A stretch of DNA of 54,511 nt. Source: a virus. The stretch covers positions 1 to 54,511 of IMG/VR virus record IMGVR_UViG_3300025695_000014. One strand, written 5' to 3'. A model generated the notes under the pieces. The model was not told where the DNA came from. It made no database searches and saw nothing but the letters and a program-made list of their open reading frames with translations. Shown here in pieces: positions 1-54,511 of the stretch. A program made the position numbers and the translations under genes. Positions within the stretch are counted from its first letter, which is position 1. The number at the start of each line of letters is the position of its first letter.

Positions 1-104
1 GCGCCTGTTGAATTTGAGTTTTTTTCTATATAACCGCCAGAAGAATCTTTTATATATGCTAAAGATGGTGCGGCTGTGCTTGTTGTTCCAAAAAGTACAG
101 TGCC
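1..104. repeat. 104-bp direct repeat, copy 1 (other copy 53636-53739)
   Basis: Positions 1-104 match 53636-53739 base for base, and the two diverge at once after position 104. The repeat codes for the same stretch of fibre protein in the same frame in both copies. One copy begins at the very first base of the window, as expected when an assembly is cut at a repeat or at a point where two alleles diverge. Confidence 0.95.
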
Positions 105-389
105 ACTGCTGTCGATGCGCATACGTTCTGAATAACTTTCAGAGCCAACAGCACCTGTATGCGTATAAAACACTAATCCAGCACCAGCCGCACTTTGAAT
201 AGCACCACCACCAGCAGTTGCATTTTCTCTGCTTAACTGAATAGTTGCGTCATTCGGGCCTGACACTAGAAGGGCAGGTGCGTTTGCAGATGCGGCTGAT
301 GGCGCAGTTGAATTGCCCACCAGCACATTGCCACTAGAATCAACAGTAACATTATCTATGCCCTGCCCAGTAACTTTAGTAAGTGCCAT
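1..389 (-). CDS. Tail fibre protein, 5' part (3' end outside window)
   Basis: The reading frame starts at ATG 387-389 after the ribosome-binding sequence AGGAGAAAC and runs off the left edge after 129 codons. The N-terminal half (…NVTVDSSGNVLVGNST…) is typical of phage fibres that carry 'DSSGNV(G/L)IG' beta repeats. The last 34 codons are identical in DNA and frame to residues inside the S74-domain fibre at 53185-54303. It is therefore a second version of that fibre with a different receptor-distal or stem region. Joined to 53635 it would give a 279-residue protein with the complete S74 chaperone domain. It is the terminal gene of the fibre cassette as seen from this end. Confidence 0.85.
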   Translation of the reverse strand, partial: MALTKVTGQGIDNVTVDSSGNVLVGNSTAPSAASANAPALLVSGPNDATIQLSRENATAGGGAIQSAAGAGLVFYTHTGAVGSESYSERMRIDSSGTVLFGTTSTAAPSLAYIKDSSGGYIEKNSNSTG

Positions 390-418
390 GTTATGTTTCT
401 CCTAGTAGCATGTGTGTC

Positions 419-784
419 TTATGCGTAAGGGCTATCACCAAGCAAGTCTGCATCCCAAGCTGCCTTGAGTGCTGCAATGTCACTGGCACTATCAATAGCG
501 GCAGCAGCAGGTGCATCACGAAGGGCATCCTTTGCAGTAGCAATAGCACTGGTATCCGAACCAGCTTCTAGTGCCTTCATCAGTTCCACGTCCTTTGCTT
601 CAAGCAACGGCTTACGTGCTTCACGAATCTTGTCACGGAAGATTGCCCGTGCAGAATCCATGTCTTCACTAATCACGCTTCCATTGAGAGACCATGCACC
701 ACGAAAGTGACGGTCAGAAGGAACGGTAGCTGTGGAAGCATCAATCTGATTTCCGTCCTTATCTACGATGTATGTTGTTGCCAT
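419..784 (-). CDS. Tail fibre assembly/chaperone-like small protein (121 aa)
   Basis: This 121-residue protein has ATG at 782-784 preceded by AGGAGAAACCTA. Its second half is alpha-helical and charged (RAIFRDKIREARKPLLEAKD) and ends LKAAWDADLLGDSPYA. The same C-terminus (LKAAWDVALLGDSPY) occurs in the truncated gene at 54316-54511, so the two are paralogues or alleles. In both places the gene lies immediately before an S74-type fibre gene. That context and the Ala-rich helical make-up resemble fibre-assembly proteins of the tail-fibre-chaperone type; the function is inferred. Confidence 0.75.
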   Translation of the reverse strand: MATTYIVDKDGNQIDASTATVPSDRHFRGAWSLNGSVISEDMDSARAIFRDKIREARKPLLEAKDVELMKALEAGSDTSAIATAKDALRDAPAAAAIDSASDIAALKAAWDADLLGDSPYA

Positions 785-797
785 TAGGTTTCTCCTC

Positions 798-1271
798 TTA
801 GGCTGCGATATCAGTGGCAGTTATGTCATCAGCTATCTTCCAAGCATTACGCCACTCTCTAGTGCTTGGTAGCTGTTCTTTACGGCAGATAACCATCTTG
901 GGTTTGTTGCCTGTGTTCCATTCTTGCCAGACGTGTTGTGGGCAGTCCTTCATGATTAAGTATTCAATAGCTTGCTCTTCGGTTAGAGCGGGCATTGGCT
1001 CAGTCGTATGCAACAGGTAGCCGCGAGTATGCTTCTTGAAACCTTCTTCAACTTCATCTTTGGCTAGTTCGTGATACACCCACACTGGCGGTAGGATGCC
1101 GCCTTGTAAAGCGCAAGCCATCCAGTTAGGGTCAGGCACAAGTATCTTGGCGCACTCATCAATGCTGTCCTCATAGACCACACGGTAGTCAGACTGCACA
1201 CCGTCTAGGTTTTCTTTAGCCCAGCACAGTCGGTCAAACAGGTGAGTGCCTTTGAAATCAGGTGTCTGCAT
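798..1271 (-). CDS. Conserved hypothetical protein of the fibre locus (157 aa)
   Basis: A 157-residue soluble protein with no signal or membrane segment. It is rich in Trp, Cys and acidic residues (for example DRLCWAKENLDGVQSDYRVVY near residue 14). The start codon ATG overlaps the stop of the preceding gene as TAATG, and its ribosome-binding site GGAGA lies in the last codons of that gene. Fibre-locus proteins with similar DPNW…Y…W composition occur in other marine phages, but I do not recognise a domain. It could be an assembly factor. Confidence 0.7.
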   Translation of the reverse strand: MQTPDFKGTHLFDRLCWAKENLDGVQSDYRVVYEDSIDECAKILVPDPNWMACALQGGILPPVWVYHELAKDEVEEGFKKHTRGYLLHTTEPMPALTEEQAIEYLIMKDCPQHVWQEWNTGNKPKMVICRKEQLPSTREWRNAWKIADDITATDIAA

Positions 1272-1669
1272 TAGGCTAAGTCTCCGTTCACAGAAGAAGT
1301 TACAGTATCAAAGTCTTTAGCCGTGCCAGCACTGTCACATACACCTATTGCAACAGCAGTTGTAGTGTAATTACCTGCCTCTTTTAATAATAGAATTGCA
1401 GAGTTTGTAGAGCTTATACCGCCAGCCGCTTTACTAGCAGAGCCATAAAAAGCGTAGTTGGAGTTATTCATTGCGCTTGAAAGATTAACAGAATATTCAC
1501 CTGTTGAACTGTCAGTAAGGCCACTTACATTCAGCGAATCCCTCGTGGCAATCGTTCCTGTCCCATTAAAATTAACCCAAGCCTTCGCACTACCGTTAAC
1601 AACATAGTCCGTAGTCACCGAACCTGCGGTGCTGTGTTCTAGGGTATCTGCTATAATTGTACCAGCCAT
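1271..1669 (-). CDS. Fibre-locus structural protein, GDLA family member 1 (132 aa)
   Basis: One of five related proteins in this window (also 2489-2866, 51565-51930, 51930-52328, 52328-52726). Shared features are an N-terminal 'M…DT(L/I)' segment, a 'SAKAWVNFNGTGT' type motif at about residues 28-40, 'RDSLNVSGLTDSSTGEYSVN' next, and a C-terminus GDLA. The KAW…FN…S.TD.GTG.Y motif is common in phage tail and collar proteins. It is probably a beta-rich receptor-binding or fibre-tip protein. Its start overlaps the upstream stop as TAATG, with GGAGAAACC supplied by the end of the upstream gene. Confidence 0.8.
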   Translation of the reverse strand: MAGTIIADTLEHSTAGSVTTDYVVNGSAKAWVNFNGTGTIATRDSLNVSGLTDSSTGEYSVNLSSAMNNSNYAFYGSASKAAGGISSTNSAILLLKEAGNYTTTAVAIGVCDSAGTAKDFDTVTSSVNGDLA

Positions 1670-1992
1670 TATGGTTTCTCCGGAAAAACAACATCATCAA
1701 GCGATGTGTATGTGTTAGTAATGTCACGCAAGGCTTGGCGATAGGTTGTCATAGCGTCTGTCATAGTTTGGTCAGACAATGCTAAGTAGTCTGTGTCAGC
1801 AAGTAAGCGATTGCGTTCTCTGCGTAATTCATTTAATTTGTAAGCAACTAGTAACTCAGCTTCTTTTGTAGCGACTGCTGATGCGTCCCAAGACACTACG
1901 TTTCCGTCAGCGTCATATGCTACAGCATTATTACCATCGCCATTTATTGAGACTACGGATGAATACAAATTATAAATAGCTTCGTGCTTCAT
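1669..1992 (-). CDS. Tail fibre assembly protein-like (107 aa)
   Basis: A 107-residue protein whose C-terminal half reads …YLALSDQTMTDAMTTYRQALRDITNTY…. The 'W/Y-RQALRDI' motif after an Asp/Thr-rich helix is known from phage tail fibre assembly chaperones of the XkdW/DUF4376 kind. ATG at 1990-1992 overlaps the previous stop as ATGA. The last codons CCG GAG AAA CCA provide the Shine-Dalgarno for the next gene. The likely role is a non-structural helper for fibre folding or assembly. Confidence 0.75.
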   Translation of the reverse strand: MKHEAIYNLYSSVVSINGDGNNAVAYDADGNVVSWDASAVATKEAELLVAYKLNELRRERNRLLADTDYLALSDQTMTDAMTTYRQALRDITNTYTSLDDVVFPEKP

Positions 1993-2492
1993 TGTGCAAT
2001 CTCCACTACCGTAATACTACTGTGACGAGCCATATCGTCTGTAGCCCTGCGGTTTACAAATAGAGTTCCAGCATTAGTAGCGCATTGAACCTTATAGGTG
2101 GTTGCGCTTGTTGTGGCAGGGCTGTCCAAAAACTCGCAGTGGACGGTGTGGAAATTATCCGCTGTACCGTCATACACTGTCATAGAGCCAGAAAAAGTTT
2201 GCGTGTCATTATCGGGTTTTGCAATCCAAGTTGCCCCTCTTAGCAACCTAAGCTTCGCAACTGCTGATGACGTATTATTGCCAACGGCAGTACTCACCGT
2301 AACAAGAATTTTACTATTAGAAAATTTAGGAGTGATTGTCACAGACAACCCTGTAACGTCAGTGTAGCTACTAGAAGGTGAACTAAATCCGTCAGTCTTA
2401 GATGTGCTTACAACCTGAACTACATGACCCGGAATCTGCACACCGTTGCCGCTCGTCTTCTCGTTAATGGTATCAACTAGGATGGTACTCAT
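1989..2492 (-). CDS. Fibre-locus structural protein (167 aa)
   Basis: The protein begins MSTILVDTINEKTSGNGV, the same N-terminal type as the GDLA family, and continues as a beta-rich domain (…VTGLSVTITPKFSNSKILVTV…) like the bacteriophage receptor-binding heads that carry a 'P..S.SKILV.V' motif. It ends VVEIAQ instead of GDLA, but those codons (GTG GAG ATT) again contain the ribosome-binding site for the next gene, which starts in an ATGA overlap. It is probably a fibre-tip or receptor-binding component. Confidence 0.75.
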   Translation of the reverse strand: MSTILVDTINEKTSGNGVQIPGHVVQVVSTSKTDGFSSPSSSYTDVTGLSVTITPKFSNSKILVTVSTAVGNNTSSAVAKLRLLRGATWIAKPDNDTQTFSGSMTVYDGTADNFHTVHCEFLDSPATTSATTYKVQCATNAGTLFVNRRATDDMARHSSITVVEIAQ

Positions 2493-2866
2493 GCTAGGTC
2501 TCCGTGAATTGTGAATACTGCTGGGTCTGGGTCAAATTGTGTCCACGTCCCAGAGTTATCATACTGGTAATTCAACACGAGGCTTCCTGTTGCAAGGTCA
2601 GATGTCTGAAACAAACTTGCTACACCGTTGCCCCCATAGGACAGCATAGATGGAGCATAATCCGCAGTAGAAAAAGATGAGACAAACGAACAAGCATAGT
2701 CACCAGCACCATTATCCACAATACCACTGGTATTTATGCTGTTGCGTAAGGAGGGAGTTGCCGCATTAGCATCTATGTTTGCCCAAGCCTTCGCCGCACT
2801 CTGATTAGTCAGCGTGACTGCACCGCCAGATGTGTTCTGGATTGTATCTGCTTTTAATGTACTCAT
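2489..2866 (-). CDS. Fibre-locus structural protein, GDLA family member 2 (125 aa)
   Basis: Begins MSTLKADTIQNTSGGAVTL, has the 'SAAKAWANID' motif near residue 25, a 'GIVDNGAGDYACSF' motif near residue 50, and ends HGDLA. It is paralogous to the proteins at 1271-1669 and 51565-52726. Start and stop overlap its neighbours by 4 bp (ATGA) on both sides, so the locus is tightly coupled. It is probably a structural part of the fibre or tail tip; the exact role is unknown. Confidence 0.8.
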   Translation of the reverse strand: MSTLKADTIQNTSGGAVTLTNQSAAKAWANIDANAATPSLRNSINTSGIVDNGAGDYACSFVSSFSTADYAPSMLSYGGNGVASLFQTSDLATGSLVLNYQYDNSGTWTQFDPDPAVFTIHGDLA

Positions 2867-3315
2867 AGTGTCACCAATGTTCCACCGCTATCTACGGTCA
2901 ATGTTACACCAGATGCTATGGTAAGCGGTCCAGTTACGTTAGCATTCTCAGTTCCGACAATAGTAATGTCCGAACTCAACGTCTGTGCATTGATACGGAA
3001 CATACCGTTATTCTTAAAGTTGCCTTTAAACTCATCAGGGGGAGTGATTGAACCTGCAGTGAGGTCAAGGAAGTTCACAAAGATGTTCGCAGTGCCGCTA
3101 GAGGGGGCAGCAGTGAAGGTCAGGGTAACACCGTCAGGCACAGTGTAGGCACTAGCCGCATCTTGGACAACGCCATCAACCGACACAATGATGCTTTGCT
3201 TCGTTGCAACTGTGCGGTTCAGGGTAAATGTGGTTGTTGAACCATCACCATTAAACTGTTGTACCGCTGGGGTAGAAAAGTATGAAGCGGCAGGTATGTT
3301 ACCTTGATAGGCCAT
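2863..3315 (-). CDS. Tail fibre-like beta-rich protein (150 aa)
   Basis: The protein begins MAYQGNIPAASYFSTPAVQQ and then has 'F.GDGSTTTFTL…SIIVSVDGVVQD…YTV.DG.TLTFT.AP', a phage tail fibre motif. The C-terminal part (residues 95-150) resembles the end of the 153-residue protein at 52723-53184: 'NGMFRINAQTLSSDITI' against 'NSIIRLNGQSIDADITI'. Both are placed just before a GDLA family member. It is probably an attachment or connector segment of the fibre. Confidence 0.75.
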   Translation of the reverse strand: MAYQGNIPAASYFSTPAVQQFNGDGSTTTFTLNRTVATKQSIIVSVDGVVQDAASAYTVPDGVTLTFTAAPSSGTANIFVNFLDLTAGSITPPDEFKGNFKNNGMFRINAQTLSSDITIVGTENANVTGPLTIASGVTLTVDSGGTLVTL

Positions 3316-3325
3316 GCCCTACTCC

Positions 3326-3670
3326 TTATGTAATGTCAAGATGGCTAAGAACAACGTCAGCAGATGATGCTGTATCCGATGTGACCTTGATTGCGTCACC
3401 CGGTTCTAGCACAACCTTCTGGTCACCACCAACCACAATTAAAGAACCACCAACAGGCACTGGAGCATCTTTAACAAGGTACACACTGTCTACTGCTCCT
3501 GATGTACGACCTGAACCGTCAAGCTGTACATCTACAGTAATCTGTGATGTTACGATGTTAGCGACACTCAGACCAATGATGGTGGTTTCGGTGGAAGCAC
3601 CACAAGTTAGAATAGTCGCTGGGGACGTTCCAACTGCTGTGTCTGTTTCTGATAGGAAAGCGTTTGCCAT
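3326..3670 (-). CDS. Small beta-rich structural protein (114 aa)
   Basis: A 114-residue protein of Thr/Val/Ser-rich beta strands without Cys or membrane segments. It looks like small virion proteins of the immunoglobulin-like or decoration type. It is the first gene after a perfect-consensus promoter at 3691-3719, so it leads the fibre operon. AGAGGG lies a few bases before its ATG. In general style it is similar to the protein at 7486-7842. No domain is recognised with certainty. Confidence 0.7.
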   Translation of the reverse strand: MANAFLSETDTAVGTSPATILTCGASTETTIIGLSVANIVTSQITVDVQLDGSGRTSGAVDSVYLVKDAPVPVGGSLIVVGGDQKVVLEPGDAIKVTSDTASSADVVLSHLDIT

Positions 3671-3683
3671 AGTAATCCCTCTT

Positions 3684-3719
3684 TGGATATATTATAAAGT
3701 ATTTTTGTGTGATTGTCAA
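3684..3719 (-). promoter_or_regulatory. Perfect-consensus sigma70 promoter for the fibre operon
   Basis: On the minus strand TTGACA (3714-3719) and TATAAT (3691-3696) are separated by exactly 17 bases, with predicted transcription start near 3684. The -35 box overlaps the last codons of the preceding tail gene. It points at the fibre genes 3670 to 1 and, if the genome is circular, onward to 53.6-40.0 kb. Confidence 0.8.
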
Positions 3720-5311
3720 CCCAGTGCGATAGCAAAAGCCAGAGCAGATGGGTCTGTTTCGACTACGGTGATGTTGGTTAGCTGCGAACCGTCGACAGCC
3801 GGAAGTTTTCCAGTGCCGTCGAGTTGCACAACATTGTTCGCGGAGGTTCCCACGTTTAGGGTAGCAGCCGTACCCAAACCAAGAGTGGTGCGTTGGGCAG
3901 CGGCGTCTGCATCGTCGAGCAGTGCCTTACCTGCAGCAGTGAGGTCGTAGGTTGCTGCCGTACCGACTCCCGTGAACTGAATACCCTTGTCAGCAGCAGA
4001 CGTCAGTCCTGCAAGAGCCTGAAGTTCTGCATCCAGACGGGCATTGGCTACGGTTCCGGTAAGCTGAGAAGCATCGATGCTTTTGTTTGTTAGGGTGTCG
4101 GTGGTGTCCCGTCCGACGAGGGTTGTGGTTGCTGTCGGAAGAGTTACCGTACCCGTATTTGAAATCGTGCTGATTACCGGGGAGGTAAGGGTCTTGTTCG
4201 TCAAGGTTTGCGAACCCGTCAAGGTTGCAACGGTTGAGTCGATTGCAAACGTCACGGCATTACCGCTACCGGATGTATCAATACCCGTGCCGCCCGTAAA
4301 AGTCAAGGTCTCGCTATCGAGGTCGATGCTTAATGCACCGCCTGTGTCAGCTTGGAAGTCAAGGTCTTGTGCGGTAACCTGAGCGTCAACATACGTCTTA
4401 ATGGCCTTTGCAGAGGCGAGGGTTGTGTCAGTAGCCGCAACAGATGTTAGGTCAGTGTCGAGGACGCCTGACTTGAGATTGTCTACCTCGATGTTTGAAA
4501 GGGTGTTGTTGTCAGCATCGATGGTTTTGTTCGTCAAGGTGTCGGTTGTGGCTCTGCCCACGAGAGTATCCGTGCTGGTTGGCAGAGTTAGCGTACCCGT
4601 GTTCGAAATGGTGGCGATGACAGGTGTTGTCAAGGTTTTGTTGGTCAGAGTTTGCGAACCTGTGAGGGTAGCGACAGTAGAGTCGATGGCAAAAGTAACA
4701 GCATTACCTGCACCAGCAGTATCAATGCCTGTGCCACCTGTAAACGTGAGAGTCTCGCTGTCAAGGTCAATATTAAGTGCGCCGCCCGTATCTGCTTGGA
4801 AGTCGAGGTCTTGTGCCGTGACTTGTGCATCGACATAGGCTTTGATGGACTGCTGGGTTGCAAGGGCTGTATCGCTGTCGGAAGATAGGGTATCTTCGTC
4901 GAGGATGTCCGTGACAGTGGTGGTTGGCATCGCAATGCTATCAACATACGCAACACCATCGATGTACAGGTCTTTGAACTCAAGACCGGATGCACCCAAG
5001 TCAACATCGTTGTCAGTTACGGGAACGACAGCCCCATCTTGTACTCGTAGCTGTTCTACGGAAGAACTTGAAACATCTACAAAGAAACCAACCCGATTGT
5101 TCGTGTCGTCAACAACAACCTTGTTTATCGGAGTTGTTATGCCGGGGTCACCAATCAGACCGATGACCGGACCTTCAGCAGCCGTGCCATCGTGCTTGTG
5201 ACCTGTCGAGTTGTTGAAGGCGGCTAATAGCTGGTCGAACTCATCATTCGAATCCGATGCGTTGATAACGTCGCCGTCAGTATATGTAGATTGTCTGGTA
5301 TAACCTGCCAT
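3716..5311 (-). CDS. Tail fibre protein with long internal duplication (531 aa)
   Basis: The N-terminal residues 1-45 (…DVINASDSNDEFDQLLAAFNN…HKHDG) are the standard attachment segment of many podovirus and marine phage fibres. Residues 157-265 and 305-413 are near-identical repeats containing 'YVDAQVTAQDLDFQADTGGA', 'TLTGSQTLTNKTLT' and 'DTLTNK(T/S)IDA', motifs of trimeric fibre stalks. After residue 413 comes a 'LDAELQALAGLTSAADKGIQ' segment. It is likely the main side or central fibre that joins the nozzle encoded next door. No peptidase or chaperone domain is seen at its C-terminus. Confidence 0.9.
   Translation of the reverse strand: MAGYTRQSTYTDGDVINASDSNDEFDQLLAAFNNSTGHKHDGTAAEGPVIGLIGDPGITTPINKVVVDDTNNRVGFFVDVSSSSVEQLRVQDGAVVPVTDNDVDLGASGLEFKDLYIDGVAYVDSIAMPTTTVTDILDEDTLSSDSDTALATQQSIKAYVDAQVTAQDLDFQADTGGALNIDLDSETLTFTGGTGIDTAGAGNAVTFAIDSTVATLTGSQTLTNKTLTTPVIATISNTGTLTLPTSTDTLVGRATTDTLTNKTIDADNNTLSNIEVDNLKSGVLDTDLTSVAATDTTLASAKAIKTYVDAQVTAQDLDFQADTGGALSIDLDSETLTFTGGTGIDTSGSGNAVTFAIDSTVATLTGSQTLTNKTLTSPVISTISNTGTVTLPTATTTLVGRDTTDTLTNKSIDASQLTGTVANARLDAELQALAGLTSAADKGIQFTGVGTAATYDLTAAGKALLDDADAAAQRTTLGLGTAATLNVGTSANNVVQLDGTGKLPAVDGSQLTNITVVETDPSALAFAIALG
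4073..4399 (-). repeat. Intragenic fibre repeat, unit 2
   Basis: Encodes residues 305-413 of the 531-residue fibre and is a close copy of unit 1 at 4517-4843. The protein is nearly identical while many third codon positions differ, so the duplication is not recent and the protein sequence is under selection. Confidence 0.85.
4517..4843 (-). repeat. Intragenic fibre repeat, unit 1
   Basis: Encodes residues 157-265 of the 531-residue fibre; the partner unit is 4073-4399, an offset of 148 residues. Such duplication lengthens the fibre shaft. Confidence 0.85.
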
Positions 5312-5314
5312 TGG

Positions 5315-6826
5315 TTATCTCCTTCCTCCCGGAGTAAATTCTAGTTGGTAGCCTTTGATTGAGATGGGGGCTGCGCCTTGATTGTCGTCGAGACGAACCG
5401 CAACCGTAAATCCGCCCCCTTCGATGCTCTGTCTGACTAGCGGTGTCCCGCTCGAACCGTACACGGCTGTCCCGTATGTTGAGGTAGCGAATCCGTAGAT
5501 AGCTACCGCTGCACCTGTTGTCAGTTCGTATTCGTTTGGCTGGGGAACATCCGACGAATTAAAGTCGTAGCGAATACGAAACTTTGAGTTAACCGTTCCT
5601 TCGTTATCGTAGTTCCAGATAATCCGTTGCATGAGCTTTCGGATACCTGCGTCGCCCATCGTAAAGTCAGGAGAACGATAAATAGCCTGAATGTTGGTTC
5701 CGTCGAAGTTATCCCCCGTTTCTTGCTTGTAGACGTAACCATCGTAACCACCGTGCAAGATTGTTTCAGTGCCGCTGATAAACCCAGACACGCAACACGC
5801 TGCCTTGATACCTTTCAGGTCAGCGTACTCCCAACCCATGCCACCTTCGACACCAGATTTGATGACACCGATGATACCCGGTGCGCCAGCCGTCGTTCCT
5901 GAGTCTTGGGGAAAGAACAGACGATATTGGCTTTTGTTGCGGATAACAACGGACGAGATGCGTTCCTTAGAGATGTTATCGAGGCGGGGCTGTACCTGCT
6001 TAGATATCGTTCCCAGTTCGATATCCCCAATCTTATCCGTACCTGCGATGGTTCGCAAACCGTCCGGAGCCAGATAGATAACGTCACCTGCTATCTCTTG
6101 AACGCTGAAGCCATCAACACATCCGATGTTTCGTGTGACAGGTTGCATCTGAAAGTCTGCAACCGACGAACCTGCAAGAAAGTAAATTTGGTCTTCGCAA
6201 AAGATGAAGAGACGGTCACGAAAGACCTTCAGTTTCTTAACGGGGCTTTCGACGCGAACCGACCCCGCCCCATTCGCCGTTGCAAAGTCCGTTTCATCAA
6301 ACGGAGACGTAAACACCACTTCCTGTGGGTTCGTTGACATACCTGCAAAAAACACGTGACTTTTAAACACAGCCACGAACTGAGGGTCTGCAGGTGCGCC
6401 TGTAGCGTTAATATCTGTAACCGAACTGTTATCGTACACTGAAGCATTGTTGGCTCCATCACACCAGATAACTTTTTCAGTGTTGTTGAAATTAAAGTTT
6501 GCAAAGTCAAAACGTCCTGCGCTAGTTCGTCCGGTGTCTATGCTTGTCCAGCCGCTACCCGTACCTTTGTAAACCGCCGTACCCTTAGATGCAATCACTT
6601 GGTTTTGATAGACGTGAACCCCAAGAATAGTTCCGGATGTGCCACCAACTTGGTTCGTGTCGTACTTTTCGAACCCGTTGATACGCCTATACCCACCGTT
6701 TATGTCCGGCTCGAAGTTTTGCAACTGGAGAGCAGCACCGGGGGGGATAGAGAACGTGTCCTTGTCGAGGACCAGACCGCCGCCTAATCGAACAACTGCC
6801 GGGCTGATTAGCGATGTTTCTGGCAT
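5315..6826 (-). CDS. Tail nozzle / stabilisation protein (503 aa)
   Basis: A 503-residue beta-propeller-like protein. It starts with 'SPAVVRLGGGLVLDKDTFSIPPGAA.QLQNFEPD..GGYRRI.GFE', the characteristic start of tail stabilisation/nozzle proteins (P22 gp10-like, functionally like T7 gp12). Further repeats 'FIFCEDQIYFLAGSS' and 'VIYLAPDGLRTIAG' are propeller blades. It should form the distal part of the short tail, with the 218-residue adaptor encoded directly upstream (1-bp overlap of stop and start) above it and the fibre encoded next. Size and order fit a podovirus tail. Confidence 0.85.
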   Translation of the reverse strand: MPETSLISPAVVRLGGGLVLDKDTFSIPPGAALQLQNFEPDINGGYRRINGFEKYDTNQVGGTSGTILGVHVYQNQVIASKGTAVYKGTGSGWTSIDTGRTSAGRFDFANFNFNNTEKVIWCDGANNASVYDNSSVTDINATGAPADPQFVAVFKSHVFFAGMSTNPQEVVFTSPFDETDFATANGAGSVRVESPVKKLKVFRDRLFIFCEDQIYFLAGSSVADFQMQPVTRNIGCVDGFSVQEIAGDVIYLAPDGLRTIAGTDKIGDIELGTISKQVQPRLDNISKERISSVVIRNKSQYRLFFPQDSGTTAGAPGIIGVIKSGVEGGMGWEYADLKGIKAACCVSGFISGTETILHGGYDGYVYKQETGDNFDGTNIQAIYRSPDFTMGDAGIRKLMQRIIWNYDNEGTVNSKFRIRYDFNSSDVPQPNEYELTTGAAVAIYGFATSTYGTAVYGSSGTPLVRQSIEGGGFTVAVRLDDNQGAAPISIKGYQLEFTPGGRR

Positions 6827-7482
6827 TAGACAGCCCTCATGTAGTCCTTACGGTTGATTAGTTCGACACGCATACGGCTCAAGCCCTCTATGTAGTCACG
6901 CAAGGCAAGCTGCGAGAACTGAACATCAGACCGAAGCATGTGGGCGTAATAACGTGCGCGATTGACAATGACGTCGTGAAACCGCTCCGGAATGACCGGA
7001 GTATCCGTAGCACCGGACATGTCGGTAGACGTCTGATAATAATAGTAGCGAACCGTGTAGGTGTCGTCAGGCACGGGGGACAGGCCAATCTTATTGTCAG
7101 GGGTTTCGTAGACAAAGTCGGGGGCAGCACGTGCGCTGGTGTTGGGGTTCGTGTCGATTTCGTTCTTTGCATCGAGGTATTCGTTGAAGGACAGGTAGCG
7201 AAGGGTTCTCTCTGCCTCTCCAGATTTTTGAACTGTAAAGCTATCAAAGTCAACGGTCTTGGCATCTGCTTCGCGAGAATATTCGGCAGTTCCGGCAACA
7301 GTGCTAAAGGACTGGCTAACAACCGTAAAAGGCCACTCGATTTCAGAGTTGATGATGTCTCTCTGGGCTTTGTTCACAAAGTCTTTGATAGAGGTTTGGA
7401 TGCCACGAGTCGAACCGATGTTGACAATCTCAACCTCGTTGATTTCGCGAAGGACGTTGTTGCAGAGTTGGAGGTAGTTCAT
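6826..7482 (-). CDS. Head-to-tail adaptor / tail tubular protein A-like (218 aa)
   Basis: A 218-residue, mostly helical protein beginning MNYLQLCNNVLREINEV, with 'FVNKAQRDIINSEIEWPF' at about residues 35-52 and 'IPERFHDVIVNRARYYAHM' at about 164-182. These motifs are typical of podovirus adaptor proteins (P22 gp4 / T7 gp11-like fold). They form a ring below the portal. The gene overlaps the nozzle gene by one base, as expected for a pair assembled together. Confidence 0.85.
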   Translation of the reverse strand: MNYLQLCNNVLREINEVEIVNIGSTRGIQTSIKDFVNKAQRDIINSEIEWPFTVVSQSFSTVAGTAEYSREADAKTVDFDSFTVQKSGEAERTLRYLSFNEYLDAKNEIDTNPNTSARAAPDFVYETPDNKIGLSPVPDDTYTVRYYYYQTSTDMSGATDTPVIPERFHDVIVNRARYYAHMLRSDVQFSQLALRDYIEGLSRMRVELINRKDYMRAV

Positions 7483-7485
7483 GGG

Positions 7486-7842
7486 TTACCTATTTGGGTC
7501 ATAAAATTCTTCAGCACTTACAGTAACAGCCAAAGTATTTGATGTTCCTGCAGCAACAATTAGTTTGTCTCCTGCGTGAAGATACAAAGGTTTATCTACT
7601 GTAAAAACAGATTCGAAGGCTTTACCGTCGAGGGCATGATTATCTAAAAGAATATGTGTCGTTGTGTCATCTGCGTGATAAAACTTCAGGGTATAGTTTC
7701 GTGTGCTGCTATCGTTGTTGCTCACGAACAAATGCTCGACGTGAGATGAAAAATTTGCCGGAACCACATATATATCTGTATCGCTTGTGGTGGACAAAGC
7801 GACAGATTCCGTAAAAAACTTGCTGTTACCGACGATAGGCAT
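7486..7842 (-). CDS. Small beta-rich virion protein (118 aa)
   Basis: A 118-residue protein of alternating beta strands (…DIYVVPANFSSHVEHLFVSN… and PLYLHAGDKLIVAAGTSNTL). This pattern is found in small decoration or baseplate-like proteins next to adaptor genes in marine podoviruses. There is no signal peptide and no membrane helix. The start ATG shares one base with the stop of the 40-residue gene before it (TGATG). It is likely structural, but the exact place in the virion is unknown. Confidence 0.7.
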   Translation of the reverse strand: MPIVGNSKFFTESVALSTTSDTDIYVVPANFSSHVEHLFVSNNDSSTRNYTLKFYHADDTTTHILLDNHALDGKAFESVFTVDKPLYLHAGDKLIVAAGTSNTLAVTVSAEEFYDPNR

Positions 7843-7964
7843 CAGTCACGATTCTTTTTTAAAAGGTTACGATGCTTTGTCCACAACCAGTTGTCCACCG
7901 CTGCGAACAATATACTAATGCGTAACAAAATCATAGCGACGCGATATCTAATCTTTTTCTTCAT
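7842..7964 (-). CDS. 40-residue single-membrane-helix protein
   Basis: A 40-codon frame fits exactly between its neighbours. Its ATG (7962-7964) shares one base with the upstream stop (TGATG), and its stop TGA (7842-7844) shares one base with the downstream ATG (TGATG). It starts MKKKIRYRVAMILLRISILF, has one hydrophobic helix (about residues 8-24) and ends with basic residues (KHRNLLKKNRD). Double TGATG coupling makes chance unlikely. The function is unknown; small membrane proteins beside lysis and tail genes are common. Confidence 0.75.
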   Translation of the reverse strand: MKKKIRYRVAMILLRISILFAAVDNWLWTKHRNLLKKNRD

Positions 7965-8221
7965 CACACTTTCCTGTAAGATTTAGTCTTCTTGGCGATA
8001 GCTTTAGGCTGTTTTGCAACTTGCTTACCAGCCTTAGTAGCCTTGCGCTTCGCACGGGTAGTGGCTGCGTACTCCTTCGAACTGAGTGCCTTGATGGCTT
8101 TCTCCGGAAGGTAACGTTCTCCTGTAGCCTTCGAACCCTGTGTAGAGGGTTTTCCAGACTTTGTGCGCCACTTTTGTTTAGTCCACGATTTAAGGGACTT
8201 CTGACTTTTAGCCAATGCCAC
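7964..8221 (-). CDS. Basic conserved protein, DUF5872-like (85 aa)
   Basis: A very Lys/Arg-rich 85-residue protein with the motif 'SLKSWTKQKWRTKSGKPS' near the start and 'GERYLPEKAIKALSSKEYAA' in the middle. This resembles DUF5872, small basic proteins found in many marine phages. There are no membrane segments. It overlaps the preceding gene by 14 bp. The basic character suggests nucleic-acid contact or packaging with the genome, but no function is established. Confidence 0.8.
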   Translation of the reverse strand: MALAKSQKSLKSWTKQKWRTKSGKPSTQGSKATGERYLPEKAIKALSSKEYAATTRAKRKATKAGKQVAKQPKAIAKKTKSYRKV

Positions 8222-8426
8222 TGCCGTCTCCAGTAAGTCTCAACAGGGTTTCTAATTTTCCGTTGGCGTCTTCCCATTTTTCAAGTGCCGTATCCATTTC
8301 TTTGATAAGGTCGGGATGTTCGCCAACACCAATAGGGTTGTTAAGGTAGTTTTCAAGGACATGCTCTGCGTGTTTCTTCTGGGCTTTGTATTGGAACACA
8401 AGGGCGTCGATGGCAAGTTGCTTCAT
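8208..8426 (-). CDS. Small helical conserved phage protein (72 aa)
   Basis: A helical protein with the motif 'NYLNNPIGVGEHPDLIKEMD', seen in a widespread small protein of marine phages. I chose the ATG at 8424-8426 because GGAG stands 8 bases upstream; the alternative ATG three codons earlier directly abuts GGAG. It overlaps the next gene by 14 bp. The likely form is a short coiled coil; the function is unknown. Confidence 0.75.
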   Translation of the reverse strand: MKQLAIDALVFQYKAQKKHAEHVLENYLNNPIGVGEHPDLIKEMDTALEKWEDANGKLETLLRLTGDGSGIG

Positions 8427-8443
8427 AAGTAACATCTCCGGTT

Positions 8444-8478
8444 AACCTTATTATACACCATTTTGCAACCTAACGCAA
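8444..8478 (-). promoter_or_regulatory. Possible sigma70 promoter with perfect -10
   Basis: Minus strand TATAAT at 8450-8455 with TTGCGT (8473-8478) 17 bases upstream. The -10 is perfect and the -35 is poor. It lies in the gap between the 144-residue gene and the 72-residue gene. Confidence 0.4.
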
Positions 8479-8904
8479 GCCTTTTAAGAAGTACACTGCT
8501 ATTGCAATCGCCCCAAGACCTACAATTATGGCTGCTGCGATAACCGACACCTCGATAATCATCTGGCGTTTGGCTCGTGCCTTCTGTTCCTGTTCGCGGC
8601 GTTGCTTTCGTGCTTCTGCCTGAAATCGTTGCCAATCATTCCACAAGCCGGGACGACCTGTGTAAATCATGATTTGCTTGAGTTCGTCTTCCCGTTGTTT
8701 GATGGCTTCGAGAGCCATGAAGTTTTCAAGGTCCGAACCGGAAGCACTTCCCTTCGCCTTACCTTGTACTTTGCGTTCAATTTCTTCCTTTGCACCCACG
8801 AACTTGCCGATTGCACTTCCGGCTTTTGCGAGGTCCCCTGCATTTTGGACAGCAGACTTAATAACGCCAAACGCCGCATTTGCTGCTGCCAATTCTGCTA
8901 ACAT
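8470..8904 (-). CDS. Conserved phage protein with C-terminal membrane helix (144 aa)
   Basis: Starts MLAELAAANAAFGVIK and contains 'LENFMALEAIKQREDELKQI' followed by 'MIYTGRPGLWNDWQRFQAEA', a strongly conserved combination in short-tailed marine phages. A charged coiled-coil stretch (about residues 95-112) is followed by one membrane helix (about 114-138). GAGGTG lies 6 bases before the ATG. The position among lysis and tail genes is typical. The function is not known; it may be a membrane-linked ejection or lysis helper. Confidence 0.8.
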   Translation of the reverse strand: MLAELAAANAAFGVIKSAVQNAGDLAKAGSAIGKFVGAKEEIERKVQGKAKGSASGSDLENFMALEAIKQREDELKQIMIYTGRPGLWNDWQRFQAEARKQRREQEQKARAKRQMIIEVSVIAAAIIVGLGAIAIAVYFLKGLR

Positions 8905-8905
8905 G

Positions 8906-9133
8906 TCAGTACACCTCTACAACGCCTTCTTTTATATACTTAGGTATGCAATATGCGGTAACACGGTCTCGTTCATCCACCCAATCACGATAGGTGTAGC
9001 TTCCATAACGTCTTGACAATTCAGCGGCATAGAAGTTGCAGTCCGTAATACTCCTGAAATACATGTCTCCACTAGCAAGGTAACGGCTTTCTCCAGTTCC
9101 GATGTAGACAAGAAGCAAGAAGACGTGGGCCAT
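8906..9133 (-). CDS. Small protein with hydrophobic N-terminus (75 aa)
   Basis: The start ATG at 9131-9133 gives MAHVFLLLVYIGTGESRYL, a short hydrophobic N-terminal stretch resembling a signal or anchor. Two Cys follow (near residues 31 and 60) with a Tyr/Arg-rich middle. Its start lies 5 bases after the stop of the preceding gene. Longer versions of the frame would need rare starts and overlap the upstream gene. Comparable small exported proteins are frequent near phage lysis genes; the function is unknown. Confidence 0.65.
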   Translation of the reverse strand: MAHVFLLLVYIGTGESRYLASGDMYFRSITDCNFYAAELSRRYGSYTYRDWVDERDRVTAYCIPKYIKEGVVEVY

Positions 9134-9137
9134 TCCA

Positions 9138-9491
9138 TTATGACTTATAGCCCCCACCAGCTTTCTTGTAAGCAGATGCCAGCATCTGTGCCTTTCGTGC
9201 TGACCACTGTCCGGGTTTACCGCCCTTATCACCAGCCTTGATACGTTCGAACTGTTGCTTTCTCATTCCGGGCTTAGTGTAGTTGCCAGCTTCATTAACT
9301 CGACTTTTGCTTTTCGTTTCACCGCCCTTCGCATAGCCAGTCTTTCCAACCGACCCTCCTTGCGCTTTCTTTTCAACACCCGTGATTTTGCCAGCGTTCC
9401 TGCTTGCGTAGAAGACCTGTTCACCCTTCTTCCCCCCGTAAGTGCGTTGCATTGATTTCATAATGTCTTTGCCTTTTTTAGTTAGGGGCAT
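9138..9491 (-). CDS. Basic conserved protein with two marine-phage motifs (117 aa)
   Basis: The N-terminal part has 'MPLTKKGKDIMKSMQRTYG' and 'GEQVFYASRNAGKITGVE', a motif set found as a stand-alone protein in many marine phages. The C-terminal part has 'GGKPGQWSARKAQMLASAYK', another conserved motif. A Gly/Lys-rich linker joins them, so the gene looks like a fusion of two small basic proteins. I chose the second of two adjacent ATG codons because relatives start MPLT. It is probably packaged with or binds nucleic acid; no proven role. Confidence 0.75.
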   Translation of the reverse strand: MPLTKKGKDIMKSMQRTYGGKKGEQVFYASRNAGKITGVEKKAQGGSVGKTGYAKGGETKSKSRVNEAGNYTKPGMRKQQFERIKAGDKGGKPGQWSARKAQMLASAYKKAGGGYKS

Positions 9492-9736
9492 CACGTACCT
9501 CGTGGGCTTGTATATTTTTTATTGGTGAGTTTATCAAAACTTTCTTTTGAAAGGGGGGCGTTGTACTCGTGATATTCGTGAGTATAACCGTCGGTTTCTT
9601 TTTCAACTGTTCTACCCCGAATAACTCCCTGACGAATTTTGGGAGGGGGAGTAGGTCGAGTGCTATAGTTTTGTCCTTGTTCTTTATTTTTTTCTGCGGA
9701 GGAATCTGCAGAACGAGGGACTTGATATCTTGTCAT
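9491..9736 (-). CDS. Hydrophilic hypothetical protein (81 aa)
   Basis: An 81-residue polar protein, mostly disordered in composition (SSAEKNKEQGQN, Pro-rich TRPTPPPKIRQG), ending with a His/Tyr/Lys-rich segment. It sits directly between the lysozyme gene and the basic protein gene; its last codons (CGA GGT) are the ribosome-binding site for the next gene. I recognise no domain. Confidence 0.6.
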   Translation of the reverse strand: MTRYQVPRSADSSAEKNKEQGQNYSTRPTPPPKIRQGVIRGRTVEKETDGYTHEYHEYNAPLSKESFDKLTNKKYTSPRGT

Positions 9737-9737
9737 T

Positions 9738-10223
9738 TTAAAATTCTCCCTTTCTCATAGCTTCGGAAAGTTTGTGTGCGCGATTGCCAACCTGCCTAGC
9801 CCACAGCGAGTCGGTCATTTCAAAACTTGCAGACTCGAAGTTCGCGTCGTGGATTGCGTACCACATCTTTTTGAACTTACACAGGCGAGGGACACCCATG
9901 TTGAAGGCCATGTCAACAAGTATCATTTGGCGAACCGCATCGAGGTTATCAACACACGGGTGAACTGCGACCAGTTCCTTTTCGACAATTCGAATATCGT
10001 TCATAGCCATGTACCGTGCATCAGCTTCAGAGATACCCTTTTTGTATACCTCTTCCATGCCGGATATGCCCATGTATTCTAGCTCTTCTTTGGTAATACC
10101 CCGGTCACGAAGGTTACGACCGATGCCGATGGTGTCGATGCCGAGCGTATCTTGGTATACTTGGCAGACCATTCCTTCGTGTTCGATTACTTTATCAAGC
10201 AGGTGGCTTGTGTCGTATTTCAT
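9738..10223 (-). CDS. Endolysin, T4-type lysozyme (GH24, 161 aa)
   Basis: Hydrolyses the peptidoglycan glycan strand at lysis. The GH24 catalytic set is present: Glu16 in IEHEG, Asp25 in YQDTLG and Thr31 in DTIGIGRN, spaced as in T4 lysozyme (E11, D20, T26). The length of 161 is normal. There is no signal peptide, so it depends on the holin encoded just upstream (10421-10822). The start ATG lies directly after the small membrane-protein gene, which makes a compact lysis cassette of holin, small membrane protein and lysozyme. Confidence 0.95.
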   Translation of the reverse strand: MKYDTSHLLDKVIEHEGMVCQVYQDTLGIDTIGIGRNLRDRGITKEELEYMGISGMEEVYKKGISEADARYMAMNDIRIVEKELVAVHPCVDNLDAVRQMILVDMAFNMGVPRLCKFKKMWYAIHDANFESASFEMTDSLWARQVGNRAHKLSEAMRKGEF

Positions 10224-10424
10224 CTACTTCTTTCCTTCGTTGCTCATCCAAACGCCAAACGCACCTGTCATAGCTCCCATGACAACGGAGACAAACGCTG
10301 ATTGTGGTGCTGTCGGGTCTTCCAAGCTCATAAACCACTCTGCACAACGCCAACTCATTAAGGTCATTATCAGCATCATAAATCGTGGAAGTATTTTCCA
10401 TTCTAAGATTTGCTTCGAACTCAC
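10224..10424 (-). CDS. Two-helix membrane protein of lysis cassette (66 aa)
   Basis: A 66-residue protein with two hydrophobic helices (about residues 14-31 and 43-58) separated by 'SLEDPTAPQSAF', and a short charged tail. It overlaps the 3TM holin gene by 4 bp (ATGA) and is followed directly by the lysozyme. Similar two-helix proteins with 'PTA.QSAFVS.V.GAMTG.F' occur beside lysins in cyanophages and pelagiphages. It is likely a second holin, antiholin or pinholin-like partner; which one is not decidable from sequence. Confidence 0.75.
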   Translation of the reverse strand: MSSKQILEWKILPRFMMLIMTLMSWRCAEWFMSLEDPTAPQSAFVSVVMGAMTGAFGVWMSNEGKK

Positions 10425-10822
10425 TTGGTCAGTCCTTTGACCTTTTCTACTGTTCTCAAGCCGCCAAGTCCTAACATTCCAAGAAGCACAGTCATTAGGC
10501 TATCCATGTCAAACACAGGCAACTCAGGTAGTTCCATACCTGCCATCCCTGCACCGAAAATGATGAACGGAGCTAGGATAAAATGCCATGCCATCGCAAA
10601 AGAAAGCACCCACCCAAGAAAGGGACGCCAACCCGCTACAAAAATAGACCGATGCTGGGCTTCGGCCTTGTTTATTTCGAGTTGCCCCATCGCTTGTTGC
10701 TGGGCATGTTTTTGAGACATCGTGGCTATTTCGTGAGCCAGCTTTGCCTTTTGGTCTTTGTCTTCAATGAACTGGTCAAGAAGATTTGTTACGGGACCGA
10801 TAAGATTTGCTAACATTTCCAT
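10421..10822 (-). CDS. Holin, 3TM gene-transfer-agent type (133 aa)
   Basis: The cytoplasmic N-terminal helix region (residues 1-58) is charged. 'RPFLGWVLSFAMAWHFILAP' follows at about 66-85, then a further hydrophobic segment, and 'LLGMLGLGGLRTVEK' near the C-terminus. This pattern is that of the 'holin of 3TMs, for gene-transfer release' family common in alphaproteobacterial phages. It should form lesions that release the lysozyme encoded two genes on. Its ATG overlaps the end of the DUF6321-like gene. Confidence 0.85.
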   Translation of the reverse strand: MEMLANLIGPVTNLLDQFIEDKDQKAKLAHEIATMSQKHAQQQAMGQLEINKAEAQHRSIFVAGWRPFLGWVLSFAMAWHFILAPFIIFGAGMAGMELPELPVFDMDSLMTVLLGMLGLGGLRTVEKVKGLTK

Positions 10823-11106
10823 CTCTTTCTTGCTTGGCGAAGACGACTGTTTGGGTCTTTCGCTGCTTTCGGAAACTTCTTCATTTGTCCGGCAGACCGC
10901 GCACAGAAAGACTTGCGTCGCTTGGCGTCCTTGCTTCCGGCTTTTACCTTTCCGGTCACCGCTGTTTTGAGCTTCGAACCGGGATTCTTTTTTCTATATT
11001 CCTTGACGCCTTTTGCTGTCATACCCGCACCAGACTTGGTAGGGCGATAGTTCGCGCCTTTTCCTGTCGTGGTTCGTTTGATGGGGTTTTCTTTTTTGCG
11101 TGGCAT
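10810..11106 (-). CDS. Basic conserved protein, DUF6321-like (98 aa)
   Basis: Strongly basic, with 'MTAKGVKEYRKKNPGSKL' and 'RRKSFCARSAGQMKKFPKAA' followed by 'DPNSRLRQARKRWKC' at the C-terminus. These two blocks define DUF6321, found in very many marine phages and bacteria. Three Cys are present. The start ATG at 11104-11106 is preferred over an upstream TTG. It is the first gene behind a strong promoter and heads the lysis operon. The role is unknown; nucleic-acid binding is plausible from charge. Confidence 0.85.
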   Translation of the reverse strand: MPRKKENPIKRTTTGKGANYRPTKSGAGMTAKGVKEYRKKNPGSKLKTAVTGKVKAGSKDAKRRKSFCARSAGQMKKFPKAAKDPNSRLRQARKRWKC

Positions 11107-11126
11107 AGGGTTTACCCCCGGCAAGG

Positions 11127-11162
11127 TTGATTGCTTATATCATATAAATTAAAAGTCGTCAA
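11127..11162 (-). promoter_or_regulatory. Sigma70 promoter for lysis operon
   Basis: On the minus strand TTGACG (11157-11162) and TATAAG (11134-11139) are 17 bases apart; predicted start near 11127, about 20 bases before the DUF6321-like ATG. The spacer is AT-rich. It sits directly behind a GC-rich hairpin. Confidence 0.75.
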
Positions 11163-11186
11163 GGGGGAAAGTTACCCCTCCCCCTC
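11163..11186 (-). terminator. GC hairpin behind capsid genes (weak terminator/attenuator)
   Basis: Minus-strand G5…C5 stem with a loop of about 12 bases, 12-30 bases after the stop of the 137-residue gene. The bases that follow (TTGACGACTTTT) contain the promoter -35 rather than a clean T-run, so termination is probably partial. Confidence 0.45.
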
Positions 11187-11197
11187 AACTAAGATGT

Positions 11198-11611
11198 TTA
11201 GGCGAATGCCGCAGCAGTTTCACCTGCACCTAGCTCTGCCATAAGAGCAAACACGCGAACCTTGCCAGCAAAGTCAGCAGTGTCAACAGACAGGTCAATG
11301 GTGTCGGCTGCAGTATACAGCTTTGGAGTAGCACTCATTTCTACGCCATTGGCGGTGTTACCGTCGAGGTCAGAAACCCAGAGGTCAACGTCAGTGTCGC
11401 CCAGTTCAATGAGCGAAGTTGCGCCACCTGCAGTCAGGATTTCAACACCTGCCATAAGGACAAGAGTGTTAGCGTTCATTTCGATTGCCTGAACAATATC
11501 CGTACCAGCAACGAGGTTGGTGGTGGAAAAGTCCAGAACAACTTCAACGAGTTGAGGCTTGATACCGACAGGGACGCCAGCAGCAGCATTAGTTACAGTG
11601 TAAGTAGCCAT
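11198..11611 (-). CDS. Probable capsid decoration protein (137 aa)
   Basis: Directly downstream of the capsid gene. A 137-residue acidic, Ala/Thr/Val-rich protein of beta character (e.g. 'SLIELGDTDVDLWVSDLDGN'), without Cys or membrane segments. This composition and position match head decoration or cement proteins in short-tailed marine phages. No exact family is recognised, so the call rests on context. Confidence 0.65.
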   Translation of the reverse strand: MATYTVTNAAAGVPVGIKPQLVEVVLDFSTTNLVAGTDIVQAIEMNANTLVLMAGVEILTAGGATSLIELGDTDVDLWVSDLDGNTANGVEMSATPKLYTAADTIDLSVDTADFAGKVRVFALMAELGAGETAAAFA

Positions 11612-11626
11612 TATCTAGTCTCCCTA

Positions 11627-12601
11627 TTAGTCTAAGCTAACGACGCCACGAACGAGTGCTTCTGGGCGAAGGACCTTACGTCCAAACACATGAAGACCAC
11701 GAACGATGTCGCTGAAGGTTTCAGTTGAGCGAACAACTTCTGTTTTCGCGATGTGCGAAGCAGTAGCTGTTGAGGACATGTGACCCGCAAGAATTGCGTT
11801 CTCAGTGCCGTCTGTTGCTAGACCAGAGATTGTTACTTGGTCAGTGCCGCCTGTAGAAACAAGGGCAGTTGACTTGTAACACTGGAAGCCAGCAATGTTG
11901 CCCAGCGATACAAGGCCGTTACGCAGAGGTGAAGTTGCGTCGCCAGTAACCTGTACTTCTGCGAACTTCGAACCTGCTGAGAACAGGTGCTTGTAGAAAG
12001 CTGGAGGAGCAACGAACCAACGGTTTTCTTCTGGAACTGACTGGTCGTCCAGAGCCTGTGCCATGATAAGCATGGTGTTGACTGCTGTGTCGCCGGGGCT
12101 GGTTGCACCGCCGATGTCCAGAGCTGTACCCAGTGTGCCGATGCCAGAAATCTGGTCAACAGAAGCACCTGATTCACCTGTCAGGCCAGCGTTGGTTGCC
12201 ATTGCGTCTAGGACGTTAGCGTCGTACTTACGCTTCAGGGAGTATGCACCTGAAGAAGTCGCAAGAGCTTCGAAGTTAACGTGTGACTGACGCTCTTCAA
12301 TGTCGTCAATCTTGAACGCAAAAGCGTTTGCTTGGTCAACAACCATTGTGATTTGGTCGTCGGCAAGGTCTTGTGGGTTAACCACTGAACCGCGAGAGTA
12401 TGCGGATACTGTGATTGTTGGTTCTTTGATGATACGAACCGTGTCGCCAAAGTTCTCAATTTCGCCAGCGTAATCGGTATTGGTGATGTCTTCCGCAACC
12501 GAAGCGCGACGGAAGAATTTGAGAACCTTTTGACTGAAGATTTCCGGTGTAAAGTTACCGGAAGGCAGGTTGTTATAACCTGATGCGCTATCAAAAGCCA
12601 T
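11627..12601 (-). CDS. Major capsid protein (324 aa)
   Basis: Length 324 and composition fit an HK97-fold major capsid protein. The N-terminal part has 'FTPEIFSQKVLKFFRRASV' and a 'DTVRIIKEPTITVSAY' beta segment; the middle has the typical 'NAFAFKIDDIEERQSHVNF' and 'ENRWFVAPPAFYKHL' motifs (inner strand followed by 'W.V.PP'), and the C-terminus has 'VFGRKVLRPEALV'. Such motifs are those of P22-like or HMO-2011-like coats. It follows the scaffold gene and precedes the probable decoration gene, the usual head order. Confidence 0.92.
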   Translation of the reverse strand: MAFDSASGYNNLPSGNFTPEIFSQKVLKFFRRASVAEDITNTDYAGEIENFGDTVRIIKEPTITVSAYSRGSVVNPQDLADDQITMVVDQANAFAFKIDDIEERQSHVNFEALATSSGAYSLKRKYDANVLDAMATNAGLTGESGASVDQISGIGTLGTALDIGGATSPGDTAVNTMLIMAQALDDQSVPEENRWFVAPPAFYKHLFSAGSKFAEVQVTGDATSPLRNGLVSLGNIAGFQCYKSTALVSTGGTDQVTISGLATDGTENAILAGHMSSTATASHIAKTEVVRSTETFSDIVRGLHVFGRKVLRPEALVRGVVSLD

Positions 12602-12630
12602 TGGATTATCCTTCCATTTTTGAGGTTAGG

Positions 12631-13533
12631 TTAGTTGTTGTAGTCGATTCGCCCTTCTGCCCTCGCAGAGTCCAGTTCGCTTTCTAGCTTTTCGAACTCG
12701 TGGGGTTTCATTTTGGCGATTTGTGAAGCCTTCCAAATACGCTTGTTCCCATCGTTTTCTGAGACAATATCTCTTGCTTTTGGGGCTGATACTGCAGATG
12801 CTGCATCAGGCGTACTGGATTTCTTCCGTTTTGTAGTAATTCCTGCATCTACTTTGTACAGATCAATTACTCGTGCAGCCCACTTAACATCCGTATTGTT
12901 TTTATTGATACCATCTGAGATGTTTGTTGGTTGTTCTTGGAGCCACATTAAGAACTTTTCATCCTTTCGCAAATCGTCGAAATCTGGATGTAGGTTCTTT
13001 AGTTCTCGATAAGCGGTTTGAACCTGAAGATTCTTTTCCTTTTCACGAAGTTGTTCAATCTCCTTTTGTAATTCTGTGGTTCTTTCACTGGCTTGCATTG
13101 CTGCAACAGTTTCTACAACCCCATATACATCCGGATATTGTTTTTTGAACTCTTCCAACTCTTCGGTAGTCTTAGGCAAACGAACGTTACTTTCCTGCAG
13201 TTTTTGTTTTGCTCGTTGCTCTAGTTCTGCCTCTTTTTGCTGAAATTCCTTTAGCTTATCATCATAGTGACGTTTTAGATCATCATACCGTTTTTTGTAA
13301 TCGTGATCCGGAGAAGCCTCAGTTTTCGTTGTTGCAAAACTTTCGTTAGAGTCGTCTTCGTTGTTGGTTTCAACACCAGATGCTTCTACTTCATCTTGAG
13401 GGGTATCGTCATCGTCGTCTTCGTAGACGTCTTTTCGATAGTTGCCTTTGTAGAGATTGGCGTTGTTGATTGTTCCAAAGGAATCGTTAGGTTTGTTTCC
13501 GCGATGACCGCGAACTTTTTTTTGGGTTGCCAT
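12631..13533 (-). CDS. Scaffolding protein (300 aa)
   Basis: Acidic and largely helical. Residues about 35-75 are Asp/Glu-rich, and about 85-175 form a long coiled coil ('YDDKLKEFQQKEAELEQRA' and 'LQKEIEQLREKEKNLQ'). The C-terminal helix 'KMKPHEFEKLESELDSARAE' is the usual capsid-binding end. It lies immediately before the major capsid gene. The start is set at ATG 13531-13533 because GAGGT lies 7 bases upstream. It should chaperone capsid assembly and leave the head or be removed. Confidence 0.85.
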   Translation of the reverse strand: MATQKKVRGHRGNKPNDSFGTINNANLYKGNYRKDVYEDDDDDTPQDEVEASGVETNNEDDSNESFATTKTEASPDHDYKKRYDDLKRHYDDKLKEFQQKEAELEQRAKQKLQESNVRLPKTTEELEEFKKQYPDVYGVVETVAAMQASERTTELQKEIEQLREKEKNLQVQTAYRELKNLHPDFDDLRKDEKFLMWLQEQPTNISDGINKNNTDVKWAARVIDLYKVDAGITTKRKKSSTPDAASAVSAPKARDIVSENDGNKRIWKASQIAKMKPHEFEKLESELDSARAEGRIDYNN

Positions 13534-13633
13534 TTTATTTACCTCATCATGCGGGGCCACATGGCTGTGGGTAGCCGCTTCGGTTGTGTCGGGGCCGCTG
13601 GACGGGTAGCCGACGAATTCTTCTACTGGGCTT

Positions 13634-15670
13634 TTACGGAAATTCCGGTGCAGCCATCAGAGAATAATAATCATGTCCACCCATGCTTGAATGATACTGC
13701 ATCAGGGGATTCTTTTCAAAATCTTGAGCAAGAGGAGCGGTGGGTGTTGTATAAAACATTACGTCTTCGGGTAAGATAGGATCGAATTCGTATTCAGGGC
13801 TGGTTAGAATTTCAGCAGCCGAAAATATCTTTGATACGGCTCCGGGAACTCGTCCTTCTACAATTTCTGTAAGACGATCTGAAAGGTTTGTGGGTTCAAG
13901 ACCGTCGTACTGAAACATTCTGCTTCCGCTACCGCGAGAAGATCTTTGCTTCATGACAGCAGACAGGTCGTTGACGTTTTTAAAGTCGGGGCGATTAGTT
14001 GATGCTCGGTTTATTGCAGTTTGTCCAACAGCTACCATTGATTCTACGGGATCAGTGGCTGCAGTTGTTTCAACCAACGCAATAACAGCAAGACGTTCTT
14101 TGTCGGTTAAACTATCGATAAGCTGTTCGACAGAGGCTCTGTCTTTTTTGCTTTTTAAAAACTTGTTGAATTTCTTTTTGGTAGACTTAGGAAGGGGAAT
14201 GTCTGATTCGTAGGGAATTTCTTCTCCCACATCACCTACCAAGTCTCCGTCTGCGTAGCCATTAATAAAGCCGCCTTGTGCTGCTTGCTGCTGACGCTCT
14301 CCAACTTCTCGTTTTCCACGATTATTGATTTTACGAAGACGATCAAGACCGATGATTTTCACAAGAGCAGGTGGTACAACGACTTCGCCTTTTGAAAGGG
14401 CGACATCCACATTCTCTTCATCTATTGTAGGATCTCCGCGACCAATGTCAAGTCCTTTTTCTCGTGCGGTAGCGTATGCCTTAAGAACCATGTTGCGAAT
14501 GTCATCTGATCCAGCAAATTCTACGGCAGGAGCGTTAATAACAAATGAGCCTTCTTGGACTTGTCCGTTTTCAGTGTCGGCTACTGTTTGGGTAGGTGTA
14601 AACTGTTCGGGTGGACCATCGACAAATCCGGCTTGACCCGGATTAAGAGCTAGATCCCCATTTGCCATGCCAACAAGGCCTCCTCTGTTAAAACCAGAAG
14701 GATTTCCTGATGGGGATACGCCAGCGACACCTACACCGGATGAACTACCTGACGAGCTGCCGGACGAACTACTTGACGAACCCCCAGCTTCTCCCGGGTG
14801 AGAGCCTGTGCCAAAAGTTCCGCCTTGACTTCCAATCACACTTCCTGTGCCTCTTCCCGGTTCTGCATAAGCGTACGCCATAACATCTTCTACAGCCATC
14901 TGGGCTTCTTCAGACATCATTATGTTTTGCATAATGTTAGATTGTATTGGAGCGTTATATGGATTTTGTTGAAGGTACTGTAAAACTGCTTTTTTTACCG
15001 TATGGTACGGCATCTGTTGGCCTGTTACGGGATCAGTTAAATTTCCATATAGCTTTCCGTTAACAACAGCAACGTTCATGCCGTTTACAGAAACAACTCC
15101 GTTTTCTGTGTTGCTGATGTTAATTGAATTTGTTGTAGCTTGCTCTTGCTTGTTTTGCATAAACGAACCCATAGCCGACGCTACTACTCCAAGACCTCCC
15201 GCCCCCATCATACCCATAAAACCGGGGGGAGAATCACTTACAAGACCTGTGTTGGGATTTACAGAGGTAGCAAGACCTATTTGACCAGCAAGAAGATCCC
15301 CATACGTTGAAGGACTCATAATAGACGCATTTTCAATTGCCATCGATTCTGCTGTCTGGGCTGCTGTAGCAACATTGGCAGGACCAATATTAAGTCCTCC
15401 TTGAGTGCCGCCACTTATTGTCGTACCTGTTCCCGATTGAGTATCTCTGCCTCCGCCTCCTGAAGGTGTGGAAGGTGCAGAAGGAGAAGAAGCTGTTGGT
15501 GCGGCGGGGGGCATTGGAAAAGCCTGTTGAACAAACTGTGTTGGAGTAGGAGCAGAGGGAGCAACCATAGCTCCTGCCATTGCAGCAAACGGTGAAACCC
15601 TGTTAACGACGTACGGAGCCATATTGTACCCTACCGATCCGTACATCATGTTGTATAAATAACTACTCAT
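13634..15670 (-). CDS. Large virion protein with C-terminal SleB-like hydrolase domain (678 aa)
   Basis: Residues 1-320 are low-complexity (Pro/Ser/Gly, including a Ser/Gly run near 297-315). Residues about 320-480 hold an 'RGG.V.…NADLALNPGQ' region and the 'INAPAVEFAGSDDIRNMVLKA' segment seen in large marine-phage structural proteins. Residues about 515-678 resemble the SleB/CwlJ cell-wall hydrolase family ('AVIALVETTAATDP', 'VAVGQTAINRAST'). The Glu expected in the YAE position of SleB is shifted (VETTA), so activity is uncertain. The likely role is a virion-associated wall-degrading protein. It sits between portal and scaffold, and its ATG overlaps the previous stop. Confidence 0.75.
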   Translation of the reverse strand: MSSYLYNMMYGSVGYNMAPYVVNRVSPFAAMAGAMVAPSAPTPTQFVQQAFPMPPAAPTASSPSAPSTPSGGGGRDTQSGTGTTISGGTQGGLNIGPANVATAAQTAESMAIENASIMSPSTYGDLLAGQIGLATSVNPNTGLVSDSPPGFMGMMGAGGLGVVASAMGSFMQNKQEQATTNSINISNTENGVVSVNGMNVAVVNGKLYGNLTDPVTGQQMPYHTVKKAVLQYLQQNPYNAPIQSNIMQNIMMSEEAQMAVEDVMAYAYAEPGRGTGSVIGSQGGTFGTGSHPGEAGGSSSSSSGSSSGSSSGVGVAGVSPSGNPSGFNRGGLVGMANGDLALNPGQAGFVDGPPEQFTPTQTVADTENGQVQEGSFVINAPAVEFAGSDDIRNMVLKAYATAREKGLDIGRGDPTIDEENVDVALSKGEVVVPPALVKIIGLDRLRKINNRGKREVGERQQQAAQGGFINGYADGDLVGDVGEEIPYESDIPLPKSTKKKFNKFLKSKKDRASVEQLIDSLTDKERLAVIALVETTAATDPVESMVAVGQTAINRASTNRPDFKNVNDLSAVMKQRSSRGSGSRMFQYDGLEPTNLSDRLTEIVEGRVPGAVSKIFSAAEILTSPEYEFDPILPEDVMFYTTPTAPLAQDFEKNPLMQYHSSMGGHDYYSLMAAPEFP

Positions 15671-15899
15671 CTGATTCCTTCATAGCCATCGCTGCGTTAA
15701 AGTCGTCTTTAAGACCCTTAAGTTTCTCCAGTGAAGTTATCTTCCCCTGCAACCGGAACACTTCCAGTTCCGATTGTGCCGCCACCAACCCCCGAAGCGT
15801 CATCTGGATTTGCTCCCGGAGGTACTCCTCCAGACTCTCCCATGCTTCCTTGTTCGTTACCAGAGGGCTGACCTTGCTGGCTTGCTTCCTGTTGAGCAT
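15663..15899 (-). CDS. Small helical protein overlapping portal 3' end (78 aa)
   Basis: This 78-residue frame overlaps the portal gene by 182 bases in another reading frame and ends 8 bases inside the next gene. Its sequence (LEEYLREQIQMTLRGLVAAQ, then …LEVFRLQGKITSLEKLKGL) looks like a genuine amphipathic helical protein. The overlapped portal part is low-complexity Gly/Ser/Pro, as if the portal tail had adapted to the inner gene. Short helical proteins coded just after the portal are common in marine podoviruses. The function is unknown. Confidence 0.75.
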   Translation of the reverse strand: MLNRKQASKVSPLVTNKEAWESLEEYLREQIQMTLRGLVAAQSELEVFRLQGKITSLEKLKGLKDDFNAAMAMKESDE

Positions 15900-17826
15900 T
15901 TGCTAATCCTTTCAACATCTCTGCAAAAATCTGGGCTTCGCTAACGTCGTTTACCAAACTGTCGGGATCGATATCCTGTGCAATTGCCAGTTCTCGCATC
16001 AAGTTCGGTATTTTAATGAACGGAGCTAACATAGGGTTGCTGACTGTTTGCAACAGGGTGGTAAGACGTTGGGTACGCACCTCTTTTTGCATAACGGCGG
16101 CAACACCGCGAGGTTTGATCTCCAAATCCCCCTCAATCTCAGGGGAGTCTTCGTTAAATTGCATGTTCCATTGAAATAGCGATTCACCAAGAGGCTTTAA
16201 CAAATGATCGTCAATGTTCTTAATGACCGTTTTAAGAGACAGACTAGCCCCACCAAGAAGCATCGATAGCCCTGCAGCAGTACGTCCTGTACCTGTTACG
16301 CCTGTTTGACCGTGCATAATTGACGGCAGACCTGTTTCTTCGTCAGCTAGTTGGCGACTGATCTGATACATCTGGATGTTTTCACCAGCCGTGTTTGGAA
16401 ACTTGAGACCGTTGATTGCTGTTCCGGTAACACCTGACTGACGTCTGAAAATCTTACCCGGAAAGATATCCATGTTTTGACCCGGCACAAGGCTGGCTTC
16501 ATCAACATCAAACACAAGATTACCCGCAAGAGCGAGGTTATCGATAGCCATCCGAACGTGACCGTTCATAAGCATTTGGGCATCTTCCATGTTTTCGGCT
16601 ACACCAACGCCCCAAATCTGGTACGGATTAATCTCGTAAGGAAAGATTTGATACGGAATACGGTACGGGGTAAATGGGTTAATCACGCACCGAAGAATCT
16701 CGTTGCCACACACCCACACGTTTACTTGAACCTGATCCAGTTCGTCGATGTTATCTCCAATATCCATTCCAACTTCTTGGGCAAACTTTGCGTCAAGAAC
16801 CCCCCAATACTCAAGAACCTCAAAGCGGTTCTCTTGGTAGTAAGATTCAGTTTCGTCTTCACGGATAGTGTCTTCGTAGTATTTGTCTTCGTAGTTTGAC
16901 CCTTTTGCAATAACGTTTTCAATTGCATCTTTGTAAAAATAAGGGTGGCTAAGAAGGTTACGAAGTTGTTGGCGATTCATGCGATGGCGTTGAATAACGT
17001 ATTCGCAATCTTCCATCGATGTAGCGGATGGATCCGGATGAAAGTCCCAAACAGATACGTGTTCGATGCGAGGAACAATCTTTTCGTACGGCATATACTG
17101 CCGACCCATCTCTGTTTTTTCCCACTTGTGGATTCGCTTGTAGTAGTTGAACGGTCCTTTGATGATGCCAGATCCAAGCAAGGCGGATTCAAAGATAGCA
17201 TTGCGAAGGACGTTAACTGCACTGGTATCAAGCAACTGGTCGTGAATTTGCTTTTCCATGTTTAGAGCAGCCTTTTGAGCCGGACTAATCTGAGGCTCAC
17301 CCATAAGAGATGGACCTTCTGCAAGAGGCATACCATTGTATCGATTTTGCATACCCCCAAGAAAATCCAGCGGAGTTGCTTGAGTTGCTCCGGGCGGAAG
17401 ATTTCTTCCATCCCCCGGAAATCCGTACATATCCGTCGGTTCTTGATTTACAATGTCATCAAGGGGTGTGCGAAGATGAGCAAACTCGGCTATTCCTTCC
17501 GGAACAGGGGTTGACTCCACAACAATGGGAAACTTTTTGTTTGAAAACAGAATGTCAACAATTTGCCCGTACGCAGCCAGCACTTTAGTTTTGGTAATTT
17601 TAATAAATACCTTTGACTTTTCAGATTCACGATATTGAGTCGTTGAATCGTAGATGCCGCGAAAGTTTTTGTACGCCTTCAACCAACGCTGCTCGTAAGC
17701 ATAGCGTCCGTTTTCAGAGTCTTCGAACTTCTTTTTGATGTGTTCTGCCAGAGCTGGCATCGCTTCGCTGGGTTCGTAAACTACAACGGGCGTGTCATCT
17801 GCTGGTTCAAGGAAATTATCAGACAT
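15718..17826 (-). CDS. Portal protein (702 aa)
   Basis: Forms the dodecameric ring through which DNA enters and leaves the head. Family signs are the helical N-terminus with 'YEQRWLKAYKNFRGIY' at about 43-58, the wing region with 'GIIKGPFNYYKRI' and 'VWDFHPDPSATSMEDCEYVI', and the 'GTGRTAAGLSMLLGGASLSL' crown/stem region. This architecture is that of large podovirus portals (P22 gp1 / HMO-2011 type, about 700 residues). The last 50 residues are Gly/Pro/Ser-rich. It follows terminase and the recombinase-like gene. Confidence 0.92.
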   Translation of the reverse strand: MSDNFLEPADDTPVVVYEPSEAMPALAEHIKKKFEDSENGRYAYEQRWLKAYKNFRGIYDSTTQYRESEKSKVFIKITKTKVLAAYGQIVDILFSNKKFPIVVESTPVPEGIAEFAHLRTPLDDIVNQEPTDMYGFPGDGRNLPPGATQATPLDFLGGMQNRYNGMPLAEGPSLMGEPQISPAQKAALNMEKQIHDQLLDTSAVNVLRNAIFESALLGSGIIKGPFNYYKRIHKWEKTEMGRQYMPYEKIVPRIEHVSVWDFHPDPSATSMEDCEYVIQRHRMNRQQLRNLLSHPYFYKDAIENVIAKGSNYEDKYYEDTIREDETESYYQENRFEVLEYWGVLDAKFAQEVGMDIGDNIDELDQVQVNVWVCGNEILRCVINPFTPYRIPYQIFPYEINPYQIWGVGVAENMEDAQMLMNGHVRMAIDNLALAGNLVFDVDEASLVPGQNMDIFPGKIFRRQSGVTGTAINGLKFPNTAGENIQMYQISRQLADEETGLPSIMHGQTGVTGTGRTAAGLSMLLGGASLSLKTVIKNIDDHLLKPLGESLFQWNMQFNEDSPEIEGDLEIKPRGVAAVMQKEVRTQRLTTLLQTVSNPMLAPFIKIPNLMRELAIAQDIDPDSLVNDVSEAQIFAEMLKGLANAQQEASQQGQPSGNEQGSMGESGGVPPGANPDDASGVGGGTIGTGSVPVAGEDNFTGET

Positions 17827-17851
17827 TGTAATCTTTCAAGAAAGTTAAGAT

Positions 17852-18070
17852 CTAGTAGTCGCGTTCTTCAGCCATTTTCATGACGGATGGATCAACAGCC
17901 TTTTTGGTCATCTTTTTTGGCATGTCTTCCGTAAGAACAGCAGTCTTAGCACGAGTATCGAACTCAAGACCTTCACGGTACAATTTGCTTTCGCCCATGT
18001 TTGCATCAACGGATGTTTTGTCAGCGTTCATGATGTAAGCTGCACCATAATTATAGTTGTTCATTGGCAT
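17852..18070 (-). CDS. Small hypothetical protein before portal (72 aa)
   Basis: A 72-residue hydrophilic protein beginning MPMNNYNYGAAYIMNADKTS and ending VDPSVMKMAEERDY. It has a good start (GGGAGCAAA upstream) and sits alone between the recombinase-like gene and the portal gene with short gaps on both sides. No domain is recognised. It may be a small structural or assembly factor, since it lies in the packaging and head run. Confidence 0.65.
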   Translation of the reverse strand: MPMNNYNYGAAYIMNADKTSVDANMGESKLYREGLEFDTRAKTAVLTEDMPKKMTKKAVDPSVMKMAEERDY

Positions 18071-18097
18071 TGTTTTTTGCTCCCTTAGAATAGGTTG

Positions 18098-19825
18098 TTA
18101 GTTAAGACTAAATCCCCCGCCCATGCCTAACAATCCTTGCAACTGCTGTTGGATTGTTGCACCTTCGGGGTATTCTGGTTGTGGGCTTTCCATCAGTTCT
18201 TGCATTTGGCTGCCCACTTCACCAACTGCTCCTTCCATCATCTGAATATCACTAGGGGTAACTGGAAGCAAAGTTTCTCCTGCTCCTCGCAGTAGGGATT
18301 CTTCCATAGAAGCTCCTTCCAAACGTGCTGCCTGTGCTTCCATAACCCCACCAACGACCGGAACTTGTTTAAGAACAGTAGTACCCGCCGCAAGTATGCC
18401 AAGACCAAGTTTGGTTGGTTTACCCATCTGAACAAGTTCGTCAAACAGGGATGCGCCGCTTTCAACCTTGATATCTTTTTTAGCTGTTCGTCTTGCTTCG
18501 GTCCTTGCGGCTTGGACTGCTGCTTCTTGTTGTGCGCGAAAGATGTCAATTTCTGCTTGGACAGCAATGCCCTTTTTTACAACTTCAGGATCAATGTTAG
18601 CAAGTTGAGCGTACTTTTCAGCCTCTTCGACCGTACCTGCCGCCATAAGTTTTTTAAATTCTTGATCTCCTAGTGCAGCCCTTTGTTCTTCGGACATAGC
18701 ACTATAGATGTTGAATCCTGCAAGTCCTGATCCGGCAAAACCTGTCGAACTAAACTGGGTAGGGTCCGAAAGAAGAAGAGGAATATCTTTTGTAGGGCGA
18801 GATCCTGCGTAGTTTGTCGCAAGAATGGATGTGTCTTTGTGGCCCATCGCACCTTGTACAATCTCAGCAGGAACGTTGAACTCGTCAAGAAGATACTTTG
18901 GTACGATAGAGCGAATAGCAGACTTTGTCGTAACAGGCTTTTGTGTGAGCGTTACAGACCCGTCCGGTCCAATTACTTTTACATCCGCTAAAGGAAGTAC
19001 ATCGCTGTATTGCTCAAGACTTGGAGAAATGTATTTGTTAAAAGCTGCGTCAAGTTCAGACTCCGTTACATTAAACACCATGTCTGTGGTTGACGTGTTG
19101 TAACTGTTGATGATTGCCCGTCCTTCGGGACTGTTGACAGAGAATGTTAATTCTGGACGAAACTTTTTATCTTTTGATCCCTTTGGAGGTTTCTTACCTT
19201 TAATTGTAACTTCTGTGTCGGTGATCTTGACTTCACTTTTTTTGAGGTTCACAAGTTGAGCAGGACGATTTGCTGTTGACTTGTGATACAGCATCAAGTC
19301 AGCAACGGGTTGACCAAACTCGTCAGCAATCTTGGGAAGATTGGTGTTGTAAATAGCGTCAAGGTCGGCTTTGGAAAGTAAACCTTGCATAGGACGTTCT
19401 TGAGCAAGACCAGTACGCTGTGTGCCGCCCAAACCAATCGACTTAGCCAGACCTTCACCCCCTGCAAGAAGAGGATAACGTAACTGTTCTAAGCCATCTT
19501 CAGCAGGTTCAAGAATTGTCCGAAGATTGTATTTTGTCATCACAGGATCAAGAGCTGCCTCAAGAGCCTGAAGGTTGCCAAAGCGATTTGACATGTCGGG
19601 GCTAAGTTCCCGATTAAACAATCCCAAGTTTGCTGTATCCTTGAGATCTGAAAGGGGCATGTTTATATCCAAGCCCATATTCTTAAACCCAGAGCGAAGT
19701 GCTTTGATACGTTTACGTGCGCTATCTGTTGGGTTGCCATACGTTAGAGCGTACGAAATCGCCTCTTCTACGGTAAGAGTACCCGCCTGTGCTTTTTTAC
19801 CAAATTCTATTGCATCGATAGCCAT
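18098..19825 (-). CDS. Tyrosine-recombinase-like protein with extra C-terminal region (575 aa)
   Basis: Residues about 1-105 resemble a SAM-like core-binding domain. Residues about 165-345 carry the tyrosine recombinase pattern: Arg187 in 'STANRPAQLVNLKKSEV', Lys in a beta hairpin (209-212), Arg305 in the 'xxxR' box (Ser302 where His is usual), His329 in 'VQGAMGHKDTSILATNYAG' and the candidate nucleophile Tyr339. Residues 345-575 are additional, with Ala-rich helices and a hydrophobic stretch (473-496), unlike normal integrases of about 350-400 residues. It begins in a 1-bp overlap with terL and is read with the packaging genes. Possible roles are DNA resolution or integration, or a catalytically altered packaging/virion protein. 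Confidence 0.7.
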   Translation of the reverse strand: MAIDAIEFGKKAQAGTLTVEEAISYALTYGNPTDSARKRIKALRSGFKNMGLDINMPLSDLKDTANLGLFNRELSPDMSNRFGNLQALEAALDPVMTKYNLRTILEPAEDGLEQLRYPLLAGGEGLAKSIGLGGTQRTGLAQERPMQGLLSKADLDAIYNTNLPKIADEFGQPVADLMLYHKSTANRPAQLVNLKKSEVKITDTEVTIKGKKPPKGSKDKKFRPELTFSVNSPEGRAIINSYNTSTTDMVFNVTESELDAAFNKYISPSLEQYSDVLPLADVKVIGPDGSVTLTQKPVTTKSAIRSIVPKYLLDEFNVPAEIVQGAMGHKDTSILATNYAGSRPTKDIPLLLSDPTQFSSTGFAGSGLAGFNIYSAMSEEQRAALGDQEFKKLMAAGTVEEAEKYAQLANIDPEVVKKGIAVQAEIDIFRAQQEAAVQAARTEARRTAKKDIKVESGASLFDELVQMGKPTKLGLGILAAGTTVLKQVPVVGGVMEAQAARLEGASMEESLLRGAGETLLPVTPSDIQMMEGAVGEVGSQMQELMESPQPEYPEGATIQQQLQGLLGMGGGFSLN

Positions 19826-21522
19826 CAGTAACCAAATACTTCATCTTGAACTTGGTGAACGTGATTCTTAATTGCACCAAGTTGTTTGTGGATGGATGCG
19901 TACCCGCTGGTACGTGTCATTAGCATGTAGCGAAGTGCGTCGTATGCGTGATCTTCTGACTTTGTATCAACGTCTTCGCTGTTGCTTTTAGATAACGGAA
20001 TACCTGCCATTTGTTTGATAACGTTTTGGCAGTTTGAAAAAATACGTAGGCGAGGTTCGTTTGTGTACGGATCGTTTGCAAGGCGACGGTGTATTTCCAT
20101 CTTACCTTGTAGCCTGTTACGGTCGGAGGGTGTCCAACGAACACCTGCTCTCATCATTGTTTCGGCAATTGACGGACCAAACCCCGTTTTGTTCCAACAC
20201 GACGAGTCAAGCACGGTGTAATGGGGTTGAGGGTCAAGTTGCTCTACTTCCATTATTTTATCAGCAAGTTCTTCTGCTGTCAAGTGCTTTACATAAAGTT
20301 CTCGATACACCCAAATATTGTTGTCCCAATCAATAGCACCCCATAGCACACACGAAGGACTCGCGTATCCGTAGTCGGCTGCACGAATGCGGGGCCAATT
20401 GGTCGGAAGATCGAAAGGTTCAACAACGTGTCTACTCCGTGAAAATTCGGGAAAGGCTGCTCCCTCTGCCACATCCCAATCCCCTTCGAGAAGCCGCTTT
20501 CGTTCGACTTCTGGGAGCGACCTCAACATGGCCTCGTATTGACCGTCTGCCATGAGGAAGGGGTTGTCGGTTAACCGTGCCGGAACAAACTTGCGAAAGA
20601 ACAACGGCTCACCTGCTTTTTCGTGACCGTGGGGCCACACAAAGGGTTTTCCGGTATCAATGTCGAACGCAACGTAGCGTTTGTTTGGCTCAATACCGTC
20701 GATGTAGGTTTTCTTTACCCACCACCCTCCGACACCGCCGGGGTTGGCTGTGCAACGCATGTACAAGTGCTGTTGCAACTCCGGATCTGTCGAACGAAGA
20801 CGAGAACGGAGATAATCCCACACGTACGGCGTTGGATATTGGGTTATTTCGTCGATACCAATCCAGTTAAAGGCTTGACCCTGAAAACGGGTAACATCCT
20901 TGTCTTTATCAAGGTAGGTAAACCAAATTGTTGCGCCCGACGGAAAAACCCACGTAGATTTTGATTCACGAAACTTTGCACCGGGAAAGGCTTTGGGGTA
21001 TAACTGACGAGATTTGTCAATTAGTTCGGTAAGCTCATCCAAAGTACGCCTAAGAAGAAGCCCACGATGATTGGGATTGTGACAATAACGTAGGGGATCA
21101 GCAAGTAAAGCAAATGATTTACCACCCCCTGCGGCTCCTCCGTATAAAACGTCTCGTTCGTTTGCACTAAGGAAGTCTTCTTGGGGACCGGGGTTGGGTT
21201 GAAATACAATTTCGCTTTCACCAACAAGTTCGCTAACTGCTGGCGGTAATAAATCGAGGTCAGACTGTTCCAACACCCGTGAACCAGTACCGTTAATAGC
21301 TTTTTCAACTTTACTTGCAGTCTGTTCAAGTTTTCTTGCATAGCGACGCTTATCCTCTGCTGCTTTGGTGGTCTTTTCGGCTCGTTTCTTTGCAGCACGG
21401 ACTCTTTTTTGAGTTTCACGCCTTGCTCGCTCCGCACGAGATATGTTGTACGAGGCTTTGGGGGCGTTGGGGTCTTTTTTTGGTCTACCGCGACGCTTTG
21501 GCTGGGTATCGTCACCCATCAA
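19825..21522 (-). CDS. terL: Terminase large subunit (565 aa)
   Basis: ATP-driven packaging motor plus nuclease. Walker A is GGAAGGGKS (residues 128-136), Walker B WIGIDE (219-224), and the coupling motif is CTANPGG (about 256-262). RNase H-type nuclease acidic residues are Asp382 (AADYGYASP), Asp438 (VLDSS) and Asp527 (HAYDALRY). Unusually, the N-terminal 80 residues are a Lys/Arg-rich extension with RRGRPKKDP, an AT-hook-like motif, suggesting extra DNA binding. It overlaps terS by 11 bp, the usual arrangement. Confidence 0.96.
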   Translation of the reverse strand: MMGDDTQPKRRGRPKKDPNAPKASYNISRAERARRETQKRVRAAKKRAEKTTKAAEDKRRYARKLEQTASKVEKAINGTGSRVLEQSDLDLLPPAVSELVGESEIVFQPNPGPQEDFLSANERDVLYGGAAGGGKSFALLADPLRYCHNPNHRGLLLRRTLDELTELIDKSRQLYPKAFPGAKFRESKSTWVFPSGATIWFTYLDKDKDVTRFQGQAFNWIGIDEITQYPTPYVWDYLRSRLRSTDPELQQHLYMRCTANPGGVGGWWVKKTYIDGIEPNKRYVAFDIDTGKPFVWPHGHEKAGEPLFFRKFVPARLTDNPFLMADGQYEAMLRSLPEVERKRLLEGDWDVAEGAAFPEFSRSRHVVEPFDLPTNWPRIRAADYGYASPSCVLWGAIDWDNNIWVYRELYVKHLTAEELADKIMEVEQLDPQPHYTVLDSSCWNKTGFGPSIAETMMRAGVRWTPSDRNRLQGKMEIHRRLANDPYTNEPRLRIFSNCQNVIKQMAGIPLSKSNSEDVDTKSEDHAYDALRYMLMTRTSGYASIHKQLGAIKNHVHQVQDEVFGY

Positions 21523-21931
21523 TAATTACTCCGCTGTCAGTGTCGTCACTATCTTTGGGTGGTAACAGGACAACACCGTGTACTGCTTGGACGTTGTGGT
21601 TGATTGTTTCTTGCTTTGCAAGTCCAACCCTGTTTAAAAGCGATTCTGCGGCTCTGAAGCGCAGTTCGTCTCCTCTTTCGGGTAGAGGGTTATCAATTGT
21701 GTTAACAAGGCGTGTAGCGGCTCTGAGGGCGTTTGTAGCAAGAAGGGATTTTGTTCGTTCGACGATCTCTTCGGCAAGGGTGTTCTTTAACCAACCGATT
21801 GATCCTCGTGAATATCCGGCGTCGAGAGCAGCAGCAGTCACATTCCCCCCGTTTTCAAACAACAGGGAAAGGAATTGTTGCTGTTGGTCTGTCAATTCCC
21901 GTTCTTTTTTTTGTTGGGGTAGCAGATTCAT
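21512..21931 (-). CDS. terS: Terminase small subunit (139 aa)
   Basis: A 139-residue helical protein with an N-terminal helix-turn-helix ('FENGGNVTAAALDAGYSRGS', about residues 26-45) and a central oligomerisation region, as in Terminase_2-type small subunits. It recognises the packaging site and hands DNA to the large subunit coded next, overlapping by 11 bp. It is the second gene behind the promoter at 22254-22282. Small subunits often bind DNA close to their own gene, so the gene-poor region just upstream is a candidate packaging site. Confidence 0.85.
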   Translation of the reverse strand: MNLLPQQKKERELTDQQQQFLSLLFENGGNVTAAALDAGYSRGSIGWLKNTLAEEIVERTKSLLATNALRAATRLVNTIDNPLPERGDELRFRAAESLLNRVGLAKQETINHNVQAVHGVVLLPPKDSDDTDSGVIIDG

Positions 21932-21934
21932 TGG

Positions 21935-22129
21935 TTATATCGAGGGTTGTTGCTCACATCTGTACCGAACAACTGTCCATCCCGGAGTGTCTATCGGTAT
22001 GTCGTGGGCAAGTTGCGTTACACGGGCCTCGCACAGTTCCATTGTTGGGTACAGATTGATTGGATCTGTCGCAACAAGGCACGTGTCGGGGTTGATAAGT
22101 GAGCAAACAAGTATAAAAACCTTGTACAA
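21935..22129 (-). CDS. Small Cys-containing protein with hydrophobic N-terminus (64 aa)
   Basis: Starts with TTG (22127-22129), giving YKVFILVCSLINPDTC…, and ends …GWTVVRYRCEQQPSI, three bases before terS. The pattern of a hydrophobic N-terminus, paired Cys and a C-terminal 'GW.V.R.RC' is shared by many small exported proteins in marine phages. GGAG lies 10 bases before the TTG, which is acceptable but weak. It may be a small periplasmic or membrane protein; the function is unknown. Confidence 0.65.
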   Translation of the reverse strand: MYKVFILVCSLINPDTCLVATDPINLYPTMELCEARVTQLAHDIPIDTPGWTVVRYRCEQQPSI

Positions 22130-22246
22130 AGGGGGTTTGCTCCGTTAAAGTAGGGGAATGTTGCACATGTTTAGCCAGTCACAACGCCTTTTTTAAGTTT
22201 ATCGAGGGTATGATCGTGGTTGTGTGCTAACAAAAATGCAACGTTC

Positions 22247-22282
22247 ACTTGTTATTGTATGTTTTTGAACGGGTTGTGTCAA
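22247..22282 (-). promoter_or_regulatory. Sigma70 promoter for terminase/head operon
   Basis: Minus-strand TTGACA (22277-22282), 17-base spacer, TACAAT (22254-22259); predicted start near 22247, giving a leader of about 118 bases before the 64-residue gene. It diverges from the plus-strand promoter at 22354-22382, which has the same -35, -10 and spacing. Confidence 0.78.
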
Positions 22283-22353
22283 GGGGTTAATTTAAAAAAG
22301 GTAAAATCGGGAAAAAAAATAAAATTTGGCTACCCTGTTTCTTACTTTTTTTG

Positions 22354-22389
22354 TTGACAACAGCGAATTTGACCAGTACAATAGAGCAT
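22354..22389 (+). promoter_or_regulatory. Sigma70 promoter of a candidate small RNA gene
   Basis: Plus-strand TTGACA (22354-22359), 17-base spacer, TACAAT (22377-22382); predicted start near 22389. No plus-strand gene follows for nearly 6 kb. A strong intrinsic terminator lies 64 bases after the predicted start. Confidence 0.78.
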
Positions 22390-22426
22390 ACCCTGCCGGG
22401 AATACACCCTATACCACCCCCCTTGC

Positions 22427-22447
22427 CTACATAACCTGTTGCAAACA
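22427..22447. repeat. 21-bp direct repeat, copy 1
   Basis: CTACATAACCTGTTGCAAACA occurs here and at 22497-22517, 70 bp apart, flanking the plus-strand terminator. A shorter relative, GTTGCAAACA, recurs at about 22854-22863. Confidence 0.9.
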
Positions 22448-22452
22448 GGGAT

Positions 22453-22482
22453 ACCCCTCGATACCCGTCGGGGGGTTTTTTG
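22453..22482 (+). terminator. Rho-independent terminator, plus strand
   Basis: 9-bp stem ACCCCTCGA / TCGGGGGGT (one G-T pair), loop TACCCG, followed by T6. Ends the candidate small RNA. Confidence 0.85.
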
Positions 22483-22496
22483 TGTTCTATGCCCGG

Positions 22497-22517
22497 CTAC
22501 ATAACCTGTTGCAAACA
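22497..22517. repeat. 21-bp direct repeat, copy 2
   Basis: Second copy of the 21-bp repeat described at 22427-22447. It lies just past the terminator. Confidence 0.9.
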
Positions 22518-22861
22518 TAGTCATACAATTAACCCAAAATACCCAAATTGATGGCGAGATTGCATACAAGTACCCAGTACCCCGGGGTGGCCCTTGCGTC
22601 CCCCATAGGGGAAATCTTTTCGGTGATCCCAAGGATGCCACCACACCACACACTGCCGCATCAAAACCCCTTCAGTTTCCCACAATGTCGCCCCGTCGGT
22701 TGCATCTATAGAATCCTGCCGGACAAATTCCCCCCAGTGATACCCGTGCAAGTTTCCCCCCGTGATGTGTTGTCGGTGTGTATAATGTTAGCAATACCCG
22801 AACACCTGCCCTGCCGGATTATCCCGTGATATCAACCCACAAGGTATTATTGCCCGTTGCA
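22518..22861. other. Gene-poor region with short repeats (candidate packaging site or origin)
   Basis: No convincing gene is visible; the frames on the minus strand start with TTG or lack a ribosome-binding site. The region holds repeated short words: ATACCCG (22740s and 22790s, also 22460s), CTGCCGGA/G (about 22715 and 22811, also 22392) and GTTGCAAACA (about 22854). Small hairpins include CCCC-ata-GGGG (about 22603-22613) and CCCCGGGG (about 22580). The plus strand is markedly C-rich. Its position just before the terminase operon fits a packaging (cos/pac) site, but an origin is equally possible. Confidence 0.4.
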
Positions 22862-22897
22862 AACAAAAAAACCCCCCAGAGTCTAAACAATGGGGGG
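22862..22897 (-). terminator. Rho-independent terminator, minus strand
   Basis: C6 (22872-22877) pairs with G6 (22892-22897) around a 14-base loop, followed on the minus strand by T7. It ends the small-gene transcript after the 71-residue gene and isolates it from the terminase operon. Confidence 0.8.
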
Positions 22898-22925
22898 CAA
22901 GTTGGGAGGAATGGTAAAGACCAGA

Positions 22926-23141
22926 TTATTTCACTTTGATAATCTCATCGGCAAGAGTCGTCACCTTGTTCGTATCAACCCAAGTATCAATACCGGATTG
23001 CCTCGCAATCTGCTCAAGGGTTTCAATCTGCAAGCGCAACCCATAGATCAACCGCCCGATTGCCTCAATCTCACTCTTGGGGATTGCAACAATGTTACGG
23101 GCATCATCCATATCAGTAGCTGTAACTTTACGATTAATCAT
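22926..23141 (-). CDS. Small hypothetical protein (71 aa)
   Basis: A 71-residue acidic helical protein: MINRKVTATDMDDARNIVAI… then a likely coiled coil (LIYGLRLQIETLEQIARQSG). GAAAGGTAATGAAAG precedes the ATG. It is the last gene before a strong terminator. I recognise no domain. It probably belongs to the early, host-facing set by position. Confidence 0.7.
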   Translation of the reverse strand: MINRKVTATDMDDARNIVAIPKSEIEAIGRLIYGLRLQIETLEQIARQSGIDTWVDTNKVTTLADEIIKVK

Positions 23142-23209
23142 CTTTCATTACCTTTCGTTAGATTGTGGGAGCGACACCGCGCCGCCCCCGTTCGATAATT
23201 AATAGCGGA

Positions 23210-23569
23210 TTATGCCGCCTCAATCAAGCGATATTTTGCCTTGCGTGAACGGGCATAACTGGTCTGGATATCATAACCATATGAACGCAACCGCCATATC
23301 GTCTGATAAACACTTTTTGGCTTCAATCCGGTTTCCCGTACAATCGTGTTGATTGATACAGGATAAGCCCTCGACGCCAAGACGCGAACAACGGCATTGT
23401 CACCCCGTGACACTTTGATATCGGATTCACGGTTGACGGTTGGTTTGGCTGGCTTAACTGGCTTGCCCAGTTCCTGCCATGCCATATTAACAAGCCGCCC
23501 GTTAGCTTCCGAATTCTCACGGATAGCCATAAGGATTAACTTTAGTTTTTCATGGTTACGGTAATTCAT
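23210..23569 (-). CDS. Winged-helix DNA-binding protein (119 aa)
   Basis: The N-terminal helix region (MNYRNHEKLKLILMAIREN…) is followed by a Lys/Pro linker. A C-terminal winged-helix fold at about residues 55-119 has 'DNAVVRVLASRAYPVSINTI', 'VRETGLKPKSVYQTIWRLRS' (recognition helix) and a basic wing 'YARSRKAKYRL'. It is likely a transcription regulator. The start at 23567-23569 is chosen for AAGGA 9 bases upstream; a longer form from 23635 lacks a ribosome-binding site. It sits among small early-type genes. Confidence 0.75.
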   Translation of the reverse strand: MNYRNHEKLKLILMAIRENSEANGRLVNMAWQELGKPVKPAKPTVNRESDIKVSRGDNAVVRVLASRAYPVSINTIVRETGLKPKSVYQTIWRLRSYGYDIQTSYARSRKAKYRLIEAA

Positions 23570-23592
23570 AGCGTTTTTCCTTTCATCAGTTG

Positions 23593-23670
23593 CTATAAAA
23601 TTGCTGATACTATGGCAATCAATAAGATTATCCATGCGATCTTAAAAGCGGAATTGATTATCTCGTGCAT
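23593..23670 (-). CDS. Possible 25-residue membrane microprotein
   Basis: A 25-codon frame starts in a TGATG overlap with the stop of the DUF932 gene: MHEIINSAFK, then a wholly hydrophobic helix (IAWIILLIAIVSAIL). No good Shine-Dalgarno is visible, so translation would rely on coupling to the upstream gene. It fills the gap before the winged-helix gene. Confidence 0.4.
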   Translation of the reverse strand: MHEIINSAFKIAWIILLIAIVSAIL

Positions 23671-24698
23671 CACGCCGCCATCACTTCCTGCCAAACTGGC
23701 GACTCGATAACCTGCCGGACAGCCTCGCCGCGAACACGCCGGACGTTGGCATGATTAGCCTTGTCGTTACCTGCCCGAATCGTTTTGCCTTCATCGGTGG
23801 TTATCTGGTGGTTAGTATGGGTTGACCAATGCGTTAAGGCATTATACGCCGTCCATGCTGTATTCCCCAGTTCCGCCACATCGTCCTGATAAAGACCAAG
23901 CAAGTAATTCAACTTGGTTTCATTCACCGGATTAACTAGCCCGGCATCGGTCGCGTGGTTTTCTTTCCGGCACAAAGTCACGGACAGGATATCCGCGAAT
24001 TGCTGACGGGTCATCTCGGTATTTTGCCAGACGCGCATCTGGTCAACCTGCCCAGACCATCCGGCAAGCCCCAGAGCCGCCTTTGTCATCATGCCATCAA
24101 CCGATAGATTAGCCGTGTGTTTTGCCTTCTGTTGATACGCCTTAGATCCACCAAAGACTAGAGTATTGCGGCACAAGTCACGGTATGCACCGCTGAACAC
24201 TTGGAAAGCCCAAGACATATCCACCGAATTAAAGACATCAATACGACACCGGACAACATCCCTGCCGTCACTTATCCCTGCCGCAAGGTCGTGGAAATAG
24301 ATAGTCCGGTGGGCGCGAGTTCCGGCATCATATAGCCTATCCACAACTTCAACATTGCCGTCGGTCGGTAGGTCGGAATCAAAAAGAACCTGCGCCTGCT
24401 GTTCGAAAAGTTTATCATGGCTGACCAGATTATAGCCTTCGGTTACAGGTCGAACGGGCATCACTTCATTAATAGCGGAATTAAACAGGGCATAATATCC
24501 GCCAACTGGTCGTGGCTCAGTCACGATTAAGGATTCAGAAGTCTTAACCGGAACAATTGCATCAATAGGCAATTTCCGAATCTTGGTAAATTTACTGTAA
24601 AGACTAAAATCCCCTATATCATGATGCGTTGACCAAATATTAGCACCCTTAGCCATAGCCTTAGACGCCGCATTATCACTTGTAGTAATATCTAACAT
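23670..24698 (-). CDS. DUF932 family protein (342 aa)
   Basis: Matches the DUF932 (plasmid/phage-like) protein family: 'VMPVRPVTEGYNLVSHDKLF' in the first third, 'VDMSWAFQVFSGAYRDLCRN' in the middle, 'TAYNALTHWSTH' near the C-terminus. The length of 342 is usual. Family members occur on plasmids and phages and have no agreed function. It sits alone between two terminators with GAAAGG before its ATG. Its sequence appears richer in GCC/CCG codons than the neighbouring genes, which may reflect recent acquisition. Confidence 0.85.
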   Translation of the reverse strand: MLDITTSDNAASKAMAKGANIWSTHHDIGDFSLYSKFTKIRKLPIDAIVPVKTSESLIVTEPRPVGGYYALFNSAINEVMPVRPVTEGYNLVSHDKLFEQQAQVLFDSDLPTDGNVEVVDRLYDAGTRAHRTIYFHDLAAGISDGRDVVRCRIDVFNSVDMSWAFQVFSGAYRDLCRNTLVFGGSKAYQQKAKHTANLSVDGMMTKAALGLAGWSGQVDQMRVWQNTEMTRQQFADILSVTLCRKENHATDAGLVNPVNETKLNYLLGLYQDDVAELGNTAWTAYNALTHWSTHTNHQITTDEGKTIRAGNDKANHANVRRVRGEAVRQVIESPVWQEVMAA

Positions 24699-24849
24699 TT
24701 TATAATAGCCTTTCGTAAGCTGTTAAACGGTCGCATTATCACGCCGCCTTCATTCTATAACACAAAAAAACACCTAATAAAACAAGAAAATTCACCTAGC
24801 ACCTACCGCAAAAAATCACCCTATCTGTGACGCCGCCCTATCAGGATAT

Positions 24850-24886
24850 AAAAAAAGCAATCCCCGCAACATTAAAAGTGCGGGGA
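24850..24886 (-). terminator. Rho-independent terminator, minus strand
   Basis: 8-bp perfect stem TCCCCGCA / TGCGGGGA (24861-24868 with 24879-24886), 10-base loop, followed on the minus strand by T6-T7. It follows the GP88-like gene. Confidence 0.85.
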
Positions 24887-24890
24887 TAAC

Positions 24891-24934
24891 AAGCAATGGC
24901 TGACATTATTTTAAGCAATGGCTGACATTATTTT
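24891..24934. repeat. Tandem 22-bp repeat (two perfect units)
   Basis: AAGCAATGGCTGACATTATTTT occurs at 24891-24912 and 24913-24934 without a gap. On the minus strand each unit reads TAATGTCAGCCATTGCTT, a stop-start junction followed by a few codons (MSAIA). The first unit met in minus-strand reading overlaps the end of the GP88-like gene. Confidence 0.95.
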
Positions 24935-25533
24935 ACCGCCTCAACTATCGTATCGACGCCGCTATCAATCCGATAGCATATCAAGCAATCTTTACATTTT
25001 TGCCCCGTGCAATTCTGGGTAATATTGCTATCTGGGGAAACATTGTTAAAAGTCCGGTCGAAAAACTCCGGCGGGGTATACATCACCGCATCAATGCGCG
25101 GATTGCTGTAAATCAGGATAAGATTAGATGGTTTTTTATTGTGGCTATAAAACTTGCGGATAAAGTCTTTACGCTTAGTCCACAATGCAAAAGAGCAATG
25201 CGGATTGTGCAAGGTTATATTGTGCAGGTTTTCAAGGTGGGTCATGTTGATAAGTTCGCCGTGTGATGAAAACCGGAAAAACGCCTGTAATATCGTCGGC
25301 AACATATGCGACGGAATAACACCGCCGGATAATATCTCGCTGTTCATCTCCCAAGCGGGGATACAGTTTTTACGCATGCCGCGCAACATTGTATCACTAT
25401 AACACTTGGTGCAGATAATCTTATCGTTTTTGCTGTTAACCATTTTTTGGCAAAACGGATTAGATAGCGTGTTTGTGTTTAAAGACTGGATATCAAGTAA
25501 CTTGCCTGAGCCTTTGCTGATTTTTAGATTCAT
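24928..25533 (-). CDS. Cys-rich GP88-like phage protein (201 aa)
   Basis: Begins MNLKISKGSGKLLDIQSLNT. Cys28 and Cys41/Cys44 (CTKCYS) are near the N-terminus, with Cys57 following. The centre has 'AFFRFSSHGELINMTHLENL' and 'CSFALWTKRKDFIRKFY'. The C-terminal Cys cluster is NCTGQKCKDCLICY. This layout (K.SKG..KL…C..KCY…FFR.…GE…LWTKR) is that of the phage GP88 family, possibly metal or Fe-S binding, with unproven function. The start at 25531-25533 has AAAGG upstream. It is followed by a terminator. Confidence 0.7.
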   Translation of the reverse strand: MNLKISKGSGKLLDIQSLNTNTLSNPFCQKMVNSKNDKIICTKCYSDTMLRGMRKNCIPAWEMNSEILSGGVIPSHMLPTILQAFFRFSSHGELINMTHLENLHNITLHNPHCSFALWTKRKDFIRKFYSHNKKPSNLILIYSNPRIDAVMYTPPEFFDRTFNNVSPDSNITQNCTGQKCKDCLICYRIDSGVDTIVEAVK

Positions 25534-25729
25534 AACGTTGCCTTTCGTTGGTTGCGTTAACCGATGGATAGCCGATATGATATCCGGCGTCAAGTTCTTT
25601 TATTCCCTGTCCTATCTTAGATAAATAACACGCCGCGCAAAACATAGACCAGTCGTCGGGCTTGATATCGGCAGGTGCGCCGCAATCATCACAGGGTGGG
25701 CGTTCGGTGTGTTTGGTATGGGCTGACAT
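25493..25729 (-). CDS. Small zinc-ribbon-like protein (78 aa)
   Basis: Starts MSAHTKHTERPPCDDCGAPA and has a second pair CAAC after 'DDWSMF', so C-x2-C … C-x2-C fits a zinc ribbon. The rest is polar. AGGGATC lies before the ATG, which is in a TAATG arrangement with the short frame upstream. It overlaps the GP88-like gene by about 40 bp. DksA/TraR-like zinc proteins have this size, but the match is only to the Cys pattern. Confidence 0.7.
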   Translation of the reverse strand: MSAHTKHTERPPCDDCGAPADIKPDDWSMFCAACYLSKIGQGIKELDAGYHIGYPSVNATNERQRYESKNQQRLRQVT

Positions 25730-25773
25730 TATTTTGATCCCTTTGCTGACAATATTTTGGCTGACATTATTTC
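25721..25773. repeat. Repeat cluster of GCTGACATTATTTT junction motif
   Basis: Copies at 25721-25735 (exact), 25746-25758 (one change) and 25759-25773 (near exact) of the same motif as at 24898 and 24920; another relative lies near 27669. On the minus strand the motif is AAAATAATGTCAGC, a stop-start junction. Between two copies lies a 12-codon frame (MSAKILSAKGSK) coupled TAATG at both ends. Confidence 0.8.
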
Positions 25774-25949
25774 TCTGACAAAACGATTGACAAATTCTTG
25801 ATACCTTTCATGCCCTTTGCCGCCGCCTTCATGTTGGCTAACTCTTCGGGTGTCTTGCATACCATTGACATTTTCATCGTTCCCTTTGTCATGGTTCGTG
25901 CTTCTTCTAAGCGGCGGCGACATTCCTTCACTGTCGGTGCATTTGCCAT
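25767..25949 (-). CDS. Small basic hypothetical protein (60 aa)
   Basis: A 60-residue protein with the repeat-like 'MTKGTMKMSMVCKTPEELAN' and 'MKAAAKGMKGIKNLSIVLSEK', Met- and Lys-rich. Its ATG overlaps the upstream stop as TGATG. No domain is recognised. Confidence 0.6.
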   Translation of the reverse strand: MANAPTVKECRRRLEEARTMTKGTMKMSMVCKTPEELANMKAAAKGMKGIKNLSIVLSEK

Positions 25950-26152
25950 CAGTCCGATTCAACTCCGATAAAATCCACATTATCTATGTCATAGATGTTG
26001 TCTATCAGTTCTTTGCTTGTCATCTCGTCGACAATGTGACTGGCTTGTGACTCGACAGATTCAGGGCTTGTCCCACTAGGTACGGAAAAGCCGACGGATA
26101 CTTTGGCGACAATTTCCATTTCGACAATGTAGTGGTCATCATAAGGGTTCAT
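25949..26152 (-). CDS. Small acidic hypothetical protein (67 aa)
   Basis: A 67-residue acidic protein with an alternating N-terminal strand (YIVEMEIVAKVSVGFSV) and the helix 'ESVESQASHIVDEMTSKELI'. It starts in an ATGA overlap with the upstream gene and has AGAGGAAAACGC before it. Both ends are coupled to neighbours, supporting a real gene. The function is unknown. Confidence 0.7.
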   Translation of the reverse strand: MNPYDDHYIVEMEIVAKVSVGFSVPSGTSPESVESQASHIVDEMTSKELIDNIYDIDNVDFIGVESD

Positions 26153-26439
26153 TGCGTTTTCCTCTCAGGGTTGAAGAATTCTTGAAACTCCATGCGTGGC
26201 ATCTCTGCCTTGCCGTACGGGTTGCCGAACAAGGTTTCGTATTCTTCTTCTAGTCTGCCGTCAGTCACTCTATAAATGTGACCATTATCAGAGTCCCTTT
26301 GCTTACGATATAAGTCTGCCTTTGTCCACCAAGTTTTGAACCCAACATTATTGCCGTTCCAATCGTGTTCGGCGGCAATGCGTTCGCACATTTCAACACA
26401 CTGTTCGTATGACCTAGAGTTCTTTTCACTGGGTCTCAT
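26149..26439 (-). CDS. Hypothetical protein (96 aa)
   Basis: The protein beginning MRPSEKNSRSYEQCVEMCER has Trp-rich segments (FKTWWTKADLYRKQ) and a C-terminal 'FQEFFNPERKTQ'. The start ATG overlaps the upstream stop in TGATG, with GTGGAG in the upstream gene's last codons acting as ribosome-binding site. A longer version from 26475 would overlap the upstream gene more and lacks that site. No domain is recognised. Confidence 0.65.
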   Translation of the reverse strand: MRPSEKNSRSYEQCVEMCERIAAEHDWNGNNVGFKTWWTKADLYRKQRDSDNGHIYRVTDGRLEEEYETLFGNPYGKAEMPRMEFQEFFNPERKTQ

Positions 26440-26657
26440 CACGCAATCTCCACTTCTGAATTTGTTTCTATCCACACTTTAGCACCACAAGACAGGGGTT
26501 TGTCTGGGCTGTACACAACAGTGCTTTCCCCAAGTATTCGAACGCTACTACCATAGGTGTTCGAATTGCTTGTCTTGACAGTGATACAAGGTTTGCTCTC
26601 ACCAGTCTTGGCGTTCGAACGGATGATATGTTGGTTTATGTGTATTCGTTTAAGCAT
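26439..26657 (-). CDS. Conserved small phage protein (72 aa)
   Basis: MLKRIHINQHIIRSNAKTG, then 'TVKTSNSNTYGSSVRILGES' and 'DKPLSCGAKVWIET'. This combination (K.IHVNQH.I..N … Y..…L.CGA.VWIET) is a well-conserved small protein in many actinophages and marine phages, of unknown role. There is an excellent ribosome-binding site AAGGAGAG. The last codons (SEVEIA) supply GTGGAG to the next gene. Confidence 0.8.
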   Translation of the reverse strand: MLKRIHINQHIIRSNAKTGESKPCITVKTSNSNTYGSSVRILGESTVVYSPDKPLSCGAKVWIETNSEVEIA

Positions 26658-27048
26658 CCTTACTCTCCTTCAAAAACCATCTTTTGCTAGTGTCGGTTGA
26701 CCATTCGCCGTTGTCGTTGAGGAAACACTCATAGACAACACAAACTTCGGATTGCGTATCTTCGTCTTTCCAGATGCACAAGTCAAACACTCTTTCACCA
26801 ACGTGGACACCGTACCAGTCGTTGTCCTCATTACGATTAAGACAATCCTTTTGAATAGCAGGGTCAGTGAAATAGAACCCCGTCAGGAAACCTTTCTCGT
26901 ATTTAGACAGCACCAGTTCGTCATCGTTCTCATCTGGGTCTACACTGAAACAGATTTTGACAATGCCCTCATCTTCATCAGCGACAAACCAATCCTCACG
27001 ACTAGGGTAAAGCCATTCGAGGTGTTGCAACAGTTCGTATTTAGTCAT
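26650..27048 (-). CDS. Acidic hypothetical protein (132 aa)
   Basis: Starts MTKYELLQHLEWLYPSREDW and is acidic with many Trp and Cys. AGGAGAGTGACG precedes ATG 27046-27048, so this start is preferred over 27162, which would swallow the separate 48-residue gene. It overlaps its neighbours by 8 bp on both sides. No domain is recognised. Confidence 0.7.
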   Translation of the reverse strand: MTKYELLQHLEWLYPSREDWFVADEDEGIVKICFSVDPDENDDELVLSKYEKGFLTGFYFTDPAIQKDCLNRNEDNDWYGVHVGERVFDLCIWKDEDTQSEVCVVYECFLNDNGEWSTDTSKRWFLKESKDA

Positions 27049-27187
27049 CGTCACTCTCCTCTTCATCCAATCTGTCGGCAATAATCTCGCCGTTTTCCAT
27101 TTCCAAGTTTGCAATCTCAACAGCCTCATCTTGACTATTTGCCTCAACATAATCTTGGACAATCAGAACAACTCTATACTTTGCCAT
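27041..27187 (-). CDS. Small acidic protein (48 aa)
   Basis: A 48-codon frame starting MAKYRVVLIVQDYVEANSQD and continuing EAVEIANLEMENGEIIADRL before an acidic tail. Two strands and two helices of this kind are typical of small DpnD-like phage proteins. GGGGAAG lies 8 bases before the ATG, which follows the upstream stop by one base. The stop lies 8 bases inside the next gene, and its last codons form that gene's AGGAGAG site. Confidence 0.82.
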   Translation of the reverse strand: MAKYRVVLIVQDYVEANSQDEAVEIANLEMENGEIIADRLDEEESDDD

Positions 27188-27188
27188 T

Positions 27189-27407
27189 TTACTTCCCCAT
27201 CACATAATCAGAATAGTATTTAGTATTCCCCTCATCATCCCTTTGAGGTTCAAAATGAAACTCAGAGGAAAGCATGAAGATAATGTTCTCCACGTCATCC
27301 AAGTGCCGCATCTCAAGGGTACGGCAATCATCGGCATATTGAAGCATATTTCTTAGCTTGTTGTGTGCGTCGAGTAGCTTCTTTCGTTTATCTGCATTGA
27401 ATACCAT
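27189..27407 (-). CDS. Small hypothetical protein (72 aa)
   Basis: A 72-residue charged helical protein (MVFNADKRKKLLDAHNKLRN …). AAAGGA lies before the ATG. It is the first gene after the terminator at 27474-27513 and heads the next short run of genes. No domain is recognised. Confidence 0.7.
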   Translation of the reverse strand: MVFNADKRKKLLDAHNKLRNMLQYADDCRTLEMRHLDDVENIIFMLSSEFHFEPQRDDEGNTKYYSDYVMGK

Positions 27408-27443
27408 CGCTTTAATCCTTTCATATCTGGTTGCGATACATTA

Positions 27444-27473
27444 CCCATACAACAAACTAAAAGGGGGTGTCAA
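27444..27473 (-). promoter_or_regulatory. Possible promoter directly behind terminator
   Basis: A perfect TTGACA (27468-27473 on the minus strand) abuts the T-run of the terminator. At 18 bases the -10 would be TATGGG, which is poor. It may restart transcription for the 72-residue gene. Confidence 0.35.
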
Positions 27474-27513
27474 CACAAAAAAACAAAGGACGGTAACATT
27501 TCTGCTACCGCCC
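27474..27513 (-). terminator. Rho-independent terminator, minus strand
   Basis: 10-bp stem (27504-27513 with 27488-27497, two G-T pairs), 6-base loop, followed on the minus strand by a T-rich run containing T7. It closes the first transcript of the small-gene region. Confidence 0.82.
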
Positions 27514-27545
27514 CTTGCCAACGCTACGAAAGGAACATTCCAAAT

Positions 27546-27797
27546 TCAGTGTGATACCTCGTATGGAATACCCATTCTTACCAGACTATCCCACCTTCTG
27601 TCAACCCAATCTTTGCACATTTTTTCACTTTTTCCGACAAATATGACAATCCAACGCATATAGTCTGTGCTGACATTATCTTTGACATTTTCACGAGATG
27701 TTTCACCTAAACGAACAGATGACAGTTTTGCAACAACTTGCCACGCCCCATCACAATCTCGCTGACAAATATCGTATTCAAACTCAGACCGTGACAT
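27546..27797 (-). CDS. Small hypothetical protein (83 aa)
   Basis: Starts MSRSEFEYDICQRDCDGAWQ, followed by strands and a 'MRWIVIFVGKSEKMCKDW' segment; Cys-containing and soluble. A strong AGGAGG lies 6 bases before the ATG at 27795-27797 and within the end of the RHH gene, which it overlaps by 14 bp. No domain is recognised. Confidence 0.7.
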   Translation of the reverse strand: MSRSEFEYDICQRDCDGAWQVVAKLSSVRLGETSRENVKDNVSTDYMRWIVIFVGKSEKMCKDWVDRRWDSLVRMGIPYEVSH

Positions 27798-27993
27798 TTC
27801 TTTCCTCCTCTTCCTGTCGCAAATCTTCAAGATACAAAGTTACTGCTGAACGAATCAGGTCAGCAACACTGACTTGTGTGTTGTATCGGTTTGTGTGTAA
27901 TTCTGAATAGGCTGACAATTTATCAAAGTCCTCAATCGGAATGGTCAGATTGTATGACTTTGTTTCCTTGTTGATCTTCATTGGTCTTACCAT
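27784..27993 (-). CDS. Ribbon-helix-helix DNA-binding protein (69 aa)
   Basis: After a basic start, 'KSYNLTIPIEDFDKLSAYSE' is the N-terminal strand and first helix, and 'VSVADLIRSAVTLYLEDL' is the second helix, the Arc/MetJ/CopG ribbon-helix-helix pattern. It would dimerise and bind operator DNA. The start at 27991-27993 has AGAGGA 7-8 bases upstream. As the second gene behind the early leftward promoter, and next to a divergent promoter region, it is a good candidate for an autoregulator. Confidence 0.8.
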   Translation of the reverse strand: MVRPMKINKETKSYNLTIPIEDFDKLSAYSELHTNRYNTQVSVADLIRSAVTLYLEDLRQEEEERNVTV

Positions 27994-28117
27994 CGTAGTC
28001 CTCTTCTGTTTCATTGACATCATAATAGGATTCAAGTAGGGTTCTTTTCTTATTAGGAATAACCCTTTTGTGATACTTGTTAGTATGTAGGTCTTTTATA
28101 ATGGGATTCTTTTTCAT
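27932..28117 (-). CDS. Small charged leader-position protein (61 aa)
   Basis: A 61-residue, very polar protein (MKKNPIIKDLHTNKYHKRVI … ending GNKVIQSDHSD). It begins 26 bases after the predicted transcription start of the promoter at 28150-28179 and overlaps the RHH gene by 62 bases. GGGGTAAC upstream is only a modest ribosome-binding site. The position supports it, but the sequence has no recognised domain. Confidence 0.5.
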   Translation of the reverse strand: MKKNPIIKDLHTNKYHKRVIPNKKRTLLESYYDVNETEEDYDGKTNEDQQGNKVIQSDHSD

Positions 28118-28142
28118 AATAGGTTACCCCAATGGGATTGTC

Positions 28143-28179
28143 TTTTAATGTTATAGGCGATGTGTCAAGTGGCTGTCAA
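28143..28179 (-). promoter_or_regulatory. Strong sigma70 promoter for leftward small-gene operon
   Basis: Minus-strand TTGACA (28174-28179), 18-base spacer, TATAAC (28150-28155); predicted start near 28143. Confidence 0.75.
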
Positions 28180-28194
28180 CAACTTTTTTTTAGG

Positions 28195-28230
28195 TTGACG
28201 GACATTTTGTTTTGCTGTATTGGTAACAGC
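28195..28230 (+). promoter_or_regulatory. Possible rightward promoter for replication genes
   Basis: Plus-strand TTGACG (28195-28200), 17-base spacer, TATTGG (28218-28223). The -35 is good and the -10 weak. The predicted start would be at or next to the primase ATG (28231), implying a leaderless or nearly leaderless message. Confidence 0.35.
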
Positions 28231-29028
28231 ATGACTACACCAAACTGGTTAAAATCTTATGTTGAATCGCTGACAATTCCTGTCGGTGGTCGTATGCGAT
28301 CAGACTGCCCCGTCTGCGGTAAGTCGAATACCTTTAGTGTATCCGACACAGGACTGCAACGGCTTTGGTTTTGTTTCCACGCAGATTGCCACACAAAGGG
28401 TTGCACAGATTTGACACTGACAAAAGAGAAAGCCAAGACTGCTTTCGCCAAAAGAGTGGCTGACAAAATTGTTACTGACAAAACATCCTTTCAAATACCG
28501 GATACCTTTGTCAGTCTGTCACGCAACCTCGATGCCGAATCCTATGTCAAACGAGTTGGTGCGTACGATGCGTATCTTGCAGGTCGTGTTGACATTCGCT
28601 ACGACTTTCGACAGCACCGTGTCGCGTACATGATCAAACAGAATGGATCAGTCATCGATGCGGCAGGACGAGCATTACGAAACATCAAACCGAAGTGGTA
28701 TCGCTACAATGATCGAAAATACCCATTTATTTGTGGAAGCAGCCCTGTGGGAATTGTTGTCGAAGATGCTGCTTCTGCTTGTGCCGTTAGCAACATAGCC
28801 ACAGGCATAGCCCTGCTTGGTACAAACTTACCGCCAGAGTACATAGATGTCTTGACAAAATTTGAAAAGATCTATGTCGCACTTGACAAGGATGCAACAA
28901 GTCTGGCATTAACAATGGTTCGACAGTTGGCGACAAGTGTCCCAACCAAGATGATTATTTTGAAACGTGACCTTAAGGATATGACAAAGGACGAAAGGGA
29001 TGACTTCATCACAAGCAAACTCAATTGA
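28231..29028 (+). CDS. DNA primase, DnaG/T7 gp4-type (265 aa)
   Basis: An N-terminal zinc-binding domain (Cys26, Cys29 in CPVC; Cys48 and Cys53 or 58) is followed by a TOPRIM domain with Glu179 (GIVVEDAASAC) and the Asp219-x-Asp221 pair (YVALDKDA). It makes RNA primers for the helicase coded next, corresponding to the primase half of T7 gp4 as a separate protein. The start at 28231 is chosen over 28132 because the earlier part is hydrophobic, lies in the promoter region and has no ribosome-binding site. The ribosome-binding signal here is also weak. Its end overlaps the helicase by 29 bp. Confidence 0.88.
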   Translation: MTTPNWLKSYVESLTIPVGGRMRSDCPVCGKSNTFSVSDTGLQRLWFCFHADCHTKGCTDLTLTKEKAKTAFAKRVADKIVTDKTSFQIPDTFVSLSRNLDAESYVKRVGAYDAYLAGRVDIRYDFRQHRVAYMIKQNGSVIDAAGRALRNIKPKWYRYNDRKYPFICGSSPVGIVVEDAASACAVSNIATGIALLGTNLPPEYIDVLTKFEKIYVALDKDATSLALTMVRQLATSVPTKMIILKRDLKDMTKDERDDFITSKLN

Positions 29029-30229
29029 CAAACAGATACTTGGGTTCTGTTTGAACGCCGACTTCTTTGGTCGGGTTAAAAACATTCTTGACAGATCAAT
29101 GTTTGAGCGAGAGTTGCGTGACATATTTGACACGCTGACGTTTGCTCACACAAACTACGGCAACGATGTAACAGTCCAAGAACTTGTTGCCCTATTTAAT
29201 GACCGTAATCCTGCTATGCCTGACGCATCACGTCGCAATGTTGTTGAGACAATCGTCCAGTTGGAGATTGGCAACCCCGACAATACGGACTTGCATTTAG
29301 ATATTGTCAACAACTTTTGGTTACGCGACAGGGCAAGGCAGGTTGGAGAGAAAGCCATCGAGATCTTTACAGGTGAGAGTGAAGACTTTGGTGAGTTACG
29401 CCGCTTAATTGATGTTATTGAAGACGGGCGGATATCTGACAAAACAACCTATTCCAAGATTGATTCTGATCTGGGAGAGTTGCTTGACGACGAGACAGGA
29501 GATCCGGATTTCCCTTTTGAATTCAACCTGATCAGCGAAAATGTTTCGGGACTTGATCGAGGTAATCTGGGTATTTTGTTTGCTCGTCCCGAAGTAGGTA
29601 AGACAACCTTCTGTTGTTTTCTTGCCGCAAGTTATGTTAGACAAAAGTTCAAGGTAACCTACTGGGCAAACGAAGAACCTGCCAAGCGCATCAAGTTGCG
29701 TATCATCCAATCTTTCTTTGGCGTAACCAACGAGGAGATGAGACGAGACAGGACAGAATTAGCAGAGCGTTATCAAAACGAGATTGCACCGTATTTAACA
29801 ATATTTGATTCGGTTGGCACAAGCGTTGAAGAGATGGATCAGTACGCCAAACTAAACAGTCCCGACATCATGTTCTGTGACCAGTTAGATAAGTTTCGTA
29901 TATCTGGCGAATACAATCGCGGTGACGAACGCCTCAAAGAAACGTACGTTGTTGCTCGTGAGATTGCAAAGCGAAACAACCTTTTGCTTTGGGCTGTCAG
30001 TCAGGCAAGTTTTGACGCTCACGACAGACAGTGGATTGATTACTCAATGCTTGACAACTCACGGACAGGCAAGGCAGGTGAAGCCGACATTATCATTGGC
30101 ATTGGTAAAACCGGATCAAGTGACATTGAGAACGTCGTTAGACACATCTGTGTAAGCAAGAACAAACTCAACGGGTGGCACGGTATGATCAATGCACAGA
30201 TTGACATCGGTCGGGGAGTATACTATTGA
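29000..30229 (+). CDS. Replicative DNA helicase, DnaB-like (409 aa)
   Basis: Residues 1-125 resemble a DnaB N-terminal domain. The RecA-fold motor has Walker A 'ARPEVGKTTF' (195-204), the catalytic glutamate region 'YWANEEPAKRI' (221-231), Walker B 'DIMFCDQLDK' (289-298) and a 'LLWAVSQAS' motif later. It unwinds DNA at the fork with the primase encoded just before. The length of 409 is short but normal for phage DnaB-like proteins. Confidence 0.9.
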   Translation: MTSSQANSIDKQILGFCLNADFFGRVKNILDRSMFERELRDIFDTLTFAHTNYGNDVTVQELVALFNDRNPAMPDASRRNVVETIVQLEIGNPDNTDLHLDIVNNFWLRDRARQVGEKAIEIFTGESEDFGELRRLIDVIEDGRISDKTTYSKIDSDLGELLDDETGDPDFPFEFNLISENVSGLDRGNLGILFARPEVGKTTFCCFLAASYVRQKFKVTYWANEEPAKRIKLRIIQSFFGVTNEEMRRDRTELAERYQNEIAPYLTIFDSVGTSVEEMDQYAKLNSPDIMFCDQLDKFRISGEYNRGDERLKETYVVAREIAKRNNLLLWAVSQASFDAHDRQWIDYSMLDNSRTGKAGEADIIIGIGKTGSSDIENVVRHICVSKNKLNGWHGMINAQIDIGRGVYY

Positions 30230-30513
30230 GGAGACATACCCGATACGTTAGAGATAGGCGTTTAAGAAGACGGCGTTGGCTTGATATCTACAAACTACAC
30301 AGGGGATGCGATATCTGCGGCTACAAAGAGCATCCAGTTGCGCTACACTTTGATCACCTCGACAGGTCGCAGAAGCGTTACGCAATCGGTATCATGATAA
30401 CCCACAATCTCAAACGCTTGTTTGAAGAAATACGGAAGTGCAGAGTGCTTTGTGCAAACTGCCACTTCATTGAAACACACAAGGAACGAACCAATGAAAA
30501 TACTGACATTTGA
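30226..30513 (+). CDS. HNH endonuclease (95 aa)
   Basis: Starts with TTG in a TTGA overlap with the helicase stop; GGGGAG lies 7 bases upstream. An Arg-rich N-terminus is followed by 'CDICGYKEHPVALHFDHLD' and 'CRVLCANCHFIETH', giving two Cys pairs and the His/Asn-His active site of HNH nucleases. Free-standing HNH genes beside DNA polymerase genes are often homing endonucleases. Its last 20 bases overlap the exonuclease gene. Confidence 0.8.
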   Translation: MRRHTRYVRDRRLRRRRWLDIYKLHRGCDICGYKEHPVALHFDHLDRSQKRYAIGIMITHNLKRLFEEIRKCRVLCANCHFIETHKERTNENTDI

Positions 30514-31078
30514 CGTCGAAACAACCCACATCGAATTACCATCGGGTGGCACAACCCCCCTACCTTATTTTAACAACAGACTTGTGTCGGTCGGTTACAA
30601 GTGGCTTGATAGCCCCGAAGTGACGTACGACTGCTACTACCACTCAACCGAACCGCCCACCCAACAGGCGGCTGTATCCTTTCAGTCTTGCCTCGACAGG
30701 GCGGATGTGGTCGTTGGACAAAACATCAAGTTTGACCTGTCATGGATACGAGCGTGTGGCTTTGTGTACGATAAACAGGTGTACGACACGATGGTTGCGG
30801 AGTACATTCTTTCAAAAGCCCGACGGTGGCCTCTTGGGTTGGACGCACTGGCAAAGAAGTACGGCGGAACCCAAAAGGAAAAGGACTTGATCACACCGTA
30901 CTTTGAGGACGGTAAAACATTCTATGATATCCCGTGGGACATCATTGTGGAATACGGAACGGCTGACGTTCTTGCTACTGAGCATGTTGCTCTCAAACAA
31001 CTTGAAGCCTTTGGCACTACATTCGAGGAATTATTCAATGGAACAGAAACTAATACCGACGCTGAAATTGTCGCTTGA
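30494..31078 (+). CDS. DNA polymerase 3'-5' exonuclease (194 aa)
   Basis: A DnaQ-like RNase H fold: ExoI DxE (Asp7, Glu9 in FDVETT), ExoII Asp81 (GQNIKFDLSW), ExoIII Tyr154…Asp158 (YGTADVL). It corresponds to the proofreading domain that in most family A phage polymerases is fused to the polymerase. Here it is a separate ORF that ends 41 bases inside the polymerase gene in another frame. ATG 30494 has AAGGA 8 bases upstream. Confidence 0.88.
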   Translation: MKILTFDVETTHIELPSGGTTPLPYFNNRLVSVGYKWLDSPEVTYDCYYHSTEPPTQQAAVSFQSCLDRADVVVGQNIKFDLSWIRACGFVYDKQVYDTMVAEYILSKARRWPLGLDALAKKYGGTQKEKDLITPYFEDGKTFYDIPWDIIVEYGTADVLATEHVALKQLEAFGTTFEELFNGTETNTDAEIVA

Positions 31079-32579
31079 CATGACTGCCGTGCTTGCACAA
31101 ATCGAATACAACGGTATCAAGATCAATCAAGATACCCTAGCAACCATTCGCACTCAATACGAAACCGAGATGAACCACCTTGAGTTACGTCTTACGAAAC
31201 TTGCCCAAGAGGCGATGGGTGATACACCAATCAATCTGTCTAGCCCAGATGATCGTAGTATGTTGCTTTACTCACGCAGGGTTCGTGACAAGGGGCTTTG
31301 GTCAACAGTATTTAATCTGGGTCACGAGGTGCGTGGCTCAACTCGCAAACCAAAACGTCGCACCCGTATGTCCAACAAGGATTTTACTGCCAACGTGAGA
31401 GGATTAACTGATGTCGTTTATAAGACAATTGGTAAGCATTGCCACGATTGCGGTGGTAAAGGACGTTATTCACCGCTCAAGAAAGACGGGACACTTGGCA
31501 AGGCTATTCGCATCTGTCGCCCTTGTAGTGGCAAGGGAGTGATATATGAATCAACAGGACAGGTTGCCGGATTCAAACTTGTACCCCGCAACGTTGTTGA
31601 TGTAGCATCAGCCGGATTCAAGACAGACAAAGAGACCTTGAATGAACGGGCTATGGATATGCAGGGAAGCGCACGAGAGTTCGCTGAATCCTATGTTCGC
31701 TATAATGCCCTTCGCACGTATCTCAGCACCTTTGTTGATGGGATGGAAAATAACGTTGACAGTGAGGGTTTCATCCACCCTGAATTCATGCAGTGTGTTA
31801 CTGCAACAGGTCGCCTATCCAGTCGCAAACCTAACTTCCAGAACATGCCGCGAGGATCAACCTTTGAGATTCGTAAGGTGATTGAAAGTCGGTTTGAAGA
31901 CGGGTGGATAATCGAAGGGGATTACAGCCAATTGGAATTCAGAGTGGCAGGGTTTCTTGCAAAGGATGACCAAGCCTACGAAGATGTTGGCATGAAGGTT
32001 GACGTTCACAGTTACACGGCGAACATCATTGGTTGCACACGCCAAGAAGCCAAAGCCCACACCTTCAAACCCTTGTATGGTGGCGTAACTGGTACTGATG
32101 ATCAGCAACGATACTACCGCGCCTTCAAGCAGAAGTATGCAGGGGTCACACAGTGGCACGACAGTTTGCAACGGGAAGCGGTATCTAAACGACAAATAAC
32201 TTTGCCATCCGGACGCCAGTACGCTTTTCCTGATGCTCGTTGGACGGAGTGGGGTACTGCGACAAACCGCACTGCCATCTGTAACTACCCTGTTCAGGGG
32301 TTTGCTACGGCTGACCTGTTACCCTCTGCATTGGTGCGGCTAGATTACGAGATGAGAAAACATAACCTTAAGTCATTGATTTGTAACACTGTTCACGACT
32401 CAATTGTGATTGATGCTCATCCGGATGAAAAAGATATTTGTATCGAACTGATGAAAATTTCTATGCTTTCAATTCCGGAAGAGGTTTCAAAGCGTTACAG
32501 AATTAATTACGACATGCCAGTTGACATCGAGATAAAAATCGGTAAAAACTGGCTTGACACAACCGAAGTACCCTTGTAG
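31038..32579 (+). CDS. DNA polymerase, family A, with DnaJ-like zinc insert (513 aa)
   Basis: Polymerase motif A is EGDYSQLEFRVAG (Asp295), motif B RQEAKAHTFKPLYGG (Arg335, Lys339, Phe343, Tyr347), motif C VHDS (His453, Asp454). Phe343 is the position equivalent to Pol I residue 762. Between the 'NLSSPDDRS' element (66-74) and the rest of the thumb lies an insert with two CxxCxGxG motifs, C135-x2-C138 and C160-x2-C163, like the DnaJ central zinc domain. This insert is the hallmark of HMO-2011-type polymerases. ATG 31038 has GAGGAA 7 bases upstream. The exonuclease is encoded separately upstream. Confidence 0.93.
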   Translation: MEQKLIPTLKLSLDMTAVLAQIEYNGIKINQDTLATIRTQYETEMNHLELRLTKLAQEAMGDTPINLSSPDDRSMLLYSRRVRDKGLWSTVFNLGHEVRGSTRKPKRRTRMSNKDFTANVRGLTDVVYKTIGKHCHDCGGKGRYSPLKKDGTLGKAIRICRPCSGKGVIYESTGQVAGFKLVPRNVVDVASAGFKTDKETLNERAMDMQGSAREFAESYVRYNALRTYLSTFVDGMENNVDSEGFIHPEFMQCVTATGRLSSRKPNFQNMPRGSTFEIRKVIESRFEDGWIIEGDYSQLEFRVAGFLAKDDQAYEDVGMKVDVHSYTANIIGCTRQEAKAHTFKPLYGGVTGTDDQQRYYRAFKQKYAGVTQWHDSLQREAVSKRQITLPSGRQYAFPDARWTEWGTATNRTAICNYPVQGFATADLLPSALVRLDYEMRKHNLKSLICNTVHDSIVIDAHPDEKDICIELMKISMLSIPEEVSKRYRINYDMPVDIEIKIGKNWLDTTEVPL

Positions 32580-32589
32580 TATGGTACTA
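32554..32589 (+). promoter_or_regulatory. Sigma70 promoter inside polymerase 3' end
   Basis: Plus-strand TTGACA (32554-32559), 17-base spacer, TAGTAT (32577-32582); predicted start near 32589, 35 bases before the next ATG. Confidence 0.45.
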
Positions 32590-32623
32590 CAACTTAACCC
32601 CTCTATGAATGGAGATTTGGAAA

Positions 32624-33475
32624 ATGGACGGGACAGAACTTGTAAATATCGATTCAGACATGGATCAACTCGTAGCGGCTTTTGATAGTGACAACACAGA
32701 AGCCCTTATGAAATTCACGGGACAGGCAGAGCAAAAGAAGACTGGTTTGCCTCGTCTCAATATCAACTACAACGAAGAAACCGACGACGGTATTTCTCTG
32801 AAGCGTGGCACGTGGAAGATTTATGTTGACGGTGAATTCTTGTACGCCCCAGAGGTGTACATTCGCCCAATCCTTCGTACCTTTGAATGGAGTGCGTGGG
32901 ATCAAGAAGAGCAGACTTTTTCTTCTAAGTCTGTCCAGAAGCCTACACTCTCTGGTAGTTTCCCTGACACGACAGGTACTGATCGTTGTGGTCGTCTCTC
33001 TCGTGACGAGGAAGAAAGTCTGGGTAAGGATGATCCTGCTCTGATTCGCTCACGGATGGCGGTTTGCAACCAAATCATCTACGGCTTGATCAGCGGTAAG
33101 TTCACCAAAGCTGACGGCACTGAAGTCGAATTGGATAATTCCCCATTCGTAAGTTACTTCAAGAAGTCAGGCTTCATGCCAATCCGCAACTTCATTGAAA
33201 GTCTCACAAAGCAGAACAAGGTGATGCAACGTTGCAACATCCTTCTTCGTACTGCAAAGAAGACGATGGGAGCAACAAGTTATTTTGTTCCTGTTCCGAC
33301 ACTTGCAGGTGAGATTGATATCTCCGACAGCGACAAGGATATGATGAAGATGTTTGTTGAGACTGTAAAAGGTCACAACGAAGTCGTCATGAATCAGCAT
33401 CGGGATGCTGTCAAACTACTTGATGATAGCAACATCGATTTAGCGGATGACTTCAAAGATGCTGCTTCTGCTTAA
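32624..33475 (+). CDS. Probable replication-associated protein, perhaps ssDNA-binding (283 aa)
   Basis: A 283-residue protein starting MDGTELVNIDSDMDQLVAAF. The middle (LKRGTWKIYVDGEFLYAPEV) looks like an OB-type strand pattern, and the C-terminus is acidic (SNIDLADDFKDAASA), as in many ssDNA-binding proteins that recruit partners through the tail. It lies between polymerase and an exonuclease and has its own promoter. I do not recognise the family with certainty; the ssDNA-binding role is inferred from context and tail. Confidence 0.55.
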   Translation: MDGTELVNIDSDMDQLVAAFDSDNTEALMKFTGQAEQKKTGLPRLNINYNEETDDGISLKRGTWKIYVDGEFLYAPEVYIRPILRTFEWSAWDQEEQTFSSKSVQKPTLSGSFPDTTGTDRCGRLSRDEEESLGKDDPALIRSRMAVCNQIIYGLISGKFTKADGTEVELDNSPFVSYFKKSGFMPIRNFIESLTKQNKVMQRCNILLRTAKKTMGATSYFVPVPTLAGEIDISDSDKDMMKMFVETVKGHNEVVMNQHRDAVKLLDDSNIDLADDFKDAASA

Positions 33476-34343
33476 CATTCAAGACTATCTTGCAAAAGCA
33501 AGCAGGGGGGAACTTAGTGTCCCCCCTTCTCATCTTGACCAGTTTCTTGAAGATTGTAACGTTGCCGTGTCTCGTCAATTACAACGAGAGGCGCGGGACT
33601 TTCGTATCAGGATGTCTGGTCTTGGTCGCCCCGTTTGCCAACAATTGATGGAGCGAGAAGGTTACACAGAGGAAGTTGACTACAACTCTGTGCTTCGTTT
33701 TCTTTTTGGGGATATCACGGAAGCAATCCTGATGCTTGTTCTGCGAGAGTCAGGTTGCAACATTGTTGATTTCCAAAAAGAAGTCAAACTGAGGATTGGC
33801 GACGAAACAATCAACGGCACACTTGACTTAGTTCTTGAAGATGAGATGGGTGTCAAAAAGGTTTGGGATATCAAATCTGCAAGTGACTGGTCATTCAAGT
33901 ATAAGTTTAAGGCTGGCTATGAGAAGATGAAAGAGGACGATCTGTTTGGGTATCTGATGCAAGGTCATCTTTATTCTGAGGCTCTTGGAATGCCGTTTGG
34001 TGGTTGGATAGTCATCAATAAGTCAAGTGGTGAAGTAGCCGTTGTGGACGCTCCTGAGTGGCAAGAAGAGGACAGAGAATTCTACCTCAAGGATGCACAG
34101 GTTCGCGTTAAGCAACTTGTTAACCCTGACACGAAGGTTACCAAGTTTAAGTCAGAGATGGAAACGTACAAGGAAGACGGGGTTGTTACTCCGACGGGCA
34201 ACAAGATACTTGCCAAACCCTGTACCTTCTGCGGCTTTCGGAAGCACTGTTGGCCTAAAGCCAAACTTCATCCGAAGGTAACATCTCGTGCAAAGGTACG
34301 TCCTGAGATCTGGTATGAGGTCGTAAAAAAGGCGGAACTTTGA
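33459..34343 (+). CDS. PD-(D/E)XK exonuclease, RecB/Cas4-like (294 aa)
   Basis: Carries the nuclease core: Glu88 (FLFGDITEAIL), Asp123 (INGTLDLVLED), Asp137-x-Lys139 (VWDIKS). A C-terminal cluster CTFCGFRKHCW may hold a metal or Fe-S site as in Cas4-type nucleases, although only three Cys are close together. It should degrade or process DNA ends in recombination or host DNA breakdown, analogous to T7 gp6. The start could also be 33447; it overlaps the previous gene. Confidence 0.8.
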   Translation: MLLLLNIQDYLAKASRGELSVPPSHLDQFLEDCNVAVSRQLQREARDFRIRMSGLGRPVCQQLMEREGYTEEVDYNSVLRFLFGDITEAILMLVLRESGCNIVDFQKEVKLRIGDETINGTLDLVLEDEMGVKKVWDIKSASDWSFKYKFKAGYEKMKEDDLFGYLMQGHLYSEALGMPFGGWIVINKSSGEVAVVDAPEWQEEDREFYLKDAQVRVKQLVNPDTKVTKFKSEMETYKEDGVVTPTGNKILAKPCTFCGFRKHCWPKAKLHPKVTSRAKVRPEIWYEVVKKAEL

Positions 34344-34344
34344 G

Positions 34345-34746
34345 ATGCCAATCCTTTCGGTAAAAAACTACGACGTGTCGCTCGTTAACCTCAACGAGAC
34401 AGTCTGCCACATGTTTGTTAATGCGGCGGTAGATCGTGGGGGTGAGCGACACGTTGTTCAACTACGACAACACGAGCGGGGTCTTCCGCTCACGCTACGG
34501 GAAAACTACTCTTCCAATGGAACTTTGCTTCAATCAACTGAAGCAAGAGATGTTCCGCGATTGGAAGTTGAATTTCAACAAATATCAAAACATCTTATGG
34601 CTGGTAACATTGTATGTGTCCCGATATACCCTTTGACAGACGAACTACTCAATCTCGAAAAACATTCCCCAAAGATGGCAGGATATCTAAGAAAACGACT
34701 AGAGGGATTGCAGATAAAGTCCCTTTTGGAAAGTACCAGAAGATGA
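34345..34746 (+). CDS. Hypothetical protein before endonuclease I (133 aa)
   Basis: A 133-residue soluble protein that begins one base after the previous stop and ends in an ATGA overlap with the endonuclease gene, so it fills the gap exactly. The C-terminal half (EVEFQQISKHLMAGNIVCVP and following) looks protein-like. Two shorter frames overlap it (34436-34636 and an upstream extension of the endonuclease), so some doubt remains. No domain is recognised. Confidence 0.55.
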   Translation: MPILSVKNYDVSLVNLNETVCHMFVNAAVDRGGERHVVQLRQHERGLPLTLRENYSSNGTLLQSTEARDVPRLEVEFQQISKHLMAGNIVCVPIYPLTDELLNLEKHSPKMAGYLRKRLEGLQIKSLLESTRR

Positions 34747-35123
34747 AACACCGCGCAGGTTATAGATCAGGGTTTGAGTTGAAACTCGCTCAAACGTTGG
34801 TTGAAAACAAGATCAACTTCACCTACGAAGAAACACGAATACCGTACATTCCCAAAACTCGAACGTACACTCCTGACTTTTACCTTGTTGATTCGGACAT
34901 ATACATCGAAGCCAAAGGTAATTTAACAAAGGATGACAGGGTGAAGATGGTGCTTGTCAAGCAACAACACCCTGAGTACGACATTCGAATCGTATTTATG
35001 AATGCCCGTAACAAGATATACAAGGGTAGTAAGACAACGTACTCTGATTGGGCGGAGCGATATGGATTTTTGTGGGCAGAAGGTAGCATACCAAAGGAGT
35101 GGTTAAATGAGCGACGACGGTGA
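34743..35123 (+). CDS. Endonuclease I, Holliday-junction resolvase (126 aa)
   Basis: Homologous to T7 gp3 endonuclease I: 'YRSGFELKLAQTL' holds Glu12, 'RTYTPDFYL' Asp45, 'IYIEAKG' Glu56 and Lys58, and then 'DDRVKMVLVKQQHPEYDIRI' and 'IYKGSKTTYSDWAERYG' follow as in T7. It resolves branched DNA before packaging and helps destroy host DNA. The ATG at 34743 gives ATGA coupling. An ATG at 34614 would add 43 basic residues and cannot be excluded. Confidence 0.9.
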   Translation: MKHRAGYRSGFELKLAQTLVENKINFTYEETRIPYIPKTRTYTPDFYLVDSDIYIEAKGNLTKDDRVKMVLVKQQHPEYDIRIVFMNARNKIYKGSKTTYSDWAERYGFLWAEGSIPKEWLNERRR

Positions 35124-35457
35124 TTTATTTGATAAACTGACAGAGATGAACCGGATGATGGAGACTGCCTCTCTTCTTCCGGATCGCCAGTACATCATAT
35201 TTAATGCGGTAGATGAAGATAACGTTTCTATGTCGGTATATGACACGACAGACATCGATCCCGACGACACAGAACCAACAGCGTCAGATCTTTTATTGTA
35301 TGGCGTGTTAGAAATGCTTGAAACTCGTATGGATGATGTGTTAGAGTTAGGTATTACAAGGTTGGAGATGATTCGAGCCGAATCACAGCAGCCTCGCATC
35401 GGAACAACAAGTCTAGGGGACAATGTTGTTAAAGTGGATTTTGGAAAGAAGCATTGA
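35107..35457 (+). CDS. Acidic hypothetical protein (116 aa)
   Basis: A 116-residue very acidic protein (e.g. 'DTTDIDPDDTEPTASDLLLY') with a helical C-terminal half. AAAGGAG lies 7 bases before the ATG, and it overlaps the endonuclease by 17 bp. No domain is recognised. The negative charge could mimic DNA, but that is only a thought from composition. Confidence 0.65.
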   Translation: MSDDGDLFDKLTEMNRMMETASLLPDRQYIIFNAVDEDNVSMSVYDTTDIDPDDTEPTASDLLLYGVLEMLETRMDDVLELGITRLEMIRAESQQPRIGTTSLGDNVVKVDFGKKH

Positions 35458-35458
35458 G

Positions 35459-35728
35459 ATGACAGACTACAATCGTATTATGGAAGAGATTGAGCAACGG
35501 GGCAAGGAAGCCTACGGTAATGTGGATATGGTGAACAATCCACCCCACTACAATCAGGCAGGTATCGAATGTCTCGACGCCATCGGTGCGGCAACAGGAG
35601 AGGGCTACGAGTATTATCTGCAGGGTAACATCATCAAATACTTATGGCGGTATCGCTACAAGAACGGTGTGGAAGACCTGAACAAAGCAAAGTTTTATCT
35701 TGAACGTTTAATCAAAGAGGCTGAGTGA
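35459..35728 (+). CDS. DUF3310 protein (89 aa)
   Basis: Contains the DUF3310 signature: 'VNNPPHYNQAGIECLDAIGA', then 'YYLQGNIIKYLWRYRYKNG' and 'EDLNKAKFYLERLI'. Family members are small phage proteins sometimes linked to nucleotide metabolism. I start at ATG 35459, which overlaps the previous stop region (TGAGATGA). It is followed by small zinc-finger genes and the ribonucleotide reductase. Confidence 0.88.
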   Translation: MTDYNRIMEEIEQRGKEAYGNVDMVNNPPHYNQAGIECLDAIGAATGEGYEYYLQGNIIKYLWRYRYKNGVEDLNKAKFYLERLIKEAE

Positions 35729-35886
35729 TGAACTGCTGGCACTGTAAGAGTGAACTAATTTGGTGTGGAGACCACGACGTGGGTCACGAGTTTGAACATT
35801 ACTCCATGTTGACTGAACTGCACTGCCCTAGTTGCGGCAGTGATTACGAAGTCTTTTATCCTAAAGAAAAAGACAAAGATGATTAA
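35728..35886 (+). CDS. Small zinc-ribbon protein (52 aa)
   Basis: A 52-codon frame coupled to DUF3310 by TGATG. It starts MNCWHCKSELIWCGDHDVGH and has a second pair CPSC, so C-x2-C…C-x2-C forms a zinc ribbon, ending with a charged tail. Closely similar small 'MNCWHC.…LIW' proteins are widespread in phages. The function is unknown. Confidence 0.83.
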   Translation: MNCWHCKSELIWCGDHDVGHEFEHYSMLTELHCPSCGSDYEVFYPKEKDKDD

Positions 35887-36019
35887 GCACGTTTGCAAAC
35901 ACTGCTTGAACATTCAATACATTTCATCTAAGATGTTCGAATATGCCTCACGCATTCTGTGTCGTGTGTGTTCGAACCCAATAAACAAACAAGACACGCA
36001 GGAGAAAAAAGATGTCTAA
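35879..36019 (+). CDS. Small zinc-finger-like protein (46 aa)
   Basis: A 46-codon frame starting 8 bases before the end of the zinc-ribbon gene: MIKHVCKHCLNIQYISSKMF … with CRVC later, so again two Cys pairs. It ends 8 bases inside the ribonucleotide reductase gene and carries that gene's AGGAG site in its last codons. Tight fit on both sides supports a real gene. Confidence 0.6.
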   Translation: MIKHVCKHCLNIQYISSKMFEYASRILCRVCSNPINKQDTQEKKDV

Positions 36020-37940
36020 TACGCTACCTACCCCCTATCAACAATTCATTCACAAGTCACGCTACGCTCGTTGGCTAGATGAGGAGTCTCGCCGTGAAGA
36101 CTGGCACGAGACTGTCGAACGCTACGTTGACTACATGACTAATCACGTTCGTGAGAAGAATGCGTATGAGATGCCTAACCAGTTACGCCGCGAACTCACA
36201 CAGGCTATCATCAGCCTAGATGTCATGCCTTCTATGAGGGCTATAATGACCGCAGGGGCGGCTCTAGCACGGGATAATATCTGTGGGTATAACTGTTCGT
36301 ACATCCCCGTAGACAGCCCTCGTTCGTTCGATGAGGCTATGTACATTTTGATGTGTGGCACAGGGGTAGGTTTCAGTGTTGAGCGTGAGAACGTCGATAA
36401 GTTGCCTGTCATCAGTGAGAACTTCAGCATTTCAGATATTGTCATCAACGTTGCAGATAGCAAGGTAGGGTGGGCGAAGGCATTTCGCGAACTCGTCGCG
36501 CTTCTCTATGCGGGTACGATACCCTCGTGGGATGTGAGTGGGATTCGCCCTGCAGGTGCAAGACTGAAGACTATGGGGGGACGGGCATCCGGACCACAAC
36601 CATTGATTGATCTCTTCAACTTTGCAGTGTCTATGTTCAGGAAGGCGGCAGGACGTCGCCTCTATCCTATCGAAGCACACGACTTGATGTGTAAGGTAGG
36701 TGAGGTTGTCGTCGTTGGCGGAGTTCGTCGCTCTGCTCTGATATCCTTGTCGAACCTGAATGATGACCAAATGGCACACGCCAAAGCGGGTATGTGGTGG
36801 GAGAACGAGGGGCAACGTGCGTTGGCGAACAACTCTGTTGCTTACAAGTCCAAGCCTGAGATTGGAACGTTCATGCGTGAGTGGGTGTCCCTCTACGACA
36901 GTAAGTCCGGTGAGCGAGGCATGTTCAATCGTGAAGCAGCAGACAAGCAAGTTGCTCGTAACGGACGTCGGGAAACAGGACACGCTTGGGGTACGAACCC
37001 TTGCTCCGAAATCATCCTTCGCCCCTACCAGTTCTGCAACCTGTCAGAGGTTGTGGTTCGCTCACACGATACCCTAAATGACCTGAAGCGGAAGGTTCGC
37101 CTCGCAACCATCTTGGGTACGTTGCAATCAACCTTGACCGATTTCAAATACTTGAGAAAGATATGGAAAGACAACACAGAAGAAGAACGCTTATTGGGCG
37201 TATCGTTGACTGGTATCATGGATCACAACGTTCTAGCCGGAATGACAGACAGTCGCACATGGCTAACAGAAATGAAGAAGGTAGCCATCGACACAAACTC
37301 GGAGCTTGCCCAGACGCTTGGAATCCCACAGAGCAGTGCAATCACCTGTGTAAAGCCGTCGGGTACTGTATCACAACTGGTAGACAGTGCAAGTGGGATT
37401 CACGCTAGGCACAACGACTACTATATCAGGACGGTTCGCGGCGATAACAAAGACCCGTTGACCCAGTTCCTTATAAACGAGGGTGTCCACAACGAACGGG
37501 ACGTCATGAAACCGGATGCGACAACAGTCTTTTCGTTTGCGATGAAGAGTCCGGACAATGCTGTCCTTCGTGATGACAGGACTGCTATCGAGCAGTTAGA
37601 GTTGTGGAAGCTCTACGCGAACTATTGGTGTGAACACAAGCCATCAATCACCGTGTCTGTAAAGGAACACGAGTGGATGGAAGTCGGGGCGTGGGTCTAC
37701 GAGAACTTCGATGTTTCATCAGGCGTCTCGTTCCTACCCTTCAGTGACCACACCTACCAACAAGCCCCGTATCAGGATATCGAACCGGACGACTACCACG
37801 ATTGGCAAAAGTCTTACGAACACGTGGTCTTGGATTGGAACAAGCTGACTGACTTCGAGAAGGAAGACAACACCAGTGGTTCGCGGGAATTGGCTTGCAC
37901 AGCAGGTGTCTGTGAAGTTGTTGACTTAACGGCTGCGTAG
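36012..37940 (+). CDS. nrdJ: Ribonucleotide reductase, class II, adenosylcobalamin-dependent (642 aa)
   Basis: Reduces ribonucleotides to deoxyribonucleotides for phage DNA synthesis, using vitamin B12. Active-site motif NPCSEI has Cys331; conserved 'RDNICGYNCSYIPVDS' lies at about 88-102; the C-terminal redox pair is Cys629 and Cys634 (ACTAGVCE). The length of 642 and the single chain match the monomeric RTPR-like class II enzymes. AGGAG stands 8 bases before the ATG. Class II enzymes are common in marine phages of B12-using hosts. Confidence 0.95.
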   Translation: MSNTLPTPYQQFIHKSRYARWLDEESRREDWHETVERYVDYMTNHVREKNAYEMPNQLRRELTQAIISLDVMPSMRAIMTAGAALARDNICGYNCSYIPVDSPRSFDEAMYILMCGTGVGFSVERENVDKLPVISENFSISDIVINVADSKVGWAKAFRELVALLYAGTIPSWDVSGIRPAGARLKTMGGRASGPQPLIDLFNFAVSMFRKAAGRRLYPIEAHDLMCKVGEVVVVGGVRRSALISLSNLNDDQMAHAKAGMWWENEGQRALANNSVAYKSKPEIGTFMREWVSLYDSKSGERGMFNREAADKQVARNGRRETGHAWGTNPCSEIILRPYQFCNLSEVVVRSHDTLNDLKRKVRLATILGTLQSTLTDFKYLRKIWKDNTEEERLLGVSLTGIMDHNVLAGMTDSRTWLTEMKKVAIDTNSELAQTLGIPQSSAITCVKPSGTVSQLVDSASGIHARHNDYYIRTVRGDNKDPLTQFLINEGVHNERDVMKPDATTVFSFAMKSPDNAVLRDDRTAIEQLELWKLYANYWCEHKPSITVSVKEHEWMEVGAWVYENFDVSSGVSFLPFSDHTYQQAPYQDIEPDDYHDWQKSYEHVVLDWNKLTDFEKEDNTSGSRELACTAGVCEVVDLTAA

Positions 37941-37955
37941 TGATAGAGTGTAGTG
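37921..37955 (+). promoter_or_regulatory. Possible promoter of the tRNA pair
   Basis: TTGACT (37921-37926), 17-base spacer, TAGAGT (37944-37949), start near 37955, 16 bases before the first tRNA. The -35 lies in the last codons of the reductase. Confidence 0.4.
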
Positions 37956-37970
37956 GATTAGAAAATAAAA

Positions 37971-38046
37971 GCTGGGGTAGTTCAAATGGCAGAACGTCTG
38001 CATTGTAGGCAGGATGTTGGGAGTTCAAGTCTCTCCCCCAGCACCA
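37971..38046 (+). tRNA. tRNA-Thr (anticodon TGT)
   Basis: Full cloverleaf: acceptor GCTGGGG / CCCCAGC, D arm GTTC…GAAC, anticodon stem TCTGC / GCAGG (one G-T pair) with 7-base loop ATTGTAG giving anticodon TGT, T arm GGGAG-TTCAAGT-CTCTC. CCA is encoded (38044-38046). It reads ACA threonine codons. Confidence 0.88.
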
Positions 38047-38050
38047 AGAT

Positions 38051-38124
38051 AAGGGTGTAGCTCAAATTGGATAGAGCGTCTGTATCCGTTCAGACTGTTG
38101 TGGGTTCGATTCCCATCACCCTTA
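38051..38124 (+). tRNA. tRNA-Arg-like gene (CCG) with 8-nt anticodon loop
   Basis: Acceptor AAGGGTG / CACCCTT, D arm GCTC…GAGC, T arm GTGGG-TTCGATT-CCCAT are intact. The anticodon stem GTCTG / CAGAC encloses eight bases, TATCCGTT, instead of seven, with no separate base 26. T33 followed by CCG would give tRNA-Arg(CCG). Position 37 is T rather than a purine. CCA is not encoded. It may be a true but unusual tRNA or a decayed one. Confidence 0.6.
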
Positions 38125-38400
38125 TAGGGAAAGGTTGTATCGCCCTTTATAATAGGATTAACACTCTACGGCTGCTGCCTATATATTAGAGTATGATGCG
38201 TGACATCAACCCTACTACTCTAAGTGCTGCAGCAACCATCCTGCTCCCTAATTCTAGTCAAGGGGTTTGGTGGGTACTAGACCAGCAGGATAAAGTCCTG
38301 AGCATGACTTAAAAAGGCTCACTTATTGTCTTGTATATAAGTCATTAAAGGGCTTAACGACTGACATATAAGACATGGTTAGGATGAAAGAGAGAAAGCA
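38125..38400 (+). other. Non-coding stretch with strong RNA structure after tRNAs
   Basis: No gene is visible. Perfect inverted repeats are ACTCTA…TAGAGT (about 38163 with about 38190), ATCCTGCT / AGCAGGAT (38238-38245 with 38284-38291), nested CTAGT / ACTAG (38254-38258 with 38276-38280) and AAGTC / GACTT (38294-38311). It could be a processed RNA, a leader or a further RNA gene cotranscribed with the tRNAs. Confidence 0.45.
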
Positions 38401-38688
38401 ATGAGTAAGCAAATTATTTCTATCAACGAAGATTACAGAATTGAGGTTGACCATCCAAACTACACATTGCAGGTGTCTTATTTGAGCAAGAAAGACAACG
38501 AGGTAAAGTGGCGCAATGAAGGCTTCTATTCGTCTGTCAGCGGTGCGGTAAAAAAGTTTATTCAGTTAAACGTACTGGATGAGAAAGAGATGCCTCTGTT
38601 CGATTATGCCATTAACGTCATGGCATCAGCAGAGATAGCTGTTGCAAAAGAGATAACCAGTGTCATAGCATCCGCAAAGCGGTGGTAA
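38401..38688 (+). CDS. Hypothetical protein (95 aa)
   Basis: A 95-residue soluble protein (MSKQIISINEDYRIEVDHPN…) with strands in the first half and helices in the second (LFDYAINVMASAEIAVAKEI). GAAAGAGAGAAAG stands before the ATG, a purine-rich but loose ribosome-binding site. The composition suggests a small DUF5405-like early phage protein, but I cannot confirm this. Confidence 0.65.
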   Translation: MSKQIISINEDYRIEVDHPNYTLQVSYLSKKDNEVKWRNEGFYSSVSGAVKKFIQLNVLDEKEMPLFDYAINVMASAEIAVAKEITSVIASAKRW

Positions 38689-38702
38689 AGAAAGGACAAG
38701 CA

Positions 38703-38957
38703 ATGTTAAAAAGAGACTTATTTATCACGATCCATATGTTCGATAATAAAAACCCAGCCAAAGAGGTGTCGCTTCGTAAGGTTATATCAAACTATGACTT
38801 AATAAAGGATCACGGTAGGCATGATATCGTATTGGAATTTATGCGTGATATGCTTATTCAGGTTGATAGAAGTTCAGCCAAGCTAATGGCAGAGGATAAA
38901 GTAGTTGAGGTTGATTACGGTGAGTTTAAGACAACAGAGTTTCCTGTGTCACTTTAG
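38703..38957 (+). CDS. Hypothetical protein (84 aa)
   Basis: An 84-residue protein from ATG 38703 (AAAGGA 7 bases upstream): MLKRDLFITIHMFDNKNPAK … ending EFKTTEFPVSL. It has a mixed strand/helix composition without membrane segments or Cys. No domain is recognised. Confidence 0.65.
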   Translation: MLKRDLFITIHMFDNKNPAKEVSLRKVISNYDLIKDHGRHDIVLEFMRDMLIQVDRSSAKLMAEDKVVEVDYGEFKTTEFPVSL

Positions 38958-39140
38958 TGGCTGTTAACGCAGGAACGCATAGTGACTGAACAACCCTCTG
39001 TAACGGGGGTAAAGTATACACGGGGAGTGGTCCTCCTGCTCAACCAGCTAACGTGTAGTTCGGGTGAAGTATAGGAAGTTACTAGCCTGATGTGGGTAAT
39101 ATCCAAATCCCACCTATGCACTTAAATTGAGGAGTTGACA
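38958..39140 (+). other. Structured intergenic stretch
   Basis: No gene. Potential hairpins are ACCC…GGGGT (about 38993-39010); TACACG / CGTGTA (about 39016 with 39053) enclosing GGGAG / CTCCT and GCT / AGC; and GTGGG / CCCAC (about 39092-39113). The arrangement resembles a folded RNA of about 130 bases before a strong GAGGAG ribosome-binding site. Confidence 0.35.
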
Positions 39141-39344
39141 ATGGTAGGCACGATTGATATACAAGAATACATCGAACATGAGGACGGCAGTGCCACCATC
39201 ACGTTTGATTGCGACGTCAAGACACGGGAACTTCTTGTTGGTCTAGGTCTCGTGTCCCTTCTTGAGAAGGCAGTAAACAAAGAGGATGGATATACTGTAT
39301 CCAGCTCTGATCAACCGGAGTTTGATTTCGATGATAGAGGTTAA
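39141..39344 (+). CDS. Small acidic protein (67 aa)
   Basis: From ATG 39141 (GAGGAG before it): MVGTIDIQEYIEHEDGSATI…, a small acidic protein with a 'GSATITFDCD…LL..GL.SLLE.A' pattern seen in many phages of marine bacteria, ending DQPEFDFDDRG. The function is unknown. It overlaps the next gene by 14 bp. Confidence 0.72.
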   Translation: MVGTIDIQEYIEHEDGSATITFDCDVKTRELLVGLGLVSLLEKAVNKEDGYTVSSSDQPEFDFDDRG

Positions 39345-39834
39345 GTTAACAAAAGACATTATGGATCGTGCCAAAAAGAAAGCTGCCTCAGTCGGTATCT
39401 TACCGGGCAGCATAACAGGTGGCTTGAGTAATGTTGTTGGAGCAATAGGTGAAGTGATTGTTGGAGACGTGCTGGATGCAGAGCATGTCAACACGGTTCA
39501 TTACGATCTTGTAAAGAACAATAACCGCATTGATGTCAAAACGAAGCGTTGCAACACCAAACCCTTTCCCAACTACGATTGCAGTGTTGCGGCACACGGA
39601 TCAAGCCAAGACTGTGACACCTATGTATTTGTTCGTGTCAAGATTGATATGACGCGAGCTTGGATACTTGGGGGGATATCAAAGGGCAGATTTTTGCAAC
39701 AGGCTACACGCTATTCGAAGGGTGATGTTGACCCCAGCAATGGGTTTGTATTCAGAGCGGATTGTTACAACATTCCCATTTCAAAACTTGAGGATATCCA
39801 TGTCAAAGAAACTAGCCAAGTGTACGCTGTTTGA
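39331..39834 (+). CDS. PD-(D/E)XK nuclease-like protein (167 aa)
   Basis: Starts MIEVKLTKDIMDRAKKKAAS. 'VGAIGEVIVGDVLDAE' is followed by 'NNNRIDVKTKRCN', the E…D-x-K layout of PD-(D/E)XK nucleases. Comparable small phage proteins of this fold are often annotated as restriction-endonuclease-like. GGAG lies 10 bases before the ATG. The possible role is DNA cleavage in host take-over or recombination; it is unverified. Confidence 0.65.
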   Translation: MIEVKLTKDIMDRAKKKAASVGILPGSITGGLSNVVGAIGEVIVGDVLDAEHVNTVHYDLVKNNNRIDVKTKRCNTKPFPNYDCSVAAHGSSQDCDTYVFVRVKIDMTRAWILGGISKGRFLQQATRYSKGDVDPSNGFVFRADCYNIPISKLEDIHVKETSQVYAV

Positions 39835-40024
39835 TCTGCACTTCTTTCTTAGTGAAAAAGGACAAATCGAAATCGAAATGTCCAGCGTTGATCCGGATGT
39901 TTTTAGAGATGCAATGGAAAGTGGGTTCCCCGAATACGAAGGAACCCACAAGGTAGCCAGTCTGTTACGCTACCTTAATTCAATCGGTAGCGAGATACGC
40001 GAGACATCAAAGCGGTATTTTTAA
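39800..40024 (+). CDS. Hypothetical protein (74 aa)
   Basis: From ATG 39800 with GAGGATATCC before it: MSKKLAKCTLFDLHFFLSEK…. A small mixed protein overlapping the nuclease-like gene by 35 bp. It is the last plus-strand gene; its stop overlaps the end of the opposing minus-strand gene by 4 bp (40021-40024). Confidence 0.65.
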   Translation: MSKKLAKCTLFDLHFFLSEKGQIEIEMSSVDPDVFRDAMESGFPEYEGTHKVASLLRYLNSIGSEIRETSKRYF

Positions 40025-40281
40025 CGCTTATTCTTTTTAGCCATGCCGCCGTACATCATGCCCATTCCGGTGCGGGGCATACTCATAGCGGTGTTCCTCA
40101 TCATATCTTGTTGACGCTTATCTTGTGCCATCTGGTCAGGGGTTGCAGACATCATACCACCCATCTGGGCTTTCTTGCGAGGCTTGGTCTTTTTAGCCAT
40201 ACCGCCGTACATCATTGGTTTGCGACGAGCTGCGCCACCATACATCATTCCCTTGCGGGGTCCGTTATTGTAAGTTTTCAT
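40021..40281 (-). CDS. Met/Gly/Lys-rich repeat protein (86 aa)
   Basis: A small basic protein built on repeats of 'MMYGG(M/A)A(K/R)(K/R)' at about residues 12-20, 23-31 and 75-83, separated by Lys-rich and Gln-rich parts. Comparable 'MMYGGMAKK' proteins are encoded next to internal virion genes in other marine podoviruses. It starts in a 4-bp overlap with the 1548-residue virion protein. The function is unknown; it is likely a virion or ejection-related peptide. Confidence 0.75.
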   Translation of the reverse strand: MKTYNNGPRKGMMYGGAARRKPMMYGGMAKKTKPRKKAQMGGMMSATPDQMAQDKRQQDMMRNTAMSMPRTGMGMMYGGMAKKNKR

Positions 40282-43200
40282 CGTGTTAAGTTCCTTATGT
40301 CTAGGCTAGGGATGTAAAGTCCTTCTTCACCACGAGGGATAACACCGCCTGTTTCAAAAATTTTGCGCTGTTCTGGTGAAGGAAAGGAGAAGATTGTTGT
40401 TTCATATTTGCGACCGATTGGATCAACAACGGTCTGGGTCTTGACGTCAGTGACGGTGTGCTGTTGGGTTATGCCCAAAAGAAGAAGAGACTCGATACGA
40501 GCGTTGCGAATAGGATCAAGGGGCTTCCCTGTACGCATCGTTTCAAGTAACAGTTTGCCAAGTTCCGGATCGTTGATCATTGATGTCAGCAACTTGTAGT
40601 TTCTGCCGCGCATTGTTTGCAACAGGGCTTCTGTCCCAACGTACTTCGGACTGATAACGCCCCTGTTGATAGCATAGATACGGCTGATAACACTTTCAAC
40701 CGACATGCTTCCCGGAATACCTCTGATACCCATAGCCATCGGGTTGCTTTCCAATTCGGACAAGAACCCGTATATTGTCTCTGCCATGTCGTAACGCTCA
40801 TCACCAAGAATTTGCCGTGCTACTGCTTTTTGCTCATCAGTCTTACCAAGAAACTGTTCGAGTCCAGCAGGATTTATTTTAACGGCATCAACTTCCACGT
40901 ACTTTCCATCAACAACTTTTCTTCCCTCTACGCTGTCAAAAGAGGAGATAGGTACAAGAGTCTTCTTTCCGGTTTTGACGAATGTCGCGTTTTCAAGAGT
41001 TAGCATGTAGATGTCGGTGAGGTTCTTATCTACTAGTTCAGCCGCATCTACATCTGACAGGCCCCTTGCTTTTGCACCATCTAGCATGGCGTTACGAATA
41101 GAGTTGTATTGATCAGAGCCACCCGTTATAAGAGATTGTGCAACTCGTTCAGAAGAGAAGTTGGCAGGAAGCCCCGAAACATCACGGATGATTTGAATTG
41201 TTTTTCCCAGTTCAGCAACCCTATCTTTTGCAGGTTCGGTCGCAACCTTGATTGCGTCGTCAACCTTAGCCGTTATAATCTCTTGTGTTTCGTCAAACAA
41301 CTGCTTACCAACAGCCTTACTGCTGTACCCATAAAGGTCATCAATCAAAGCACCAGTATCAATCAACGGCACACGTTCTCCGTTGGCGTTTATCATCGTA
41401 ACGTTGTTGTTTAGATTAGTGAGAAAGTCTTTTCGTTGAGCATCAGACATACCATCAAAGTTCTCCATCATGAATTCGCTGACGGCTGCTTTTAGATGTG
41501 TCTGGACGTTCTTGGTGTTGGGTGCGTTTTCACGGAAGGATCTCATAACCTGTCCAGTTTCAGGAATAATTGTTTTATCACCCAGTGCGCGACCCACGGA
41601 TGCCATCCAGTTGTTGGCGTAGGACTTGTCGTTAGCGAGGCGTTCAATCTTAAGCCAGTTATTTGGGTTTTCCTTGAATGCCGTGCCACCGGGGTGCATT
41701 GCACTTACACTTTCTTTCTTTTGGTTGCCCCAACTCATGAAGCCCGGAACAATACCCCCGTCAACATCATCAAACCACGCTCTTTTGTAGTCTGACCACC
41801 CTCTGTTTGCTTGCTCAAGGTATTGACCAAAAGGCATTGAGCCTCCCTCGATTGATTGGTGCTGGATATTTAACATGCCAATTGGATTACCGTCAACTTC
41901 AAACTGGTTAAACTTGTCTTTGAGTAAGTCGTCAACGCTGCCAAGTTTGTTAAACACAGCCCCACTGTCTTGGTTTTTCCACTTGAGTGTAGATATGGTT
42001 GAACCAAATTCGCGCAATTGTTCGGGGTTCAATTGGAACATAGCTCTGTTGCCGTTCTTGTAGGCTTCCATAGCGATGATTGCTTGAACGTTAGCTCCGT
42101 CTGGAAATGAAACGCCCTTAGATTCAAGGTCAGCTTTTATATCGCTTATCACTTGATTTTTGCTTTGGCCCCTGTTTGTAGCCAACGTTTCAAAGAACGG
42201 ATCGGTAAATGATACAACGTTCTTTTCAAACATACGTTTGTCAGCCGCACTGATGTCACTTTTTGTCACCCGGACAAGAGGAACCATTCCGGGAATCTCT
42301 ACCTTCATCAACGAGTCAAACAAATCGAAGGCATCGACTGTTGGTACACCATCAATGACTTCCCCAGCGGCAGTGAGATATGTGACTTTTGGGTCAGACA
42401 TAATCGTGTAAGGACGTTGAGCGGAATTTAGTGCTTCAGCGTGTTTGAGTTGCATGTGCATCGAAAACAAGCCACTTGCTGACGTATACTGGGGAATGTC
42501 CGGAAGTGACTCTTGTCTAGCAACTCCGGTTCGTACGGCAGTACGGGCTGATTCGCTGTCCCCCAATTCAGAAACAATCTTGTTTGATTTGTTTGAAAGT
42601 TGTCCGGCTATAAAGTCTGTTTGTTCAGATTGCATAGCCCTAAACTGATCGGCGTTCAGATCTGTGTTGTTGATAAGGCTGTGACGAAGTAGGGTTGCAA
42701 TAGCTGATTCAAAGGAGTAACTTTTTCCGGATCTGAGTGCTGTCGGTTCAAACGCACCACTGCGCCCATTGATTTGCGACAGGTAGTGACCAACACCCTT
42801 CTTTGCAATGATATCATTTGCTTTGCTGATTTCATCACGAACATCCTCAAGACCTGTTTCAAACTGGCGAACCATCTCAAGAAAGTTTGATTCGGCTTCG
42901 TTTGTTGGTTTAAAATCAACAACAATCCTGTTTAATTCAGCGTTCAGTTCTGTTTCGAGACGCTGCAATCTCTGCAAATTCTCAGACTCAGCAGAACCAA
43001 TCACACCCTTAACACTGATTTCCCGTTGAACAGTATCAACCAAGTGGCGCAACGTTACAATGTCGGTTATGACAGGCAGAGTTAAGTCAAGCGCATCTTC
43101 TTGTACCCCAAGATCTATCAACTTGTTGCGATACTCATCCATCTTTTGGGCTTGGTATGTGATAAGATCGCGCATTTCTGGGCTGTAGTTTTGCAACCGT

Positions 43201-44924
43201 CTGGCAATAAATTCTATCTTTTTGCGATTGCCTCTACCAACTGTACCCATAGTTGCAAGAAGGTTGGGCATTTTTCCTTTTGCAATGGACATGCCAAGCC
43301 CCGTACCAAGACCGATTAACTCACCCATCTCTGCATCAATCGAATCAGAGAATTCACCAAAGAATGTACCAAATGCTGCAGAACCAACAATCATGTAGTT
43401 ATCTTGGATGTTTGTGTCGCGAATAAACTTTGGTGTGTTGCTACGACGAGTAACAGCAACCAACTTGTACTGTAAATCCAGTGCTTGACTATCAATACGA
43501 TCAATCTGCTTTTGAATTGAAGGATTCAAGGGATCCTCGTTCAGCCGCTGAACTAACTTTCCCCGTCTTTCATCATAAACAGAAAGGCTATCAAGTATTT
43601 GTTTGACTTCTGTCCGTTCGTTCACGGGAAGATTAGCATCTTGGACTTGATATGCTTGACCAATGCGCTGCTGATACCCTCCCTTAAGCCGACCAAATGG
43701 TCCCCACGCCAAACCTCGTTCTTCGGTAAAGTTTTCAAGAATCTGAGAGTCGGTTAGATTTGGGTTAACTTTGCGTTGATTTTCAGCAAACTCGTTAAAG
43801 AGCTTTAAGTCTGCTTCAGAGCGAAAATATTGACGAGCATTGGAAATGCTAGTACCTGCCCTGACTTCAGCCGCAAGTTGGATTGTACGAGGTAAGTACC
43901 CTGTGTACATGCTTGCTAAGTCTTCAGCAATCCCAAGAGAAATTTCAATGTTGTTTTCTGCACCCCATTCTTGGATGCGATAAGAAGACGGCTCCCACCA
44001 CGAATCCATTATGTCGCCACGTGTTTGGTAGTCTGCGATGGCAGGACCGTCCATACCAAAACTGTTTGCAAGCAAGCCACTGATCTCCCCTGCACCCCAC
44101 AGGGTTGTTTCAGCAGTTGCCTTAATGGTGTTTTCACCGAACCCAGTGACAACTCGCTGTAACTCATCCATCCCGTAGCCCTTCATCCCTTTGTTGATGA
44201 TCATGTAACGAGCGCGAGCATCCATACCTTTTTCAATCAGGTACTCGTTCATGTACTGGGCGTAGGTTGCGCGACCAAACTCAGGATCGGGACTAAAGAC
44301 CGTACCAAACAATTTGTTGGCAAATTGAGCGCGACGCACGTCGTCGAAAGTGATTGCCCCTGCTTCAAGAGACATCCCAATTCGTTCAGGTAACTTGGTA
44401 AAACGGGTGATTGCTTCGTCCCACGGGATGGGTTTCACTAGACCTTCTGGATTATATTCGCTAGGGTAAACTATGGATACTGCGCCAAACTTGTTGGCTG
44501 CTTCGATCTTTTCTTCAGCAGACATTCTCCTAACATCGAACGAGTCACCTTTTGCATTAACAAACCGAATTGCCTTTTGCCACTGGTTCTGGACCCACTC
44601 CTTGTCGTCGAACGGAAGAATGTCGGTAACTGACACGTCAATGTTCTGGGCTTTCGTCCAGTCATATTTAATTCCCCGTTCGGTGGTGACACCTGTTCCA
44701 AGAAACTGGGTGTCGGTAAACGGAATCTTGAACTCTTCGCGGGTAACTTCGATGTCTTCGGGTTTGAACGTTTTTGGTTCAGTTACAGGTTCAAACATGC
44801 CTTCACGAGGCGTCATATCTTTTGCAACTTCTTCTGTTGCAGCTATGGTTGGTCCTTTTGCTAAGATATTAAGAGCTTGTCCGGCAAGCCCCAATTCGTC
44901 CATCTGTTCGTTTTGATCAGCCAT
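40278..44924 (-). CDS. Large internal virion (ejection) protein (1548 aa)
   Basis: The largest gene of the window. Mostly helical with coiled-coil stretches (about 435-490 and 595-690) and an internal hydrophobic region (about 509-548, 'NYMIVGSAAFGTFFGEF … GELIGLGTGLGMSIA') that could cross or bind a membrane. There is no lysozyme or transglycosylase motif. Size, position at the end of the late genes and an adjacent 952-residue protein match the ejection proteins of T7-like and HMO-2011-like podoviruses, which build a conduit through the envelope. Confidence 0.8.
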   Translation of the reverse strand: MADQNEQMDELGLAGQALNILAKGPTIAATEEVAKDMTPREGMFEPVTEPKTFKPEDIEVTREEFKIPFTDTQFLGTGVTTERGIKYDWTKAQNIDVSVTDILPFDDKEWVQNQWQKAIRFVNAKGDSFDVRRMSAEEKIEAANKFGAVSIVYPSEYNPEGLVKPIPWDEAITRFTKLPERIGMSLEAGAITFDDVRRAQFANKLFGTVFSPDPEFGRATYAQYMNEYLIEKGMDARARYMIINKGMKGYGMDELQRVVTGFGENTIKATAETTLWGAGEISGLLANSFGMDGPAIADYQTRGDIMDSWWEPSSYRIQEWGAENNIEISLGIAEDLASMYTGYLPRTIQLAAEVRAGTSISNARQYFRSEADLKLFNEFAENQRKVNPNLTDSQILENFTEERGLAWGPFGRLKGGYQQRIGQAYQVQDANLPVNERTEVKQILDSLSVYDERRGKLVQRLNEDPLNPSIQKQIDRIDSQALDLQYKLVAVTRRSNTPKFIRDTNIQDNYMIVGSAAFGTFFGEFSDSIDAEMGELIGLGTGLGMSIAKGKMPNLLATMGTVGRGNRKKIEFIARRLQNYSPEMRDLITYQAQKMDEYRNKLIDLGVQEDALDLTLPVITDIVTLRHLVDTVQREISVKGVIGSAESENLQRLQRLETELNAELNRIVVDFKPTNEAESNFLEMVRQFETGLEDVRDEISKANDIIAKKGVGHYLSQINGRSGAFEPTALRSGKSYSFESAIATLLRHSLINNTDLNADQFRAMQSEQTDFIAGQLSNKSNKIVSELGDSESARTAVRTGVARQESLPDIPQYTSASGLFSMHMQLKHAEALNSAQRPYTIMSDPKVTYLTAAGEVIDGVPTVDAFDLFDSLMKVEIPGMVPLVRVTKSDISAADKRMFEKNVVSFTDPFFETLATNRGQSKNQVISDIKADLESKGVSFPDGANVQAIIAMEAYKNGNRAMFQLNPEQLREFGSTISTLKWKNQDSGAVFNKLGSVDDLLKDKFNQFEVDGNPIGMLNIQHQSIEGGSMPFGQYLEQANRGWSDYKRAWFDDVDGGIVPGFMSWGNQKKESVSAMHPGGTAFKENPNNWLKIERLANDKSYANNWMASVGRALGDKTIIPETGQVMRSFRENAPNTKNVQTHLKAAVSEFMMENFDGMSDAQRKDFLTNLNNNVTMINANGERVPLIDTGALIDDLYGYSSKAVGKQLFDETQEIITAKVDDAIKVATEPAKDRVAELGKTIQIIRDVSGLPANFSSERVAQSLITGGSDQYNSIRNAMLDGAKARGLSDVDAAELVDKNLTDIYMLTLENATFVKTGKKTLVPISSFDSVEGRKVVDGKYVEVDAVKINPAGLEQFLGKTDEQKAVARQILGDERYDMAETIYGFLSELESNPMAMGIRGIPGSMSVESVISRIYAINRGVISPKYVGTEALLQTMRGRNYKLLTSMINDPELGKLLLETMRTGKPLDPIRNARIESLLLLGITQQHTVTDVKTQTVVDPIGRKYETTIFSFPSPEQRKIFETGGVIPRGEEGLYIPSLDIRNLTR

Positions 44925-47782
44925 TATTGACCTACCCCGTACTGGTTGATGAAGTTTAAGTTGGCGGTTTCGACTAAATCTTCAAAGAGGGTCGGTTCCA
45001 TGCCCCCTTTTGCTTCCGTTAGAGATCCATATTCCGGACTTTTTTCATATCTGAGATATTCGTTGATTGACCCCAAGACAAAAGCGTTGTAAATTTCTGG
45101 ACCGTTTTCCATTGTAGCAATAGTTTGATCGAGCGCAGATACCCCTTTAGGTTTTGTTACTCCGCCACCTATCTGGTCAACAACTGAACCAACCGTAAAG
45201 TTAACACTGTAGTCTCCATACCCAGCCGTATTCAACAGCCGTTCAGTGGTAATGTAAGCCAACTGGCGTTTTGAATCGTTTGAACTCAACGCATCTGCAC
45301 GAAACTTGAAACGTTGTAACATCTGCTTTACGCCCTTGAGGGTATTTACTTGAGACTGCGGAGAAGCAGTAAAGTTTTGACGCAAGCCTCTCATGATCAT
45401 CGCGACGTCTTGGTCAGAAATTGTACGACCACCTGTACCACCCTGAATAGCAGCAGCAATCTCGTACGCTAGTACAACCGTGTAAAACTGTCTTTGAGCG
45501 TATTTAGCATCAGTGATTTCGGATATTGCAGCAATTTCCTGTTCCATAAGAGACAAGCCGTCTTCATTTTCTGTGAACAGGGGATTTCCATCCTCATCAG
45601 TTTTTTGGAGTAGTTGGAGACGTGCCTGTTGTGCGTACCCAAGCATCTGATCTTTAGACTGTGCTGTTCCCCAACTAAATCCAACAATATCTGCTGCTCG
45701 TCCAGCAAGGTACTGTGCGCCTTCTGCAAACAGAGAAATATTAGCAACTGCTGTTGAATCAAGAAGGATCTTATCTCCCCGTGAGTCAAGTACATACTGC
45801 CCATTAGAGTCAGTCATGTAGTAGGTATCTAGCACGGCATCAACAACATTAATGGCTCGTAGCGAACTATCAGCAACATCCATCTGTGCGCGAAGAAACT
45901 GTGCCTTTTGGGTCGTACTTCCACCAAAGTTGAAGTGTTCATCCATAGCGATATCAACCCCGCGAGAACTTGGCATCAAATTAAACACAAGATTGTTTGC
46001 GACAATAATATCACCGTCTGTCATTGTGTAAAAATCACGAGCAATCGGAATCATGTTCTGATTTTGTTTGTTCAGAGCAGACTTACGAGGATCTATCAAA
46101 TCAACAAACACGGCTAATTCATCTACGTTTGGATTTCCGCTGTATGCAGTATTTGCCCAATCGTTAAATTGAAAAAGAATTGGCTGATCGTTAGATGCGA
46201 TACGGTTGCCGTTGCTATCAACAAGAGGGCGTCCATCAATTCCCATTTCGTAAGTGATGAAGTTATCAAGAGCCATGTTAGCTAAAGTTTTACTTGATGC
46301 CTTTTTGTCACCGATCATCATTCCCGTTGGATTGCTCTTGGTAAGAATCGGAAGAAGACGAGTATTGATCAAAGGAGTGAAGGACTTAGGCCAACTGTGC
46401 TGAATAATTTGTATTGCCGTGTCACTTGATTCTGGATCCACAGGTTTATTGGGGTTAGGAACTGGAGTAGCAGATACGGTTACTTCAATATTTTCCGGAT
46501 CAGGGTTCTGGAGAATTTTGGATTCTTCTACTTCACCAAGTCTGTTTTCATCATAATCGTCAACAAGTTCTTTAAATCCGGGAATGTTTAAGAGTGTTGG
46601 GTAAGAACTCTTTACCGTGTCGATCATTAGATTAGCCATAAGATCCTTTTTTAGGTAAATTTCGTCCCCGGCAGCAATTATTGTTTCGTGTTCAGCTAAC
46701 ACGTCAGCAAACAGCCCACGTCTAAATCCAACCACCTCTGGTGCATCAGAATTGTCGGCGAGATGCTTCATGATATTCGGAGTGTTATTTAACTGGTTTG
46801 CAACATTCAAGATGCGGTTGCTGCGGTTGCTGATAGACTCCATTCCACCAAAGACTTGATCATTAAACTTGAATGAGTACAAATAGTCAGACTGTTTGAT
46901 GGCGTCAGTTGCGCTGGCAAGTTCTTGGTCGGAGATTTCTGTTCGTTCTGTCAGGGTTTCACCTTTCTTCTTAATAGAAAAGGAACCCGTGATGTTTCCG
47001 TGTTTGTTTGGGTTGTACTCCGACTGCGGGATTTCAAGAAATGTCCCCTCGTCGGTCCTCTGATCAGTTCTATAGTACGGAGTTGTGATTTCTTCCGGAA
47101 CAACGGGATCTTCCTTTGTTCCAAACAGTTGCACGTTTGTGGGTTGGGATACTCCGATTTGATTGTTATTTTCGTCGGTTTTTACGACAGTGCTAAAGTA
47201 TTGGATAGTTGACCACATGTCGCGAGGAACACCTAATTCAGTCAACTTATCAGTAACAGCCCCTTGACCTTCGAGATTATCGTAGGTTTTTCCGCTTACC
47301 GTAAATGAATACAACTGCTTTTCAGTGTCGGGGCCGGGTTCCGCCTTGTCTGTTTCGTACCAAAACTCTTTATCGTAGGTATTGTCTGTGTAACTTCCGT
47401 CAACATTGTACGTGCGATTTCCTGCTCGAACTGCGTTGTCTACGTTATCAGGGGATTCGTCAGCGGTAAAAAAGGTGTTGTTGCCGTAGAACAACGGAAC
47501 GGTGCTGGCCTTTTGGTCCTCTGTCCAATCAATCCACGAGTCGCTAGCAGACGGTTTGTATTTTATAATTTTGTTGGCATCAAACGCCGGAGACATAAAC
47601 CAACTCGGTGACGCAAGCATTGGAACACCCTGTTCATTTTCAATGATGTATTGTGGTGTATTTTCAAGGTCAAGTTTTGCCTGTTCTGCTTCAGCAACAG
47701 CCTTTTTTTCATCTGCAATTCTGTCCCCTCGCATTTTTGCGGAAACAGCATACAAAGCAAGTACGGGTAGTGATATAGCCAT
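44924..47782 (-). CDS. Internal virion protein (952 aa)
   Basis: A 952-residue protein with an N-terminal hydrophobic stretch (MAISLPVLALYAVSAK), a charged helix (RIADEKKAVAEAEQAKLDLE) and long acidic mixed regions. No enzyme motif is visible. Its stop/start overlap of one base with the 1548-residue gene suggests the two act together as ejection proteins. The N-terminal segment may anchor it to the inner side of the portal or to the membrane during entry. Confidence 0.7.
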   Translation of the reverse strand: MAISLPVLALYAVSAKMRGDRIADEKKAVAEAEQAKLDLENTPQYIIENEQGVPMLASPSWFMSPAFDANKIIKYKPSASDSWIDWTEDQKASTVPLFYGNNTFFTADESPDNVDNAVRAGNRTYNVDGSYTDNTYDKEFWYETDKAEPGPDTEKQLYSFTVSGKTYDNLEGQGAVTDKLTELGVPRDMWSTIQYFSTVVKTDENNNQIGVSQPTNVQLFGTKEDPVVPEEITTPYYRTDQRTDEGTFLEIPQSEYNPNKHGNITGSFSIKKKGETLTERTEISDQELASATDAIKQSDYLYSFKFNDQVFGGMESISNRSNRILNVANQLNNTPNIMKHLADNSDAPEVVGFRRGLFADVLAEHETIIAAGDEIYLKKDLMANLMIDTVKSSYPTLLNIPGFKELVDDYDENRLGEVEESKILQNPDPENIEVTVSATPVPNPNKPVDPESSDTAIQIIQHSWPKSFTPLINTRLLPILTKSNPTGMMIGDKKASSKTLANMALDNFITYEMGIDGRPLVDSNGNRIASNDQPILFQFNDWANTAYSGNPNVDELAVFVDLIDPRKSALNKQNQNMIPIARDFYTMTDGDIIVANNLVFNLMPSSRGVDIAMDEHFNFGGSTTQKAQFLRAQMDVADSSLRAINVVDAVLDTYYMTDSNGQYVLDSRGDKILLDSTAVANISLFAEGAQYLAGRAADIVGFSWGTAQSKDQMLGYAQQARLQLLQKTDEDGNPLFTENEDGLSLMEQEIAAISEITDAKYAQRQFYTVVLAYEIAAAIQGGTGGRTISDQDVAMIMRGLRQNFTASPQSQVNTLKGVKQMLQRFKFRADALSSNDSKRQLAYITTERLLNTAGYGDYSVNFTVGSVVDQIGGGVTKPKGVSALDQTIATMENGPEIYNAFVLGSINEYLRYEKSPEYGSLTEAKGGMEPTLFEDLVETANLNFINQYGVGQ

Positions 47783-47788
47783 CGTCTA

Positions 47789-48325
47789 TTATTCCTCTGG
47801 GTTCAAGAACGAAGGTTCGGGAGCAGGGGCGGGAGCAGGGGCAGGACGTGTCAGGTTATCAACCCGCATCCGCTTTTCCTCGTTGATCATTTCAACCATG
47901 TCTCCGTACAGTTTCGGGTTGCGTTGCTTCAGGGTGCGGAAGAACGCAGCGTCGTTGAAACTCTTCTCTTCAAGTTCAGGATCTGTTACGAACAGTTTGG
48001 CTTCGATGCCATTCTCCTCTGCCAAGCCAACAAGGTAGATCGACAGAGCAGGTTTGATCAGTTCGGCAACGTCAGGGGTAAACATCCCTGCCATAAATCC
48101 TTTGAATGCGATCTGGGATACAATCTCTTCGACGGTAATTCCTGCCAACATCATCTTGGCAAAGCTCTCGTCTTCACCCATCGATTCAGTTCGTTCGATG
48201 ATAAAATCAACGGCTTCATTCGGATCAACAATCTGTGGGGGACGCTCCCACGGCCACTTTTTCGGCGCACCAGTAAGAGAGTGTCCGGGGGGAGCTGCAA
48301 GAGGGGTAATTTTATCAAGTGCCAT
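47789..48325 (-). CDS. Hypothetical structural protein (178 aa)
   Basis: A 178-residue acidic protein with central helices ('GMFTPDVAELIKPALSIYLV', 'EEKSFNDAAFFRTLKQRNPK') and a C-terminal Pro-Ala repeat tail (PAPAPAPAPEP). It is coded between internal virion genes, so a virion or assembly role is likely. There is no recognised domain. Confidence 0.65.
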   Translation of the reverse strand: MALDKITPLAAPPGHSLTGAPKKWPWERPPQIVDPNEAVDFIIERTESMGEDESFAKMMLAGITVEEIVSQIAFKGFMAGMFTPDVAELIKPALSIYLVGLAEENGIEAKLFVTDPELEEKSFNDAAFFRTLKQRNPKLYGDMVEMINEEKRMRVDNLTRPAPAPAPAPEPSFLNPEE

Positions 48326-48330
48326 GTTCT

Positions 48331-48807
48331 TTAAACCTTTGATTTCGGTAGTTCTGCTGACGCAAGTCTAATTGTCTGGCCTGATCCCGTGATTGTAGCG
48401 CGAGGGATGGGAATTGTTTGGACACGGGAAATCATTGCACGTGCGTTGCCGGAGTTTTGCAACATGTTGGGAACACGGTTACCGTATCCAAGAGGTATCT
48501 GGGAGGCTTGTCCCGCTGACGCCAAATTACCGGGAGATACTGACGTTGGTGAAACTCTGGCAACATCCGGCATGTCACCCATACCAAACTTGTCGTACCC
48601 AATTACATTTCCTGCAAGATCCGTAACCGCTCCCATCAAGTTTTCCGGACTAGCTAGTTTTGCACCGAACTCAGATGCCCCCGAAAGAAAACTTCCGGTC
48701 CACGTATTAGTTCCAAAGTATTCTGCACCCGCCGAACCTGCGTACTCCAAACCCTTACCAAGAAGAAGGGGGGCTGCTGCGCCAAGTGCAAGTTTAAGAA
48801 AACTCAT
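48331..48807 (-). CDS. Hypothetical virion protein (158 aa)
   Basis: A Gly/Ala-rich 158-residue protein with a hydrophobic N-terminus (MSFLKLALGAAAPLLLGKGL) and a flexible, Pro/Ser-rich C-terminal half. It is coupled by one base to the 451-residue gene. Short Gly/Ala-rich internal proteins of this kind occur in pelagiphage virions. The role is unknown. Confidence 0.65.
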   Translation of the reverse strand: MSFLKLALGAAAPLLLGKGLEYAGSAGAEYFGTNTWTGSFLSGASEFGAKLASPENLMGAVTDLAGNVIGYDKFGMGDMPDVARVSPTSVSPGNLASAGQASQIPLGYGNRVPNMLQNSGNARAMISRVQTIPIPRATITGSGQTIRLASAELPKSKV

Positions 48808-50162
48808 TATAACGCTCCAAATATATTGTCGATTGATCGAACAATCAACATGTCTTCAAACTGATCACTGTACGCCGCGCTGTTTGCAGCAATTGCTTGG
48901 GCTTGCATGGCAGCGTTGTGTGCGCGCGCCTCACGATTTTCAGAAATTTGCATCGTCCACGCAGCTTGATCCCGATAGGTTTGCCACAGGTTAGCAAGCG
49001 ACTGTTGGCTGAGGGAAAGCAGGTTCATCACGTTTTGCTGGTTGGCTGCATTTTGAGTTGCAGTGTTAGCTGTGTTGATGTCTCTGCGCCACTGTGCGTT
49101 GCTTTGTGCAATCTGTGCAGACATGTTCGCGTTGAACTGCTCACGGGCCGCTGTCATCTGGGTGTTGAACTGTGACGTTGCGTTGGTTTGCGACACGTTG
49201 TATTGTTCGATTGCCGCGACCCTGTTTAAAGTAGCGGATTCAACTTGTGAGCCAAGTTGCTCAAAGAACATGTCAAGTTCCATCTGGGACTTGGCGTTGA
49301 ACTGAGCAGCAGCATTGACTGCGGCTTGGTCGGTTAACATTGCCTGTAGCTGACCTTGATAACTCACCGTAGCAGACTGTTGCTCGTTGGTTAAGTTTTG
49401 GAGATCGATGGAAAGAAACGCTTTGGCGTTGTTTACGTTGGCTTGCTGTTGGGCGTTTAAGTTAGCCATATCCATCTGAGCAGATGCGGCTGCGTTTTGC
49501 AACACGGCCTGTTGCTTGTTGGATAAGTTTTGCAACTGGATGGTTGCATACGTCTTGGCGTCAGCTGCAGCAATCGGAATACCTGATTCCATTACCGCCG
49601 TTACCATCGCAGCAGCAGCCATACTTGACGCACCCAAACCTCGTTGTTGCATTACAGCAGCAGCTTGTCGCGCAGCGGGGGAAGCCCAAGCGGGTAGGGG
49701 TTGACCCTCTTTGATGGTTGACAGGAGTTCAGCCATTTGATATTTGACTGTGCCTTTTGGATCAAGTTCTTCCGTTGCAGCAACAGCCATGCTCTCAGGG
49801 GAGAGTTGGCCCTGTGCTGCTTCCATTAGGGAGCCTTCGGATAACTGACCCGTTGCGGCTAAAGCTGGAGCAACCTCTCCGACGGTAGCCGCTTCGACTG
49901 CAACAGGAGTTGCTGGCGTCGGTGCAGCCTGTACAAACTGAGTTGTGTCGATGGCAGGAGCTGCCTCTACAGGTGCAACCTCTCCCATCACACCTACATC
50001 GGGACCCAACTCTTCTCCGGGTCTGAGTTCCAGAGCCGTTGGTGTGATTTGTTGCTCGGTTGGCAACGCTGTCATGTCGGCTTGTTCGGCTTGCCGTTGA
50101 ATAACTGCTTGCTGTAGTTCTTCGCCTGTTTTACCTGCGAGGGTGCTGTCTTGTTCTGCCAT
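48807..50162 (-). CDS. Ala/Gln-rich internal virion protein (451 aa)
   Basis: A 451-residue, very Ala/Gln/Asn-rich protein. Residues 1-150 are low-complexity and acidic; about 180-420 form a long helical, coiled-coil region (LQNLSNKQQAVLQNAAASAQ and later TAAREQFNANMSAQIAQSNA). This resembles helical internal core or ejection proteins of podoviruses. It precedes the smaller and larger internal virion genes. No enzyme motif is seen. Confidence 0.7.
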   Translation of the reverse strand: MAEQDSTLAGKTGEELQQAVIQRQAEQADMTALPTEQQITPTALELRPGEELGPDVGVMGEVAPVEAAPAIDTTQFVQAAPTPATPVAVEAATVGEVAPALAATGQLSEGSLMEAAQGQLSPESMAVAATEELDPKGTVKYQMAELLSTIKEGQPLPAWASPAARQAAAVMQQRGLGASSMAAAAMVTAVMESGIPIAAADAKTYATIQLQNLSNKQQAVLQNAAASAQMDMANLNAQQQANVNNAKAFLSIDLQNLTNEQQSATVSYQGQLQAMLTDQAAVNAAAQFNAKSQMELDMFFEQLGSQVESATLNRVAAIEQYNVSQTNATSQFNTQMTAAREQFNANMSAQIAQSNAQWRRDINTANTATQNAANQQNVMNLLSLSQQSLANLWQTYRDQAAWTMQISENREARAHNAAMQAQAIAANSAAYSDQFEDMLIVRSIDNIFGAL

Positions 50163-50167
50163 GCTTC

Positions 50168-50395
50168 TTACCTATTCCCCTGCAATACTTTATCCAACTT
50201 ATCTTCCAACCTGTGAATTGCTTCCATCAGTCTATCCATGTCGTCACGTAACTCTGTCTTCGTTGCGTAGTCTTCACGTGTTCTGTTCACAAGGATGGTC
50301 AGACGCTTGAGTTCGTTGCTCATGCCTACCAAAAACCACGCACCACCAGCTACGATGACACCAAGAAGCATATCAATTAGGTTGGTCATTTCCAC
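50168..50395 (-). CDS. Membrane-anchored coiled-coil protein (75 aa)
   Basis: One N-terminal membrane helix (LIDMLLGVIVAGGAWFLVGM, residues 5-24) followed by a charged coiled coil (DDMDRLMEAIHRLEDKLDKV). This layout is seen in inner-membrane spanin subunits and BhlA-type holins. No outer spanin partner is visible beside it. A lysis role is possible but not shown. Confidence 0.7.
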   Translation of the reverse strand: MEMTNLIDMLLGVIVAGGAWFLVGMSNELKRLTILVNRTREDYATKTELRDDMDRLMEAIHRLEDKLDKVLQGNR

Positions 50396-50396
50396 T

Positions 50397-50582
50397 TTAC
50401 TCTGCCTCTGCTACAGTTAGTTCGCCAGCTTCTACCTGACGCATGATTTCTGCGTAGTGGCGGTTGGCTGGGTCTAGGGGTACGAACATCTCAATGCCGT
50501 CAATGGTGGCTTTGATGCCAGATGCGTTGTCTGACATTGAATCATTGACATATTGAGCATATGTAATGTTTGTTTCGCTCAT
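50397..50582 (-). CDS. Small conserved fibre-locus protein (61 aa)
   Basis: A 61-residue protein with 'IKATIDGIEMFVPLDPANRH' and 'AEIMRQVEAGELTVAEAE', a conserved small protein found directly after tail fibre genes in many phages, similar to the N-terminal part of fibre assembly proteins. Its ribosome-binding site GCGGAG is formed by the last codons of the 327-residue gene. Confidence 0.8.
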   Translation of the reverse strand: MSETNITYAQYVNDSMSDNASGIKATIDGIEMFVPLDPANRHYAEIMRQVEAGELTVAEAE

Positions 50583-50584
50583 GA

Positions 50585-51568
50585 TTATAACTCCGCATCA
50601 AATTTTATAGTGGCACTTGCGTCATTATCGTTAATTAAAATAACACCTTGCCCCGTTGTTCCGCTACTAACAACATCTTCTATTCGGCAGTTAGTTGGAG
50701 TTAGAGCAATATTATCAACAGAACTGAAGATTGGGTTGGCTGAAGCACCATCGTACACAAAGCTACCAGACCTAGTAAAAGAAGGTGTTGCGCGCATCTC
50801 CATAGGAAATGTGTAGAGAACTTTTGCTTTAGTAGAACTTTCACAAAACCCTACAAAACCGTAATGAGCATACGCAACATTAGGAGCAATCACATTGCAG
50901 TATCTACGACACCTAGCCAACTCATCGCCATAGCTACGGTGTTCAAACGGCGTGGCCTGTTCGCCGACTTCTAGTTGGACGCCTGTGATTTGATATACAG
51001 TGCCATTGCTAGTTCCTTGTGGAATAGAAAAGTTAAGTCTTACATAAGTGGTGCTTCCCGTTGTTCCACTAGTCACCTCTGGAAGTGTTACTGTTTGAGT
51101 AAATTTAGTCCAAGTAGTTGTGAGTGAGTGGCTTGCAGTTGTCGTATTGCCACCAGACCCACCGTTATTATTAAGAAGATTGGTGTCAATCGTAGCTGTT
51201 CCGCTAGTAACTTTTGCCCAAAAAGACAGAGTAACGGTTTCGCCATTTGCAGTTAAACAATCCTCAATTCTATTTTGTAGATTTGGTTCATTTGGTGATG
51301 AAGGCATAGTGTTTACTGTATATTGAAGATAATTTATAAATCTTTCAGGATATCCTTGTGCTGGTGTGAAAGTGCCTTGCTCTACATCAACATCGCCACC
51401 AGAGCCAGAAAAACTGCCAACCAACCATCTATCTAAAGTGTAAGAAGTAGCATTAGTAAAACTCGTCCCACGCTGTGCCACCTGCATCGCACCATTGATG
51501 ATGAGGTTCCTGTTTGACAGGGAACTTTGCGAACCAATCAGTGCCGCTAACTCTGCTGCTTTACTCAT
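50585..51568 (-). CDS. Tail fibre tip / carbohydrate-binding-like protein (327 aa)
   Basis: Contains 'NRNLIINGAMQVAQRGTSF' followed by 'YTLDRWLVG', a signature start of many phage fibre-tip proteins, then a beta-sandwich region with 'VTLSFWAKVTSGT' and 'GVQLEVGEQATPFEHRSYGD', typical of carbohydrate-binding modules (CBM4/9-like). It probably binds host surface glycans. ATG overlaps the GDLA stop of the preceding gene (ATGA). Confidence 0.85.
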   Translation of the reverse strand: MSKAAELAALIGSQSSLSNRNLIINGAMQVAQRGTSFTNATSYTLDRWLVGSFSGSGGDVDVEQGTFTPAQGYPERFINYLQYTVNTMPSSPNEPNLQNRIEDCLTANGETVTLSFWAKVTSGTATIDTNLLNNNGGSGGNTTTASHSLTTTWTKFTQTVTLPEVTSGTTGSTTYVRLNFSIPQGTSNGTVYQITGVQLEVGEQATPFEHRSYGDELARCRRYCNVIAPNVAYAHYGFVGFCESSTKAKVLYTFPMEMRATPSFTRSGSFVYDGASANPIFSSVDNIALTPTNCRIEDVVSSGTTGQGVILINDNDASATIKFDAEL

Positions 51569-51930
51569 GCGAGGTCTCCGTGTACTGTTCCACCAAACTC
51601 AGTGTCTGTGTAGCCGCCATCGTAGTTATTGAACAAATGATTTGTGGTTGTTATAGAGCCAATCAAAATATTGGAATCGTTGTTTGAATGATTAGTGCCA
51701 TTTACAACATAATTTGCGTTACCCATTGCATTGGTATAATTAACTGTCGTTCTTCCTGTTGCCGTGTCTGTGTAACTCGCAACATTAAATGAGTCACGTT
51801 CTGTTGGCACACCACTGCTATAATAAACACGAAACCAAGCCTTCGCACTACCGTTAGCAACATATTCCATAGCCACGCTGTTAGCACCAGCAGCATCCTT
51901 CAGGGTGTTTACTCTTAGTTCGCTTGCCAT
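51565..51930 (-). CDS. Fibre-locus structural protein, GDLA family member 3 (121 aa)
   Basis: Begins MASELRVNTLKDAAGANSVA, has NGSAKAWFRVYYSSG near residue 26, 'RDSFNVASYTDTATGR' next, and ends HGDLA. It is closely related in its first half to the member at 1271-1669 (both have 'VNGSAKAW' or 'ANGSAKAW'), with a different C-terminal domain. Start and stop are coupled to neighbours (TAATG and ATGA). Confidence 0.8.
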   Translation of the reverse strand: MASELRVNTLKDAAGANSVAMEYVANGSAKAWFRVYYSSGVPTERDSFNVASYTDTATGRTTVNYTNAMGNANYVVNGTNHSNNDSNILIGSITTTNHLFNNYDGGYTDTEFGGTVHGDLA

Positions 51931-52328
51931 TATGCTAAGTCTCCGTGCATTGTAGTCAGTAAAAAGAAGCTGTCAGCATACGCCCCATCATTATTAACCT
52001 GTTCTGTTGAATAGCTGGTTGTTGCCATTGCACTTATTCTTAAACCATTTAACGCGGCTGATTCAGGATTGCTAGTAGAAACATGAACTGAATAATCATT
52101 ATTGTTTGCGCTATTACTAAAATTTACAGTTCCTCTTCCTACACCACCATCAGTTACAGATGCTGTATTTAAACTGTCCTGAACAGTATGGCTTTCATTG
52201 TAATTACACCAAACTTTACACAGCCCCTGCTGAAGTGATTGTGTTGCACTACCACCCTCGCTAGTAACTGCGATATCACCTGCGCTGGTTACACCCTGAA
52301 GGGCATCTACTTTAAGTATGCTTGCCAT
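51930..52328 (-). CDS. Fibre-locus structural protein, GDLA family member 4 (132 aa)
   Basis: Begins MASILKVDALQGVTSAGDIA, keeps the family frame 'DSLNTASVTDGGVGRGTVNF' and ends MHGDLA. The KAW motif is altered to CKVWCNYN. TAATG coupling on both sides. It is probably a beta-rich fibre component. Confidence 0.8.
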   Translation of the reverse strand: MASILKVDALQGVTSAGDIAVTSEGGSATQSLQQGLCKVWCNYNESHTVQDSLNTASVTDGGVGRGTVNFSNSANNNDYSVHVSTSNPESAALNGLRISAMATTSYSTEQVNNDGAYADSFFLLTTMHGDLA

Positions 52329-52726
52329 TATGCTAGGTCTCCGTGTTCCGCAACATAAACTTTGTCTGTGTCATCTGCGGCATTGGCAACAGTGGTATTA
52401 AACCTTTGGCTTGATGTGGTTGGGGCTACTGTCAAACCATCAGAGCCATTTCTGTTTGGATTAAGAAAATAAGGATTTGTGCTAGAACCGGGGGAGGCTG
52501 TTCCAGACGTAGCGTAGTGTGCGTTAGAGAAAGCATTAGAAAAAGATATTGAAAAATCTCCGTTTCCATTATCTGTGTTGCTTGCAATATTAAAACTGTC
52601 AGAAACGCTGTTGCTAGTTTCCGTTACCATACTTATCCAAGCCTTTGCCGCACTTTGTTTAGTCAACTCAACAGGTGACGTACCGTCCTTTGCTGCAATG
52701 CTATCTACATTCAATACGCTGGTCAT
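52328..52726 (-). CDS. Fibre-locus structural protein, GDLA family member 5 (132 aa)
   Basis: From ATG 52724-52726 (ATGA overlap with the upstream stop, TTGGAG as ribosome-binding site): MTSVLNVDSIAAKDGTSPVE, then 'KQSAAKAWISMV' and 'DSFNIASNTDNGNGDFSISF', ending EHGDLA. A longer TTG-initiated form from 52738 is less likely. It is probably a structural fibre component. Confidence 0.8.
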   Translation of the reverse strand: MTSVLNVDSIAAKDGTSPVELTKQSAAKAWISMVTETSNSVSDSFNIASNTDNGNGDFSISFSNAFSNAHYATSGTASPGSSTNPYFLNPNRNGSDGLTVAPTTSSQRFNTTVANAADDTDKVYVAEHGDLA

Positions 52727-53184
52727 ACGATACTCCAATATCCATTAACAGTGACAGTGGCATTGTCCTGTGTGATAGGCCCAGCCGATACACCATTCTC
52801 ATCACTGTCAATCGTGATGTCAGCATCTATGCTCTGTCCATTCAAACGAATAATACTGTTGTTACCCTTGAATGGGTAGCGATTGTCACTTTCAGTCTTT
52901 GTGTATGAGTTCGCAACATTGAACACATCGTATGCCACCATCTCAACGATGTCATTCAGGGATGCTGCAGTTGTCAGGACAACACTTGTTCCTGTCGTGG
53001 CAGTGTAATCTGTTGTTGGCTTGAGCAGGACACCGTTTTGGTACACGTCCAAGTACAAGCTGTCAGCATAGGTAAGTACCTTGCTGTCTGCGTCACTGCC
53101 GCTGAAAGATGTCTGACCACTTGTTGCCTGATAGACAAAACGGTTGCGAACACCTGTTGAGGGGGATTTACCGATGTAGGACAT
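52723..53184 (-). CDS. Tail fibre-like protein (153 aa)
   Basis: Begins MSYIGKSPSTGVRNRFVYQA, a common start of phage fibre proteins, followed by 'YQNGVLLKPTTDYTATTGTS' (a 'V.L.G..L.P..DYT' motif of fibre connectors). The C-terminal third is similar to the 150-residue protein at 2863-3315. It directly follows the S74 fibre gene and leads into the GDLA members. Confidence 0.8.
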   Translation of the reverse strand: MSYIGKSPSTGVRNRFVYQATSGQTSFSGSDADSKVLTYADSLYLDVYQNGVLLKPTTDYTATTGTSVVLTTAASLNDIVEMVAYDVFNVANSYTKTESDNRYPFKGNNSIIRLNGQSIDADITIDSDENGVSAGPITQDNATVTVNGYWSIV

Positions 53185-54303
53185 TTATGCGTTCTCCAAT
53201 ACGGCTATACGAGCCTCAAGTTCCTGTATGGTTTTCACTAGCAACGGCACTAGCTTAGACTGGTCAATGCCCTGATAGTCTGGCACTGAACGTGTACCCA
53301 TAACGGCTGGTGTAATCTCGTTGCCATCCTCATCAAAAACGGCTGGCGTGACTTCGTATTCCTCATCACGCATTGCGTCTTTAGTGCCAGTGATTGCCTC
53401 AGGCACAACGTCCTGAACCTCGTGTGCTAGGAAGCCATCGACTGTGGTGTCAGGGTCAGCGATAAAGTTAAAGCGAACAGGGTTGAGTTGCTTGAGGCGT
53501 GTGGTTGCATCCCAGTCTGCTACCACGTTTTCTTTTAGGCGGTAGTCTGATGAGGTGGAATAAGTTGTTGATGAGCCACTTGTTGTAATAGAGCCAACCC
53601 TTGTGCCGTTAATTTTGAAATCATAAGCTGTTGTTGCGCCTGTTGAATTTGAGTTTTTTTCTATATAACCGCCAGAAGAATCTTTTATATATGCTAAAGA
53701 TGGTGCGGCTGTGCTTGTTGTTCCAAAAAGTACAGTGCCTGTGCCACTATCAACCCTAAACCGTGCGCCTGTCCCTGCGTTATCGGTTACTTGAAATGAA
53801 GGGTATCCGTTTGCGGCAGAGGCTGGCTCTTTTATATGCACTCCGTAAGGTGTTGCAGATGTAGTGTTTTGGAATGTAGCAACAAAGTTTCCACCACCAG
53901 CTTTTGTTACATCCAAAGGTGTTGCAGGGCTGGCAATTCCAATGCCCACATTGCCTGTATCGCCTTGAATACGCATAGCCTCTGAAATAGTTCCAGCCTT
54001 TGATGGCTTAAACACCAAATCAGTGTCGCCAGCAACATCAATGCGTAGTGCGGTAATTTCTGCCGCACCGTAAGCAGATGATGCAGTGTCAGAATTGGTG
54101 AAGCGAATTGTTGAACCTGTATTCGCTGTTGATGCGTTAGAGCGTATCTGCAAAAGGTTTGTTGTAGAACCAGAAGACCCGCCAACAATTTCAGCGTTTG
54201 TCGCTGGCGAATCCGTACCAATGCCCACGTTGCCTGAACCATCAACTACGATGTCATCAAGATTGTTGTCGCCAGTATCGGCTATGTCTCTTGCTCGTGA
54301 CAT
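53185..54303 (-). CDS. Tail fibre with S74 intramolecular chaperone domain (372 aa)
   Basis: Residues 1-230 are beta repeats of the type 'VDGSGNVGIGTDSPATNAEI' found in fibre shafts. Residues about 250-372 are a peptidase_S74 (endosialidase-type) chaperone: 'SSDYRLKENVV' contains the Ser-Lys pair used for self-cleavage, followed by 'FNFIADPDTTVDGFLAHEVQ' and a terminal coiled coil (LVKTIQELEARIAVLENA). The domain trimerises the fibre and is then cut off. Its middle part is shared exactly with the truncated fibre at 1-389. Confidence 0.92.
   Translation of the reverse strand: MSRARDIADTGDNNLDDIVVDGSGNVGIGTDSPATNAEIVGGSSGSTTNLLQIRSNASTANTGSTIRFTNSDTASSAYGAAEITALRIDVAGDTDLVFKPSKAGTISEAMRIQGDTGNVGIGIASPATPLDVTKAGGGNFVATFQNTTSATPYGVHIKEPASAANGYPSFQVTDNAGTGARFRVDSGTGTVLFGTTSTAAPSLAYIKDSSGGYIEKNSNSTGATTAYDFKINGTRVGSITTSGSSTTYSTSSDYRLKENVVADWDATTRLKQLNPVRFNFIADPDTTVDGFLAHEVQDVVPEAITGTKDAMRDEEYEVTPAVFDEDGNEITPAVMGTRSVPDYQGIDQSKLVPLLVKTIQELEARIAVLENA
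53636..53739. repeat. 104-bp direct repeat, copy 2 (other copy 1-104)
   Basis: Identical to positions 1-104 and in the same reading frame of a homologous fibre gene. It lies internal to the S74 fibre, 772 bases from the right edge, so it is not a direct terminal repeat of the window. Confidence 0.95.
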
Positions 54304-54315
54304 AAATCACTCCTA

Positions 54316-54511
54316 TTAGTAAGGGCTATCACCCAACAAAGCTACATCCCAAGCGGCCTTTAGCTCAGTCATGTTGCTTGCGGCATCAATCGCAGGGGCG
54401 GCTGGCGCATCACGCAGATTGTTTTTAACTGCAACGCTATACGCCTTTGCCAATTCGTCATCTGCTTCTATTGCTTTCATATAAGCAACATCTTCTGCCT
54501 CAAGCAATGGC
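54316..54511 (-). CDS. Fibre assembly-like protein, 3' part (start outside window)
   Basis: The frame is open to the right edge and ends at 54316. Its last residues (AIDAASNMTELKAAWDVALL then GDSPY) match the end of the 121-residue protein at 419-784. Both lie just before an S74-type fibre gene. It is an allele or paralogue of that protein; the first part is missing from the window. Confidence 0.7.
   Translation of the reverse strand, partial: PLLEAEDVAYMKAIEADDELAKAYSVAVKNNLRDAPAAPAIDAASNMTELKAAWDVALLGDSPY

What the first reader, a model, noticed from the sequence alone, without database searches (positions are those of the whole stretch)
22354..22482. Antisense-oriented small RNA gene with its own promoter and terminator
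Plus-strand TTGACA-N17-TACAAT (22354-22382) is followed 64 bases after the predicted start by a 9-bp-stem intrinsic terminator with T6 (22453-22482). All neighbouring genes run on the other strand, and no plus-strand ORF follows for nearly 6 kb. The ~94-nt product contains a hairpin formed by one copy of a 21-bp repeat whose second copy lies just beyond the terminator. The promoter is arranged back to back with an equal-strength promoter for the terminase operon. A dedicated phage sRNA or packaging-related RNA here appears undescribed to me; I could not search.
Basis: partly seen in the sequence, partly recalled or inferred. Interest (0 to 1): 0.8.

Follow-up and report, generated by a model that had tools for sequence, protein, structure and literature searches.

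The report
Conserved untranslated RNA beside terminase genes
In a common group of marine viruses of bacteria, a strong promoter facing away from the DNA-packaging genes appears to make a short RNA that starts like one of the virus's own messenger RNAs but carries no gene; it recurs in dozens of related viruses, so it probably matters, but what it does is unknown.

Summary
The window is an HMO-2011-type podophage contig. TTGACA-17-TACAAT (22354-22382, +), a terminator with T6 (22453-22482) and the back-to-back terS promoter (22282-22254, -) are all where stated. This is not chance. An unbiased scan of IMG/VR for the promoter plus its downstream motif CCYGCCGGG gave 113 sites, 96 of them 47-422 nt from a divergent terS. 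The terminator is conserved in the window's own subclade; overall 21 of 58 distinct leaders have one at about the same place (0.4% in shuffles). New here: the transcript starts with the same leader module, GCCGGG..UA.ACCC, as a probable late mRNA of the same phage (11162-11104, -), but has AUA where that mRNA has AUG. The 21-bp repeat is one case of a lineage-specific motif, usually in two or three copies. Neither TerS nor a neighbouring winged-helix protein tracks its sequence. A conserved C-rich DNA box follows at about +130 to +250. The promoter and untranslated transcript are well supported from sequence; transcription itself is untested. "Packaging-related" is not supported, and trans-acting sRNA is only one option. 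Best guess: a start-codon-less, cis-acting leader transcript coupled to the terminase promoter.

The parts
22254..22282 (-). P-: promoter TTGACA-17-TACAAT of the terS/terL (probable late) operon, back to back with P+
   Evidence: divergent partner also seen in most relatives
22354..22382 (+). P+: promoter TTGACA-17-TACAAT of the untranslated RNA
   Evidence: same place in nearly all relatives that reach it; 96 of 113 unbiased hits are divergent from terS
22386..22396 (+). Dyad just after the -10 (GCA..TGC here, up to 5 bp in relatives); its arms covary across lineages, but the 5' arm lies where the discriminator should be, so it may not be wholly in the RNA
22395..22413 (+). Leader module GCCGGGAATACACCC-T-ATA shared with the late mRNA leader at 11122-11104 (-), ATA in place of ATG; small hairpin GGG/CCC
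22427..22447 (+). Copy 1 of the lineage-specific repeat (CTACATAACCTGTTGCAAACA), inside the RNA
22453..22481 (+). T+: intrinsic terminator, stem ACCCCTCGAT/GTCGGGGGGT and T6
   Evidence: conserved in L003, L004, L006 and present in 21/58 distinct leaders
22497..22517 (+). Copy 2 of the repeat, just beyond T+ and abutting the conserved box
22521..22605 (.). Conserved DNA box: CATACAATTAACCC, AAATTGATGGCG, TTGCATACA and GTACCCAGTACCCCGGGGTGGCCCTTGCG; similar C/G-rich stretches by eye in HTVC103P, HTVC033P, CRP-1, CRP-603
22866..22897 (-). T-: terminator of the leftward upstream operon, facing P+
11104..11162 (-). Second promoter and leader in this phage: TTGACG-17-TATAAG ... CCTTGCCGGGGGTAAACCCTATG, start of a small basic protein gene (10810-11106)
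   Evidence: many relatives
21512..21931 (-). terS, terminase small subunit (weak profile matches)
23210..23635 (-). Winged-helix (HTH_36-like) protein encoded at the same place in relatives

Best explanation
P+ is a real sigma-70-type promoter, conserved across a large clade of HMO-2011-type phages, that makes a short untranslated RNA (about 90 nt in this lineage, ending at T+). The RNA is a start-codon-less copy of the phage's own late promoter-leader module, placed back to back with the terminase promoter. I infer that it acts in cis: P+ fires together with the late promoter P-, most transcripts stop at T+, and those that read on cross the conserved DNA box and collide with the 3' end of the leftward early operon. 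Shown from sequence: promoter, leader similarity to an mRNA leader, terminator, absence of an ORF, conservation, divergent placement with terS. Inferred: transcription itself, its timing, T+ efficiency and the cis role. My confidence that it is a genuine untranslated transcription unit is about 0.85; in the cis role, about 0.4.
For: P+ in nearly all relatives reaching the region. 96 of 113 unbiased promoter+motif hits lie 47-422 nt (median 321) from a divergent terS, TerS identity 38-100%. Arms of the dyad covary: stems of 4 bp or more in 23/44 distinct leaders vs mean 13.4, maximum 19 in 2000 shuffles; all 11 distinct mRNA leaders fold as two tandem hairpins. T+ in 21/58 leaders vs 0.4% of shuffles. 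The same leader is at 11162-11104 (-) before an ATG, and of 116 exact GCCGGGGGTAAACCC sites read in IMG/VR loci 74 have a promoter directly upstream and 55 an ATG within 9 nt. In four further large contigs genes right of P+ run mostly leftward for about 5 kb, so P+ lacks a credible downstream gene. SAR11 phage HTVC115P (TerL 52%) has promoter + CCTGCCGGGA + terminator in the same divergent gap.
Against: No transcript data. About two thirds of distinct leaders lack a recognisable T+, so a short defined product is not universal. If the start site lies 6-8 nt after the -10, the 5' arm of the dyad is not transcribed and its covariation is unexplained. The repeats and the DNA box could be the functional elements, with P+ incidental. 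Sequences are related, so shuffle tests overstate significance.
Confidence: 0.42

Rival explanations
1. Trans-acting regulatory RNA or sponge: repeat copies in the untranslated RNA bind a host or phage RNA or protein, and the motif changes as the partner changes.
For: Lineage-specific motif kept the same between copies within a phage; in type A (ACTGTTTTG) the flanks pair so that the motif lies in loops (11 of 1000 shuffles as good); copies form the terminator hairpin in several lineages.
Against: Loop display not significant for the other types tested; no consistent complementarity to phage translation starts in 14 contigs; in the window copy 2 lies beyond T+; some lineages have one copy.
Confidence: 0.25
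2. Replication-origin element: P+ transcription opens or primes a nearby origin made of the repeats, an A/T-rich stretch and the conserved C-rich box.
For: Conserved non-coding DNA box with no consensus RNA fold next to direct repeats and a promoter pointing into it; transcription-activated phage origins exist (own knowledge).
Against: Only one to three repeats; no initiator identified: the winged-helix neighbour does not track the repeats; GC skew follows gene strand and gives no origin signal.
Confidence: 0.15
3. Relic of an early promoter: in HTVC115P/HTVC103P the rightward early genes follow P+; in this clade the block to the right reads leftward and P+ is a leftover.
For: Gene order in HTVC115P and HTVC103P versus this clade.
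Against: Promoter and motif remain intact in dozens of diverged relatives, and terminators recur at the same place, which a relic would not keep.
Confidence: 0.1
4. Packaging signal (cos/pac) with repeats as TerS sites, or a packaging RNA.
For: Next to terS; conserved box plus repeats recalls lambda cosN-cosB (own knowledge).
Against: L078 and L080 have nearly identical TerS, including the N-terminal region, but different repeats; contig ends do not cluster at the box (by eye); in CRP-603 the comparable gap lies several genes away from terS.
Confidence: 0.06
5. Chance promoter and terminator.
For: Counts of weaker consensus matches equal shuffles.
Against: Conservation.
Confidence: 0.02

Closest known systems
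Phage-encoded small RNAs with own promoter and terminator (for example lambda oop; own knowledge)
   Same: Short untranslated transcript from a host-type promoter with an intrinsic terminator in a control region
   Different: oop is antisense to cII; here the short form overlaps no gene, shares an mRNA leader, and carries lineage-specific repeats
Phage HK022 put RNAs (own knowledge; not tested by alignment)
   Same: Two tandem small hairpins near the 5' end, the same module on two transcripts of one phage
   Different: No sequence match to put was tested or seen; no evidence of antitermination; part of hairpin 1 may be upstream of the start site
HTVC115P gap RNA (same group of phages, unannotated)
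   Same: Promoter opposite to terS, CCTGCCGGGA and terminator at about 95 nt
   Different: Rightward early genes follow; window-type repeats not seen there
lambda cos / pac sites (own knowledge)
   Same: Repeats and a conserved box near terS
   Different: Repeats do not track TerS; no evidence of DNA ends here

Membership tests
Phage small RNA gene | Own promoter | tested here: met
   Consensus promoter, conserved
Phage small RNA gene | Defined 3' end | tested here: inconclusive
   Terminator in the window subclade and 21/58 leaders, none recognised in the rest
Phage small RNA gene | No translated ORF | tested here: met
   ATA in place of ATG; the only mechanical ORF across the region starts upstream of the start site (22326-22520)
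Phage small RNA gene | Transcript observed | not testable with these tools
   No transcript data available
Any described Rfam family | Score above gathering threshold | tested here: not met
   Only two tRNAs in the window
HK022 put antitermination RNA | Two 5' stem-loops on the nascent transcript | tested here: inconclusive
   Tandem hairpins in mRNA-type leaders; the 5' arm may not be transcribed
HK022 put antitermination RNA | Suppresses downstream terminators in cis | not testable with these tools
   Needs a reporter assay
cos/pac site | Repeats follow TerS specificity | tested here: not met
   L078 vs L080
cos/pac site | Virion DNA ends at the site | tested here: inconclusive
   No end repeats in 16 contigs; contig ends scattered by eye
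Tyrosine-integrase attP | Integrase encoded in the phage | tested here: not met
   No PF00589 match in the window and three of four relatives
Iteron-type origin | Repeats co-vary with a DNA-binding initiator | tested here: not met
   For the winged-helix neighbour only; other proteins not tested

The most novel reading that the evidence does not exclude
HMO-2011-type phages use a transferable promoter-leader module (GCCGGG..UA.ACCC) both on a late structural-region mRNA and on a start-codon-less transcript opposite the terminase genes, where the nascent leader acts as a processive regulatory element (put-like) and the lineage-specific repeats are the signature of an arms race with an unknown partner.
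Probability: 0.12. Interest if true: 0.8.

Novelty: new variant of a known kind. Interest (0 to 1): 0.5.

Why it matters
HMO-2011-type phages are reported among the dominant marine viral groups (PMC9038755), and no regulatory RNA or promoter architecture was found described for them in the papers searched. A conserved untranslated transcript next to the terminase promoter, sharing a leader with an mRNA and carrying fast-changing repeats, gives a concrete entry point to how these phages control late genes, and a pattern that can be looked for in marine metatranscriptomes.

Tried and rejected
Rfam at gathering and at permissive thresholds: nothing relevant. DNA search of annotated phages with the region: no match. 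TerS as reader of the repeats: rejected by L078/L080. Winged-helix neighbour as reader: rejected because WIN and L006, or L080 and L136, share repeats but have very different domains. attP: no integrase in most. Seed pairing of the repeat with phage translation starts: no consistent signal; the best single case, G009 at z -2.7, is unsurprising among 14. Loop display as a general rule for repeats: only type A. RNA structure in the conserved box: none found. MAFFT-based pair counting of the dyad was spoiled by sliding of the helix, so leaders anchored on GCCGGG were used instead. GC skew as an origin signal: uninformative. Copies of the 13-mer CCTGTTGCAAACA at 16045 and 40614 (-) are more than expected by chance, but the pattern is not repeated in most other contigs.

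Full report
WHAT THE WINDOW IS. The window is a whole IMG/VR virus record of 54,511 bases without end repeats. Its terminase large subunit is closest among annotated phages to those of the HMO-2011 group (Roseobacter CRP phages, Pelagibacter HTVC115P, Puniceispirillum phage HMO-2011; 49-58% identity). Packaging and structural genes run leftward from terS (21512-21931), a second leftward block occupies about 22.9-27.8 kb, and the replication module runs rightward from 28132.

THE OBSERVATION. All the stated elements are present at the stated coordinates. Taken one by one they would not impress, since consensus matches of the ordinary kind are as frequent in shuffled sequence. The case rests on relatives.

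CONSERVATION. Eighty relatives were fetched through TerL (83-100% identity). Nearly every one whose contig reaches the place has a TTGACA-17-TAnnnT promoter pointing away from terS. After it comes CCCGCCGGG or a close variant, an A/T-rich piece and CCC. Searching all IMG/VR for promoter plus CCYGCCGGG, without asking for terS, gave 113 sites in the loci read; 96 lie 47-422 nt (median 321) from the start of a divergent terS gene, with TerS identity down to 38%. T+ is kept in the window's own subclade despite sequence change. Overall 21 of 58 distinct leaders have a good terminator, typically some 65-120 nt after the -10, against 0.4% of shuffles. In the other lineages I found none, so the 3' end there is unknown.

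A SHARED LEADER. The sequence right after P+ in the window, ACCCTGCCGGGAATACACCCTATACC, closely resembles a second place in the same phage, minus strand 11130-11102: AACCTTGCCGGGGGTAAACCCTATGCC. That one also follows a promoter (TTGACG-17-TATAAG) and leads straight into the ATG of a small basic protein gene (10810-11106, -) in the structural region. Where the mRNA has ATG the plus-strand RNA has ATA. In IMG/VR, 74 of 116 exact copies of GCCGGGGGTAAACCC read here have a promoter directly upstream and 55 an ATG within 9 nt. Some contigs carry both versions, for example IMGVR_UViG_3300006752_000103. So the transcript begins as a copy of a phage promoter-leader module without a start codon. Calling the mRNA late is inference from its position among structural genes.

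A COVARYING DYAD, WITH A CAVEAT. Between the -10 and GCCGGG there is an inverted repeat whose arms change together: GGGTC/GACCC, AGGAC/GTCCT, GGGTT/AACCC, GGCT/AGCC, AACGG/CCGTT. With arms anchored on GCCGGG, 23 of 44 distinct leaders have a stem of 4 bp or more, against a mean of 13.4 and maximum of 19 in 2000 shuffles of partners (earlier set 16/23 vs 9.8). In the mRNA version all 11 distinct leaders fold as two tandem hairpins, with GCAA/UUGC changing to GCAG/CUGC. Related sequences inflate such counts. Moreover the 5' arm begins at or within about 2 nt of the -10 hexamer, where RNA polymerase normally does not yet start. Either the start site is unusually close, or the dyad acts in DNA. 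I leave this open. The window itself has only a 3-bp version.

THE REPEATS. The 21-bp repeat is the window's version of a lineage-specific motif, mostly in two or three copies: CACTGTTTTG, TACGTTTTG, ACGTCGGTTT, GGGTCATGC, CCGCTGCAT, AAGTACGCGGG and others. Copies within a phage are alike, copies between lineages are not; some lineages (types D, A1, M) show one copy. The last copy ends a fixed short distance before a conserved box. I tested who might read them. TerS does not: L078 and L080 have nearly identical TerS but different repeats. A winged-helix protein encoded at the same place in all the clade members examined (64 ORF hits) does not either. Base-pairing to translation starts shows no pattern. 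Loop display is significant only in one type. The partner is unknown.

THE CONSERVED BOX. From about 22521 to 22605 lies a DNA element (CATATCGATAAC, AAATTGATGTCG, TTGCATACA/TTGCTAGCA, C/G-rich GGTGGCCC) shared by the clade; similar stretches can be seen by eye in the same gap of HTVC103P, HTVC033P, CRP-1 and CRP-603. No consensus RNA fold was found, so I take it as a DNA site. P+ points into it.

ORIENTATION IN OTHER PHAGES. In the cultured SAR11 phages HTVC115P and HTVC103P the same gap separates the leftward packaging genes from rightward early genes. HTVC115P has there a promoter, CCTGCCGGGA and a terminator about 95 nt on. In the window's clade the block to the right of the gap runs mostly leftward in the four further large contigs checked, so P+ has no credible gene to serve. 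That its promoter and motif persist argues for a function of the transcript or of transcription itself.

CONCLUSION. A conserved untranslated transcription unit is well supported by sequence; transcription is untested. I consider a cis-acting, start-codon-less leader transcript coupled to the terminase promoter most likely, a trans-acting RNA next, an origin-associated transcript third. A packaging role is not supported. No paper found here describes it, but most subscription papers were not searchable.

Noticed in passing
window 11104-11162 (-): Promoter TTGACG-17-TATAAG with leader CCTTGCCGGGGGTAAACCCTATG before a small basic protein gene; the same module recurs widely in IMG/VR contigs.
   Followed up: partly
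window 23210-23635 (-): A winged-helix (HTH_36-like) protein is encoded at this position across the clade but is very divergent between lineages.
   Followed up: partly
window 22521-22605: Conserved C/G-rich DNA box in the gap of many HMO-2011-type phages; function unknown.
   Followed up: partly
window about 16045 and 40614 (-): Extra copies of the 13-mer CCTGTTGCAAACA of the repeat inside the portal-like gene and the 1548-aa ORF; more than chance would give, but not a general pattern in relatives.
   Followed up: partly
window 38050-38125 (+): Second tRNA reported by ARAGORN with a four-base anticodon (tccg), next to tRNA-Thr.
   Followed up: no
window 23670-24698 (-): DUF932 protein in the leftward block right of the gap.
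   Followed up: no
L222, L223, L226, L230, L253 and others: A second promoter class (TTGACATAAAGAATTT..TATAGAATCC) with the leader CCCGCCGGGGGTAAACCC before structural-looking or small basic proteins.
   Followed up: no
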